Below are positions 1 to 64,000 of a stretch of 64,000 bases of DNA, one piece after another. The stretch's first letter is position 1, and each line of letters opens with the position of its first letter. The DNA is from Pontibacillus chungwhensis (GTDB lineage: Bacteria > Bacillota > Bacilli > Bacillales > BH030062), in NCBI RefSeq assembly GCF_030166655.1, contig NZ_CP126446.1, positions 1 through 64,000 of the forward strand, read 5' to 3'. The notes beneath the pieces are model-generated. The model ran no database searches. It was not told where the DNA came from and saw nothing but the letters and a program-made list of their open reading frames with translations. Made by a program: the position numbers and the translations under genes.

Positions 1-1353
1 TTGGAAAATATCAATGAGCTTTGGGACAACACACTTAAAAAGATAGAAGAAAAAATCAGCAAACCAAGCTTTGAAACCTGGCTAAAGAGCACAAAAGCAG
101 ATTCTCTTAAAGATGATACGCTCATTATCGTAGCGCCCAATGAATTTGCTAGGGATTGGCTTGAAAGCCGTTATTCTAAGTTAATCTCTGATGCTTTATT
201 TGAAGTAACAGGAGCAAAGCTTCAAACAAAATTTATTATTCCTGAAGCAAAAGATGTAACTCCTGACGAAGTGAAACCAGCCATGAAACAGGTTCAGAAT
301 ATGGAACAAAATGAGCAAGAGGAATCGCCTCAAAGCATGCTAAATTCTAAGTATACGTTTGATACATTTGTCATTGGATCAGGAAACCGTTTTGCTCACG
401 CAGCCTCACTCGCTGTAGCTGAAGCACCTGCAAAAGCATACAATCCTTTATTTATATACGGGGGTGTTGGGTTAGGGAAAACACACCTCATGCATGCAAT
501 TGGCCATTATGTTCTTGATCATAATCCATCTGCTAAAGTGGTTTATCTTTCTTCAGAGAAATTTACAAATGAATTTATCAATTCCATCAGAGACAACAAA
601 GCCGTTAATTTCCGCAACAAATACCGCAATGTAGACGTGCTATTAATTGATGATATTCAATTCCTTGCGGGAAAAGAACAAACCCAAGAAGAATTTTTCC
701 ACACCTTTAATACACTTCACGAAGAGAATAAACAGATTGTCATTTCAAGTGATCGACCACCTAAAGAAATTCCTACTTTAGAAGACCGCTTGCGTTCTCG
801 ATTTGAATGGGGACTCATTACGGATATAACCCCACCTGATCTTGAGACACGTATTGCCATCTTGCGCAAAAAAGCTAAAGCAGAAGGTCTAGATATTCCG
901 AATGAGGTTATGCTTTATATTGCCAATCAAATCGACACCAACATTCGCGAACTAGAAGGCGCACTTATTAGAGTTGTAGCTTACTCATCTCTGATTAATA
1001 GAGATATTGATGCTTCATTAGCAGCTGAAGCATTAAAGGATATTATTCCAAGCTCCAAGCCTAAAGTCATTACCATTCAAGCTATACAAGAAGTTGTAGC
1101 TGAAAAATATAATATTAAACTTGACGATTTCGCTGCGAAAAAACGAACCAAAACCATTGCTTATCCAAGGCAAATCGCTATGTACCTATCAAGGGAAATG
1201 ACGGATTACTCTCTTCCGAAGATAGGAGAGGAGTTTGGAGGACGCGATCACACTACCGTCATCCATGCTCATGAAAAAATTTCAAAGATGCTTAGCCAAG
1301 ATCAGCAGTTACAAAAAGACTTAGATGATCTAAAAGAAACACTTAAATCGTAA
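1..1353 (+). CDS. dnaA: Chromosomal replication initiator DnaA
   Basis: AAA+ ATPase that binds DnaA boxes and opens oriC. It is 450 aa against about 446 in B. subtilis, so it is complete and uses TTG at base 1. The order is an N-terminal helicase-interacting domain (about 1-80), a variable linker (about 82-115), the AAA+ domain with Walker A GGVGLGKT at 154-161 and Walker [10 protein letters not shown] near 213, and the C-terminal box-binding domain with the [15 protein letters not shown] signature near 413. Upstream promoter and incAB-type boxes lie outside the window. The oriC boxes follow directly downstream, and dnaN follows them. The family assignment is certain; only the start rests on alignment with relatives. 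Confidence 0.98.
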
Positions 1354-1520
1354 ATGTCGTCTGTGGATATCCATTAAAGTTATTCCAAAAATTACTCACA
1401 GTCTATCCACATGTGGAAAACCTGACAGTTATAGCGATGAAACCACTTATGCACATATTCACAGCCCTTACGACTACTACGACCTTTTTTATAAATAAAT
1501 ATAATTAAAGAAGATCCATT
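1354..1520. other. oriC: oriC: DnaA-box cluster and unwinding element
   Basis: The dnaA-dnaN spacer holds one exact DnaA box, TTATGCACA at 1447-1455. One-mismatch boxes lie at 1362-1370 (reverse), 1392-1400, 1403-1411, 1412-1420 (reverse) and 1455-1463. After the last box comes CGACTACTACGACC (1471-1484). Its complement gives repeated 3'-GAT-5'-like triplets, as in the DnaA-trio of B. subtilis. An AT-rich run (TTTTTTATAAATAAATATAA, 1485-1504) follows as the probable unwinding site. Boxes, trio and AT tract stand in the same order and spacing logic as in B. subtilis oriC. Function is inferred. Confidence 0.9.
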
Positions 1521-1536
1521 TAGGAGGATTCGATTC

Positions 1537-2679
1537 ATGAGATTTACAATTCAACGCGATCAATTAATGAACAGCGTTCAAGATGTTATGAAAGCTATAT
1601 CTTCTAGAACGACTATTCCTATTCTTACCGGAATGAAAGTAGAAGCTACAGAATACGGGGTAAAACTTACAGGTAGTGATTCTGATGTCACTATTGAATC
1701 CTTTATCCCTGTTGAAGAAGATGGGATTGTTTTGGTTGAGAACATCGAACCAGGCAGTATTGTATTGCAAGCTAAATACTTCCCGGATATTGTTCGCAAG
1801 TTACCTCAACAAACGGTAGAAATCGAGGTTGATGATCACTTCAACGTAAATATTCGTTCTGGTAGTGCAGAATTCCATTTAAATGGCCAAGACGCTGAAG
1901 AATACCCGCACTTGCCGCAAATTCAAACCAACCAAAGTTTTGAAGTTCCGATTGATTTACTAAAAGACTTAATTCGACAAACGGTCTTTGCGGTGTCCAC
2001 CTCAGAAACACGCCCTATCTTGACAGGTGTAAACATGAAAGTGGAAAACGATGATTTATACTTTATTGCAACGGATAGTCATCGTCTTGCTTCTAGAAAG
2101 ATTCCAATGGGTGACAACGTTCAACCTTTATCATTTGAGAATGTTGTTATCCCTGGAAAAAGCCTGACAGAACTCAACAAAATTCTTGATGATTCTCAAG
2201 AAACCATTGAAATCAGCGTTACAGAAAATCAAATTTTATTCCGTACAAAGCACTTGTACTTTTTATCACGCTTGCTAGACGGGAATTATCCAGAAACATC
2301 AAGACTTATTCCTGATGAAGTCAAAACAACGGTGTTCATTGATACCAAAGAATTGCTTCAGTCTATTGATCGTGCATCTCTGTTGGCAAAAGAAAATCGC
2401 AATAGTGTGGTCAAATTAACCACAAAAGAAAACAACCGTGTGGAGATTACAAGTAATTCCCCTGAAGTAGGGAATGTTGTAGAAGAAGTAACAGCGGAAT
2501 CGTTAGAAGGGGAAGATTTAAAAATTTCCTTTAGCGCGAAATATATGATGGATGCACTTAAAGTTGTCGACTGTGAAAAAGTAAACATCCAGTTTACTGG
2601 TGCTATGCGTCCATTCTTAATTCGACCAAATGAGAATGATCAAATTTTACAGCTTATTTTACCTGTTCGAACGTATTAA
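1537..2679 (+). CDS. dnaN: DNA polymerase III sliding clamp (beta)
   Basis: Ring-shaped processivity factor that tethers the replicative polymerase to DNA. It is 380 aa, the normal length, with three repeated clamp folds of about 125 residues each. It ends in the family-typical QLILPVRTY. The ATG at 1537 follows AGGAGG at 1522-1527 with good spacing. It lies directly downstream of oriC and probably shares the dnaA operon promoter. A strong terminator follows at 2698-2732. Nothing is unusual in the protein. Confidence 0.98.
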   Translation: MRFTIQRDQLMNSVQDVMKAISSRTTIPILTGMKVEATEYGVKLTGSDSDVTIESFIPVEEDGIVLVENIEPGSIVLQAKYFPDIVRKLPQQTVEIEVDDHFNVNIRSGSAEFHLNGQDAEEYPHLPQIQTNQSFEVPIDLLKDLIRQTVFAVSTSETRPILTGVNMKVENDDLYFIATDSHRLASRKIPMGDNVQPLSFENVVIPGKSLTELNKILDDSQETIEISVTENQILFRTKHLYFLSRLLDGNYPETSRLIPDEVKTTVFIDTKELLQSIDRASLLAKENRNSVVKLTTKENNRVEITSNSPEVGNVVEEVTAESLEGEDLKISFSAKYMMDALKVVDCEKVNIQFTGAMRPFLIRPNENDQILQLILPVRTY

Positions 2680-2697
2680 TTTCTCCATTTAGCAAAT

Positions 2698-2732
2698 AAA
2701 AAGCAAGGGATGACATCCCTTGCTTTTCTTAT
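2698..2732 (+). terminator. Terminator after dnaN
   Basis: GCAAGGGATG pairs with CATCCCTTGC around a short loop and is followed by TTTTCTT. Confidence 0.85.
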
Positions 2733-2790
2733 GGACAAATCTTTAGTAAAATAGGTAGAAGGTCAAGTCTGGAATTAGGGTGAAAAAATA

Positions 2791-3012
2791 ATGTATGAAG
2801 CTATTGAAATAGAAACTGATATGATTCCTTTAGGTAAATTTTTACAAATTGCCAATGTTATTGAAACTGGAGGTATGGCTAAATGGTTTTTATCCGAATA
2901 CCCAGTTTTTGTAAATGGTGAGCCAGAGAATCGTCGTGGTAAGAAACTATCTATTGGAGATCTTGTAGAGGTTGAAGGTGTAGGTACCTTTAAGGTTGTA
3001 TCAGAATCTTAA
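2791..3012 (+). CDS. yaaA: S4-domain RNA-binding protein YaaA
   Basis: A 73-aa protein made almost entirely of an S4-type RNA-binding fold (FLQIANVIETGG, then a VNGEPENRRGKKL loop). In B. subtilis the homologue lies at the same place between dnaN and recF and is linked to the large ribosomal subunit. It ends 29 bp before recF and is probably cotranscribed with it. Its ribosome-binding site is weak (AGGGTG about 13 nt upstream). Identity rests on fold, size and exact synteny; the molecular role is not visible here. Confidence 0.92.
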   Translation: MYEAIEIETDMIPLGKFLQIANVIETGGMAKWFLSEYPVFVNGEPENRRGKKLSIGDLVEVEGVGTFKVVSES

Positions 3013-3041
3013 TTTCCCAATTAAGTTGAAGGGGACTCCCT

Positions 3042-4160
3042 ATGCATTTAGAACAACTAACATTAAAACACTATCGTAATTATGAGCAGTTAGATATAAC
3101 GTTTGATGATAAGGTAAACGTTATTATTGGAGAGAATGCTCAAGGAAAAACTAACCTTATGGAAGCTATTTACGTTTTAGCTTTTGCAAAATCCCATCGA
3201 ACTCCCCGTGATAAAGAACTTATCATGTGGGACCAAGAGTATGCTAAAATTAAAGGGAGTGTGTTTAAGCGAAAACGCCATTTCCCATTAGAAATTGTAA
3301 CGTCAACAAAGGGTAAGAAGGCAAAGCTTAACCATCTTGAGCAGAAACGTTTAAGCGACTATATAGGCGCATTAAATATTGTCATGTTTGCACCTGAAGA
3401 TCTAAACCTGGTAAAGGGGAATCCTCAGGTTCGTCGTCGTTTTATAGATATGGAGATTGGACAAATTCAGCCTGCTTATATTTATCATTTGGGACAGTAC
3501 CAAAAAATCTTAAAGCAACGAAATCATTTATTAAAAGAGTACCAGCGTAAACAAAATCCTGATTTAACGATGTTGCGAATATTAACTGACCAACTTATTG
3601 AGCATGCTGCAACAATTGTTCAGAGAAGATTTAAGTTTCTGGGGCTACTTAGAGACTGGGCCTTGCCAATACACGAAGGAATTAGCCGCCAACTGGAAAA
3701 ACTTGAAATTGCTTATAATCCTACAGCTGACGTATCAAAAGATATGGATTTGTCTATGCTTGTAAGGGTATTTCAAGAAAAATTTCAAGAAATAGAAAAA
3801 CGTGAATTAGAACGTGGAACTACTTTAATTGGTCCACATCGTGATGATTTAATTTTCTATGTGAATGGAAAAGACGTACAAACCTATGGCTCTCAAGGTC
3901 AGCAACGTACGACGGCTTTATCACTGAAACTAGCTGAAATTGAGTTAATTCATAGTGAGGTTGGTGAGTATCCGATCTTGCTTTTAGATGATGTATTAAG
4001 TGAATTAGATGATTATAGACAATCCCATCTATTGCATACCATTCAGGGAAAGGTTCAAACGTTTGTTTCTACGACAAGTGTAGACGGCATTGAGCACGAA
4101 ACACTTAAAAAGGCGGATGTTTTCTACGTTCAGGAAGGTAGCGTAACCAGGGCGAATTGA
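3042..4160 (+). CDS. recF: Recombination mediator RecF
   Basis: SMC-like ATPase that helps load RecA at single-strand gaps. It is 372 aa, the usual length. Walker A GENAQGKT is at 30-37. The ABC signature region GSQGQQRTT and the Walker [13 protein letters not shown] are in the C-terminal third. The ATG at 3042 follows AAGGGGA. It sits between yaaA and remB as in other Bacillaceae. RecF acts with RecO and RecR; recR is also in this window at 39.1 kb. Confidence 0.97.
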
Positions 4161-4169
4161 GGTGGAAGT

Positions 4170-4442
4170 TTGTTTATTCATATTGGGGAAGATCATGTTA
4201 TTGAATCAGGAGACGTTATTTCGATTATTGACTTTGAATTGCTAAGCTCATCTTCAATCGTAGAGGAAATGATTCAAAATCAGCGATTGAACCAAAGAGT
4301 CTTTGAATCTCCAAATGCGGAGGCAAAGTCAATTGTTATAACGAGAGACTATATATACTTCAGTCCACTTTCTGTCTTTACTCTTAAAAAACGTGCCAAC
4401 ATGACTTCAACATTGAACAAAATCGAAGACTTTGCAGAATGA
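4170..4442 (+). CDS. remB: Extracellular-matrix regulator RemB (DUF370)
   Basis: Small DUF370 protein of 90 aa; the B. subtilis protein YaaB/RemB is 81 aa. RemB relatives act with RemA in switching on biofilm-matrix genes. The DUF370 start (FIHIGEDHVIESGDVISIID) and the YFSPLSVFTLKKRA end are clear. The start is TTG at 4170, with AGGTGG 5 nt upstream. The gene begins 9 bp after recF, so the two are translated from one transcript. Whether it controls biofilm in this organism is inference from the family. Confidence 0.9.
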   Translation: MFIHIGEDHVIESGDVISIIDFELLSSSSIVEEMIQNQRLNQRVFESPNAEAKSIVITRDYIYFSPLSVFTLKKRANMTSTLNKIEDFAE

Positions 4443-4492
4443 TTCAGGAGAACGAAAGAATATAACCTAGGGAAAGAAATGTAGGTGAATGA

Positions 4493-6421
<1,929 letters not shown>

Positions 6422-6447
6422 GATAAAGAAATGCTTCATGGACTTAC

Positions 6448-6481
6448 ACAAGCCGAACCCTCTTATGGTGGTTCGGCTTGT
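6448..6481 (+). promoter_or_regulatory. Perfect hairpin in the gyrB-gyrA spacer
   Basis: ACAAGCCGAACC (6448-6459) pairs perfectly with GGTTCGGCTTGT (6470-6481) around a 10-nt loop. No T-tract follows, so it is not a standard terminator. It may be an mRNA stability or processing element between the two gyrase cistrons. Confidence 0.6.
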
Positions 6482-6568
6482 AAGCTTGAAGCAAGAGAAA
6501 TGAGAACAGATGAATGAACTTTAGAGGCTGTAGAGCTCTCTTTTCCTTATTGAATAGGAGGTATCACG

Positions 6569-9106
6569 ATGGCGGATGAACAACGCCCAAACGTAAAAGA
6601 AATCAATATTAGCCAAGAGATGCGTACATCCTTTATGGATTATGCCATGAGTGTTATTGTGTCCCGTGCTTTACCAGACGTAAGAGATGGATTAAAGCCT
6701 GTGCACCGCCGTATTCTATATGCGATGCATGATTTAGGTATGCACTCAGATAAGGCCTATAAGAAATCAGCACGTATTGTAGGGGATGTTATTGGTAAGT
6801 ATCACCCTCATGGTGACTCTGCTGTGTATGATTCTATGGTACGTATGGCACAAGATTTTAACTACCGCGCGATGCTGGTAGATGGCCACGGAAACTTTGG
6901 TTCTGTAGACGGTGATGCTGCCGCAGCAATGCGTTATACAGAAGCAAGAATGTCCAAGATCTCAATGGAACTCCTGCGTGACATCAACAAAGATACCATT
7001 GATTATGCGGATAACTATGATGGGACAGAGAAAGAACCTATTGTTCTTCCTGCCCGTTTCCCTAACTTACTTGTGAATGGAGCAAGTGGTATTGCGGTGG
7101 GAATGGCTACTAACATTCCTCCACACCATTTAGGGGAAGTCATTGATGGCGTTTTAGCAGTCAGTCATAATAGTGAGATTACTATTGATGAACTAATGAC
7201 TGATTATATATATGGACCGGACTTTCCGACCTCTGGTCAAATTTTAGGGCGAAGTGGTATTCGCAAAGCCTATGAAACAGGAAAAGGGTCTATTACCATT
7301 CGTGCAAAAGTAGATATTGAAGAAATGAAGAACGGGAAGTCCCGTCTTTTGGTTTCAGAACTACCATTCCAAGTGAATAAGGCTAAGCTTGTCGAGAAAG
7401 TAGCCGAACTTGTTCGTGATAAGAAGATTGATGGAATTACGGACTTACGTGATGAGTCAGACCGTGAAGGAATGCGCGTTGTTATTGAACTTCGTAAAGA
7501 TGTAAATCCAAACGTTGTTTTAAATAACCTCTATAAGCAAACAGCTCTTCAAACATCCTTCGGGATTAATATGCTTGCACTAGTAGATGGGCAACCGAAA
7601 GTATTAAATCTAAAGCAATGTTTAGAACATTATTTAGAACACCAGAAGGTTGTCATCAGACGTCGTACAGAATATGAGCTTCGTAAAGCGGAAGCTCGCG
7701 CACATATTCTAGAAGGTTTACGAATTGCGTTGGATCATATTGATGAGATTATTGCTTTAATTCGCGAATCTGAAACGACTGACATTGCTCGTGAGAACCT
7801 TATGACGAATTTCGAGCTCTCAGAGAAGCAAGCTCAAGCGATTCTAGACATGCGTTTACAACGTTTAACTGGGTTAGAACGCGATAAAATTGAAAAAGAA
7901 TATGAAGAACTTGTTCAGTTGATTGCAGAACTAAAGGCTATTCTAGCTGATGACGAAAAAGTTCTTGAGATTATAAGAGAAGAATTAACAGAAGTAAAAG
8001 AACGATTCTCTGACGAGCGACGAACAGAAATCATAGCTGGTGGAACAGACTTTATCGAGGATGAGGATCTGATTCCTGAAGAGACGGTGATTGTAACGGT
8101 TACTCACCAGGGTTATATCAAACGTCTCCCTGCGACCACATACCGCTCACAACGAAGAGGAGGACGCGGTGTTCAAAGTATGGGAACCAACGAAAATGAT
8201 TTCGTAGAACACTTACTATCAACATCCACTCATAACACTCTTTTATTCTTCTCAAACAAAGGGAAGGTTTACCGGGCTAAAGGGTATGAGGTACCTGAGT
8301 TCAGCAGAACAGCAAAAGGAATTCCAATCATTAATATGTTAGAAATTGAGAAAGATGAGTGGATTAATGCTGTAATTTCTGTAGAAGAATTTGCTGATGA
8401 CTGGTATTTATTCTTCACAACGAAGCATGGTATTTCTAAACGTACTACGTTATCTGCCTTTGCTAATATTCGCCGTGGTGGACTTATTGCGCTGAACCTC
8501 CGTGAAGATGATGAATTAATCTCAGTCCGTCTTACAGATGGTCATAAGCATATTATGATTGGTACAAAAGGCGGTTATCTGATCCGATTCCCAGAAGAAG
8601 ATGTACGTACAATGGGACGTACAGCAGCTGGGGTGAAAGGAATTTCATTACGAGATGAAGATGAAGTTGTCTCTATGGAGATTATTGAAGATGGCCTTCA
8701 AGTTCTAAACGTTACGACTAAAGGGTTCGGTAAACGAACACCAGCCGATGAGTACCGTATTACAGGGCGTGGTGGTAAAGGAATTCGTACTTGTAATATT
8801 ACTGAGAAGAATGGTGACGTTGTCGCTGTAAAAGCTGTTACAGGTGAAGAAGATGTTATGATTATTACAGCAGCTGGTGTGCTTATTAGAATGGGTGTAG
8901 AGAGCATCTCTCAAACCGGACGTAACACACAGGGCGTACGTTTAATTCGTCTTCAAGAAGGCGAAGAAGTAGCAACGGTGGCTCGTATTCAAACTGAAGA
9001 ACAAGAAGAAGAAACGTTAGAAGAAGCAAGTGAACAAGCTATTGAAGGCATTTCTACAGAGCAAGAAACAATCATCGAAGAAGACTCAACATCAGAAGAT
9101 GAGTAA
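6569..9106 (+). CDS. gyrA: DNA gyrase subunit A
   Basis: DNA-cleaving subunit of gyrase, 845 aa. The catalytic tyrosine is in AAMRYTEAR. The quinolone-resistance-determining region reads [17 protein letters not shown], with the wild-type serine and an acidic residue four positions later, so no resistance change is visible. The C-terminal DNA-wrapping blades include the GyrA-box QRRGGRG. A glutamate-rich acidic tail ends the protein. The ATG at 6569 follows AATAGGAGGTATCACG. A strong terminator closes the unit at 9108-9141. Confidence 0.98.
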
Positions 9107-9107
9107 C

Positions 9108-9141
9108 TAAAAAAGGAGATGTACATACATCTCCTTTTTTT
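9108..9141 (+). terminator. Terminator after gyrA
   Basis: AAAAGGAGATG pairs with CATCTCCTTTT, followed by a T-run. Confidence 0.88.
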
Positions 9142-9195
9142 TACACAAAATGAGTTCCAATTTAGTGGAAATGGTTATAGTGGAGGGGGAAAAAC

Positions 9196-10284
9196 ATGCG
9201 TGTGCACCCTGACCAGTTAATTCCTGGTTGTATTGTAATGAGAGATGTTATGGGGAAAACAAATCGTCCAATTGTGACAAAGAATACAGTGATTAAGCCT
9301 GTTCACATTACGGTCCTGCACAAGTTCTTAGTAGATGAAGTGGAAGTTGGACAAAAACTTTCAAACGGAAGTTCTTTTTTACCTGAAAAAAGTAATAATC
9401 AGCCACAAGAAATATCGGCTGTTCACGAAACAGAGCAACCTCCGTTTACAGAACAATATCTCCAGGCCGTTCAGGCCTATAAGAAGATGTTTCACCAGTG
9501 GAAAGCTGGATTTGCTATTAATATGCCTGGTGTTAGGGAAGTAATTGTCCCTTTAATTGAACAAGCGCCAAAGCATAAAAATGAAATTTACTCTTTGCAT
9601 CATTTCACGAGTAAAGATGATTACTTTTATCATCACGGCATTGCTGTTGCCCTATTGTCAGCCATAATAGCAGATCAGCTGAACTATTCTAAAGGAGAGG
9701 TCATTCAAGTTGGGATTGCAGGTTTCTTAAGTGATTGTGGAATGGCGAAAATTGATGAAGGGCTTTTATCAAAGAGGGGATCACTAACTTCTTACGAATA
9801 CGAAGAAATTAAAAAGCACCCGACTTATTCTTATAGAATGGTCGAAAACATTCCGGCTTTAAAAAATGAAGTTCGTCTCGCTGTGCTGCAACATCATGAG
9901 CGCCTTGATGGAAGTGGGTATCCATTAGGTATCTCGCAGGATAAATTGCATACATATGGGAAAATAATTGCTGTGAGTGATCTCTATCATGCAATGACTT
10001 CAGAAAGGGTCTACCGATCTAAACAGTCTCCTTTTAAGGTATTAGAAGAACTTCTACATCAACAATTTGGGAAGTTTGATCCTACTATTACTCAAACACT
10101 CGTTCAGAGTATGACTAGCCTATCTTCAGGGATGAAGATACGCTTAACAAATAACCAATTAGCAGAGATCGTTTTTATTGAATCCAAATATCCAACAAGA
10201 CCTATGATTCGACTACAGCACAACGATGAGATTATTCATCTTAAATTCCACCGGGAAATTTATATCGAAGAAATTATCTCCTGA
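9196..10284 (+). CDS. HD-GYP-like protein with degenerate HD motif
   Basis: A 362-aa cytosolic protein with no membrane segment. The N-terminal 130 residues are variable. The C-terminal part is an HD-GYP domain of the class that degrades cyclic di-GMP: HHERLDGSGYP at 233-243, a histidine at 208, and SDLYHAMTSERVYR near 261-274. Where active members have the metal-binding HD pair (HDIGK), this protein reads LSDCGMAKI, so Ser179-Asp180 replaces His-Asp. GYP is also GYP-proper at 241-243. The gene stands between gyrA and yaaC, a place where B. subtilis has nothing. It may be an active variant, a sensor or a pseudoenzyme; the sequence cannot tell. The start follows AGTGGAGGGGG. Confidence 0.8.
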   Translation: MRVHPDQLIPGCIVMRDVMGKTNRPIVTKNTVIKPVHITVLHKFLVDEVEVGQKLSNGSSFLPEKSNNQPQEISAVHETEQPPFTEQYLQAVQAYKKMFHQWKAGFAINMPGVREVIVPLIEQAPKHKNEIYSLHHFTSKDDYFYHHGIAVALLSAIIADQLNYSKGEVIQVGIAGFLSDCGMAKIDEGLLSKRGSLTSYEYEEIKKHPTYSYRMVENIPALKNEVRLAVLQHHERLDGSGYPLGISQDKLHTYGKIIAVSDLYHAMTSERVYRSKQSPFKVLEELLHQQFGKFDPTITQTLVQSMTSLSSGMKIRLTNNQLAEIVFIESKYPTRPMIRLQHNDEIIHLKFHREIYIEEIIS

Positions 10285-10286
10285 CA

Positions 10287-10319
10287 AACGTCCTCCTTAG
10301 AAGTAAGGGGGACGTTTTT
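10287..10319. terminator. Convergent terminator between HD-GYP gene and yaaC
   Basis: AACGTCC...GGACGTT with inner CCTTA/TAAGG pairing, then TTTTTA. It also touches the 3' end of yaaC on the other strand and could serve both. Confidence 0.8.
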
Positions 10320-11271
10320 ATAGGTGAGAGTGAAGAAAGTCGGCTATTAGCCATGGAATCTTTGTCTTTGTTATTTCTAGAAACGTACGAATATACACCA
10401 AGTCCTCACTTGTGTAGGAATGAAGAATATCTCCCCACCACTCAGTCTCATAGCGGGAAAGCATGCTTAAATTATACAAAACCAAATAGTGAGACAGGAG
10501 TTCAGGAAAAGGATACTGTAATGAACGATGGTTAGATATAAATAAACGATCATCCTCTTGATTGACGTAAATATAAGGGTGGTGAAGTGTACGGAAGGGT
10601 GATTTCAGAGATACATTTATTGAGTTATTTTCTATACTGACATGGTTTCCTTCAGTAATAATAGATGGAATATGTTGTTTGAAGTAATTCTCAGACCAGT
10701 GGTAATCATCAAGGATAGAAAGGGGGAAAGTGAGCGTATCTGCTCCCATACTTCCAATAAAGTATCCTTTTTTGGGGTGGTTTTGGAAACGATACACCTC
10801 ACCCATTTCTGGAATCCTTGAGAGTAATTCACTCATTGTAAACTTTTCTTTAGAAGATTGTTCCATGTGAAACATATGCTCGGCGACATAAGAAAAGAGT
10901 CCTTTGTGTTGAACTTTCACTTCGTCTTGAAGAAAAGAATAATTTTGCTTTTTTCGTTTGCGACTTGTTACCCCGTGAGCTAAAACACTCGTTGACTCAG
11001 GATAATCTGGACGTACGGTTAAGAGCGCAGCTTTAATAAACTGTGCCATTCCATAAAAGTATAGAATAGGTTGAATCGATAATGGAGACTCCTCTCCTTG
11101 CTTATAAAAAGTTTGGCCATGTTCTAAATAATAGATTAACCGATAGGTGTTATCATAACTCTTTCGTTCAGCATCTACATCAATGGGGGCATAACATTGT
11201 TGTAAGTAACTTTGGGCGAAAGGAGCAGATTGAAGATTTGTATAAATGGACAGAATATTTCGGATATTCAT
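10318..11271 (-). CDS. yaaC: YaaC family protein
   Basis: A 317-aa protein of unknown biochemical role, matching YaaC in size (315 aa in B. subtilis), strand and place between gyrA and guaB. Visible features are a conserved N-terminal half (YLQQCYAPID, AERKSYDNTYRLIYYL) and ILYFYGMAQFIKAALL, with no signal peptide or obvious catalytic motif. It is transcribed against its neighbours. A 16-bp parS-like sequence (10859-10874) lies inside the reading frame. I recognise the family but not a function. Confidence 0.85.
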   Translation of the reverse strand: MNIRNILSIYTNLQSAPFAQSYLQQCYAPIDVDAERKSYDNTYRLIYYLEHGQTFYKQGEESPLSIQPILYFYGMAQFIKAALLTVRPDYPESTSVLAHGVTSRKRKKQNYSFLQDEVKVQHKGLFSYVAEHMFHMEQSSKEKFTMSELLSRIPEMGEVYRFQNHPKKGYFIGSMGADTLTFPLSILDDYHWSENYFKQHIPSIITEGNHVSIENNSINVSLKSPFRTLHHPYIYVNQEDDRLFISNHRSLQYPFPELLSHYLVLYNLSMLSRYETEWWGDILHSYTSEDLVYIRTFLEITKTKIPWLIADFLHSHL

Positions 11272-11342
11272 AATAGAGGCCCCACTTCCTTAAAAACAGT
11301 TGAAAAACCCTTTTTAATAACGTATTGTAATCTACAATATAA

Positions 11343-12878
<1,536 letters not shown>

Positions 12879-12913
12879 TACCTTCTTTTTTTAAAATTAA
12901 ACATTCATTGGAT

Positions 12914-12950
12914 CAGAGCTCAGTTTGTCATATTCTGAGCTCTGTCTTTT
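12914..12950 (+). terminator. Terminator after guaB
   Basis: CAGAGCTCAG (12914-12923) pairs with CTGAGCTCTG (12935-12944), then TCTTTT. Confidence 0.85.
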
Positions 12951-13127
12951 ATGGAGGAAACAACTAAACATACAACTATAAGGTTCTACATACGACCAGG
13001 ATCAACTTAAAATGAGGTATATACGGCTCAGTTCCGTCATAACGGGTGGAAAGTCTGTTTCTCTATTAAGTCGTCCTATGATAAAATAACGTCATATGTA
13101 TACTATCTTTTTGGAGGTTGAAGGACG

Positions 13128-14459
13128 TTGAAAACTAGATTAAAAGTACCTTTTCTATTGTTAATAATGGTACTTGTAACATTTACTTCCATGCTGACGA
13201 AACCGATTACAACTTCAGCAGCGGTAGATGTGCAAGCTAAAACTGCCATTCTAGTAGACGCAGAAACTGGTAAAATTCTATTTGAGAAAGATGCAGATGT
13301 AGCATTGCCACCCGCTAGTATGACAAAGATGATGACCGAATACTTAGTACTTGAAGCCATTAATGAAGGGAAAATTAGTTGGGACACGACGACCCAAATT
13401 ACAGACTACCCTTATAGCATTTCTGCAGATCCAGCTTTCTCTGGAGTTGGATTGAAGCAAAATCAAGACTACACGGTTCGAGAACTTTATGAAGCGATGG
13501 CTATTAACTCAGATAATGCTACAGCTATTGCATTAGCTGAACTTGTTGCAGGTTCAGAAGGCGATTTCGTTAAGATGATGAATGAAAAAGCAGACCAGAT
13601 GGGTCTCCCTGATGCAAAGTTTGTCAATGCGACAGGGCTGGCTAATTCTGATTTAGGTAATAATGTCCCGGAAGGAACTGGCGCTGACGAAGATAACTTA
13701 ATGTCTGCTCGTTCAGCAGCATTACTTGCCTACCGTTTAATTAATGATTACCCAGAAGCTCTGGATATATCCAGTATGACGACCACAGAATTTGATGGTC
13801 AGGAAATTCAGAATTGGAACTGGATGTTGCCAAATATGCCGGGTTATTTATCACAATATGGATATGAAGGCATGGATGGACTTAAAACAGGTTGGACGGA
13901 CTTAGCTGGATTCTGTTTCACGGGTACAGCTGAGCGCAGTGATCAGCGCTTGATTTCAGTGGTCATGAAAACGGATAGTAAGGAAGCTCGTTTTGAAGAA
14001 ACGAGAAAACTACTAGATTATGGATTCAACCAGTTTGAAAAGAAAGAATTATACCCTAACGAATATCAGATAGAAGATCAAAAGACTTTATCTGTTACAA
14101 AAGGGAAGCAAGACACAGTTGAAATTGCTTCTAATGCCCCTCTCACGACTATGATTGAGAAAGGAACGGAAGATCAATACAACGTGGAATACAAGTTGGA
14201 TGACTCAGTTCTGAACGACAAAAAAGAATTGACTGCCCCGATTAAAAAGGGACAAAAAGTCGGTTCTGTAAAACTAGTCAATAGTGAGAAAGATTTCGGA
14301 TATATCACCTCTGATGGTGAGCAAAAAGAAAGCGTTGATCTTGTAACACAAGAAAAAGTAGAGAAATCTAACTGGTTCATGCTTATGATTGGCGCTATTA
14401 CTGGTTTCTTTGCTGATATCTTTACGAGTGTTGTAGATACTGTAAAAGGATGGTTTTAA
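13128..14459 (+). CDS. dacA: D-alanyl-D-alanine carboxypeptidase DacA (PBP5)
   Basis: Secreted, membrane-anchored penicillin-binding protein that trims the terminal D-Ala of peptidoglycan stem peptides. It is 443 aa. A signal peptide covers about 1-31. The catalytic SMTK is at 64-67, SDN at 128-130 and KTG at 253-255. A C-terminal beta domain follows, then an amphipathic membrane-anchor helix ending in VVDTVKGWF. It starts at TTG 13128 behind GGAGGTTGAAGG. The position between guaB and pdxS is the standard one. Confidence 0.96.
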   Translation: MKTRLKVPFLLLIMVLVTFTSMLTKPITTSAAVDVQAKTAILVDAETGKILFEKDADVALPPASMTKMMTEYLVLEAINEGKISWDTTTQITDYPYSISADPAFSGVGLKQNQDYTVRELYEAMAINSDNATAIALAELVAGSEGDFVKMMNEKADQMGLPDAKFVNATGLANSDLGNNVPEGTGADEDNLMSARSAALLAYRLINDYPEALDISSMTTTEFDGQEIQNWNWMLPNMPGYLSQYGYEGMDGLKTGWTDLAGFCFTGTAERSDQRLISVVMKTDSKEARFEETRKLLDYGFNQFEKKELYPNEYQIEDQKTLSVTKGKQDTVEIASNAPLTTMIEKGTEDQYNVEYKLDDSVLNDKKELTAPIKKGQKVGSVKLVNSEKDFGYITSDGEQKESVDLVTQEKVEKSNWFMLMIGAITGFFADIFTSVVDTVKGWF

Positions 14460-14482
14460 ACCTAGTAATGATGTAGGTTTTT
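14458..14482 (+). terminator. Weak terminator after dacA
   Basis: AAACCTA pairs with TAGGTTT and is followed by T; it overlaps the dacA stop codon. Confidence 0.55.
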
Positions 14483-14562
14483 AGAGTGGTTTGGTATACA
14501 ATATCTTTAGGAGAAGCTGTCCTATAAATACTATGTGCACATTTGGACTAGGAGGAATATTC

Positions 14563-15447
14563 ATGTCAAGAACAGGTACAGATCGAGTAAAAAGAGGTAT
14601 GGCGGAAATGCAAAAAGGCGGCGTCATTATGGACGTTGTAAATGCGGAACAAGCTAAAATTGCAGAGGAAGCTGGAGCGGTTGCTGTAATGGCGCTTGAG
14701 CGAGTTCCGGCAGATATTCGTGCAGCAGGTGGCGTAGCCCGCATGGCTGACCCAACGATTGTAGAAGAAGTTATGAACGCTGTATCCATTCCAGTTATGG
14801 CTAAGGCACGTATTGGACATGTGGTAGAAGCTCGTGTATTAGAATCAATGGGCGTAGATTATATTGATGAAAGTGAAGTACTTACTCCAGCAGATGAGGT
14901 CTATCATATTAAGAAAAATGATTATACCGTTCCATTTGTTTGTGGTTGTCGCGACCTTGGTGAAGCAACACGCCGTATTGGCGAAGGTGCTTCCATGCTT
15001 CGCACAAAAGGTGAACCGGGTACAGGGAATATTGTAGAAGCGGTACGTCATATGCGTGAAGTACAATCTCAAATTCGTCAAGTAGTTGGCATGAATGAAG
15101 ATGAATTAATGACTTATGCTAAAAACATCGGAGCCCCATATGAACTCCTTATTCAAATTAAGGAAGAAGGGCGTCTGCCTGTTGTAAACTTCGCTGCAGG
15201 TGGTATTGCAACACCAGCTGATGCAGCATTAATGATGCAACTTGGAGCAGATGGAGTCTTTGTTGGTTCTGGGATCTTCAAATCCAATAATCCAGAGAAG
15301 TTCGCTCGTGCTATTGTAGAAGCGACAACTCATTATGATGATTACAAGTTAATTGGAGAGCTATCTAAAGGTCTTGGAACGGCAATGAAGGGTATGGAGA
15401 TGTCTACTCTACAACCTTCTGATCGTATGCAAGACCGTAGTATGTAA
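14563..15447 (+). CDS. pdxS: Pyridoxal 5'-phosphate synthase, PdxS subunit
   Basis: Synthase half of the DXP-independent vitamin B6 pathway. It builds PLP from ribose 5-phosphate, glyceraldehyde 3-phosphate and ammonia supplied by PdxT. The protein is 294 aa, the standard length. TIM-barrel signatures such as [10 protein letters not shown] and [16 protein letters not shown] are present. An open frame extends upstream, but ATG 14563 behind AGGAGGAATATTC gives the conserved [20 protein letters not shown] start. The pdxT gene follows after 21 bp in the same operon. Confidence 0.98.
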
Positions 15448-15468
15448 TGAATAAAAGGGGAATACATC

Positions 15469-16059
15469 ATGACTTTAATTGGTGTCTTAGGTTTACAAGG
15501 AGCAGTTCGTGAACATGTCCGCTCTATCGAAGCGAGCGGAGCTGAAGCGGTTATTGTTAAACGTACATCACAATTAAACGATATTGACGGCCTAATTTTG
15601 CCTGGGGGCGAAAGTACAACCATGCGTCGTCTAATTGATAAGTACAATTTTCTTGAGCCTTTAAAACAGTTTGGGCAAAGTGGTAAACCTATCTTTGGAA
15701 CTTGTGCTGGTTTAATTTTGTTAGCTACTGATATTCAGGGCCAAGATCAGCCGCATCTTGGCTTAATGAATATGACAGTAGAACGAAATGCATTCGGTCG
15801 CCAAAGGGAAAGCTTTGAAGCCCATCTGGATATTAAGGGGATTGCTGAAGGGTATGAAGCCGTATTCATCCGGGCACCCTATATTGTAGATGTAGGGGAC
15901 GGATCTGAAGTCCTTGCCAAGCAAAATGATAAAATCGTTGCAGCTCAGGATCGGCATTACCTTGCATGTGCTTTTCATCCTGAATTAACAGATGATCATC
16001 GTTTAACGGAACATTTTGTAAGAATGGTGGAAGAATCCAAGAAAACACTTGCATCTTAG
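15469..16059 (+). CDS. pdxT: Pyridoxal 5'-phosphate synthase, glutaminase PdxT
   Basis: Class I glutaminase that releases ammonia from glutamine and channels it to PdxS. It is 196 aa, identical in length to the B. subtilis protein. LPGGEST is at 44-50, the nucleophilic Cys79 is in FGTCAGL, and the His-Glu pair is in AFHPELTDD near the C-terminus. The start follows AAAAGGGGAAT. Its stop lies about 45 bp before the serS T-box leader. Confidence 0.98.
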
Positions 16060-16104
16060 TCAAAAATTCGCTATTCTTCTTCATAACAACATTTATATGA
16101 AACG

Positions 16105-17649
<1,545 letters not shown>

Positions 17650-17660
17650 ATGAAGAAGTA

Positions 17661-17693
17661 AAAAAAGAGCTCGCTTGCACGAGCTCTTTTTTT
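17661..17693 (+). terminator. Terminator after serS
   Basis: AAAAAAGAGCTCG pairs with CGAGCTCTTTTTTT around CTTGCA. Confidence 0.9.
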
Positions 17694-17953
17694 ATTGGGC
17701 GATTATGGGGCCGTTACGTTTGATAAGAGCTTGGGCTTGCTCGGAGACAACGGTAAACTACAGTGAACATACTAGCTTTTTATAAAAAAATTAATAAAAG
17801 GCTTGTTTTTTATATATAATTCAGATACAATATTCTTTGTGGTTGTTTTCAGCCGATGTAAGAGGCAACCAACAGTTTTCAACATTTTAAAAGATATTGT
17901 TGAAAATCATTGACTTTAATAATACTAAATGTTATATTATTAAATGTCGCTAC
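17694..17953. other. AT-rich spacer before tRNA-Ser
   Basis: No gene is seen. The stretch is very AT-rich towards its end (about 17775-17945) and probably holds the tRNA-Ser promoter, but no clear -35/-10 pair could be fixed. Confidence 0.5.
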
Positions 17954-18046
17954 GGAGGAGTACCCAAGTCTGGCTGAAGGGAGCGGTCTTGAAAACCGCC
18001 AGGGGGTTAACGCCCCGCGGGGGTTCGAATCCCTCCTCCTCCGCCA
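17954..18046 (+). tRNA. tRNA-Ser (anticodon UGA)
   Basis: A type II tRNA of 93 nt with a long variable arm. The acceptor GGAGGAG (17954-17960) pairs with CTCCTCC (18036-18042), discriminator G, and CCA is encoded. The anticodon loop CTTGAAA carries TGA. It would be charged by the SerS encoded just upstream, and its GCCA end fits the TGGC of the serS T-box. Confidence 0.96.
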
Positions 18047-18098
18047 TTTTTTATGCGCGTAAAAATTGGAGATTGAAAAATCACTAACGATATAGATC

Positions 18099-18131
18099 AA
18101 ACCTCAGTGAGTTATCACTGAGGTTTTTTTA
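18099..18131 (+). terminator. Terminator after tRNA-Ser
   Basis: AACCTCAGTGA pairs perfectly with TCACTGAGGTT around GTTA, followed by a T-run. Confidence 0.88.
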
Positions 18132-18163
18132 ATGGCTTATTATAGTGAGTCAAAATTAAGATA

Positions 18164-18211
18164 TAAAAAAAGTGAGCAGATCCTTTAAAAAGGAAAGCTC
18201 ACTCTTTTTTT
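18164..18211 (-). terminator. Terminator after dgk-dck (minus strand)
   Basis: AGTGAGC/GCTCACT outer stem and TCCTTT/AAAGGA inner stem, flanked by A-run and T-run. It can work in both directions and lies at the 3' end of dck. Confidence 0.8.
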
Positions 18212-18890
18212 ACGTAAGTTGGCGAGAGCGCCACTTGCGGGATTGTTGAATGAAATGTCCAATCTTCTCTAAAATGGGTTCAATGGAATTCTCATCATTT
18301 ACAACGTCGTAATCGGCAATGTTAAGACGAAGGACAGGGCATGCATTGAAGTCATCAATCCAGTTCTCATAACGCCCAAACATTTCTTCCCAGTACTCTA
18401 CTGGTGTTTGTTGTTCCATTGGGCGACCGCGTTCCTTGATGCGGCTTACCACATCATCAAATGATCCTTCTAAATAAATAAGAAGATCAGGATGTGGGAA
18501 GTATGGTGTCATAACCATTGCATCAAATAGGTTCGTGTAGGTATTATAATCTACTTCATTCATCGTACCTTTTTCGTAGTGCATTTTTGCGAAGATACCA
18601 GTGTCTTCATAAATCGAACGATCCTGGATAAAGCCGCCACCATACTCAAAAATCTTCTTCTGCTCTTTGAAACGTTCAGCTAAGAAGTAAATCTGTAAAT
18701 GGAAGCTCCAACGCTCGAAGTCGTTGTAGAACTTATCCAAATAAGGGTTCGTATCAACTTTCTCAAATGACGTTCTGAAATTTAAAGCTCTGGCTAAAGC
18801 GTTTGTCATGGTAGATTTACCAACACCAACAGTGCCGGCGATCGTAATGACAGCATCATGTGGAATGCCATATTGATTACGTGCATTCAT
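18210..18890 (-). CDS. dck: Deoxyadenosine/deoxycytidine kinase
   Basis: Phosphorylates deoxyadenosine and deoxycytidine for dNTP salvage. It is 226 aa (217 in B. subtilis). The P-loop is GTVGVGKST near residue 19. The substrate region reads FERWSFHLQIYFLAERFKEQ, with the catalytic DRSIYED motif and the ERGRPME lid. The C-terminus has a short basic extension. Its ATG overlaps the dgk stop by one base, so the two are cotranslated. Assignment between dck and dgk rests on the close match to the respective B. subtilis sequences. Confidence 0.94.
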   Translation of the reverse strand: MNARNQYGIPHDAVITIAGTVGVGKSTMTNALARALNFRTSFEKVDTNPYLDKFYNDFERWSFHLQIYFLAERFKEQKKIFEYGGGFIQDRSIYEDTGIFAKMHYEKGTMNEVDYNTYTNLFDAMVMTPYFPHPDLLIYLEGSFDDVVSRIKERGRPMEQQTPVEYWEEMFGRYENWIDDFNACPVLRLNIADYDVVNDENSIEPILEKIGHFIQQSRKWRSRQLT

Positions 18891-19528
18891 TATATAACTT
18901 CCCCTTTTTTAAAGTGATTCTCGATTGTTTGAATCATGTAGTCTAGATCATCCTGGTGTTTGACAAAATCCAAGTTGTCTCCGTTAAAACGGATTACAGG
19001 AATATCTGGATGTTCACGCTCGAATTTCTCCATAAATAATTCATAATCATGAAGTAATTGTTCTAAATAACTCGCTTGGATATTTTGCTCTACTTCACGG
19101 CCGCGCATTCTTATACGTTCTAGGAGTGTATCTAGACTGGCATGCAAGTAAATAATCATATTCGGACGAGGCATATCCTTTGTGAGGATATCGTATATTT
19201 GAACATATTTTTTATATTGTGTTTCCTTTAGTGTACGTTCAGCGAAAATTAAATTCTTAGAAATATGGTAATCAGAAATCACAGGTCGGTTTTGATTTAA
19301 ATAGTAAGTTTCGATATCTTCTAACTGCTTAAATCGATTGCATAAGAAGAACATCTCAGTCTGGAAGCTCCATTCTTCAATGTTGTCATAGAATTTCCCT
19401 AAGAACGGATTCTCCTCGACAATTTCTTTTAATAAGGTATATTCAAATTGGGTGGCTAATTTTTGTGCCAGGGATGTTTTCCCTACCCCAATTGGACCTT
19501 CTACTGCAATAAAGGGAGTATTCCCCAT
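18890..19528 (-). CDS. dgk: Deoxyguanosine kinase
   Basis: Salvage kinase for deoxyguanosine, 212 aa. The P-loop is GPIGVGKTS near residue 11. EEWSFQTEMFFLCNRFKQL is the substrate region, SDYHISKNLIF takes the place of the DRS motif, and RMRGREVEQN forms the lid. It is first in the dgk-dck pair. In B. subtilis the same pair is followed upstream by yaaH and yaaI; here about 14 kb separates them. Confidence 0.94.
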   Translation of the reverse strand: MGNTPFIAVEGPIGVGKTSLAQKLATQFEYTLLKEIVEENPFLGKFYDNIEEWSFQTEMFFLCNRFKQLEDIETYYLNQNRPVISDYHISKNLIFAERTLKETQYKKYVQIYDILTKDMPRPNMIIYLHASLDTLLERIRMRGREVEQNIQASYLEQLLHDYELFMEKFEREHPDIPVIRFNGDNLDFVKHQDDLDYMIQTIENHFKKGEVI

Positions 19529-19738
19529 CTCTCCTCCTCCTTCGCCAACAGTATTACTCTATACGTTCAGACAGACAAACTACATTTTATCATAATCACT
19601 GGACGTAAGTAACGGTCATATTCTTTAAAATTGATTCCATATGTAGGTTGTGCCAGTTGGTTGTATACCATGTATTGAGCTGAGTGCAGAGACTTCCCAA
19701 AATCGTTCTTTTTTTATATAATAGGGAAAGGAATTCAT

Positions 19739-19811
19739 GGCTCCGTAGCTCAGGGGATAGAGCATAGGTTTCCTAAACCTTGTGTCGCAGGTTCGAATCC
19801 TGCCGGGGTCA
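19739..19811 (+). tRNA. tRNA-Arg (anticodon CCU)
   Basis: A 73-nt cloverleaf. The acceptor GGCTCCG (19739-19745) pairs with CGGGGTC (19804-19810) with two wobble pairs; discriminator A is at 19811. Anticodon CCT is at 19772-19774, and the T-arm is GCAGG-TTCGAAT-CCTGC. CCA is not encoded (TCT follows), so it must be added after transcription. A likely -10 TATAAT is at 19717-19722. Confidence 0.95.
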
Positions 19812-19818
19812 TCTATTA

Positions 19819-19852
19819 GAAAAAGCTGTCCAACTCTGGACAGCTTTTTCTT
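19819..19852 (+). terminator. Terminator after tRNA-Arg
   Basis: AAAAAGCTGTCC pairs with GGACAGCTTTTT around AACTCT, then T-rich. Confidence 0.9.
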
Positions 19853-19948
19853 TTTATTTCCTATTTTAGGATAGTGTTCCTAGTTTAATGTCTTGGATAA
19901 AAAGGAATCCCATTCACATGATTATTTTCCGTGAAGGGGGCATTAAAC

Positions 19949-20461
19949 TTGTTTGGATTATACGATATCTTGTACTTAATGGTTTCCATTTTTATTATAT
20001 TGCCCATTGTGTCTATGATTCATGAGATCGGACACTTATTCTTCGCGGTCTTGTTTAAAGCGAAAAACCAAACGTTAGATATCGGCTGTGGAAAGCCGAT
20101 TTTACAAATCGGACGATTATGCTTTCGTAAATATTATTTCTTCTATAGCTGGTGCCAGTTCGAGCGCCTTGAAAAGAATACACGCTTTCACTATATTCTG
20201 GTCTATGCCGGCCCAATGATTTTTAATATTTTAGCCGCTATTGGCGTAAACGCACTCATTTATTATGATCTTATAGAGGGACAGAAGTTTTGGAATCTAT
20301 TTGTATATTATTCCATTTACTTTGTTATGTTTGATGCGATTCCAATGCGTTATCCCGATGGACAGCCGAGCAACGGTTTAGTGGTATTTGAAATGTTAAA
20401 GGATGGGAAGCGTGCGACTTTCCAAAAGGAAAAATGGGCAGAAGAGGAGTTAAACTGTTGA
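19949..20461 (+). CDS. M50-like membrane zinc metalloprotease (putative)
   Basis: A 170-aa membrane protein. HEIGH at 25-29 lies inside the first hydrophobic segment, and PDG (Asp137) follows the last one. This HExxH plus DG arrangement is the mark of site-2-protease-like M50 intramembrane proteases. Three to four hydrophobic segments are visible (about 8-38, 83-107, 114-132). No PDZ domain is present. Start: an upstream GTG at 19931 lies inside the ribosome-binding site GAAGGGGG, so TTG 19949, 8 nt downstream, is preferred. Its substrate is unknown. It may also be a non-proteolytic relative. Confidence 0.7.
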   Translation: MFGLYDILYLMVSIFIILPIVSMIHEIGHLFFAVLFKAKNQTLDIGCGKPILQIGRLCFRKYYFFYSWCQFERLEKNTRFHYILVYAGPMIFNILAAIGVNALIYYDLIEGQKFWNLFVYYSIYFVMFDAIPMRYPDGQPSNGLVVFEMLKDGKRATFQKEKWAEEELNC

Positions 20462-20462
20462 T

Positions 20463-21062
20463 TTACTCCTCTGGCTCAATAAAAATTGTCCTCATTGGCA
20501 CGTCATTTGCTTCTATATAGGCATAAATTTTATTACGGTAGTCAAAGAAGTCCCGATCATTCTGAACCGTAAACCGCGTTCCGTCTTTTCCGATAAACTC
20601 GTGTTCTTTTAATGTAATGGTATTGTTCTCACGTGTTGTTACCTTAATGACCTCTTCTATATCCCCCCACTCCATATCATGACGCTCCAGTGTGAAAGCT
20701 TCATTGAAGTGAAGTCCTTCTGGATCAAAGTAAAAGTAACTATTTACTCCTAATGCACAAGTTAAAATAACCACAGGTATACCGATGAAAAACATCCACG
20801 GTCGGTGTTTTAAATTTTTATTCTCTCGTTTGGAATTGTAGAGAAGATCTAAAACGACCGTACTAGCCATTAACATGGATCCCGCAAAGAAAAAGGCATA
20901 GGCAGCGAATAAAGGCTGGAAGTAAATGTGCTCTCTTGAGAAGAAGAAGATATCTTGAAAGAAGATTACAAGAAAGAGTGGAAAGAAGAAGCTCCCAATT
21001 ACAAAAATGACGATCATACCAACTTTTATTGGCTTTGTATCTTGTCCAATCATGGCTTTCAA
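20463..21062 (-). CDS. Membrane protein of unknown function
   Basis: A 199-aa protein that I do not recognise. Three hydrophobic segments lie in the first 110 residues (about 13-35, 47-70, 87-106). They are followed by a soluble C-terminal domain of about 85 residues with alternating charged and hydrophobic strands, perhaps a PH-like fold as in other Bacillus membrane proteins of this layout. It converges with the M50-like gene, their stop codons lying one base apart. The start follows AGGGGGAATTC. No catalytic motif is seen. Confidence 0.65.
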   Translation of the reverse strand: MKAMIGQDTKPIKVGMIVIFVIGSFFFPLFLVIFFQDIFFFSREHIYFQPLFAAYAFFFAGSMLMASTVVLDLLYNSKRENKNLKHRPWMFFIGIPVVILTCALGVNSYFYFDPEGLHFNEAFTLERHDMEWGDIEEVIKVTTRENNTITLKEHEFIGKDGTRFTVQNDRDFFDYRNKIYAYIEANDVPMRTIFIEPEE

Positions 21063-21231
21063 ATGAATTCCCCCTGAACCCTAACGATCTTTATTTCTTT
21101 CTATAACATAGAAAATATTAACATATTTTGACTGATGCTTAAAACTTTTTAAGTATCTTTTTTGTTTTGGAAAGTATAACAGTATTTTCTAGAGGAATAC
21201 TGAAGACAAAACATTTAAGGGAGGTCTACAC

Positions 21232-21981
21232 ATGAGCGAGCAAGAGAAATATAGTCGCCGGGACTTTTTAAAGAAAAGCGGTTATGCAGCAGGTGGTGTA
21301 GTCGGTGGAGGGTTAATTGCTAGTTTGATTACTATGCAAGTAATGGAGGATGACCCTAAAACCAAAAATAGTCAAACGAATGGTGGAAGTGAAGATCAAT
21401 TCAATGATGCCTTTATGTTCTTTACGAACCGTGATGACTTCCGTGTATTAGCTTCAAGCTGTGAGCGGATTTTTCCAGAAGATGAAAATGGTCCGGGGGC
21501 TATTAAGCTAGGTGTACCATTCTTTATTGATCATCAACTTGCAGGTCCTTGGGGCAATAATACTAAAGAATACATGCAAGGTCCTTTCTACAAGGGCGAG
21601 CCTACACAAGGATATCAGTCTCGTATGAACCGCGGGGAGATCTTCCGTGTGGGCATTAAGAAGTTAAAAGAAAAGGCCCAATCTGATTATGAGAAGAGCT
21701 TCCAAGAGTTAAGCGCAGAAGAACAGGATAAGATCTTAACGGCTTTTGAAAATGATGATGTGAAGATAAGTGGTACAACTTCTGCGGAGTTCTTTGAGAT
21801 GATGCGAGCAGCAACGATTGAAGGAGTTTATGCAGATCCAATGTATAGTGGAAACCGCAATATGGAAGGCTGGAAGATGAAGCAGTTCCCAGGTGCCCAA
21901 ATGTCTTATATCGGTAAAATCGAGAGCGATAAGTTTGTAGATATAGAGCCGCAAAGCTTGCATTCTATGTTGAATAAATAG
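21232..21981 (+). CDS. Gluconate 2-dehydrogenase subunit 3 family protein (Tat signal)
   Basis: A 249-aa small subunit of a membrane-side flavin dehydrogenase. The N-terminus carries a twin-arginine signal SRRDFLKKSG (8-17) and a hydrophobic GGVVGGGLIASLIT stretch. The mature part (ERIFPEDENGPGAIKLGVPFFIDHQLAGPWG) matches gluconate 2-dehydrogenase subunit 3. In this family the small subunit carries the export signal, and the FAD subunit is exported with it. It is the first gene of a three-gene operon with a GMC dehydrogenase (15 bp downstream) and tatA. The sugar or alcohol substrate cannot be read from the sequence. Confidence 0.9.
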   Translation: MSEQEKYSRRDFLKKSGYAAGGVVGGGLIASLITMQVMEDDPKTKNSQTNGGSEDQFNDAFMFFTNRDDFRVLASSCERIFPEDENGPGAIKLGVPFFIDHQLAGPWGNNTKEYMQGPFYKGEPTQGYQSRMNRGEIFRVGIKKLKEKAQSDYEKSFQELSAEEQDKILTAFENDDVKISGTTSAEFFEMMRAATIEGVYADPMYSGNRNMEGWKMKQFPGAQMSYIGKIESDKFVDIEPQSLHSMLNK

Positions 21982-21996
21982 AAAGGCGGAGATCAT

Positions 21997-23709
21997 ATGG
22001 CAAAGACGTTGCCAAAGGTTGATGTAGTAACGGTAGGAGTAGGTTGGACAGGTGGTATTTTAGCAGCAGAGTTAGCGAAAGATGGTATGAAGGTAGTAGG
22101 ACTTGAAAGAGGGAAAGAAAGGTCAACAGAAGATTACTTGCATGGTCACGATGAACTGCGTTATGCGCTTCGCTATGAGCTAATGCAGGATACATCTAAA
22201 GAGACCCTTACATTCCGTAATAATCGTAAGCAGCGCGCTCTACCTATGCGTCAACTAGGTTCCTTCTTATTAGGAGAGAATTTAGGTGGTGCTGGTGTGC
22301 ACTGGAACGGACAAACCTATCGCTTTTTCCCTTATGACTTTGAAATCAAATCTATGACTGAGAAGAAGTATGGAAAAGGGAAAATTAAAGATGGCTATTT
22401 TGTTCAGGACTGGGGCATTACATATGACGAGTTAGAGCCCTACTATGATCAATTTGAAAAAGCATGTGGCATCTCAGGCGAGGAAAATCCTATGGCTGGA
22501 AAGCGAAGCAATCCTTATCCAACCCCTCCAATGAAAAGTACTCGTTCATTAGATAAGTTTACAAAAGCGACAAAGGATTTGGGGTACAAGCCATATCGAA
22601 TCCCTTCTGCTAACTTATCTGAACCGTACAAGAACCAATATGGTATGCAAATTAATGCGTGTCAATACTGTGCCTTCTGTGAACGTTTTGGATGTGAGTA
22701 CGGAGCAAAGTCTGATCCGGTGATCTCTGTTATTCCAGCCGCTAAAGAATCAGGGAATTATGAAATTCGCTATCACTCTAACGTGACAGAAATCATCTAC
22801 GATGGAAATAAAGTAACAGGAGTGAAATACGTAGATGTTCAAAGCGGAGAGGAATTTATCCAGCCTGCTGAGGTTGTGGCCCTAACATCTTACGTGATGA
22901 ATAATGTTAAGTTCTTGCTAATGTCTAATATTGGTAAGAAGTATGATCCTAAGACAGGTAAAGGTGTTGTGGGACGTAGCTATTGCTATCAGATTCTTCC
23001 TGGTGCAACCGGTTTTTATGAAGAGGAGCAATTTAACACTTTTATGGGTGCCGGTGCCCTTGGTACTTCGATTAACGATTTTTATGGGGATAACTTTGAC
23101 CATTCTGATCTTGATTTCATTCATGGCGGAGTCGTTTCCATTACGCAAACAGGTAAGAGACCTATAGCAAATAATCCAACACCTCCTGATACACCGAGGT
23201 GGGGGAAAGAGTTTAAAAATAATTCGATTAAATATTATACACGCACACTCACAATCGGTTCTCAAGGTGCTTCCTTACCTTATAAGGAAAACTTCTTAGA
23301 TCTTGATCCAACCTATAAAGATGCCTATGGTCTACCTTTATTACGTATGACGTATAATTTTACCCAACAAGATAAGAATCTGCAAAAGTACATTACTAAA
23401 AAGGCTGCAGAAATATCTGAGAAAATGGGAGCCTCAAAGACGGTTCCAAACCCAGAGTTAACAGACTATAGCATTGTGCCATATCAGACCACCCACAACA
23501 CGGGTGGTGCCATAATGGGGGCTGATCCAAATAGCTCTGTTGTAAACAACTACTTGCAGCATTGGAATGCGGAGAATTTATTCGTCGTAGGAGCTTCAGC
23601 ATTTGCTCATAATGGAGGAGTAAACCCAACAGATACAGTAGGCGCACTTGCCTATCGTGCCGCTGAGGGGATTAAGAAATATCGTAAAAATGGTGGTTCT
23701 CTCGTTTAA
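21997..23709 (+). CDS. GMC-family FAD-dependent dehydrogenase (large subunit)
   Basis: A 570-aa flavoprotein that oxidises a sugar, sugar acid or alcohol outside the membrane. The FAD-binding VGVGWTGG is at 13-20. A cysteine group at 222, 225, 228 and 233 (NACQYCAFCERFGCEYGAK) resembles the cluster region of bacterial FAD-glucose and gluconate dehydrogenases, some of which hold an iron-sulfur cluster. The C-terminal GMC motif with the catalytic His/Asn reads AFAHNGGVNPTDTVG. It has no signal peptide of its own and is probably co-exported with the small subunit. No cytochrome c subunit gene is next to it, so the electron acceptor is unknown. Confidence 0.9.
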   Translation: MAKTLPKVDVVTVGVGWTGGILAAELAKDGMKVVGLERGKERSTEDYLHGHDELRYALRYELMQDTSKETLTFRNNRKQRALPMRQLGSFLLGENLGGAGVHWNGQTYRFFPYDFEIKSMTEKKYGKGKIKDGYFVQDWGITYDELEPYYDQFEKACGISGEENPMAGKRSNPYPTPPMKSTRSLDKFTKATKDLGYKPYRIPSANLSEPYKNQYGMQINACQYCAFCERFGCEYGAKSDPVISVIPAAKESGNYEIRYHSNVTEIIYDGNKVTGVKYVDVQSGEEFIQPAEVVALTSYVMNNVKFLLMSNIGKKYDPKTGKGVVGRSYCYQILPGATGFYEEEQFNTFMGAGALGTSINDFYGDNFDHSDLDFIHGGVVSITQTGKRPIANNPTPPDTPRWGKEFKNNSIKYYTRTLTIGSQGASLPYKENFLDLDPTYKDAYGLPLLRMTYNFTQQDKNLQKYITKKAAEISEKMGASKTVPNPELTDYSIVPYQTTHNTGGAIMGADPNSSVVNNYLQHWNAENLFVVGASAFAHNGGVNPTDTVGALAYRAAEGIKKYRKNGGSLV

Positions 23710-23735
23710 TTTCTAAACAAAAGGAGTGAAGCCCT

Positions 23736-23927
23736 ATGCTTCCTCAAATCGGAATCCCTGGTTTAGTGCTCATCTTAGTATTGTCGCTCATTTTATTCGG
23801 CCCCAAAAAGTTACCGGAGATCGGTGCAGCGTTTGGGAAGACATTAGCTGAATTTAAACAGTCTACAAAAGAATTGCTAGAAGATGAAGAGGAACCTAAA
23901 TCATTACAGGAACCTAAAAAAGAATAA
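23736..23927 (+). CDS. tatA: Twin-arginine translocase component TatA
   Basis: A 63-aa Tat pore component. A short N-terminal membrane helix (about 4-21) ends in the [15 protein letters not shown] hinge, followed by an amphipathic helix and a charged tail. It is the last gene of the operon with the Tat-dependent dehydrogenase, which makes the dehydrogenase its likely cargo. No tatC is present in the window, so TatC must be encoded elsewhere. The start follows AAAGGAGTGAAGCCCT. Confidence 0.94.
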
Positions 23928-23931
23928 TGTA

Positions 23932-23967
23932 AAGCCAAGTACATCCTTTTGTACTTGGCTTTTTTAT
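23932..23967 (+). terminator. Terminator after tatA
   Basis: AGCCAAGTACA pairs with TGTACTTGGCT and is followed by a T-run. Confidence 0.9.
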
Positions 23968-23993
23968 TTCTTAATGTTTTCCTTTTGTCCAAA

Positions 23994-24427
23994 CCGCTTG
24001 GGCTTTTCTAATGTCTAGCTCCGGCAGGTAAAGGCTAGCGAGATAAGCAAACTACCTGCAGTGGCTAATCGCCACTTCCGGCAGTTTGCTTCTCCGGCCC
24101 CACAGGACGTGGGGTCGTTCGATGTTGTCACAGGATGTGACGTTCTTAGTCGAACTTCCTCATTTCCTTCAACCCGCCTGCGCTTTTCTAATGTCTAGCT
24201 CCGGCGGGTAGGACCTAGCGAGATAAGAAAAGCCACTGCAGTGAGACAAGCTCACTTCCGTGGCTTTTCTTATCCGTACGGTCCTGACCAACCCGCCTGC
24301 GCTTTTCTATGGTGTCTAGCTCCGGCTCCTAGCCCCTAGCGTCATAAGCAATCTAACTCCAGTGGCCTTCAGCCACTTCCGTTAGCTTGCTTATGCGTAC
24401 GGGGCTAAACAGTCGCCTGCGCTTTTC
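23994..24427. repeat. Three tandem copies of a palindromic repeat (cluster A)
   Basis: Three units, each opened by a CGCCTGCGCTTTTC-like box and GTCTAGCTCCGGC: A1 (about 23994-24173, long form), A2 (24174-24293) and A3 (24294-24427). Each contains an imperfect inverted repeat whose arms differ between units but still pair: AGGACC/GGTCCT in A2 (24210/24280), TAGCCCC/GGGGCTA in A3 (24330/24401). The inner stem centres on AGTGGC-type sequence. A1 carries two further hairpins, CCCCAC/GTGGGG and GTTCGA/TCGAAC enclosing GTCAC/GTGAC. No open reading frame is carried. The last box ends on the queF stop codon. No gene fills the 499-bp gap. Confidence 0.9.
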
Positions 24428-24924
24428 TATCTATTATCAATCTTCTCCGGATACATATCATGATTCATTAGGCGGTGTTCGGCCATTTTTTCGTACTTGG
24501 TGTTTGGTTTTCCGTAGTTGCAGTAAGGGTCGATTGAGATGCCGCCTCTTGGTGTGAATTTACCCCATACTTCAATATAACGAGGGTCCATAAGGTTGAT
24601 TAAATCGTTCATAATGATATTCATACTGTCTTCATGGAAATCGCCGTGATTGCGGAAGCTGAAAAGGTAAAGCTTTAAGGATTTACTTTCCACCATCTTT
24701 TCTCCTGGAATGTAACTAATATAAATGGTTGCGAAATCTGGCTGGCCTGTTTTAGGGCACAGTGTTGTGAATTCTGGGCAATTAAATTTAACGAAATAAT
24801 CTCGCTGTGGATGTTTGTTATCAAATGACTCTAATACGTCTGGGTCGTAATCAAATGAGTAACTCGTTCCTTGATTACCGAGTAATGTTACTCCTTCTAA
24901 TTCTTCGTCTTTTCTTCCTGCCAT
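24427..24924 (-). CDS. queF: NADPH-dependent 7-cyano-7-deazaguanine reductase QueF
   Basis: Reduces preQ0 to preQ1 in the queuosine tRNA-modification pathway. It is 165 aa, the size of the single-domain Bacillus type. The active cysteine is Cys56 in [13 protein letters not shown], with Asp63. The QueF motif reads [20 protein letters not shown]. The gene stands alone without queC, queD or queE. It is preceded by a preQ1-I riboswitch and attenuator, so the product of the enzyme probably shuts its own transcription. Its stop codon abuts repeat unit A3. Confidence 0.97.
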
Positions 24925-24950
24925 AGTTGGTCACCACTTTCTCAAAGAAC

Positions 24951-24989
24951 AAAAAAAGAGGATGCTCTTCTCATGGAAGATTCACCTCT
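24951..24989 (-). terminator. Attenuator stem of the queF leader
   Basis: On the minus strand AGAGGTG...CATCCTCT with inner TCTTC/GAAGA pairing is followed by seven T. It lies between the riboswitch aptamer and queF, as a riboswitch-controlled terminator. Confidence 0.8.
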
Positions 24990-24992
24990 CGT

Positions 24993-25029
24993 CCTTTAGT
25001 TTTTTATAGAGGGTTTAGCTAGAACCTCT
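24993..25029 (-). promoter_or_regulatory. PreQ1-I riboswitch
   Basis: The minus-strand sequence AGAGGTTCTAGCTAAACCCTCTATAAAAAACTAAAGG matches the class I preQ1 aptamer: stem AGAGG/CCTCT, the C-rich loop, the A-rich tail that forms the pseudoknot, and CTAA. Ligand binding would favour the downstream terminator. The B. subtilis queCDEF leader has nearly the same sequence. Confidence 0.95.
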
Positions 25030-25177
25030 CCCAATTCGGAATGTCCTATACTGTTAATAACTTTAGTATATAAGGGGGAGTCAAAGGTGTCAACGCGCGC
25101 TAGTAACCTACTAAAAAGTTTTGATTTCTAGATAACGAGGTAAATTTGTAGAGAACACTCATTTAAGGAGGATTCTC

Positions 25178-26626
25178 ATGCAACCCCATAAATTATACAT
25201 TAACGGCGAATATGTTGAGTCTACAGGCAGTGAGTTTATTGATATTATAAATCCATCGACAGAAGAAGTTATTTCAAGAACCCCAAAAGGGACTGAGGAA
25301 GATGTGAACAAAGCTGTTGAGGCAGCTTTTCATGCTCAGAAGGAATGGGAACTTACCCCCGCTATTAAACGCGGTGAAGCAGTACGTGAGATGGGAGATA
25401 AAATAGCAGAGAAACGCGATACATTTATTCAATTACTACAAGAAGAGCAAGGGAAAGCATATGAATTAGCAAGTGGGGAAATCGACCTTGCTATAGATTA
25501 TTTCCGATACATGTCAGAATGGGCAAGAAGAATAGAGGGAGAAATTGTTCCAAGTGATCGACCAAATGAAAACATCATGGTTTATAAGAAACCTATTGGC
25601 GTAGTAGCAGGTATCGTTCCGTGGAACTTCCCTATGTTTATTTTAGCCCGTAAAGTTGCTACATCCCTTGTGACAGGTTGTTCTATTGTACTAAAACCGA
25701 GTCAACAAACACCAAATACAGCAGCGGAGTTTACTAAGATCATTGATGGTATGGACTTGCCGAAAGGAATTTATAACTTTATCACAGGTACTGGAGGTAC
25801 GCTTGGTAATGCCATGGCTACCCACGAGAAAGTTCATATGATCTCAATGACAGGTAGCGTGGGTGCTGGTACCAAGGTTATGGAAGCGGCTGCGCAGAAT
25901 ATTACAAAAGTTAATCTGGAACTGGGCGGTAAAGCGCCAGCTATTGTAACGGCGAACGCAAACTTAGACGTGGCGGTAGAAAATGTGATGCAATCTCGCC
26001 TGATTAATAATGGACAAGCTTGTACAAATGCTGAAAGAGTCTATGTACATGAAAGTGTAGCGGAGGAGTTTATTAATCGTCTCCAAAAATCCTTCGAAAA
26101 TCAAAAACTCGGAAATCCTCTTCAGGACAAAGAAGCGGATGTAGGTCCTTTAATTAGTGAAGACCGTATTCAAGAGGTTGAAAAAATGGTAGAGAGTGCT
26201 GTGAGTGAAGGAGCTCGTATCGTAACAGGAGGTAAGCGTGGTGACCAGGAGAAAGGTTTCTTCTATGAACCGACCATCCTAGCTGATGCTACTCATGATA
26301 TGACGGTTGTACAGGAAGAGATCTTTGGGCCTGTTATTCCGGTTGTGACGTTCTCCACTATTGATGAAGCCATTGAAAAAGGAAACGATACAGTTTATGG
26401 ACTATCCTCTTCTGTATATACAGAAGACCTTAGTGAAGCCATGCGTATCGTAAATGAACTTAAGTTCGGGGAAACATATGTAAACCGTGAGAACATGGAA
26501 GCGGTCCAAGGGTATCACCAAGGACTTCGTAAGTCTGGTATAGGTGGCGCCGACGGTAAGCACGGTGTCGAAGACTTCCTTGTAACGCAAGTGGTTTATA
26601 TGGATTATAACTCCAGTAAGAAATAA
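25178..26626 (+). CDS. aldA: Aldehyde dehydrogenase, AldA (lactaldehyde/glycolaldehyde) type
   Basis: NAD(P)-dependent oxidation of an aldehyde to the acid. It is 482 aa. The catalytic Cys282 lies in GQACTNAERVY and the general base Glu248 in NLELGGKAP. Among aldehyde dehydrogenases it most resembles E. coli AldA, sharing EGEI-SDRP-ENI, NRENMEA and RKSGIGGADGKHG. A separate terminator (26639-26676) follows, so it is its own unit, but acsA next to it could turn acetate into acetyl-CoA. The exact substrate is uncertain. The start follows AAGGAGGATTCTC. Confidence 0.85.
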   Translation: MQPHKLYINGEYVESTGSEFIDIINPSTEEVISRTPKGTEEDVNKAVEAAFHAQKEWELTPAIKRGEAVREMGDKIAEKRDTFIQLLQEEQGKAYELASGEIDLAIDYFRYMSEWARRIEGEIVPSDRPNENIMVYKKPIGVVAGIVPWNFPMFILARKVATSLVTGCSIVLKPSQQTPNTAAEFTKIIDGMDLPKGIYNFITGTGGTLGNAMATHEKVHMISMTGSVGAGTKVMEAAAQNITKVNLELGGKAPAIVTANANLDVAVENVMQSRLINNGQACTNAERVYVHESVAEEFINRLQKSFENQKLGNPLQDKEADVGPLISEDRIQEVEKMVESAVSEGARIVTGGKRGDQEKGFFYEPTILADATHDMTVVQEEIFGPVIPVVTFSTIDEAIEKGNDTVYGLSSSVYTEDLSEAMRIVNELKFGETYVNRENMEAVQGYHQGLRKSGIGGADGKHGVEDFLVTQVVYMDYNSSKK

Positions 26627-26638
26627 TAGAAACGTGGA

Positions 26639-26676
26639 AAAAGTCCTGTGAGATTTTATCTTGCAGGGCTTTTTTC
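26639..26676 (+). terminator. Terminator after aldA
   Basis: AAAAAGTCCTG pairs with CAGGGCTTTTT and is followed by T. Confidence 0.75.
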
Positions 26677-26812
26677 ATTCTCTGACTAGTATATTCCAGT
26701 TATTGTGAGGGTTATGACTTTAAATTTATTCGTGAATCCCATACAATAGAATTAATTAACGGAATTTTTAAATAGTTTCAGCTTCAAACGAACCTTCTTT
26801 TTTAAAGAAGAC

Positions 26813-26826
26813 TGTAATCGTTTACA
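26813..26826 (+). promoter_or_regulatory. cre site (CcpA) before acsA
   Basis: TGTAATCGTTTACA fits the catabolite-responsive element consensus and is almost palindromic. It lies 22 bp before the acsA start. In B. subtilis acsA is repressed by CcpA through a cre; the same control is inferred here. Confidence 0.8.
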
Positions 26827-26847
26827 AAATGGGGACGAGGTGATTGG

Positions 26848-28563
26848 ATGAACATGCAACGTATTGAAACCAAAAGTGGAAACTACAACATGAAGAACTA
26901 TGAGGAAACGTATCAAAATTTTAATTGGGATGAAGCTAAATCCAATTTTAGCTGGCATACGTCAGGGAAAGTAAATATCGCGTACGAAGCCATTGACCGC
27001 CATGCTGAAAATCCAGATAAGGCAGATCAAGTTGCCCTTATTTACTCTGCACCCGATCGGGAAGAAAAACTGACTTTTACAGATTTAAAACAATCGAGTA
27101 ATCAATTTGCTAATGTATTGAAAAAATACGGGGTAGAGAAAGAAGATCGTATCTTTCTTTTCATGCCTAGAAGTCCGGAGTTTTACTCCGCTTTCCTCGG
27201 GATCTTAAAGGTCGGAGCCATTGCTGGTCCACTGTTTGAAGCGTTTATGGAGCAAGCGGTTCGTGATCGTTTAGAAGATAGTGAAGCTTCCATGTTGGTA
27301 ACGACACCGGAGCTATTAGAGCGAGTACCTTTTGAAGATTTACCTCACTTAAAGAAAATCGTCTTGGTAGGAGACTCTGATCACACAGGGGATGCGTATA
27401 TTGATTATTACGCGGAAATGAAAGAAGCCTCTAAAAGTTTTGATGTGGAGTGGGTGGATTTAGAAGATGGTATGCTTCTTCATTATACTTCCGGGTCTAC
27501 TGGTAAACCAAAAGGGGTGTACCATGTTCACAATGCCATGTTACAACACTATCAAACAGGTAAATGGGTATTGGATTTAAAAGAAGATGATATCTACTGG
27601 TGTACAGCAGACCCTGGCTGGGTAACAGGCACAAGTTACGGGATTTTCGCCCCTTGGCTAAATGGCGTTACTAACTTGGTACGTGGAGGGCGATTTAGTC
27701 CTGAACAGTGGTATGAAACACTGCAAGATCAAGAGATCACTGTGTGGTATTCTGCACCGACAGCGTTCCGTAAGTTAATGAGTGCTGGTGAGGATATTGT
27801 TAAACAATACAACCTGAAGAATCTTCGCCATGTACTCAGTGTAGGGGAACCACTTAACCCTGAAGTTATTGCCTGGGGAATGAATGCATTAGAGCTTCGC
27901 ATTCACGATACATGGTGGATGACAGAAACAGGAGGTCAATTAATTTGTAATTTCCCTGCTCTTGATATGAAACCAGGCTCTATGGGGAAACCATTCCCAG
28001 GGATCGTTGCTTCTATTATTGATAATGAAGGGAACGAACTACCGCCTAATCAAATGGGTAATTTAGCTGTTAAAGCCCCTTGGCCTTCTATGATGCGCGC
28101 TATATGGAAGCGACCAGAGAAGTATGAAAGCTACTTCTTAAATGGATGGTACATTTCAGGGGATAGTGCGTATAAAGATGAGGAAGGTTATTTTTGGTTC
28201 CAAGGACGTCTGGATGATGTTATTAATACGTCTGGTGAACGGGTAGGACCTTTTGAAGTAGAAAGCAAATTAATTGAACACCCTGCCGTTTCAGAAGCCG
28301 GCGTTATTGGTAAACCGGATCCTGAGCGAGGAGAAATCATTAAAGCATTTATTACGTTAAACGAAGGATATTCAGAATCAGACGAGCTTTTAGAAGAGAT
28401 TCGTCAATTTGTAAAGAAAGGGTTAAGTGCTCATGCTGCACCTCGTGAGCTAGAAGTAAAAGATACCATTCCAAAAACCCGTAGTGGTAAGATCATGCGT
28501 CGATTGCTGAAGTCTTGGGAGTTAGGGCTTCCAACCGGAGATGTATCTACGCTAGAAGAGTAA
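26848..28563 (+). CDS. acsA: Acetyl-CoA synthetase
   Basis: Activates acetate to acetyl-CoA through acetyl-AMP. It is 571 aa (572 in B. subtilis AcsA). The AMP-binding loop is YTSGSTGKPKGV, with WWMTETGG and GRLDDVINTSGERV as the later adenylation motifs. The lysine that is acetylated in this family lies in TRSGKIMRRLLK near the C-terminus. ATG 26848 follows ACGAGGTGATTGG. The cre site directly upstream suggests repression while glucose is present. A terminator follows. Confidence 0.95.
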   Translation: MNMQRIETKSGNYNMKNYEETYQNFNWDEAKSNFSWHTSGKVNIAYEAIDRHAENPDKADQVALIYSAPDREEKLTFTDLKQSSNQFANVLKKYGVEKEDRIFLFMPRSPEFYSAFLGILKVGAIAGPLFEAFMEQAVRDRLEDSEASMLVTTPELLERVPFEDLPHLKKIVLVGDSDHTGDAYIDYYAEMKEASKSFDVEWVDLEDGMLLHYTSGSTGKPKGVYHVHNAMLQHYQTGKWVLDLKEDDIYWCTADPGWVTGTSYGIFAPWLNGVTNLVRGGRFSPEQWYETLQDQEITVWYSAPTAFRKLMSAGEDIVKQYNLKNLRHVLSVGEPLNPEVIAWGMNALELRIHDTWWMTETGGQLICNFPALDMKPGSMGKPFPGIVASIIDNEGNELPPNQMGNLAVKAPWPSMMRAIWKRPEKYESYFLNGWYISGDSAYKDEEGYFWFQGRLDDVINTSGERVGPFEVESKLIEHPAVSEAGVIGKPDPERGEIIKAFITLNEGYSESDELLEEIRQFVKKGLSAHAAPRELEVKDTIPKTRSGKIMRRLLKSWELGLPTGDVSTLEE

Positions 28564-28571
28564 AAGTATTG

Positions 28572-28599
28572 GGCTGTTCCAAACAGGAACAGCCTTTTA
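28572..28599 (+). terminator. Terminator after acsA
   Basis: GGCTGTTCC pairs perfectly with GGAACAGCC, followed by TTTT. Confidence 0.85.
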
Positions 28600-28880
28600 T
28601 TTATGTGAAATAAATATAAGAAGTGGGCATAAGTAAAATGTTTATAAAATGGTATATTTAGCAGAGTATAATAAAATTACACTTATTCCTTTCGGGGTTA
28701 AGGTTGTTAAATAATTTTCAATAAATTTAAGTTAGTAATAAAATTTACTTTAAATAGCTGATATACCAGGGTTTTGCAGTAATGGACGTTTTAGGGTAAT
28801 CATTATTATAGTTCGTTAGGAAGGAAATTCTTTGTTATAATAATATAATAAAAACTGACGGCTATAAAGGAGCAAAATGT
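28600..28880. other. AT-rich spacer with promoter of the Rrf2 gene
   Basis: No gene is seen. An extended -10 TGTTATAAT (28833-28841) stands 40 bp before the Rrf2-type gene. A dyad ATTTAAGT...ACTTTAAAT lies around 28727-28757 and could be an operator. Both are candidates only. Confidence 0.45.
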
Positions 28881-29321
28881 ATGCGTCTAAAAAAGTACAC
28901 AGATTACTCTTTGCGCGTCCTCGTATACGTAGGTTCTAAAGAGCAAGATCATTTATCTTCAATAAAAGAGATTTCTCAAGCATTTGGAATCTCCCAGAAC
29001 CACTTAAGTAAGGTGGTTTTTCATCTTGGGAAACTTGAACTTATACAAACGATTAGGGGACGATCAGGTGGAATTAAACTTTTAGAACCTCCTGAAAATA
29101 TTAATCTTGGAGAGGTCATTCGAAAAATGGAAAATGACTTTGTTCTTATAGATTATGGTCAAAAAGAGTCACAAGAGGAAGTTTTAAAACCATCTGATCA
29201 GTTAAAGTATGCTCTAGAAGAAGCTTTGCAGTCCTTCTTCTTTGTTTTAAATCAGTATACTTTAAAGGATCTCTTACAAGAAAATGATGAAGCGACTAAA
29301 ATACTACACCTTGAAAAATAG
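28881..29321 (+). CDS. Rrf2-family regulator, NsrR-like, lacking cluster cysteines
   Basis: A 146-aa winged-helix protein close to NsrR over the DNA-binding half (MRLKKYTDYSLRVLVYVGSK, ISQNHLSKVVFHLGKLELI, TIRGRSGGIKL). NsrR holds a nitric-oxide-sensing iron-sulfur cluster on three cysteines in its second half; this protein has no cysteine at all. It should therefore not be assumed to sense nitric oxide. It may be an apo-type repressor using another ligand or a partner. It is a single gene followed by a 23-bp dyad and a terminator, then the N-hydroxylase gene. Confidence 0.85.
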   Translation: MRLKKYTDYSLRVLVYVGSKEQDHLSSIKEISQAFGISQNHLSKVVFHLGKLELIQTIRGRSGGIKLLEPPENINLGEVIRKMENDFVLIDYGQKESQEEVLKPSDQLKYALEEALQSFFFVLNQYTLKDLLQENDEATKILHLEK

Positions 29322-29342
29322 GTGATAGGGTCACAGAGGAGA

Positions 29343-29453
29343 GGTTATATGTTCTGCATATAACCCAGATCTTCCCGTCTTTTTCCCTGGATCTACTTGA
29401 ACCATACATATAGCGAAAGAGTAACCTGGCTAGTCTAAGGTTACTCTTTTGTT
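29343..29453 (+). terminator. Dyad and terminator between Rrf2 gene and N-hydroxylase
   Basis: A perfect 9-bp dyad GGTTATATG/CATATAACC (29343-29351, 29357-29365) without T-run is followed by a standard terminator AAAGAGTAACC/GGTTACTCTTT (29416-29449) with T. The first dyad is operator-like. Confidence 0.7.
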
Positions 29454-29511
29454 TTATTTTCCTGAAATTGAGGGAAAATGAAGAGGACTCTGTATAAAAG
29501 GTGGATAAAGT

Positions 29512-30825
29512 ATGTCTAATCAAATATATGATGTAATCGGCGTAGGAATAGGCCCATTTAATCTCGGGTTGGCAGCTCTTATAGAGCCGCTAGAAGATGT
29601 AAATGGTCTTTTCTTTGAACAGACAGAGCAATTGCAATGGCATCCTGGAATGTTAATTAAAGGAACAAATCTACAAGTTCCTTTTCTTGCTGATTTAGTT
29701 ACATTTGCAGATCCTACAAGCAACTACTCGTTTGTTAATTATTTACATAAACAAAATCGGTTGTACCCCTTCTTTTTCTTTCAAGAGCTTCAGGCTCCAA
29801 GAGAAGAGTACAATGAGTACTTACAATGGGTGGCGGATCAGTTAAACCATCTACGCTTTGGAGAAAAGGTCGTAGACGTTGAGGAAAAAAGGGAAGAGGA
29901 TGAACGTTTCTTCACAGTAACCGTGAGAAATCGTGATGGAGAAGAAGTCTATTATAATACAAAACATATTGTGATGGGGACAGGTAGTAAGCCGCTTGTT
30001 CTAAAGGGGATGGAGGATCTCCCAGAAGATGACGTTGTTCATACAAGTCGCTATTTATATAAGAAAGAAGAGCTTGTAAAAGGAGAAAAGATTACGGTTA
30101 TCGGATCTGGGCAAAGCGCTGCAGAGATTGTTGAGGATCTGCTAGTAGAACAAGGCCATTATGGTTTTGAGATAACCTGGCTCACACGTTCACCCGGCCT
30201 CTTTCAGCTAGATACGGCGAAGTTGCCTCAGGAATTCTTCTCGCCGGACTATGTCACTTACTTTCATTCATTAACATACGAACAACGAAAGGACACACTC
30301 TCTGACCTTGATTCCTTACAAAATGGGGTGGATCCTTCTACTCTAAGTAATATATATAACTGGTTATATCATCGTTCTATCGGTTCTAAAGAGAACAAAG
30401 TTACCATTCAACCCCTAACGGAGGTAAGTGGTATACAACAAGCTGAAGAAGGGTACACCCTTGAGTGTCACCAATGGCAAGCGGATGAAACATTTTCTTA
30501 TTCTACCGATAAAGTGGTCTTAGCTACTGGTTATAAACCGAATATCCCTGCATGGTTTACTAAACGATTCGCCAAAGATGTTATTTATGAAGATGAGAAA
30601 CTGTTTAAAGTCGGTCGAAATTGTGAAATTAAATTTCAAGAAGAACGTCCAAATAAGATCTTTACCACTACAAATATTAGTCACTCTCATGGTACGGGCG
30701 CGAACAATTTAGGTCTCTCAGTAAATCGAAATATCAAAATGGTCAATACCATTGCAGGTAGAACGGTATACCCTGAGGGAGAAGGAGCTATATTTCAGCA
30801 GTTTCAAATGAAAGAAAAGGATTGA
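29512..30825 (+). CDS. Lysine/ornithine N-monooxygenase family protein
   Basis: A 437-aa flavin-dependent N-hydroxylase of the kind that hydroxylates lysine or ornithine side chains for hydroxamate siderophores. The FAD motif GVGIGPFNLGLA is at 10-21. The NADPH motif VIGSGQSAAEIV is near residue 200. The substrate motif ATGYKP and the C-terminal SHSHGTGANNLGLS are present. No siderophore synthetase, acetyltransferase or transporter gene is near, and no Fur box was found. It therefore stands alone. Substrate choice between lysine and ornithine is not clear. Confidence 0.85.
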   Translation: MSNQIYDVIGVGIGPFNLGLAALIEPLEDVNGLFFEQTEQLQWHPGMLIKGTNLQVPFLADLVTFADPTSNYSFVNYLHKQNRLYPFFFFQELQAPREEYNEYLQWVADQLNHLRFGEKVVDVEEKREEDERFFTVTVRNRDGEEVYYNTKHIVMGTGSKPLVLKGMEDLPEDDVVHTSRYLYKKEELVKGEKITVIGSGQSAAEIVEDLLVEQGHYGFEITWLTRSPGLFQLDTAKLPQEFFSPDYVTYFHSLTYEQRKDTLSDLDSLQNGVDPSTLSNIYNWLYHRSIGSKENKVTIQPLTEVSGIQQAEEGYTLECHQWQADETFSYSTDKVVLATGYKPNIPAWFTKRFAKDVIYEDEKLFKVGRNCEIKFQEERPNKIFTTTNISHSHGTGANNLGLSVNRNIKMVNTIAGRTVYPEGEGAIFQQFQMKEKD

Positions 30826-30903
30826 AGCCGCCTGTAGTGTTTAAACAAGAGGACAAAGGGAATTAAAGGAAATGTAATCAAAATTGAAGGAGAGGATATC
30901 ATC

Positions 30904-31416
30904 ATGAGTAAAATTGCATGTGTCATTACAGAACTTTTTGAAGATGTTGAATACACAGATCCAGCTAAAGCTTTTAAAGAAGCTGGCCATGAAGTTGTAA
31001 CGATTGAAAAGCAAAAAGGCAATACAGTGACAGGGAAGCAAGGGAATGAATCTGTAACGATTGATCAGAGCATTGATGATGTGAAACCAGAAGATTTTGA
31101 TGCGTTATTTATTCCTGGAGGTTTCTCCCCTGACCAGCTACGTGCAGATGAACGTTTTGTTCATTTTGCCAAGCACTTTATGGATGAGAAGAAGCCGGTC
31201 TTTGCCATCTGTCATGGTCCTCAGCTGTTAATTACAGCTAAATCATTAGAAGGGCGAACGGCAACAGGTTTTACGTCTATAGCGGTTGATATGGAATATG
31301 CAGGCGTTACGTACAAAGACGAAGAAGTCGTGGTTTGTGGCAATCAACTAGTAACAAGCCGCCAGCCAGATGATATACCGGCATTTAACCGAGAAGCACT
31401 GAAGCTTTTGGGCTAA
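30904..31416 (+). CDS. DJ-1/PfpI family protein, YfkM-like
   Basis: A 170-aa member of the DJ-1/PfpI superfamily. The nucleophile cysteine is in FAICHGPQLL, and the PGG turn and acidic partner (FIPGGFSPDQLRAD) are present. It most resembles B. subtilis YfkM (general stress protein 18). Members act as protein deglycases, glyoxalases or chaperone-like stress proteins; which applies here cannot be read. It starts behind GGAGAGGATATC and ends before a strong terminator. Confidence 0.9.
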   Translation: MSKIACVITELFEDVEYTDPAKAFKEAGHEVVTIEKQKGNTVTGKQGNESVTIDQSIDDVKPEDFDALFIPGGFSPDQLRADERFVHFAKHFMDEKKPVFAICHGPQLLITAKSLEGRTATGFTSIAVDMEYAGVTYKDEEVVVCGNQLVTSRQPDDIPAFNREALKLLG

Positions 31417-31444
31417 TGTAGCCACTTTAAAGATAGACTTCATA

Positions 31445-31480
31445 AAAAATCCTGCAACTGTAAAGGTTGCAGGATTTTAT
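31445..31480 (+). terminator. Terminator after the PfpI-family gene
   Basis: AAAATCCTGCAAC pairs with GTTGCAGGATTTT around TGTAAAG, then T. Confidence 0.9.
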
Positions 31481-31507
31481 CTTGTTATAGAAAAAGGGGG
31501 AGGAACC

Positions 31508-32266
31508 ATGATTGTTGTAAAAAATGATGATTCCATAATGATGTTTAATCAACATCATCATGCGTTAGTGTCAGGTGTGATGGCAAGAAAATGGAACAAG
31601 GAGTACAAAACCAAAGGTGGATATGAGGATGAGGTTGAATACGCTATTATGAATCACGATCGGGCGTGGGTGCCGTTGGATCAGAAACCACGGTGGAATA
31701 CGGAACAACACCTGCCCTATTCCTTTATTGATTATCCTGAGGAAGAGAAAGTAGCAGCTTATCAAGAAGGGGTTAATGAAATTGAGAAAACTTCGTCCTA
31801 TGCTGCCCTTTTATGTAGTTTACATTACGCTTCTTTCTATCATAATGACGATACAACTTCAAAATCGGTAAAACAGTTTTTACATAATGAAAGTAGGAGG
31901 CGAGAGGCCATTCTTTCTTCTCTGCCTGTAGAACCCGTTCGCCTATATGATCATCTCGATCTCCTTCAATTTTGCGATAATCTTTCTCTTTATTGTTGTA
32001 TGAATTCACCAGGTGTGAAAAAGGAAAACGAATTATCCTGGTTTCGTAGCGGGTTCCCGCAGAAATTCTCCTTTGCTCCAGAAGGGGTGGAGGCCGAATG
32101 GGTTGATTCTACACAAATCCGCATCCGTCCATTTCCGTTTGAAGATGCTTTCACACTCTCTATTCCTTTTAAGTGTATCAGTCCTTCCGTTTCTGGTGAT
32201 CAACTTTTGAAAGCTTATCATTCAGCTGATTGGCAAGAGAGAACTGTGACATTTATAGAAGGATAA
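31508..32266 (+). CDS. DUF3891 family protein
   Basis: A 252-aa soluble protein of unknown function. It matches the DUF3891 pattern: MFNQHHHALVSGVMARKW near the N-terminus, MNHDRAWVPLD around residue 50, a conserved LHYASFY, and DHLDLLQFCDNLSLY. The spaced His/Asp residues in helical segments recall an HD-type metal site, but this is only a resemblance. The ATG follows GGGGGAGGAACC. No partner gene is evident; the converging neighbour encodes a DUF421 membrane protein. Confidence 0.75.
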   Translation: MIVVKNDDSIMMFNQHHHALVSGVMARKWNKEYKTKGGYEDEVEYAIMNHDRAWVPLDQKPRWNTEQHLPYSFIDYPEEEKVAAYQEGVNEIEKTSSYAALLCSLHYASFYHNDDTTSKSVKQFLHNESRRREAILSSLPVEPVRLYDHLDLLQFCDNLSLYCCMNSPGVKKENELSWFRSGFPQKFSFAPEGVEAEWVDSTQIRIRPFPFEDAFTLSIPFKCISPSVSGDQLLKAYHSADWQERTVTFIEG

Positions 32267-32270
32267 GGGG

Positions 32271-32855
32271 CTATTTGAGTTTTGGATCAGAATGCAATTC
32301 CTTTTGGTTGGTCATTTCTTCAAATATATTTGTACTGGATTGATTAGAAGTATTCGGAACTTCCTTTAGCATAGAAGGGTGGATGAGTCGCTTGAACTCT
32401 CCAATTGTCAGGGGCTTTTCTTCTTCCTTTAATTCGTACCCGAGTTGCCCGTTTGGCTCAATTGTGGCCGTCTTCAGCGAAGAAAGACTAGTAATGCCTT
32501 GTTGTCGTACAAGCATCTCTAATTGGTCCACCGACAATCGTAACTTTCGAAGTTCGGCCGTCTGTAGTTGACTGTTCTGAATGACAATGCGTGATTTGCC
32601 GGTAATCCATTTCTCGAACCCATTAAATTTGAGTTGTAAGAACTCAAATAGAATAAGCATTAAGACAAATACGGAAGCAGCTACAATGGTGCGCCATATA
32701 CTTGTTTCGATTATGGGTTGAATAATAATGGATCCAATTGAAATCATTATAACCGTTTGAGCTAAAGACATTTGAGAAATTGATTTTCTGCCGGCAAATC
32801 TTAATAAGCAAACGCCTGCGGTTATCATAAGAATGGACTTTAAAATAACGATCAT
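32271..32855 (-). CDS. DUF421 membrane protein (YetF/YcaP family)
   Basis: A 194-aa protein with two to three N-terminal membrane helices (about 3-20, 33-50, 56-74) and the family signature RFAGRKSISQMSLAQ. A cytoplasmic DUF421 domain follows (SRIVIQNSQLQTAELRKLRLSVDQL). The family includes YetF-type spore and membrane proteins of unclear role. The start at 32855 has AAAGGAG 8 nt upstream, but that ribosome-binding site lies in the arm of a perfect hairpin. Confidence 0.85.
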   Translation of the reverse strand: MIVILKSILMITAGVCLLRFAGRKSISQMSLAQTVIMISIGSIIIQPIIETSIWRTIVAASVFVLMLILFEFLQLKFNGFEKWITGKSRIVIQNSQLQTAELRKLRLSVDQLEMLVRQQGITSLSSLKTATIEPNGQLGYELKEEEKPLTIGEFKRLIHPSMLKEVPNTSNQSSTNIFEEMTNQKELHSDPKLK

Positions 32856-32860
32856 TCATG

Positions 32861-32900
32861 ACACTCCTTTCTGCACATATAGGTTGTGACAAAGGAGTGT
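32861..32900 (-). promoter_or_regulatory. Hairpin covering the DUF421 ribosome-binding site
   Basis: ACACTCCTTT (32861-32870) and AAAGGAGTGT (32891-32900) form a perfect 10-bp inverted repeat. On the minus strand the second arm read contains the AAAGGAG of the DUF421 gene, so folding would hide it. On the plus strand the hairpin is followed by TTTTT. Confidence 0.6.
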
Positions 32901-32939
32901 TTTTTAGTACGGGTTTAGGTGAAACACACTTTTAAAAAT

Positions 32940-34031
32940 TTAATGTCTCCACATAAACGATTGGCTCGACTCTTCATCTGCCGACTTGAGGAGCGTATGA
33001 GCTGGGTAAGGTGGAAGGCCATTTTGAAATACAGGAGGGTCCGGGGATTCGTGACGAACAATAAATGGTGTTCCAAGTGGGATGTATTTATATATTCGTT
33101 CAATATCTTCATTAAACATACGAATGCAACCGTTGCTTTCTTTTAGGCCAATGCTAGTGGGCTCATTTGTTCCATGTATGGCTATGTTATGTTGCAACAC
33201 TAATCCCCTTGTTCCATAAACCCCATCCCCTCCGTTAGGTTTCACGATCCTTCCTTGTACATAACCTTCTTGAAAAGGTAAGGGAGGGCCGCTTCCGACA
33301 GGATAAACCGCCATAGTGTTTCCGTCAGAGGTTTCAACAGATAATTGATTTCCTTCTGGATAAAAGACCAGGATTAGAGTTGGGATTGCTTTCTTTACTG
33401 AAGCGGAAGACAGGCCAAGCGTGATGTTATCCCCCGCTTTACTATAGGAAAAGGTAGCAGGGGCAACTGATAGATAGTTATTAGGATAATCTTGAATTAA
33501 ATCTTTAATGAAAGAGGGGTATGTTCCATGATCCTTCTGATAGCTAGATAAGGCTGTTTGGACTGTAGCTAAGGCGAGTTCCCCTTGGGTAGGTGAGGCA
33601 GGAGTCTCAATGGGAAGAGTGGGTCGATGGAATACGTTTTGTTCATAGTAGTGTTGTTCTATTGCGACTTCTTGGTACAAAGTGTGATGGAGGATGAAGT
33701 AGGTAAGTAGAAAGCCGATTAAGAATAGGAGACATAACAACACGATATACCAAATGAAGGATGGGACAGCTCTCTCTTTATTGGAAGTTATAATAGGGAC
33801 AGATGAGGGGCGGATTGCCCTCATTGCCCCCAGGTGCCCAAGCTGAGCTGCCTTCTTTAACCTGGCCTTATACGCTTTGTGATCTCCGCTACTCATTGCT
33901 TCATTTGCATATTCAACCCACTTATCCGCGTCATAAGGACGATAATGCAAGTACTTCCTTAAATAGCCGGGATCATGCTTTGAGAGAAATATATTAGGCT
34001 TTACTTCAACGAGAACTTCGGAAGACTTCAC
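32940..34031 (-). CDS. Membrane-anchored L,D-transpeptidase (YkuD domain)
   Basis: A 363-aa cell-wall enzyme. The N-terminal cytosolic part (1-90) has a YDADKWVEYANEA helical repeat-like segment. One membrane helix covers about 92-115. A linker domain follows. The C-terminal YkuD catalytic domain (about 230-330) carries IHGTNEP (His286) and SNGCIRM with the nucleophile Cys302. The common motif is SHGC; here Asn replaces the His, a known variation. It would make 3-3 cross-links or attach molecules to peptidoglycan. It starts at GTG 34031 behind AAGGGGG and stands 33 bp after yaaH on the same strand. Confidence 0.9.
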   Translation of the reverse strand: MKSSEVLVEVKPNIFLSKHDPGYLRKYLHYRPYDADKWVEYANEAMSSGDHKAYKARLKKAAQLGHLGAMRAIRPSSVPIITSNKERAVPSFIWYIVLLCLLFLIGFLLTYFILHHTLYQEVAIEQHYYEQNVFHRPTLPIETPASPTQGELALATVQTALSSYQKDHGTYPSFIKDLIQDYPNNYLSVAPATFSYSKAGDNITLGLSSASVKKAIPTLILVFYPEGNQLSVETSDGNTMAVYPVGSGPPLPFQEGYVQGRIVKPNGGDGVYGTRGLVLQHNIAIHGTNEPTSIGLKESNGCIRMFNEDIERIYKYIPLGTPFIVRHESPDPPVFQNGLPPYPAHTLLKSADEESSQSFMWRH

Positions 34032-34064
34032 AAACTGTTTTCCCCCTTCTTCCTTTCTGTTTTT

Positions 34065-35354
34065 TTAGGAACGTTTAACAACGTCGAATTGATTCTCAAG
34101 CAGTTCCCAGTTTTGGGGGAATGGAAGCCCCAACTTCCAATAGCTTACGCCTTTCAAACCAAGTTCTTTTACGAGGTCGAATTTAGCTTGTATGGATCTC
34201 GCATCCTCAAACCAAACTTCATGTTTTTTCCCATCCGCATCTTTATACGTATAGAAAGGGGCCTTGGCTTCTTCGTCAAATTGAATTTCCACATTATTTT
34301 CTCGTGCCCTACGAATTGCTTTTTGAGGAGAAAGTGCCTCGGCTGGTTCATTACCTTTTTTATATGGGAGAGTCCAGTCATAACCATATAGGTTCTGGCC
34401 AAGAAAGATCTTTTCAGCTGGCATGACGCTTAAAGCGTACTCTACTACGTTTCTGACGGGTTCAATAGGTGAAACAGGCATAGGCGGTCCACCGCTATAC
34501 CCCCATTCATATGTCATGAGGACGACGAAATCGGCAATCTCACCGTGCGCTTTGTAATCATGTGCGCTATACCAAGCTCCTGTTTGCTCAGCACTTTTTT
34601 TAGGAGCGAGCGCTGTAGACATTTGAAGTCCTTCAGCTGAAAGGCGTTTTTTGGCTTTTCGCAAAAAGGAGTTGTAGTCTTCCCTCGTATCAGGAGGAAG
34701 AAATTCAAAATCAAAATGAACATCGCCGAACCCTTTTTCCTTTGCCGTCTTGATTATATTATCAAGAAGTTTATCTTGTAGTGTGGCGTCTGTCACAATA
34801 AGGCGTCCTAATTCTTTACTGAAACCACCTTCTTCAATGTTATTTACGACTAGCATCATTTCAACATTGTTTTGTTTTGCTATTGAAAAATAATCATTTA
34901 GAGGAGGTTCTACCAATGACCCATCGCGGTTAATTTCATAACTAAACGGTGCCAGGTAGGATAGTGATTTAGCATGCTCTCTCACATAGTCCTCTAACTC
35001 TTTGGATACTTGATCACCATAGGTTTCTGCATACCCATTAAAAGCTGCTTTTACTTTGGGTTGTGGTGGAATATATAGACGTAAATTTAGAGGAAGAGGT
35101 TGATCAACCGGTATGTTATTGATATTAGCCAGCTCCTGGGCTGTTAGACCGTACTGCTTGGCAATAGAATATAGAGAATCCCCTTTTTGTACAAAATAAT
35201 ACTCACCCCGGTCTGGGATGACTAAGGCTTGACCGATGACCAGATCATTAGGCGCATCCAATTCATTTGCTTTAACGATTTCCTCCATTGAAACACTGTA
35301 CTGATTTGCAATACTATAGAGACTTTCACCTGAAGACACGACATGAATTTGCAC
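34065..35354 (-). CDS. yaaH: Spore cortex N-acetylglucosaminidase YaaH/SleL type
   Basis: A 429-aa cortex-lytic enzyme that acts during germination. Two LysM domains (about 1-47 and 51-96) bind peptidoglycan. They are followed by a glycosyl hydrolase 18 barrel with the catalytic HFDFEF strand near 220 and YEWGYSGGPPMPV. There is no signal peptide, as is usual for this spore-coat protein, which is put in place from the mother cell. GTG 35354 follows GAAGGGGG. In B. subtilis yaaH lies directly next to dgk; here it is 14 kb away. A sigma-E-like promoter (ATACT, 14 bp, CATATGTCT) may lie upstream at about 35390-35420. Confidence 0.93.
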   Translation of the reverse strand: MQIHVVSSGESLYSIANQYSVSMEEIVKANELDAPNDLVIGQALVIPDRGEYYFVQKGDSLYSIAKQYGLTAQELANINNIPVDQPLPLNLRLYIPPQPKVKAAFNGYAETYGDQVSKELEDYVREHAKSLSYLAPFSYEINRDGSLVEPPLNDYFSIAKQNNVEMMLVVNNIEEGGFSKELGRLIVTDATLQDKLLDNIIKTAKEKGFGDVHFDFEFLPPDTREDYNSFLRKAKKRLSAEGLQMSTALAPKKSAEQTGAWYSAHDYKAHGEIADFVVLMTYEWGYSGGPPMPVSPIEPVRNVVEYALSVMPAEKIFLGQNLYGYDWTLPYKKGNEPAEALSPQKAIRRARENNVEIQFDEEAKAPFYTYKDADGKKHEVWFEDARSIQAKFDLVKELGLKGVSYWKLGLPFPQNWELLENQFDVVKRS

Positions 35355-35426
35355 ACCATTGCCCCCTTCTTTGTAAATGCTTAACTAATTAAGACATATG
35401 TAGAAAGGGGCTGAAGTATGATTGGA

Positions 35427-35966
35427 TCATGTTTTACGAATAGGAGAAACATCAGCTTTTAAAACGTTTTTCATCATTTTTAAAGCATAAATGTTATCCT
35501 CAGGATCATTAGATGCGATGCAATCAGAGGGAACGTGTAATGTGTATTCACGCATATAAGCGTCGTTTGCTGTAAATAACACACAAATGTTGCCTGCAAT
35601 ACCGCTTATGATAAGGTGGTCTACTTTTAACTCCACAAGCAAAGCTTGAAGAGCTGTTTGGTGGAAAGCAGAGTGTTTCGGTTTAATAAGGAAGTAATCT
35701 GATTGTGCGGGTATAATCTGATTAAGAAATGTATGGTTTTGCTCATTTCTACATTTATCTACAATCCTGTCTAGGTCTGCTTGCCAAAGTTTATAATGAT
35801 CATTTATGTAGATAATAGGAAGGTTGTGCTTGTTTGCATAGGATTTTAATCGTAAAATGTTCGGTAGCATAGAATGGCATTCATTTAGCAATGTTGATCC
35901 ATGTTGGAATTGAAAATCGTTAATCAAATCAATGAAGAGAATAGCAGTTCTTTTGGTCTTCATCAT
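35427..35966 (-). CDS. yaaI: Cysteine hydrolase, isochorismatase-like (YaaI)
   Basis: A 179-aa hydrolase of the isochorismatase superfamily. The catalytic triad is visible as Asp13 (FIDLINDF), a lysine in KPKHSAF near 95-97, and Cys128 in SGIAGNICVLFTAND. Family members hydrolyse amides or isochorismate; the substrate is unknown. It is the same gene as B. subtilis yaaI, between yaaH and tadA. ATG 35966 follows GGGAGGTTAC. It is divergent from tadA. Confidence 0.9.
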   Translation of the reverse strand: MMKTKRTAILFIDLINDFQFQHGSTLLNECHSMLPNILRLKSYANKHNLPIIYINDHYKLWQADLDRIVDKCRNEQNHTFLNQIIPAQSDYFLIKPKHSAFHQTALQALLVELKVDHLIISGIAGNICVLFTANDAYMREYTLHVPSDCIASNDPEDNIYALKMMKNVLKADVSPIRKT

Positions 35967-36025
35967 GTAACCTCCCTTTTACTGTTATTCTTTCTAGAGT
36001 GATAAGAATTAAACAAGTAAAGTGA

Positions 36026-36514
<489 letters not shown>

Positions 36515-36541
36515 CTTACAGAACAGAAGCTTTAATTTCGT

Positions 36542-36570
36542 TTGCATTTTAAAGAAAAAATAGATATACT
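36542..36570 (+). promoter_or_regulatory. Promoter of the SRP RNA gene
   Basis: TTGCAT (36542-36547), 17 bp, TATACT (36565-36570). Transcription would begin near 36577. Confidence 0.75.
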
Positions 36571-36601
36571 ATTTATTGCGCACTTACTAGAGGCGCAATG
36601 A

Positions 36602-36895
36602 ACAAATTGATAACAAGTTTGCCGTGCTAAGCGGGAAGGTAGCGGTGTCCTGTACTCGCAATCCGCTATAGCGAGGCCGAATTCCCACCCAAGGTGGGGC
36701 GGTTTCAAGGTCTGCCTTGAGGGATTGGTGTTGACACCCGGGTCCCGCACAATGGGAACCCGTAAATCCTGTCAGGTCCGGAAGGAAGCAGCAGTAAGCG
36801 GTCATTCCCGTGTGTTGCGGGACAGCCCGGGTCGAGCCATGAACTCAAGTAACGCTTGGGGCCGCCTCATCGACGGTGGGTGCACGGCGCCAATA
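36602..36895 (+). ncRNA. scr: Signal recognition particle RNA (large, scRNA type)
   Basis: Large Bacillus-type SRP RNA with an Alu domain. The closing helix GCCGTGC (36621-36627) pairs with GCACGGC (36882-36888). The invariant S-domain loop with GGAAG and AGCAGC is at about 36771-36792. AAGCGGGAAGGTAGCGG near 36628 belongs to the Alu part. It forms the SRP with Ffh for membrane targeting. The mature ends are approximate; in B. subtilis the RNA is cut from a longer precursor. It lies between tadA and dnaX as usual. Confidence 0.95.
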
Positions 36896-36904
36896 CATAA
36901 ACAC

Positions 36905-36932
36905 AACTCACCTGACTTAAGGTGAGTTTTTT
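36905..36932 (+). terminator. Terminator after SRP RNA
   Basis: AACTCACCT pairs with AGGTGAGTT around GACTTA, followed by TTTT. Confidence 0.88.
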
Positions 36933-37043
36933 ATTATAAAAAAACTACTTCTAAATAGGTGGTAACGAGAGGGAAATAACTTTTGAAATGCCCCTCTAGA
37001 TTTAGGTATAATGAGGAAGAAACCATAAAGGAGATTGGGAACA

Positions 37044-38744
37044 ATGAGTTATCAGGCTTTATACCGGGTATGGCGTCCGAAAAACTTTTCTGATGTCGTT
37101 GGACAAACACACATAACACGTACTCTGCAAAATGCGACTGTCCAGAATAAGTTTTCCCACGCTTATTTGTTCTCAGGACCCCGTGGGACAGGGAAGACCA
37201 GTGCTGCAAAAATCTTTGCTAAAGCTGTAAACTGTGAGCGTTCTCCTGTGAAAGAGCCATGCAACGAATGCTCAGCGTGTTTAGGTATACAAGATGGTTC
37301 CATATCAGATGTTATAGAAATTGATGCAGCATCTAATAATGGAGTGGAACAAATTCGTGATATACGAGATAAGGTGAAGTATGCACCAAGTTCTGTCCCT
37401 TATAAAGTGTATATTGTCGATGAAGTTCACATGCTTTCTATCGGGGCATTTAATGCTTTATTAAAAACATTAGAAGAGCCTCCTAAACATGTCATATTTA
37501 TATTAGCAACAACGGAACCTCATAAAATCCCTCTCACTATTATTTCAAGGTGTCAGCGTTTTGACTTTAAACGAATTTCACAAGGAGCACTTGTGGAACG
37601 GATGGAGTATATTGTTGACCGAGAGCAAATAGGTGTAACGAGGGAAGCCTTAGAAGCTGTAGCTCTTTCCGCTGAAGGTGGAATGCGAGATGCTCTTAGC
37701 TTATTGGACCAAGCCATCTCCTATAGTGAAGACCAGGTAGCCATTGATGATGTGCTAGCTGTCACTGGATCTGTATCGCAGCAAAAGTTAGCTACGATCG
37801 TCGAAACATTACAGAGAAATGAAGTAAAAGAGACGTTGCAACATGTGGACTCGCTTATTCAAGAAGGGAAAGACCCGGGACGCTTTATTTTTGATCTTAT
37901 CTACTATTTACGGGATCTTCTTCTTTATCAAAGTGCCCCTGGGCTTGAAGATATCCTGGAACGAGCTATCCCTGATGAAGCATTTAAGCAGTTGAGTTCT
38001 TCGATTACAGCAGACTGGATTCAGCAGACCATATCAGTACTGAACCAGTGTCAGCAGGAGATGAAATGGACGAATAGCCCAAAGGTATTCATTGAAATAG
38101 CTATGTTGAACATATGTGAGATTCAAGGGATACCTAAACTAGCAGCCCAATCTTCTTCAGTTGAACCAGAGTCTGTGCAGAAACTGCAACAACAAGTAGA
38201 AGCTTTAGAAAAACGGTTAGCCACTATTCAACAACAGCCGGCAGCGGCAGCTACTTCTGCTCAAGAACAAAAACGACCACAACAACGTGCAAATCGTAAG
38301 AACTCGTACAAAATTCCGTTTGAACGCATACGGCATGTTATGAACGAGGCTTCAAAACAAGACTTACAAACCATTAAAAATCAGTGGGCTAGTTTTATGG
38401 ACTCTCTAAGACAGACAAGTCCTCCTGCCCATGCTAGGTTGATGAACAGTACACCAAGAGCTGCATCTGACAATGCGATTGTCCTATCCTTTAAATATGA
38501 AATTCATTGTTCACTTGCTCTTGAGAACCAAGCTATTATCCAACAGCAATTGGCTGAGTTTATGGGGAAAGAAATTACCATTATTCCAATCCCTGAAACG
38601 AATTGGCAAGAGTTGCGTGAAGAATATGTACAGAAACAACGCCAACAAGATCAGCCGGAAGAGGAATCTCAACAGGAGGATCCACTTATTGCAGAAGCGC
38701 GTAAGTTAGTTGGCGATGAGTTATTAGATATTCAAGAAGACTAA
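37044..38744 (+). CDS. dnaX: DNA polymerase III gamma/tau subunit
   Basis: Clamp-loader ATPase that also ties the polymerase to the helicase. It is 566 aa. Walker A GPRGTGKT is at 45-52. The zinc cysteines are 64, 73, 76 and 79, and the SRC finger is in IISRCQRF. The tau part is glutamine- and charge-rich after about 380. Start: the frame also has a TTG at 37035, but that lies inside the GGAGATTGGG ribosome-binding region, so ATG 37044 ([12 protein letters not shown]) is chosen. Confidence 0.97.
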
Positions 38745-38757
38745 AGGAGGTATTGCC

Positions 38758-39072
38758 ATGAAAGGTAATATGAATAATATGATGAAACAAATGCAGAAGA
38801 TGCAAAAGAAAATGATGAAAGCTCAAGAGGAACTACATGAGATGAGTTTTGAAGCTACTGCTGGCGGTGGAGTTGTTAAGGTTGTAGCCAATGGTAAGAA
38901 AGAAATTACAGATGTAGAGATTCAAGAAGACGTAGTAGACCCAGACGATGTAGATATGCTACAAGACTTAATCCTTGCAGCAACGAACGATGTGTTAAAA
39001 CAAGTAGATGATAAAACAAACGATACAATGGGACAATTCACTAAAGGAATGAATATGCCTGGAATGTTCTAG
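38758..39072 (+). CDS. ebfC: Nucleoid-associated protein, YbaB/EbfC family
   Basis: A 104-aa DNA-binding protein (YaaK in B. subtilis). The N-terminus is methionine- and glutamine-rich, with long helices. The conserved centre [18 protein letters not shown] and the end [16 protein letters not shown] are typical. It sits between dnaX and recR, the conserved order across bacteria. The start follows AAGGAGGTATTGCC. Confidence 0.95.
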
Positions 39073-39083
39073 GGGGAATTGAG

Positions 39084-39680
39084 ATGTATTATCCGGAACC
39101 CATTTCCAAATTGATCGATAGTTTTACGAAATTGCCAGGGATTGGGCCCAAGACGGCTGCGCGCCTGGCTTTTTTCGTATTGGAAATGCAAGAAGATGAT
39201 GTTTTAGATTTTGCCAAAGCATTAGTAAGTGCAAAAAGGGAATTAACCCATTGCTCTACATGCGGTCATATTACAGACCAAGATCCATGCGCTATTTGTC
39301 AGGATGAACAACGGGATTCAAGTGTCATCTGTGTCGTCCAGGATCCGAAAGATGTTATAGCGATGGAGAAAATGAAAGAGTTTAGTGGTAGATACCACGT
39401 ACTGAATGGAGCCATCTCTCCAATGGACGGTATAGGACCTGAAGATATAAATATATCTAGTCTGATTAACCGTCTTCAGGATGAAGGAGTACAGGAACTC
39501 ATTATTGCGACGAATCCTAATATTGAAGGAGAAGCTACAGCTATGTACATTTCACGCTTAGTCAAACCAGCTGGTATACGGACTACAAGAATTGCTCATG
39601 GATTACCTGTGGGTGGAGACCTTGAATATGCGGATGAAGTAACATTATCTAAAGCGTTAGAAGGTAGAAGAGAACTGTAA
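39084..39680 (+). CDS. recR: Recombination protein RecR
   Basis: Acts with RecF and RecO in gap repair. It is 198 aa, the standard length. It has a helix-hairpin-helix ([16 protein letters not shown]), a zinc finger [16 protein letters not shown], and a Toprim domain with [13 protein letters not shown] and the later [11 protein letters not shown]. The ATG follows AGGGGGAATTGAG, 11 bp after ebfC. Confidence 0.97.
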
Positions 39681-39693
39681 AAGAGGAGACACC

Positions 39694-39909
39694 ATGTTCA
39701 GACGCAAAAAGTTTAAGAAAGAAGAATATGATAGACAGCTTCTCGATGAAATACAACGTCTCAAGCAGGAATGGGAGTCTCTTGAGCGAATAATGGAGCA
39801 TAGTATCGATGCGAGTGAAAAGGGACTTATGGATTTACGTTTAGTAGAAGCGAAATATTTCTATTTATTAAAAGAAGCAAGACAACGAAAAATAAGAGCT
39901 AATCACTAA
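39694..39909 (+). CDS. yaaL: YaaL family protein (DUF2508)
   Basis: A 71-aa, highly charged helical protein of unknown function. It begins MFRRKKFKKEEYDRQLLDEI and contains a coiled-coil-prone middle. Size and place between recR and bofA match YaaL. The start follows AAGAGGAGACACC. Confidence 0.9.
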   Translation: MFRRKKFKKEEYDRQLLDEIQRLKQEWESLERIMEHSIDASEKGLMDLRLVEAKYFYLLKEARQRKIRANH

Positions 39910-39976
39910 TGAAAGTGTCATTTCCTCCTTATGCAGGTCATACATTTAATGTAGGACAGGCAAAGGGGGTTTTTTC

Positions 39977-40240
39977 TTGAATACAACAGTTATTGTGATA
40001 AGTATTGTAGTCATGATCGGTGTGTTGTTAATAGCGGGTGCTCCGTTAAAGCCTTTGCGTTATTTAGGGAATGGAGCAATTAAGGTTGTAATCGGAGTTT
40101 TATTCTTATTCTTCTTTAATGTATTTGGTGCTTCATTAGGAGTTCATATTCCGATTAATGTTTTTACAGCGATGATATCAGGATTCTTGGGACTTCCTGG
40201 CTTAGCTTCACTAGCTGCTATTCAATTATTTGTTGTGTAA
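39977..40240 (+). CDS. bofA: Inhibitor of pro-sigma-K processing BofA
   Basis: A sporulation checkpoint protein in the outer forespore membrane that holds back the SpoIVFB protease until the forespore signals. It is 87 aa, the B. subtilis length. It has two to three hydrophobic helices, and the conserved GLPGLASLAAIQLFVV end is present. It starts at TTG 39977 behind AAAGGGGG. A terminator follows. Confidence 0.94.
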   Translation: MNTTVIVISIVVMIGVLLIAGAPLKPLRYLGNGAIKVVIGVLFLFFFNVFGASLGVHIPINVFTAMISGFLGLPGLASLAAIQLFVV

Positions 40241-40260
40241 TAGCAAATCATACTAATACA

Positions 40261-40292
40261 AGAAAAACCCGCATAAAGCGGGTTTTTCTTGT
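40261..40292 (+). terminator. Terminator after bofA
   Basis: AGAAAAACCCGC pairs with GCGGGTTTTTCT around ATAAA. Confidence 0.88.
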
Positions 40293-40340
40293 GTTTATGT
40301 ACTTTTTTAATAAAAAAACCAAAAAAATATAGGAAAACCA

Positions 40341-40545
40341 TTGCGTTCGTAAATACACCATGGTATATTTATTTATGTCGCATTGAGAGCGGCAAAACAA
40401 AACAACATTTTCGAAGCAAGCGAACTTCTAATTATACTAGAAAAAGCTTTTCAATTCTATAAAAGAAATTCGGAAATGAGGTTGAAAAAGAGATCAAAAA
40501 AACTTCAAAAAAGTTATTGACTCAAAAACAACCACATGTTAAGAT
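40341..40545 (+). promoter_or_regulatory. Tandem rRNA promoters P1 and P2
   Basis: P1 is TTGCGT (40341-40346), 17 bp, TATATT (40364-40369). P2 is TTGACT (40517-40522), 17 bp, TAAGAT (40540-40545). Two tandem sigma-A promoters are normal for Bacillus rRNA operons. The 447-bp gap from bofA to 16S holds these and the leader RNA and no gene. CTTTGAAAACTGAAC near 40592 belongs to the usual leader sequence. Confidence 0.8.
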
Positions 40546-40687
40546 AATTAAGTCGCTGTTAAAAAGCGCACTAAACAATGAAACATTTGATCTTTGAAAA
40601 CTGAACGAAACAACATGTAACGTCAATGTCTTTAAATTGATTTTTAAAGCCAGTAATCATTTATTTTGATGCTAGGCAGACTCACAT

Positions 40688-45377
<4,690 letters not shown>

Positions 45378-45379
45378 AC

Positions 45380-45492
45380 AAAAGCGCAAGCGACCGCCTA
45401 GACCCGTACGGATAAGACAGATTTTCGAAAAAGGCTTTAGCCTTTGTAGAAAAGATGACTTATACGCTAGGGTCTGGGAGCTGGAGCTAGAC
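45380..45492 (-). repeat. Inverted copy of the palindromic repeat in the 23S-5S spacer
   Basis: Read on the minus strand this is the same repeat as before queF and ispE: GTCTAGCTCCAGC, arms CAGACCC/GGGTCTA (plus strand TAGACCC 45399-45405 and GGGTCTG 45470-45476), ATAAG/CTTAT, a central AAAGGC/GCCTTT hairpin (45430-45445) and the CGCTTGCGCTTTTG end box. It lies wholly within the rRNA transcript between 23S and 5S, so it must be transcribed at high level and removed in processing. Confidence 0.85.
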
Positions 45493-45563
45493 GTAAAAAC
45501 GTAAAAGGCACGATGTCATAATTCTTATCTAGTTTTGAAGGTACTCCTTCAACAAAACAATAG

Positions 45564-45678
45564 TATGGCGGTTTTGGCGAAGAGGTCACACCTGTTCCCA
45601 TGCCGAACACAGAAGTTAAGCTCTTCAGCGCCGATGGTAGTCGGGGTTTCACCCCCGCAAGAGTAGGACGCCGCCATG
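45564..45678 (+). rRNA. rrf: 5S ribosomal RNA
   Basis: About 115 nt. The terminal helix ATGGCGG (45565-45571) pairs with CCGCCAT (45671-45677). The conserved CCGAACACAGAAGTTAAGC and GCGCCGATGGTAGT segments are present. Confidence 0.96.
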
Positions 45679-45684
45679 CAACGT

Positions 45685-45719
45685 AACCTCAAAGGATATA
45701 ATCCTTTGAGGTTTTTTGT
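45685..45719 (+). terminator. Terminator of the rRNA operon
   Basis: AACCTCAAAGGA pairs perfectly with TCCTTTGAGGTT around TATAA, followed by TTTT. No tRNA genes lie between 5S and this site. Confidence 0.92.
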
Positions 45720-45858
45720 ATTCCTTACATTGCTTTTAGATGAATGGCTAGCCCCTCAAATTAGTAACTTTCTTCAATCGGTCCAGGAAACAAAACAAGC
45801 CGTACAAACACAAAACTGAATATCTTACGTACATTATCATAGATCATAAAAGCTATTC

Positions 45859-45888
45859 GTATAAAACTAGGTTACATGGGACACACTA
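45859..45888 (+). promoter_or_regulatory. Candidate sigma-F/sigma-G promoter of csfB
   Basis: GTATA (45859-45863), 15 bp, GGACACACTA (45879-45888) resembles the forespore sigma-F pattern with one mismatch. In B. subtilis csfB is read from a forespore promoter. Confidence 0.4.
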
Positions 45889-45908
45889 ATCATACGGAGG
45901 TGGAGAAT

Positions 45909-46103
45909 ATGAAGGAAGAACAATCAATCTATGAAACTTGTGGTGTGTGTGAGTGCAGAAGAAAGAATGGCATTCATTTATATAACTTATTTATATGTAA
46001 GGACTGTGAGAGGGAAATTGTTCAAACGTCTCCCGAAGATCAACAGTATCAGTATTTCTTAAAGAAATTAAAAAATATAACCCAAACAAAGCAATATTCA
46101 TAG
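45909..46103 (+). CDS. csfB: Anti-sigma factor CsfB (Gin)
   Basis: A small zinc protein that blocks sigma-G (and sigma-E) at the wrong time or place in sporulation. It is 64 aa, the same length as the B. subtilis protein. Two zinc-binding pairs CGVC and CKDC flank the GIHLYNLFIC segment. The end FLKKLKNI is typical. The frame is open upstream to 45876, but ATG 45909 follows CGGAGGTGG and gives the family length. Its place after the rRNA operon and before yaaO is standard. Confidence 0.9.
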   Translation: MKEEQSIYETCGVCECRRKNGIHLYNLFICKDCEREIVQTSPEDQQYQYFLKKLKNITQTKQYS

Positions 46104-46115
46104 TATAGTGATACT

Positions 46116-46160
46116 AAGGTGTTTAGAAGGGAAAGGTCATTCCTTCTTGGCACCTTTTTT
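46116..46160 (+). terminator. Terminator after csfB
   Basis: AAGGTG and AGAAGG pair with CCTTCT and CACCTT, followed by a T-run. Confidence 0.75.
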
Positions 46161-46184
46161 ACATGAATGAGGAGGGTTTATCTT

Positions 46185-47636
46185 ATGTTGCAATCGCAAA
46201 CCCCATTATATACAGCACTACAGGAGAGGGCTGAACGAGACTACATTTCTATGCATGTGCCTGGTCATAAAAATGGGACTGTCATTCCTCATGCAGGCAA
46301 GCCTTTTTTTGAAAATATATTATCTATTGATATGACGGAGATTACTGGCTTAGATGACCTTCATCAGCCTGATGGAATTATTAAAGAGGCGCAGCAGCTG
46401 ACAGCAGAGTGGTTTAAAGCTAAGTCGTCCTACTTTTTAGTAGGAGGCAGTACTTCTGGAAATCTAGCTATGATTCTTGCGGCGCACAAGAAAGGAAAAC
46501 CTTTTCTTGTACAACGTAACAGCCATAAATCCATTATGCATGCTTTAGAATTAGCAGGTTCTAAGTCTATTTTTATTTCTCCACGCTACGAGCAAAACTA
46601 TAAGCGCTTTACAGGTCTTCATAAAGAAGAAGTACAAGAGGCATTAAACATGCAGTCTGATGTATCTGGACTCATTGTAACCTCACCAGACTATTTTGGA
46701 CATACGTCTGACTTGAAAGAGATCATTGAACTAGCACACTCTTATGATATACCTATATTAGTAGATGAAGCTCACGGGGTTCACTTCTCTCTACAACACC
46801 CCTCCATCCCGATGTCATCTTTGGATTTGGGGGCTGACGTAGTGGTCCAGTCGGCTCATAAAATGGCTCCAGCTATGACAATGGGGGCTTTTTTACATAC
46901 TAGTACAAATAGGATAGACAACAGCAAATTGACTCACTATTTACAAGTGTTTCAATCTAGTAGTCCTTCTTATCCAGTACTCGCTTCATTAGACCTGGCA
47001 AGGCATTACCTGGCTCACTTAGATAAAAGAGATATAGAAGCTAGTTTAGATTGGATTCATCAATTGCGCCTTTCACTTTCCAATTCAGACGTATGGACGC
47101 TCCTCCCTTTTGAAAACGGGGTAGATGACCCGTACAAGGTTACACTTCTTGTAAGAGAGGGGTTAGACCCAGATGAGGTTGCTGGGTGTTTAGAAGAGGA
47201 AGGTCTTTATCCTGAGTTAGTGGTGGGCCAACAGATTCTATTCACACTAGCTTTGACCCCTAATTATTCTGTTGCTCATTTAAACAGGTTGTTTAAGCGA
47301 GTCGAATCTAAATTAAAAGACAAGTACGATTTTAACCATGCTACAATAGAGAGAGTCGTTCATCCAGTTATAAATATGGTGCAACCCAACCCATACTCTT
47401 ATCAAGAATTAGAGGGTATGGAGGTGGAGTTTGTACCTTGGCACTTAGCTATTGGACGAGTAGCAAGTTCCTCGGTTACTCCGTATCCCCCTGGTATTCC
47501 ATTCATTATGAGGGGGGAACGTATCCTTAAAGGGCATGTAGAACGTATGGGTGAATTCATACGAAACGAGAAGCACATCCAAACGAGGGAAGCAGCTTAT
47601 CGGAAAGGGATTCACGTTTATATAGAAAGAGAATAA
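46185..47636 (+). CDS. yaaO: Orn/Lys/Arg decarboxylase family protein YaaO
   Basis: PLP-dependent, fold-type I decarboxylase of 483 aa. The motifs are MHVPGHKNG near the N-terminus, GGSTSGNLAMI for phosphate binding, DEAHGVHF, and the PLP lysine in QSAHKMAPAMTMGAF. The C-terminal Orn/Lys decarboxylase domain ends in the TPYPPGIPFIMRGE region. The substrate (lysine, ornithine or arginine) is not determined by these motifs. ATG 46185 after GAGGAGGGTTTATCTT is preferred to an upstream in-frame start. Confidence 0.92.
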   Translation: MLQSQTPLYTALQERAERDYISMHVPGHKNGTVIPHAGKPFFENILSIDMTEITGLDDLHQPDGIIKEAQQLTAEWFKAKSSYFLVGGSTSGNLAMILAAHKKGKPFLVQRNSHKSIMHALELAGSKSIFISPRYEQNYKRFTGLHKEEVQEALNMQSDVSGLIVTSPDYFGHTSDLKEIIELAHSYDIPILVDEAHGVHFSLQHPSIPMSSLDLGADVVVQSAHKMAPAMTMGAFLHTSTNRIDNSKLTHYLQVFQSSSPSYPVLASLDLARHYLAHLDKRDIEASLDWIHQLRLSLSNSDVWTLLPFENGVDDPYKVTLLVREGLDPDEVAGCLEEEGLYPELVVGQQILFTLALTPNYSVAHLNRLFKRVESKLKDKYDFNHATIERVVHPVINMVQPNPYSYQELEGMEVEFVPWHLAIGRVASSSVTPYPPGIPFIMRGERILKGHVERMGEFIRNEKHIQTREAAYRKGIHVYIERE

Positions 47637-47642
47637 AGGAGA

Positions 47643-48676
<1,034 letters not shown>

Positions 48677-48692
48677 TTAAGGAGATGATGAC

Positions 48693-49133
48693 GTGAAGAT
48701 CGGTCAAGACTTAAGGTCACAAATGGATTCTGCTCAAAAGAATATGAGACCGAACTCTAATGGTGCCAAAGGCTTTGACCAGATGGTTCAGTCTGAATCG
48801 CACAAGATGCGTCAGCAGGAATTGCATCGCTTAATGGGAGATATTACGAAACAAGGTGAGAAAGTTGCGCGCTTTCGTTCATTTAAGGACTTAGCCAGAT
48901 ACAAGCGCCTTGTAAAGTCATTTGTGCAGGAAGCTGTTCAGTATGGAATGAATTTAAATCAGTCCCACAGCTGGAATATGGATGGTCAAAGTAGAAAGCT
49001 TACACTCGTGAAGTCTGTGGATGACAAGTTAACTGAGTTAACAGATGAAGTAATGAACCAAGAGAAAAAATCCATTGATGTCTTAGGTATTATTGGAGAA
49101 ATTAAAGGTTTATTAGTGAACTTATATACGTAA
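48693..49133 (+). CDS. yaaR: YaaR family protein (DUF327)
   Basis: A 146-aa helical protein of unknown function, identical in length to YaaR of B. subtilis. The pattern includes FKDLARYKRLVKSFVQEAV and a C-terminal DVLGIIGEIKGLLVNLY. It starts at GTG 48693 behind AAGGAGATGATGAC and sits between darA and holB. Confidence 0.9.
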   Translation: MKIGQDLRSQMDSAQKNMRPNSNGAKGFDQMVQSESHKMRQQELHRLMGDITKQGEKVARFRSFKDLARYKRLVKSFVQEAVQYGMNLNQSHSWNMDGQSRKLTLVKSVDDKLTELTDEVMNQEKKSIDVLGIIGEIKGLLVNLYT

Positions 49134-49146
49134 GGTCGTGACAGGA

Positions 49147-50133
49147 ATGAACAAGTGGGCCGATATGATCGAGGTTCAGCCAATGGTTACGAAAATGTTA
49201 ACCAACAGTATTCAAAAAGATCGCATCTCTCACGCTTATTTATTTCAAGGTTCTAGGGGGACAGGGAAACTAGAGATGAGTTTATTGTTTGCCAAAAGTT
49301 TCTTTTGTCAGTTCCGTGAAGGAGTAGAACCTTGTCAAACATGTAAGGATTGTATTCGCATCGACTCCGGTAATCATCCGGATGTACACGTTATACAACC
49401 AGAGGGTCAATCAATTAAGAAAGAACAGATTCTTCATTTACAGAAAGAGTTTACCTATACGGGGTTAGAATCGAATCAAAAGGTATACATTGTAGAAGAC
49501 GCTGATAAAATGACAGCCAATGCAGCGAACCGATTGCTTAAGTTTCTCGAAGAGCCTAATCGTCAAACTGTCGCGATGCTTCTTACTGAAAATGGTCAGG
49601 CGCTGCTTGATACGATTCGTTCAAGATGTCAGATCATGGCTTTTCAGCCACTAAACGCGGAAAATGTAACGAAGCGTTTAATTCAAGAAGGGGTATCCGA
49701 ATCTTCAGCTCGTTTATTGAGTGCTCTAACCAATAACATAGATGATGCTCTTGAAATGAATCGTGATGACTGGTTTGCGAATGCGAGAAAGTTAGTGATA
49801 CAATTAATTGAAGTCCTTCAGGAAAAACCCAGCGAGGCTTTATTATTTGTTAACAATCAATGGATGGCTCATTTTAAAGACCGGGATGCCTTAAATCAAG
49901 GTTTAGATCTTCTTTCCTTATGGTTTAAGGACTTAGTGTACGAACATATCGGACTTGAGTCTTCTATTGTTTTTATTACAGAAAGGGAGCGCATTCGTAC
50001 AAGCTCCTATACATGGTCGAAGCCATTTGCTACGAATGCTTTGACCTATATTTTAGAGGCAAAACGTAAGCTAATATCAAATGTTCACCCAACCCTGGTG
50101 ATGGAACAACTCACGCTTCAAATACAGAGGTGA
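49147..50133 (+). CDS. holB: DNA polymerase III delta' subunit
   Basis: Clamp-loader subunit related to DnaX but without ATP hydrolysis. It is 328 aa. SRGTGK is a degenerate Walker A, the zinc cysteines are in PCQTCKDC, and SRCQ is the finger motif. A GTG at 49138 is also in frame (331 aa). ATG 49147 (MNKWADMIEVQP) fits relatives better. It ends 4 bp before ricT. Confidence 0.94.
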   Translation: MNKWADMIEVQPMVTKMLTNSIQKDRISHAYLFQGSRGTGKLEMSLLFAKSFFCQFREGVEPCQTCKDCIRIDSGNHPDVHVIQPEGQSIKKEQILHLQKEFTYTGLESNQKVYIVEDADKMTANAANRLLKFLEEPNRQTVAMLLTENGQALLDTIRSRCQIMAFQPLNAENVTKRLIQEGVSESSARLLSALTNNIDDALEMNRDDWFANARKLVIQLIEVLQEKPSEALLFVNNQWMAHFKDRDALNQGLDLLSLWFKDLVYEHIGLESSIVFITERERIRTSSYTWSKPFATNALTYILEAKRKLISNVHPTLVMEQLTLQIQR

Positions 50134-50137
50134 TTGA

Positions 50138-50965
50138 ATGGTTGAAGTAGTTGGTGTACGTTTCAAGCAGGCGGGAAAGATTTATTATTTTGATCCGGAT
50201 ACTTACCAAATTACAGACGACGATTATGTAATAGTTGAGACCGTTCGAGGAATCGAATTCGGTAAAGTCGTGATTTCGAGTAAACAGGTGGATGAAGAGG
50301 ATATTGTCTTACCGCTTAAGAAAGTCATCCGAATTGCGGATGAAAAAGATAAATTAGTTGTAACAGAGAACAAACAAAATGCGAAAGAGGCATTTGACGT
50401 TTGTGCTGATAAGATTATACAACATAAGCTAGATATGAAGCTTGTAGATGTGGAATATACATTTGATCGAAATAAAGTAATCTTTTACTTTACGGCAGAT
50501 GGTCGTGTAGACTTCCGTAACCTTGTGAAAGATCTGGCGTCTGTGTTTAAAACACGGATCGAGTTGCGTCAAATCGGCGTACGTGACGAGGCGAAAATGT
50601 TAGGTGGCATAGGTCCTTGTGGCCGAATGTTGTGTTGTTCTACCTTTTTAGGGGATTTTGAACCGGTTTCCATAAAGATGGCTAAAGATCAAAATCTATC
50701 GCTTAATCCTGCGAAAATTTCAGGCTTGTGTGGTCGCCTTATGTGCTGTTTGAAGTATGAGAATGATGATTACGAAACAGCGAAGAAGGAACTTCCTGAT
50801 ATTGGGGAAGATATTCGGACACCACATGGCCCCGGCAAGGTCGTTGGCTTAAACATCCTTGAACGTGTTATTCAAATAGAAATCCCTGATCAAGAACGAG
50901 TTATTGAATATACGCTAGAAGAGCTCATTCAAGAAGGTGCAGTACCAACGCAAGCCACAGAATAA
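50138..50965 (+). CDS. ricT: RicT (YaaT), PSP1-domain protein
   Basis: A 275-aa cytosolic protein, the B. subtilis length. With RicA and RicF it forms a complex that carries iron-sulfur clusters and supports RNase Y mRNA processing, biofilm formation and sporulation. The conserved cysteines are in [20 protein letters not shown] and [14 protein letters not shown]. The start overlaps the ribosome-binding context of holB's end (AGAGGTGATTGA). Confidence 0.95.
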
Positions 50966-50981
50966 TGGGGTGGATGTAAGC

Positions 50982-51329
50982 GTGAATAAAAAAGAAGTAT
51001 TTGAGCAAGTATCACATATGGAAGAACAAATCGGACAACTCTATCAACAATTAGGGGATCTAAAGAAACAACTGGTGGAGCTGTTAGAAGAGAATCAGCA
51101 CTTATCCGTGGAGAACCACCACCTAAGGCAACGTCTTGAGCAAGATCATGAACATTCTGAACAAAGCGAGTCAAAACAATCCGAAGCAAAGGGAGCTTTG
51201 GTAGGTGAAGGATATGATAACCTTGCTCGTTTGTACGAAGAGGGTTTCCATATCTGTAACCTCCATTTTGGGAGTCCCAGGGATGAAGATTGCTTATTTT
51301 GCCTATCATTTTTAAATAAAAAGAAGTAA
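50982..51329 (+). CDS. yabA: Replication initiation control protein YabA
   Basis: Restrains re-initiation by binding DnaA and the DnaN clamp, both encoded at the start of this window. It is 115 aa. An N-terminal leucine-zipper coiled coil covers about 5-60, followed by a charged linker. A C-terminal zinc site is made by HICNLHFG and DCLFCLSFL. It starts at GTG 50982; the longer in-frame start would overlap ricT. A hairpin follows. Confidence 0.95.
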
Positions 51330-51333
51330 TGTT

Positions 51334-51362
51334 AGAGGCTGGTCCAAACGGAACAGCCTCTC
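51334..51362 (+). terminator. Possible terminator after yabA
   Basis: AGAGGCTG-TCC pairs with GGA-CAGCCTCT with one G/A mismatch around AAAC; the T-run is poor. Confidence 0.55.
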
Positions 51363-51400
51363 TATTTATCTTTACGGATGAATAAGGGAGTGAACCACCC

Positions 51401-52144
51401 ATGGTAAACTTACATGGAGATGAACGAATTGATTTTTTATTAGCAGAAGAGAATTTACGTATCATACAAAGCCCCAGTGTTTTCGCTTTTTCGTTAGATG
51501 CTGTTTTGCTTGCAAAATTTACGTATGTGCCGATTAAGAGAGGGAGGATTCTGGATCTTTGCACAGGGAACGGTGTTATCCCTTTCTTTTTGAGTAATCG
51601 GTCCCGTGCTTCCATTACAGGCGTAGAGCTCCAAGAGCGCTTATATGATATGGCTGTACGAAATACCGCATTGAATGGGTTAGAGGGCCAGATTCAGTTT
51701 GTCCATGGGGATCTTAAGGAGATGCCTTCTGAATTAGGGAATGGTCAATTTGATTTGGTTACCTGTAATCCCCCTTACTTTCCTACTCCAAAAGATGACT
51801 ATAAAAATGAGAATGAACATTTAGCGATTGCCCGACATGAGATTTACTGTACGTTGGAAGATGTTGTCTGGGCGTGCAGTCGCTTAACGAAGTCAGGAGG
51901 AAAGATCTCCATGGTTCATCGGCCTGGTCGTCTTCCGGATTTAATTTCTCTTTACCGCAAGTATCAGGTAGAGCCTAAACGAATTCAACTTGTCTATCCT
52001 AAGCCAGGTAAAGAGGCGAATATGGTTTTAATAGAAGGAGCGCGAGACGGGAAGCCAGATCTTAAAGTTTTACCTCCACTCTATATCTATCAAGAAAACG
52101 GGGAGTACTCGGACGAGATGAGGAAGATTCTCTATGGAGAATAA
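51401..52144 (+). CDS. trmN6: tRNA1(Val) (adenine(37)-N6)-methyltransferase
   Basis: SAM-dependent methyltransferase YabB, 247 aa. The SAM motif [14 protein letters not shown] and the adenine-N6 catalytic motif NPPYF (in [10 protein letters not shown]) are clear. Assignment to TrmN6 is by family. It starts a tight group with yazA and rsmI, whose reading frames overlap: yazA begins 11 bp before its stop. Confidence 0.9.
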
Positions 52145-52436
52145 TGAACATACGGTTTATATGCTCCGTTGTAAAGACAACACAATCTACACGGGCTACA
52201 CAAATCACTTAGAGAATCGCTTACGTATGCATGAGGAAGGGAAAGGGGCAAAATATACGAGAGGACGTGGGCCTTTCACTCTCCTTTATTGCGCTTCTTT
52301 TTCTTCAAAGCGTGAGGCCTTGCGTGAAGAGTATCGAATCAAGCAGCTGACACGTATTCAAAAAGAACGACTTATTAATTCAGATCAGAAAGGTATGGCA
52401 GATCATGAAGACTCAAAAAAGCTTTCAAAATCCTGA
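52134..52436 (+). CDS. yazA: GIY-YIG domain protein YazA
   Basis: A 100-aa protein made of a GIY-YIG nuclease fold, as in UPF0213 ([16 protein letters not shown], with R in LENRLRMH). Members may act in DNA or RNA repair, but the role is unproven. It overlaps trmN6 by 11 bp at its start and rsmI by 32 bp at its end. Confidence 0.92.
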
Positions 52437-53277
52437 AGATCAGCAGGGAGAACTTTATATTGTCCCTACACCCATTGGTAATTTAGAAGATATTACGTAT
52501 CGGGCTTTGCGCATCTTAGGAGAAGTGGATGAAATTGCAGCAGAAGATACGAGGCAAACGAAGAAATTATTAACTCATTTCGACTTGCATACCCCCCTTA
52601 CTAGCTATCACGAACATAATAAGTTTAACCGGGAAGCGCACCTTTTAGAAGCATTGCAGAATGGAAAGAAAATAGCCATTGTGAGTGATGCAGGAATGCC
52701 TGGAGTATCTGACCCGGGTTTTGAGATCGTAAAGCGTGCGATAGAAGAGGACATTTCGGTTATTGTACTGCCTGGTGCAAATGCTGCTCTTTGTGCCCTA
52801 GTTGGTTCAGGTTTAGATACGACTCGTTTTTCTTTCTATGGCTTTTTACCTCGTAAGAAGAAAGATCGGAAAGAGGAACTTGAAAGGTTAAGCAAGAGTG
52901 CGCAGACGCTTGTTTTTTATGAGTCTCCTCATCGTTTGAAAGAAATGTTAAAGGCCTTACATGAAGGGTTTGGTGATAGGCAAGTCGTATTAGCTCGTGA
53001 GTTAACCAAAAAATATGAGGAATATATCAGAGGAACAGCTTCTGAAGTATTAGATTGGGCTCAATCTGAACAGGTTCGCGGTGAGTTTTGTATTATTGTT
53101 GAAGGTAGCACGGGTGAAGAAGAAGACAGTGAGACCAACTGGTGGGATAATTTATCCCTTGAGGAGCATGTCGAACGCTATATAGAAGAGGGAAAGTCAT
53201 CAAAGGACTCTATTAAACAGGTGGCACTGGATCGAAAAATCTCTAAGAGAGATGTTTACCAAGCTTATCATACGTAA
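52405..53277 (+). CDS. rsmI: 16S rRNA (cytidine(1402)-2'-O)-methyltransferase
   Basis: Methylates the ribose of C1402 in the ribosomal decoding centre. It is 290 aa. The tetrapyrrole-methylase fold has YIVPTPIGNLEDIT, EDTRQTKKLL, VSDAGMPGVSDPG and LPGANAAL. It is the last gene of the trmN6-yazA-rsmI overlap group, before a terminator shared with the convergent abrB. Confidence 0.96.
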   Translation: MKTQKSFQNPEDQQGELYIVPTPIGNLEDITYRALRILGEVDEIAAEDTRQTKKLLTHFDLHTPLTSYHEHNKFNREAHLLEALQNGKKIAIVSDAGMPGVSDPGFEIVKRAIEEDISVIVLPGANAALCALVGSGLDTTRFSFYGFLPRKKKDRKEELERLSKSAQTLVFYESPHRLKEMLKALHEGFGDRQVVLARELTKKYEEYIRGTASEVLDWAQSEQVRGEFCIIVEGSTGEEEDSETNWWDNLSLEEHVERYIEEGKSSKDSIKQVALDRKISKRDVYQAYHT

Positions 53278-53280
53278 TAA

Positions 53281-53306
53281 AAAACCCCCGCTTACCGCGG
53301 GGGTTT
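53281..53306. terminator. Bidirectional terminator between rsmI and abrB
   Basis: AAACCCCCGC pairs perfectly with GCGGGGGTTT around TTACC. Confidence 0.85.
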
Positions 53307-53329
53307 GTCGTCTCTTTTTTATCTCTATA

Positions 53330-53617
53330 TTAGTCTACTTTGTTATTTAAGCTATTTTGAATCTCGTTCATTAATTCTTTTGCACCTTCTGGGCTAAGAA
53401 CTAATTTTCCGTTAGCAAGGCTCATGTTGCTCTCAGAAACCTCACCTGTAACGTGACAAGTCATGTTAGGCTTGTATTTTTTTAATACGATGCGATCGTC
53501 ATCCACGTAGATTTCAAGCGCATCCTTTTCATTGATTCCTAGAGTACGGCGTAATTCGATAGGAATTACCACGCGACCCAGTTCGTCTACTTTACGTACA
53601 ATACCAGTTGATTTCAT
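53330..53617 (-). CDS. abrB: Transition-state regulator AbrB
   Basis: Global DNA-binding repressor of stationary-phase genes. It is 95 aa. The N-terminal swapped-hairpin domain (MKSTGIVRKVDELGRVVIPI) is nearly identical to B. subtilis AbrB, and a C-terminal multimerisation part follows. ATG 53617 follows AGAGGAGC; a longer in-frame start at 53635 would run into that site. A consensus promoter with two Spo0A boxes stands upstream, so Spo0A-P probably represses it as in B. subtilis. Confidence 0.96.
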   Translation of the reverse strand: MKSTGIVRKVDELGRVVIPIELRRTLGINEKDALEIYVDDDRIVLKKYKPNMTCHVTGEVSESNMSLANGKLVLSPEGAKELMNEIQNSLNNKVD

Positions 53618-53655
53618 GTGTATTGCTCCTCTCACTCAAAATATTTTTCTTTATC

Positions 53656-53714
53656 TTCGTCATGTTTCGACATTCTATACCTCATATAGTACCAGTGATT
53701 CCCATGGATGTCAA
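53656..53714 (-). promoter_or_regulatory. abrB promoter with two Spo0A boxes
   Basis: On the minus strand TTGACA (53709-53714), 17 bp, TACTAT (53686-53691). Downstream lie TGTCGAA (53666-53672) and TGACGAA (53656-53662), two 0A boxes exactly 10 bp apart, one helix turn. They cover about +7 to +24 of the transcript, the arrangement by which Spo0A-P blocks abrB. Confidence 0.85.
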
Positions 53715-53749
53715 TTCTTTTATTTGCCAAATACAACAAAAAATTAACA

Positions 53750-56244
<2,495 letters not shown>

Positions 56245-56253
56245 CTAGAACGT

Positions 56254-56293
56254 TAAGGGTACTCTATACAAGTAGGGTGCCCTTTTTTTCTTT
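56254..56293 (+). terminator. Terminator after metS
   Basis: AAGGGTAC pairs with GTGCCCTT (one wobble), followed by TTTTT. Confidence 0.7.
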
Positions 56294-56328
56294 CTATTGG
56301 TTAACAATAGGGAGGGAGCGTGATCATT

Positions 56329-56356
56329 TTGAACACTTATAGACTGGTGTTACAAT
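56329..56356 (+). promoter_or_regulatory. Promoter of tatD
   Basis: TTGAAC (56329-56334), 16 bp, TACAAT (56351-56356), 33 bp before the start codon. Confidence 0.7.
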
Positions 56357-56388
56357 ACAACTAAACGATCGATAAAGGAGTCAGTGAC

Positions 56389-57159
56389 ATGCTGTTTGAT
56401 ACACACGTACATTTGAATGCAAGACAATTTGAAGAAGACCGAGAAGAAGTCATTAAGCGTGCTCATGAGGCAGGCGTTGAGTATATGGTTGTCGTTGGGT
56501 TTGACCGGGAAACGATTCCATTAGCTATAGAGATCGCAGAATCTCACGAGAATATTTATGCCGCCGTGGGGTGGCATCCAGTGGATGCCATTGATATGGA
56601 AGATTCGGATTTAGAGTGGATTGAAGAGCTAGCAGCACATCCTAAAGTAGTTGCTATCGGAGAGATGGGCTTGGACTATCACTGGGACAAATCACCTGCA
56701 GATGTCCAAAAGGAAGTGTTCAAAAAGCAAATTCAACTTGCTAAGAAAGTGCAAATGCCTATTATTATTCATAACCGTGAAGCCACACAGGATATTGTGG
56801 ATCTTCTAAAAGAGGAAAAGGCTGAAGAAGTAGGTGGCATTATGCATTGCTATAGCGGTTCAGTAGAGATTGCCAAGGAGTGTATAGAAATGAACTTCTA
56901 CATTTCCTTAGGAGGTCCGGTGACCTTTAAGAATGCTAAAAAGCCAAAAGAAGTGGCAGAAGCTATTGATTTAGATCATTTACTTGTAGAAACAGATTGT
57001 CCTTTCCTAGCTCCTCATCCAAACCGCGGAACGCGGAATGAGCCGGCATACGTGAAACTTGTGGCAGAGCAGGTAGCCGAATTAAAAGGAATTTCGCTCG
57101 AAGAAGTTGGACAAACTACGACAAGAAATGCCTTTAAACTCTTTAAACTTGACCAATAA
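56389..57159 (+). CDS. tatD: TatD family metal-dependent nuclease YabD
   Basis: A 256-aa TIM-barrel hydrolase that acts on DNA in characterised relatives. The metal ligands are HVHLN at the N-terminus, IGEMGLDYH, IIHNRE, HCYSGS and ETDCPFLAPHP. The order metS-tatD-yabE-rnmV-rsmA is conserved in Bacillaceae. The start follows AAAGGAGTCAGTGAC. Confidence 0.95.
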   Translation: MLFDTHVHLNARQFEEDREEVIKRAHEAGVEYMVVVGFDRETIPLAIEIAESHENIYAAVGWHPVDAIDMEDSDLEWIEELAAHPKVVAIGEMGLDYHWDKSPADVQKEVFKKQIQLAKKVQMPIIIHNREATQDIVDLLKEEKAEEVGGIMHCYSGSVEIAKECIEMNFYISLGGPVTFKNAKKPKEVAEAIDLDHLLVETDCPFLAPHPNRGTRNEPAYVKLVAEQVAELKGISLEEVGQTTTRNAFKLFKLDQ

Positions 57160-57179
57160 AATGTACACGTACTAGAATA

Positions 57180-57293
57180 ACGGGAAAATCATGGCAGGTT
57201 ATGTACACATCTGTCGCGATTTTTCCGTTTCTTTTTGAAAAGGGAGCAGGTATAGTAAAAGGAGCCAAGGTGATTGAATGGGTCCTTTTTCCA
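57180..57293 (+). terminator. Two terminator-like hairpins after tatD
   Basis: ACGGGAAAATC/GATTTTTCCGT (57180-57230) ends in TTTCTTTTT. AAAAGGAGCC/GGGTCCTTTT (57257-57291) follows before the yabE promoter. Confidence 0.65.
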
Positions 57294-57310
57294 TTTCTGC
57301 CGTTAATCAT

Positions 57311-57339
57311 TTGACAGATGTTGGTGCGGTGGATATAAT
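57311..57339 (+). promoter_or_regulatory. Full-consensus sigma-A promoter of yabE
   Basis: TTGACA (57311-57316), 17 bp, TATAAT (57334-57339): both hexamers are perfect and the spacing is optimal. Confidence 0.88.
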
Positions 57340-57368
57340 ACACTGCGTAGAAAAAAGGAGGCAGAAGC

Positions 57369-58547
57369 GTGAAAAAAATAATCGCGTTGGTCGCAAGTGC
57401 CCTTATGTTTTTTGCCTTACTTGGGAGCTTAGGGTTTGAAACTACCAAGGCAGAAGTACAATTAAGCACGAATAAAGAAACAAAAACCGTGCGTACTCAT
57501 GCTGGTACGGTGGAAGACCTGTTAAACGACCAAGGAATAAAAGTAGAACCACATGATGCATTATCACACAATCTTAACGATACAATTACTTCAGGAATGA
57601 ATATAGACTATCAATCTGCTAAACAGATCACTGTGAAAGTAGATGGTAACACTCAACAATACTACACTACAGCCGATACAGTACAACAGCTATTCAAAGC
57701 AGAAGGCATCTCTATTAAAGAGCGTGACAAAGTGTCCCACGAACAAGCATCTTCTCTGAAAGATGGAATGGAAATTCAAGTTCAAAAGGCATTTAAGGTC
57801 GCTTTAAATGATGGCGGTGAAACTTCTGAAATATGGACAACGGCTAACACCGTAAATGATTTCTTGAAACAACAGGCTATCTCTCTTAACGAACTGGATC
57901 GTTTAAAACAAAAAGAGTCCGCTTCATTATCTAAAGATCAAAATGAAGTGACGATTACTCGTGTTGAGAAGGTAACAGATGTTGTTGAAGAAACGGTGGA
58001 TTATGCTGTCGTAAAACGTAACGACAAATCCTTGGCAAAGGGTAAAGAGAAAGTTGTTCAAAACGGTGAAGAGGGCCAAGTTGTAAAGCAATATGAAGTC
58101 ACGTTAGAAAATGGCGAAGAAGTGGACCGTAAACTTGTGAAAGAAGAAAGTAAAAAGGACAGTAAGGATAAGATTGTTGCCATTGGTACGAAGGTGCAGC
58201 AAGTTCAGTCATCCCAACCTCAAATTTCTCGTAGTAACAGTTCATCGGGCGTTCAAAAGACATTATACATGCATGCAACAGCTTACACGGCCTACTGTGC
58301 CGGGTGTAGTGGTGTAACATCAACAGGGATTAATCTGCGTGCAAATCCAAATCAAAAAGTCATCGCTGTAGATCCGAATGTTATCCCATTAGGATCTAAA
58401 GTATGGGTTGAAGGTTATGGGTATGCTATTGCAGGAGACCAGGGCTCAGCAATTAAAGGAAATCGCATTGATTTATTTATGTCTAGTAAAAGTGCTGCAA
58501 ATAGCTTTGGTCGCAGAAATGTTCAGGTAAAAGTATATGGAAAGTAG
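57369..58547 (+). CDS. yabE: YabE-type cell-wall protein (DUF348-G5-3D domains)
   Basis: A 392-aa secreted protein. The signal peptide covers about 1-28. Three DUF348 ubiquitin-like repeats begin near VRTHAGTVEDLLNDQGI, YTTADTVQQLFKAEGI and TTANTVNDFLKQQAI. A G5 domain (about 200-275) is followed by a serine-rich linker and a C-terminal 3D domain (about 300-392) with DPNVIPLGSKVWVEG and the three Asp residues. The 3D domain is the lytic-transglycosylase-like catalytic part of Rpf/Sps-type muralytic enzymes. It starts at GTG 57369 behind AAAGGAGGCAGAAGC, from a consensus promoter, so strong vegetative expression is expected. Confidence 0.93.
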   Translation: MKKIIALVASALMFFALLGSLGFETTKAEVQLSTNKETKTVRTHAGTVEDLLNDQGIKVEPHDALSHNLNDTITSGMNIDYQSAKQITVKVDGNTQQYYTTADTVQQLFKAEGISIKERDKVSHEQASSLKDGMEIQVQKAFKVALNDGGETSEIWTTANTVNDFLKQQAISLNELDRLKQKESASLSKDQNEVTITRVEKVTDVVEETVDYAVVKRNDKSLAKGKEKVVQNGEEGQVVKQYEVTLENGEEVDRKLVKEESKKDSKDKIVAIGTKVQQVQSSQPQISRSNSSSGVQKTLYMHATAYTAYCAGCSGVTSTGINLRANPNQKVIAVDPNVIPLGSKVWVEGYGYAIAGDQGSAIKGNRIDLFMSSKSAANSFGRRNVQVKVYGK

Positions 58548-58548
58548 A

Positions 58549-58575
58549 GCAGGGGTTTCATACCTCTGCTTTTTT
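58549..58575 (+). terminator. Terminator after yabE
   Basis: AGCAGGGGT pairs with ACCTCTGCT (one wobble), followed by a T-run. Confidence 0.8.
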
Positions 58576-58727
58576 TCGTTTAGAAACGAAGTTAGATGAG
58601 TGTAGGGATTATTAAAATTCAACTTCTAGTTATAATGAAATATTTATTACGTATGTACCCATATTATATGCAGTTTTACACTCTAATCTCCTGTTGTCGA
58701 ACAAAAAAATTAAAGTATTCTAAAAAT

Positions 58728-58743
58728 TGTTTCACGTGAATCA
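58728..58743 (+). other. parS: parS-like ParB/Spo0J binding site
   Basis: TGTTTCACGTGAATCA matches the parS palindrome TGTTTCACGTGAAACA at 15 of 16 bases, with the CACGTG core intact. It lies between yabE and rnmV, 58 kb from the origin. B. subtilis has a parS site in the same neighbourhood, near metS. Binding is inferred. Confidence 0.75.
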
Positions 58744-58838
58744 TTTTGTCTGAATAGACCGAAGGACAAACAGATAGTGTTTTATTTTGAAGGATGGACG
58801 TGTTATAACTAAACAAGATACCTAAGCGGGAGGATACA

Positions 58839-60271
<1,433 letters not shown>

Positions 60272-60275
60272 GGGC

Positions 60276-60302
60276 ACATTTCCTTTATTCTCACATAGGC
60301 TA
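60276..60302 (+). promoter_or_regulatory. Candidate sigma-K promoter of yabG
   Basis: AC (60276-60277), 16 bp, CATAGGCTA (60294-60302) fits the sigma-K pattern AC-N16-CATANNNTA. In B. subtilis yabG is a sigma-K gene. Confidence 0.7.
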
Positions 60303-60334
60303 TTTTAGAACGGTTGGTGTGAGGAGGAAGGAAG

Positions 60335-61237
60335 ATGATTAGCAGAGGAGATTTAGTTACGCGATCCTCCTACAAGCATGATGTATTATTTCGTGTGCAG
60401 GATATTCAAGAAAGTCGAGTGCTGTTGTACGGAGAAGAAATCCGTCTTGAAGCAGATGCTCCACTGTCAGACCTGGTAAAGGTCCAAACAGATGACCTGA
60501 AGCGGCGCAAAAGGGAAGCTAAAGAGAAAGAAGATTATTCGTATCGATTATTTCGACAAGATTATCAGCTTATGCGTCAAAAGCGTGACTATGAAGCTTC
60601 AGGCGGTTACCAGCATCAAAATGCCTATTTCCAGCTTCCATCCCGTGTTCTTCATCTGGATGGAGACAGATTGTATTTAAAAAAGTGTATCGATCTATAT
60701 CAGCAATTAGGTTTGCAGGTTCATGGGGTCCATTTAAGTGAAAAAGAAATGGCTCATGAAATTGGAGATTTAATTGATAAGATTAACCCGGATGTGGTCG
60801 TCATTACAGGCCATGATTCTTATTCTAAAAGTAAAGGGAATAAGCATGATCTCCGTGCTTATCGCCATTCCAAGTATTTTGCAGAAGCGGTAAGGGAAGC
60901 TCGGAGGAAAGTGCCTCACCTGGATCAGCTTGTCATTTTTGCTGGTGCCTGTCAGTCTCATTTTGAATCTTTAATACGTGCAGGAGCTAATTTCGCTAGT
61001 TCTCCTTCACGTATTAACATTCATGCGTTAGATCCTGTTTATATAGTGGCGAAAATTAGCTATACCTCCTTCATGGATAAAGTGAATGTATGGGATGTAA
61101 TCCGTAATACGTTAACTGGTGAAAAAGGTCTTGGGGGAGTGGATACACGAGGATTGATGAGAACAGGTATGCCTTATGACGCTGAGGAAGAAATTGAAGA
61201 TGAAGAGAATAATCCTTTTCAACACCCATTATCATAA
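60335..61237 (+). CDS. yabG: Sporulation-specific protease YabG
   Basis: Cysteine-protease-like enzyme that trims spore coat proteins. It is 300 aa (290 in B. subtilis). The N-terminus RGDLVTRSSYKHDVLFRVQDI is highly conserved. The central part VVITGHDSYSKSKG and IFAGACQSHFESLI contain the likely catalytic His and Cys. Its stop codon lies within a terminator. It is probably made late in the mother cell from the sigma-K promoter upstream. Confidence 0.95.
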   Translation: MISRGDLVTRSSYKHDVLFRVQDIQESRVLLYGEEIRLEADAPLSDLVKVQTDDLKRRKREAKEKEDYSYRLFRQDYQLMRQKRDYEASGGYQHQNAYFQLPSRVLHLDGDRLYLKKCIDLYQQLGLQVHGVHLSEKEMAHEIGDLIDKINPDVVVITGHDSYSKSKGNKHDLRAYRHSKYFAEAVREARRKVPHLDQLVIFAGACQSHFESLIRAGANFASSPSRINIHALDPVYIVAKISYTSFMDKVNVWDVIRNTLTGEKGLGGVDTRGLMRTGMPYDAEEEIEDEENNPFQHPLS

Positions 61238-61250
61238 TGGGTGTTTTTTG
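61221..61250 (+). terminator. Terminator overlapping the yabG stop
   Basis: AACACCCATTAT pairs with ATAATGGGTGTT, followed by TTTT; the TAA stop is inside. Confidence 0.9.
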
Positions 61251-61428
61251 TTTTAGGCAGGATGTTAAACCTTGAAAAGACGGTACTTTACTCTCTTCTG
61301 GTCTACTCCATTGTGAAGAGTCATTCGACCTTGCATGGAGAGAAAAGTCGAATGTTGCCATTTTCATACATAATTTTGTCAGATCCAAGAAACACTACAA
61401 ATAGAAAAAAAGAAAAGGCCGTATTTCA

Positions 61429-61504
61429 TTGACATTAAAAATAACATACTGCTATAATATAAAGTTTTATTGACTGAAAAGACAAGCGTGTGTTATAGTA
61501 TAAT
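61429..61504 (+). promoter_or_regulatory. Tandem sigma-A promoters of veg
   Basis: P1 is TTGACA (61429-61434), 18 bp, TATAAT (61453-61458), with perfect hexamers. P2 is TTGACT (61470-61475), 18 bp, TATAGT (61494-61499). The veg promoter is known as one of the strongest in B. subtilis. Confidence 0.85.
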
Positions 61505-61521
61505 TAGTGAGGTGGAGTGTA

Positions 61522-61788
61522 GTGGCAAAAACGTTAGCAGAAATCAAACAGTCTCTCGATGGGCAAATTGGGAAACGGTTAACATTGAAAGCTAATGGTG
61601 GTAGACGTAAAACCATCGAACGAAGTGGTGTATTAGCTGAAACGTATCCTTCTGTTTTCATTGTAGAACTTGACCAAGAAGAGAATGCTTATGAACGCGT
61701 CTCTTATAGCTATGCTGATGTACTTACTGAAACAGTAGAGCTAAACTTTGGTGAAGATCTGAGCAGAATGATGTTAGGGGAGCAGTAA
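61522..61788 (+). CDS. veg: Veg protein
   Basis: An 88-aa protein (86 in B. subtilis) with a beta-barrel-like core ([20 protein letters not shown]). In B. subtilis Veg stimulates biofilm formation. It starts at GTG 61522 behind GAGGTGGAG, giving [20 protein letters not shown]; five upstream in-frame codons are inside the ribosome-binding site. Two strong promoters precede it. Confidence 0.95.
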
Positions 61789-61911
61789 ACCTAGGTTTAC
61801 TGCTTTTTACTTGCTTTAGGGTACATAGCCGGGTCCCGTTCTAACAGAGCGGGATCAATTGTTTTGTAAAGATTGCTTCAATACCCATTATTGTTTAAGA
61901 CTACACAATCG

Positions 61912-61941
61912 GAATATACATATGCTAAACGTGTCGTACTA
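61912..61941 (+). promoter_or_regulatory. Candidate sigma-G/F promoter of sspF
   Basis: GAATA (61912-61916), 18 bp, CGTACTA (61935-61941), one mismatch from the forespore -10 CATACTA. Small acid-soluble spore protein genes are normally sigma-G dependent. Confidence 0.6.
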
Positions 61942-61965
61942 ACACAATGAAGGGAGCTGTTTTCC

Positions 61966-62145
61966 TTGGGTAAACGTCGAGGCTACATGTCTGATGAGTT
62001 AAAAGAGGAAATCGCAAAGGAATTAGGTTTTTACGACACGGTTGAAAAGGATGGTTGGGGCGGTATTACGGCGCGTGACGCTGGCAATATCACCAAACGG
62101 GCTATCCAAAAAGCTCAAGAACAAATGATGAGGGACAAGTCCTAA
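61966..62145 (+). CDS. sspF: Small acid-soluble spore protein SspF
   Basis: A 59-aa alpha/beta-type spore protein of the SspF kind, which coats DNA in the forespore. The translation runs [20 protein letters not shown], then [20 protein letters not shown], then [10 protein letters not shown], close to B. subtilis SspF. It starts at TTG 61966 after GAAGGGAGCTG. It lies between veg and ispE in B. subtilis as here. It is short and easily missed. Confidence 0.93.
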
Positions 62146-62149
62146 TGAC

Positions 62150-62168
62150 AGGGGCTTGGCCCCTTTTT
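62150..62168 (+). terminator. Terminator after sspF
   Basis: AGGGGC pairs with GCCCCT around TTG, then TTTTT. Confidence 0.8.
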
Positions 62169-62245
62169 TGTTTAAAGGGGTATTGCGCTTGTTTTTGCCA
62201 TGCAGTGAGTATTCTCTGTGACTTTTTAAAGCTTCTCATATCCCA

Positions 62246-62382
62246 AAAGGTCATAGATGACGAGAATCTCTTACTTTTTAAAAGGTCTTTTCCCGTAAAA
62301 GGTAACAGATGCAACGGATCAATGACCTTTTAAACGTATTTATTTCTTGAAAGGTAACAGAGGAAGGGGGTCTGTTACCTTT
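62246..62382. repeat. AAAGGT-type direct and inverted repeats
   Basis: AAAGGTAACAGA occurs twice direct (62299-62310, 62350-62361) and once inverted (62371-62382), the last two forming a perfect 12-bp hairpin. AAAAGGTCAT (62246-62255) is inverted at 62323-62332. No gene is seen. The hairpin with TTTTC may act as a terminator. Confidence 0.6.
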
Positions 62383-62429
62383 TCGGCTTAATAACCAAGG
62401 GAAATGTTAGAGATCGATCTCGCACGAGG

Positions 62430-62883
62430 GGGGCGTACGACACTAAACAGTCGCCTGCGCTTTTCGTAGTGTCTAGCTCCGGCTCCTAGCCCCTAGCGTC
62501 ATAAGCAATCTAACTCCAGTGGCCTTCAGCCACTTCCGTTAGCTTGCTTATGCGTACGGGGCTGAACAGTCGCCTGCGCTTTTCGTTTATGTCCAGCTCC
62601 GGTGGGTAGAGGCTAGCGAGATAAGCAAACTACCTGCAGTGGCTAATCGCCACTTCCGGCAGTTTGCTTATCCGGCCCCACACGATGTGGGGTCGTTCGG
62701 CGTTGTCACAGGAGGTGACGTTCTTAGTCGAACTTCCGCTCTCTAACCCGCCTGCGCTTTTCGTAGTGTCTAGCTCCGGCTCCTAGTGTCTAGCGTCATA
62801 AGCCAGCTCCTCTCCAAAGGCTATCGCCTTTTCCGAAGATCTGGCTTATGCGTACGACACTGAACAGTCGCCTGCGCTTTTCG
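62430..62883. repeat. Tandem palindromic repeats before ispE (cluster B)
   Basis: Same family as cluster A. A 3' fragment B1 (about 62430-62465) is followed by B2 (62451-62583), nearly identical to A3 with arms TAGCCCC/GGGGCTG (62487/62558). B3 (about 62571-62760) is the long form with CCCCACA/TGTGGGG and GTCAC/GTGAC hairpins like A1. B4 (about 62750-62883) has arms TAGTGTC/GACACTG (62784/62856) and ATAAGCCAG/CTGGCTTAT. The last box ends some 10 bp before the ispE -10 (TACAAT, 62895-62900). No reading frame of note is present. Confidence 0.9.
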
Positions 62884-62935
62884 TTTAACTATGATACAAT
62901 TTATCCATAATTAATGCGAAGAAGCAGGTGATGAT

Positions 62936-63805
62936 ATGCGTTTTTTGGAGAAGGCGCCGGCTAAGATTAATTTAGCCTTGGACGTGTTGTACAAGCGTCC
63001 GGATCAGTATCATGAAGTGGATATGATTATGACGACAATTGATTTGTCTGATCGCATTGAGTTAAGCCCTTTGAGAACTGATGAGATTCTGATTGTTTCG
63101 GAAAATCGGTTTGTTCCGAGTGATCACCGTAATCTTGCTTTTCAGGCTGCTCAAGTGTTGAAAGATAAGTTTGGCATCCGTGAGGGTGTGGAGATCTATA
63201 TTGAGAAGCAAATTCCTGTAGCTGCTGGGCTTGCTGGGGGAAGTAGTGATGCTGCCGCGGTTCTGAGAGGGCTGAATCGATTGTGGGAATTGGATTTAAG
63301 TGTTCAGGAGCTGGCCGCAATCGGAGCTCAAATCGGTTCTGACGTGTCTTTCTGTGTTCATGGTGGAACAGCGAGGGCTACTGGCAGAGGGGAAAGAATC
63401 GAAAAACTTCCTGCACCGCCGGCTTGCTGGGTAGTATTGGCGAAGCCGACGATGGGCGTGTCGACTCAAGCGATTTATGAGAACTTGAATTTAGAGGAAG
63501 CGGAACATCCTGATATCAAAGGGATGGTGAAGGCTATTCAGAAAGAAGATTATCAAGAGATTTGTGAGAAGATCGGAAATGTATTGGAACCTGTCACCGT
63601 TCAGTTACACAGTGATGTTCAACAAATTAAAGAACATATGCATGAATTTGGTGCGGATGCTGTGTTAATGAGCGGAAGTGGTCCGACGGTATTTGGCTTA
63701 GTTCAACATGAAACAAGAGCTCAGCGTATTTACAACGGTTTACGAGGTTTCTGTGATGAAGTTTACGTGGTACGTATGCTTGGAGGACGAGTCCCTCTTG
63801 ATTAA
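62936..63805 (+). CDS. ispE: 4-diphosphocytidyl-2-C-methyl-D-erythritol kinase
   Basis: Fourth-stage kinase of the MEP isoprenoid pathway. It is 289 aa. The GHMP-kinase ATP motif [20 protein letters not shown] is near 92, and the N-terminal [12 protein letters not shown] and C-terminal [11 protein letters not shown] motifs are present. Codon use and GC are slightly richer than its neighbours in places, but nothing suggests transfer. The promoter region abuts repeat B4. The purR gene follows after 54 bp. Confidence 0.97.
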
Positions 63806-63859
63806 AGCCGTATAAAACTGTTATATTAAATGAAAATATTCGGTTTTTGAGGTGTAGAA

Positions 63860-64000
63860 ATGAAAAGAAGTGAACGTTTGGTCGGAATGACGTATTATTT
63901 ATTGGAGCATCCCCAACAACTTGTCTCTTTACCTTTCTTTACAGAGGCATATGATGCAGCTAAGTCTTCTGTGAGTGAAGATTTAGGTATTATTAATCAA
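63860..64000 (+). CDS. purR: Purine operon repressor PurR (5' part)
   Basis: The first 47 codons only; the gene is cut by the window end. The translation begins MKRSERLVGMTYYLLEHPQQ and continues with SSVSEDLGIINQ, matching the winged-helix DNA-binding domain of the Bacillus PurR repressor, which senses PRPP. Its place after ispE is standard. The start follows TTGAGGTGTAGAA. Confidence 0.93.
   Translation, partial: MKRSERLVGMTYYLLEHPQQLVSLPFFTEAYDAAKSSVSEDLGIINQ

Follow-up and report, generated by a model that had tools for sequence, protein, structure and literature searches.

A palindromic repeat family with covarying arms in intergenic arrays of Pontibacillus chungwhensis and related genomes: a possible mobile DNA hairpin

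Tandem units between a tatA-like and a queF-like gene

In the 64,000-nt stretch of Pontibacillus chungwhensis DNA that was analysed (contig NZ_CP126446.1, positions 1 to 64,000; the window), three head-to-tail units on the plus strand, here called cluster A, lie between a tatA-like and a queF-like gene, both named by eye. A terminator scan placed an intrinsic terminator 3′ of the tatA-like gene (23931-23962, plus strand; inverted repeat I4), and a 14-nt remnant left of the first unit (23995-24008, plus strand; a D3 copy) represents the 3′-end of a further, 5′-truncated unit. The units proper, all on the plus strand, are A1 (24013-24188, 176 nt), A2 (24193-24307; 123.3 bits) and A3 (24314-24427; 121.7 bits). 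Each runs from the 5′ box RTCYAGCTCCRGC through nested arms to a 3′ box ending in CGCTTTTC; the first-pass annotation of this DNA had thus correctly recognised tandem units with two fixed end boxes here, and the arms it quoted do pair (AGGACC/GGTCCT and AGCCAC/GTGGCT in A2, TAGCCCC/GGGGCTA and CTAAC/GTTAG in A3). A2 and A3 had fold z-scores of −8.6 and −7.9 against dinucleotide shuffles, with 0 of 200 shuffles equally stable. A1 is longer because a Bacillaceae-1 module (RF01690; 24099-24165, minus strand; 67.0 bits at a gathering score of 35) replaces the 3′ segment of its second arm. At its 3′ side A3 ends directly on the stop codon of the queF-like gene, which converges on it (24427-24924, minus strand; distance 0) and has a PreQ1 riboswitch upstream (24990-25034, minus strand), as expected for a queuosine gene.

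Further copies are found at two places in the window. Cluster B, entirely on the plus strand, begins with a 5′-truncated unit (62432-62465, left end approximate), followed by unit 1 (62471-62584; 120.9 bits), unit 2 (62591-62762, including Bacillaceae-1 at 62677-62743 on the minus strand) and unit 3 (62768-62882; 112.6 bits), the B4 of the first-pass annotation. Unit 1 is identical to A3 at 113 of 114 bases, 38 kb apart. A lone unit lies in a 23S-5S spacer, opposite to rRNA transcription (45379-45492, minus strand; 103.1 bits). A covariance model confirmed the proposal that this copy and cluster B (62471-62882) are members of the cluster A family. Against an expectation of 0.40, the window contains 6 occurrences of TCTAGCTCC. 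The A1-type composite with Bacillaceae-1 is seen again in cluster B and at L003, L015 and L016. Searching Rfam at gathering score over A1-A3, cluster B and the rRNA-spacer unit returned matches to Bacillaceae-1 only, and no description of the unit sequences was found in Rfam and the open literature, a search outside which most subscription papers lie.

Family spread and nearly wobble-free covariation

The covariance model, built from 28 units of the same genome, matched this genome 97 times at E ≤ 0.1; 83 units in 51 clusters remained once matches below 30 bits and echoes on the opposite strand had been removed. Copies are present in 35 of 41 genomes of the order (this one included) and 29 of 34 genera, at 0 to at least about 91 matches per genome and with arms of many sequences; G004, a member of the same genus, had none. 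A pattern scan found the family, among the matches listed, in Rossellomorea, Metabacillus, Sporosarcina, Planococcus, Pontibacillus, Shouchella, Geobacillus and others, together with some unrelated chance matches. An R1 search gave 201 matches in 100 of 118 loci, with no match at E ≤ 1e-5 in the 12 of 100 R1-searched loci that came from records outside the order. None of 46 clusters of the own genome and 20 of G012 lies within a called gene, gene calls being taken from our own ORF scoring; a few overlap a gene end by at most 35 nt, and one cluster had no gene call.

Units range from 113 to 176 nt and share a fixed hairpin foot, RTCY-AGC ... GCT-TTTC, with RTCY in nearly all aligned units. Examined as terminal inverted repeats, the unit ends pair imperfectly, with a fixed mismatched step. 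A subfamily of about 150 nt (subfamily 2) has its ends in common with the main family and a different middle. A second, longer palindromic-looking repeat family, GCGAGACTCCTGCGG ... GGAAAGCGAGT (L055, L037, L040-L042, L048-L050, L052 and others), carries units nested at one position, in 13 own clusters, and Bacillaceae-1 at another. In several genera the leftmost unit is preceded, at a distance of about 27-34 nt, by a TATA-like leader, AAGAAAGTATAAA (L070, L074, L090, L120, L184, L196, L358, L359, L365, L367, L371 and L375), a candidate promoter-like element or protein site; with up to 2 mismatches allowed, it was absent before the units of the own-genome loci examined.

Over the 28 own units, 96.9% of the cells in 34 pairs were paired against a shuffle mean of 74.7, and slid structures dropped to 35-50%. 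Changes on both sides were found in 24 of the 34 pairs and 196 cells, with 1 one-sided change, and the covariation score of 0.518 (0.128 in shuffles) was reached by 0 of 500 shuffles; the “further pair types” measure was not above shuffles (200/500) in the same units. The compensatory change that had been claimed as the mark of a selected fold is therefore borne out.

Compensatory change in structured RNA usually passes through G-U pairs, and G-T and A-C cells were therefore counted apart. Among 142 distinct units from many genera, 33 G-T and 53 A-C cells were found in 4379, with pairs 9-216 (mostly C.C), 29-191 (fixed G.T) and 49-171 set aside. A stricter count, one further pair being dropped by a 30% rule, gave 26 and 46 of 4097 (one-sided to two-sided changes, 24/905), and keeping all 34 pairs gave 161 and 133 of 4802, 124 of the G-T cells being the one fixed G.T. 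The underlying alignment comprised the best 150 of 201 matches, from 100 of 118 loci, fitted to the structure of the model. It includes Pontibacillus, with L157 carrying the same array as G006 (the G006 stretch L416 is identical letter for letter to part of the Pontibacillus chungwhensis record L157); without Pontibacillus loci the count was 32 G-T and 51 A-C of 4288. SRP RNA from 31 of these genomes, in contrast, had 480 G-T and 3 A-C cells in 2542 (one-sided to two-sided, 143/228), a G-T share of 18.9% compared with 0.6-0.8% in the units. An alignment-free G-U share of predicted pairs agreed, less sharply, with the aligned count: 3.8% for the top and 7.7% for the bottom strand of the units, 18.3% for SRP RNA and 13-15% for shuffled units. 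Pairing kept mostly Watson-Crick on both strands is a requirement of folded DNA and not of RNA, which argues that selection preserves folded DNA rather than RNA. The first-pass annotation had placed the fold either in RNA or in a DNA cruciform; the rarity of G-T, with A-C at least as common, unlike in SRP RNA, favours the DNA side and disfavours the RNA side. In subfamily 2 (7 copies) G-T exceeded A-C (21 and 4 of 335 cells), so its interior is less clearly DNA-like, and the middle may differ.

Two outer-stem mismatches are nearly fixed, T8.C217 in 135 and C10.T214 in 141 of 142 units. Copying from arm to arm would erase such mismatches, and their persistence disfavours it; the earlier statement that the arms are not mere copies gains support here that falls short of proof. 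On the bottom strand both read as G.A mismatches, and this strand folded better as single-stranded DNA in 4 of 4 units tried. An inner T-N-C/T-N-C loop was considered as a second fixed mismatch and rejected: among 28 own units, 20 have T.C and 21 have C.T, whereas a scan of units elsewhere gave 7 of 72.

The embedded Bacillaceae-1 is a 67-nt module that is also present without a unit and sits inside two repeat families (both window copies; L003, L015, L016, L028, L055-L061). In 19 copies, 1 G-T and 9 A-C cells were counted among 282, a wobble-poor covariation like that of the unit. RF01690 (Genome Biol 2010;11:R31) is classed as an sRNA in Rfam; by this count its RNA status is doubtful.

Array sites, polarity and orientation

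The tat-queF site bears arrays in the sister genomes G005 and G006 too, composed of different units in a different order and beginning directly after the T-run of the tatA-side terminator. The more distant G002, G003, G007 and G008 have other sequence at this site, with no unit within the 400-600 nt viewed. The same pattern of retained site and changed units was seen at further sister loci. Ten sites were compared at which an ortholog had been recognised, in both sisters for five of them and in one sister for the other five: the 21 own units there had their best match at the orthologous site in 5 cases, and orthologous-site units differed from size-matched random units by 0.01, positively in 11 of 21. 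Best matches at other sites averaged 88-89% identity. At all ten sites the sister genome was already array-bearing, and no dated insertion into virgin DNA outside the rRNA spacer was seen at them. In the 23S-5S spacer, empty and filled operons occur within one genome, G005. A minimal unit, its outer stem closed by a TTCG loop, was also observed in 23S-5S spacers (L255 in G001, L243 in G007), G001 carrying a full unit in another rRNA operon.

In a check for target-site duplication, left/right 5-nt identity was weakly raised (0.41 vs 0.34; 36 arrays), and the common prefix of spacer and right flank averaged 1.82 against 0.82 when shuffled (117 arrays). Insertion 3′ of terminators was rejected as a rule and holds at some sites only: a terminator-like hairpin lies near 9 of 71 leftmost units (those without a 3′-box remnant) and near 22 of 528 control positions.

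Arrays are polar. Among 42 box-defined arrays from own, G005 and G006 loci, about 10 of which look like chance matches, 22 have a 5′-cut, 3′-complete unit piece directly upstream and 1 has a 3′-cut piece downstream. The upstream pieces measure 13 to 112 nt; counting those under 95 nt, 14 arrays have one upstream and 1 downstream. The longest are mostly cut Bacillaceae-1 composites, and the 111-nt piece of L342 is probably a whole unit missed by the pattern. In named records from many genera, pieces under 95 nt lie upstream in 29 and downstream in 4 of 71 arrays, and pieces of at least 95 nt in 9 and 6. The polarity appears intrinsic to the element, since L339 and L019, two own arrays that run against replication, show the cut at the same end of the unit. 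Pairing of a 3′ arm with the 5′ arm of the next unit was tried and rejected (104 junctions; 5.33 of 6 for the own arm, 4.16 for the next and 4.11 for random arms).

Units are co-oriented with replication in two of the three genomes counted. In the own genome this holds for 29 of 32 clusters, excluding 6 rRNA-spacer copies (the 629675 copy among them) and 13 nested clusters; in G012 all 28 non-rRNA units are on the plus strand below 2.33 Mb and on the minus strand above 2.41 Mb (26/28 if the terminus is set at half length). In G003, 23 of 30 units are co-oriented, no more than a gene bias of 75% predicts. When upstream gene and replication conflict, the direction of replication is kept in 9 cases and that of the gene in 1 (own genome and G012 together, P = 0.02); the genes themselves are co-oriented in 38 of 51 cases at own loci and 16 of 27 in G012. 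Outside this count stand G017, mixed by eye, and G021 and G019, whose copies are mostly rRNA-linked; several of the few non-rRNA copies of G021 run, by eye, against replication. To account for fork co-orientation, units may insert into single-stranded DNA at the fork, or the orientation with the stabler hairpin on the lagging template may be lost.

The rRNA-spacer copies of the own genome, G005, G001, G012 and G021 all lie opposite to rRNA transcription. In G019, several of the copies near 94, 165, 325, 740 and 856 kb lie about 3 kb before the 23S end, opposite to transcription, perhaps in the 16S-23S spacer. Where the downstream gene opposes the unit, 12 of 14 own clusters and 5 of 9 in G012 have the 3′-end of the unit no more than 12 nt away from the stop codon of that gene; on the 5′ side, all 10 own convergent pairs leave 80 nt or more between unit and upstream gene.

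Enzyme candidates, competing readings and known systems

Genes that might move the units were sought in the 41 genomes. RAYT-like genes, searched with PF01797 and judged intact by a score and length rule, occur in 16 of the 17 genomes that have 20 units or more and in 7 of the 12 that have 2 or fewer (Fisher P = 0.056). As a partner the RAYT was rejected: of 34 RAYT-search loci (which include four repeats of an already-counted gene and one IS200-type), 1 has a unit nearby, and 6 of 9 scanned loci are flanked by other short palindromes. RAYT-like Y1 genes with palindromes of their own, such as 37-nt GGGTGTCTGGCACGC arrays or GGGACAGGTTCCTCGTCCC, were observed at L316, L317, L320, L321, L323 and L327. 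RVT_1 matched in 19 of 41 genomes and in 6 of 17 with at least 20 units, without a match in G000, G005, G006, G017, G027 and G038 (62 to 90 unit matches each among those listed). An IS91-type Y2 transposase occurs in 4 of 41 genomes (G007, G015, G029 and G038). Reverse transcriptase and IS91 transposase were rejected as movers because both are absent from the unit-rich G000, G005, G006, G017 and G027, though one of the two is present in certain further unit-rich genomes. A blastn search with one query found no unit in 72,556 plasmid and 50,697 phage records; the junction pattern turned up in 13 viral contigs, and a single weak R1 match of 16 bits among them is probably due to chance. The first-pass annotation had seen no protein in the unit and concluded that mobility must be supplied in trans. 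The location of clusters outside called genes and the shuffling of unit types among sites agree with it, whereas no trans enzyme was found and the three candidate families are unsupported.

We put at roughly one half the probability that the unit is a non-coding, non-autonomous mobile DNA-hairpin cassette akin to REP and MITE elements, which enters old array sites by one-ended copying with the enzyme supplied in trans; of this, the mobility in trans, the one-ended mode of copying and the folded strand as active form are what we infer. Selection would keep a long DNA hairpin with a fixed foot and a fixed mismatched step just above it, the arms being free to change if they pair. A putative protein would recognise the folded strand and copy the element from its constant 3′-end (...GCGCTTTTC), often halting short of the 5′-end. 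The copy would land beside the 3′-end of an existing unit, or beside a T-run or stop codon, and head-to-tail arrays would thereby grow at long-lived intergenic sites, with units gained, lost and exchanged faster than the sites. A bolder version, which we advance only tentatively, is a gene-free cassette system with fixed array sites and interchangeable hairpin units, in which a putative hairpin-specific enzyme would copy from the 3′-end in a replication-coupled manner and Bacillaceae-1 would be a swappable DNA module, not an RNA.

A serious rival, if on balance an unlikely one, is host-driven shuffling of old palindromes: terminator-like or replication-related elements maintained by the host, inherited vertically and exchanged by ordinary recombination, with no transposition. 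It would explain why sites are common to sister species, why the 3′-end is a stem followed by CTTTTC, why rRNA-spacer copies oppose transcription (as expected if the forward strand terminates) and why no enzyme was found among the families searched. Sequences of about 115 nt at 88-89% identity recombine poorly, however, which makes the units poor substrates for such exchange; empty and filled rRNA spacers in G005 also speak against it, the element-intrinsic 5′ truncation is left unexplained, and none of the 3′-ends of A1-A3 was called a terminator by the scan.

That the unit acts as a structured RNA, whether a 3′ UTR element, a processing site or a small RNA, we regard as improbable. The strong covarying fold and the embedded Rfam RNA family would suit it, as would the G-T excess of subfamily 2 and the many units that abut an opposing stop codon and would be transcribed as the 3′ UTR of that gene, but G-U is depleted on either strand, and both the copy range per genome and the diversity of arm sequences are at odds with it. 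It is very unlikely that the units are the REPs of the Y1 RAYT transposases in these genomes: the higher frequency of RAYT-like genes in unit-rich genomes points that way, against which stand the other palindromes at scanned RAYT loci, the single locus with a unit nearby, and G032, which has 50 units and no intact RAYT by the score and length rule. Least probable is a bacterial retroposon, in which target-primed reverse transcription of concatemeric transcripts would yield 5′ truncation and a constant 3′-end; the 5′-truncated pieces of the arrays, the terminator-like 3′-end and the TATA-like leader that several genera have about 31 nt ahead of the leftmost unit fit it, but six unit-rich genomes lack RVT_1 (though 6 of 17 have it) and the fold is conserved as DNA.

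If the mobile-hairpin reading is true, a family found in most sampled genomes of the order is a mobile DNA-hairpin element that has a polarity and array sites of its own and whose enzyme should be discoverable. The G-T versus A-C count offers a simple test to tell folded DNA from folded RNA in covarying repeats, and it is this test that puts the RNA status of RF01690 in question.

Compared with known systems, the units resemble REP/RAYT elements in being clustered intergenic palindromes with a short unpaired foot tag, and CGTC REPs are likewise described as lacking a dedicated transposase (PMC3733652). They differ from the REPs of that description in length (113-176 nt vs 20-40) and in having RTCY in place of the GTAG or CGTC tag of the two super-families at the foot (PMC3733652). 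The head-to-tail arrays with truncated left ends set them further apart, and RAYTs here serve other palindromes. With the bcr1-type MITE-like repeats, compared by description, they share occurrence in the Bacillus group, intergenic location and conserved stem-loops. The bcr1 repeat is reportedly mobile. Bcr1 is listed among Bacillus repeat families together with Bhal-1 and Bhal-2 of B. halodurans, given there as 74 and 76 bp (PMC2267715). The two Bhal families could overlap with the unit family.

IS91 and Helitron elements are rolling-circle transposons with one constant and one variable end, tandem copies and a hairpin near an end. Although the Y2 transposase is missing from 15 of the 17 genomes with at least 20 units (G000, G005 and G006 included), the unit likewise combines one constant end, a variable other end, tandem copies and a hairpin, and one-ended products with a constant end, an IS91/Helitron-like trait, are present in both sets of arrays (22 vs 1 of 42 and 29 vs 4 of 71).
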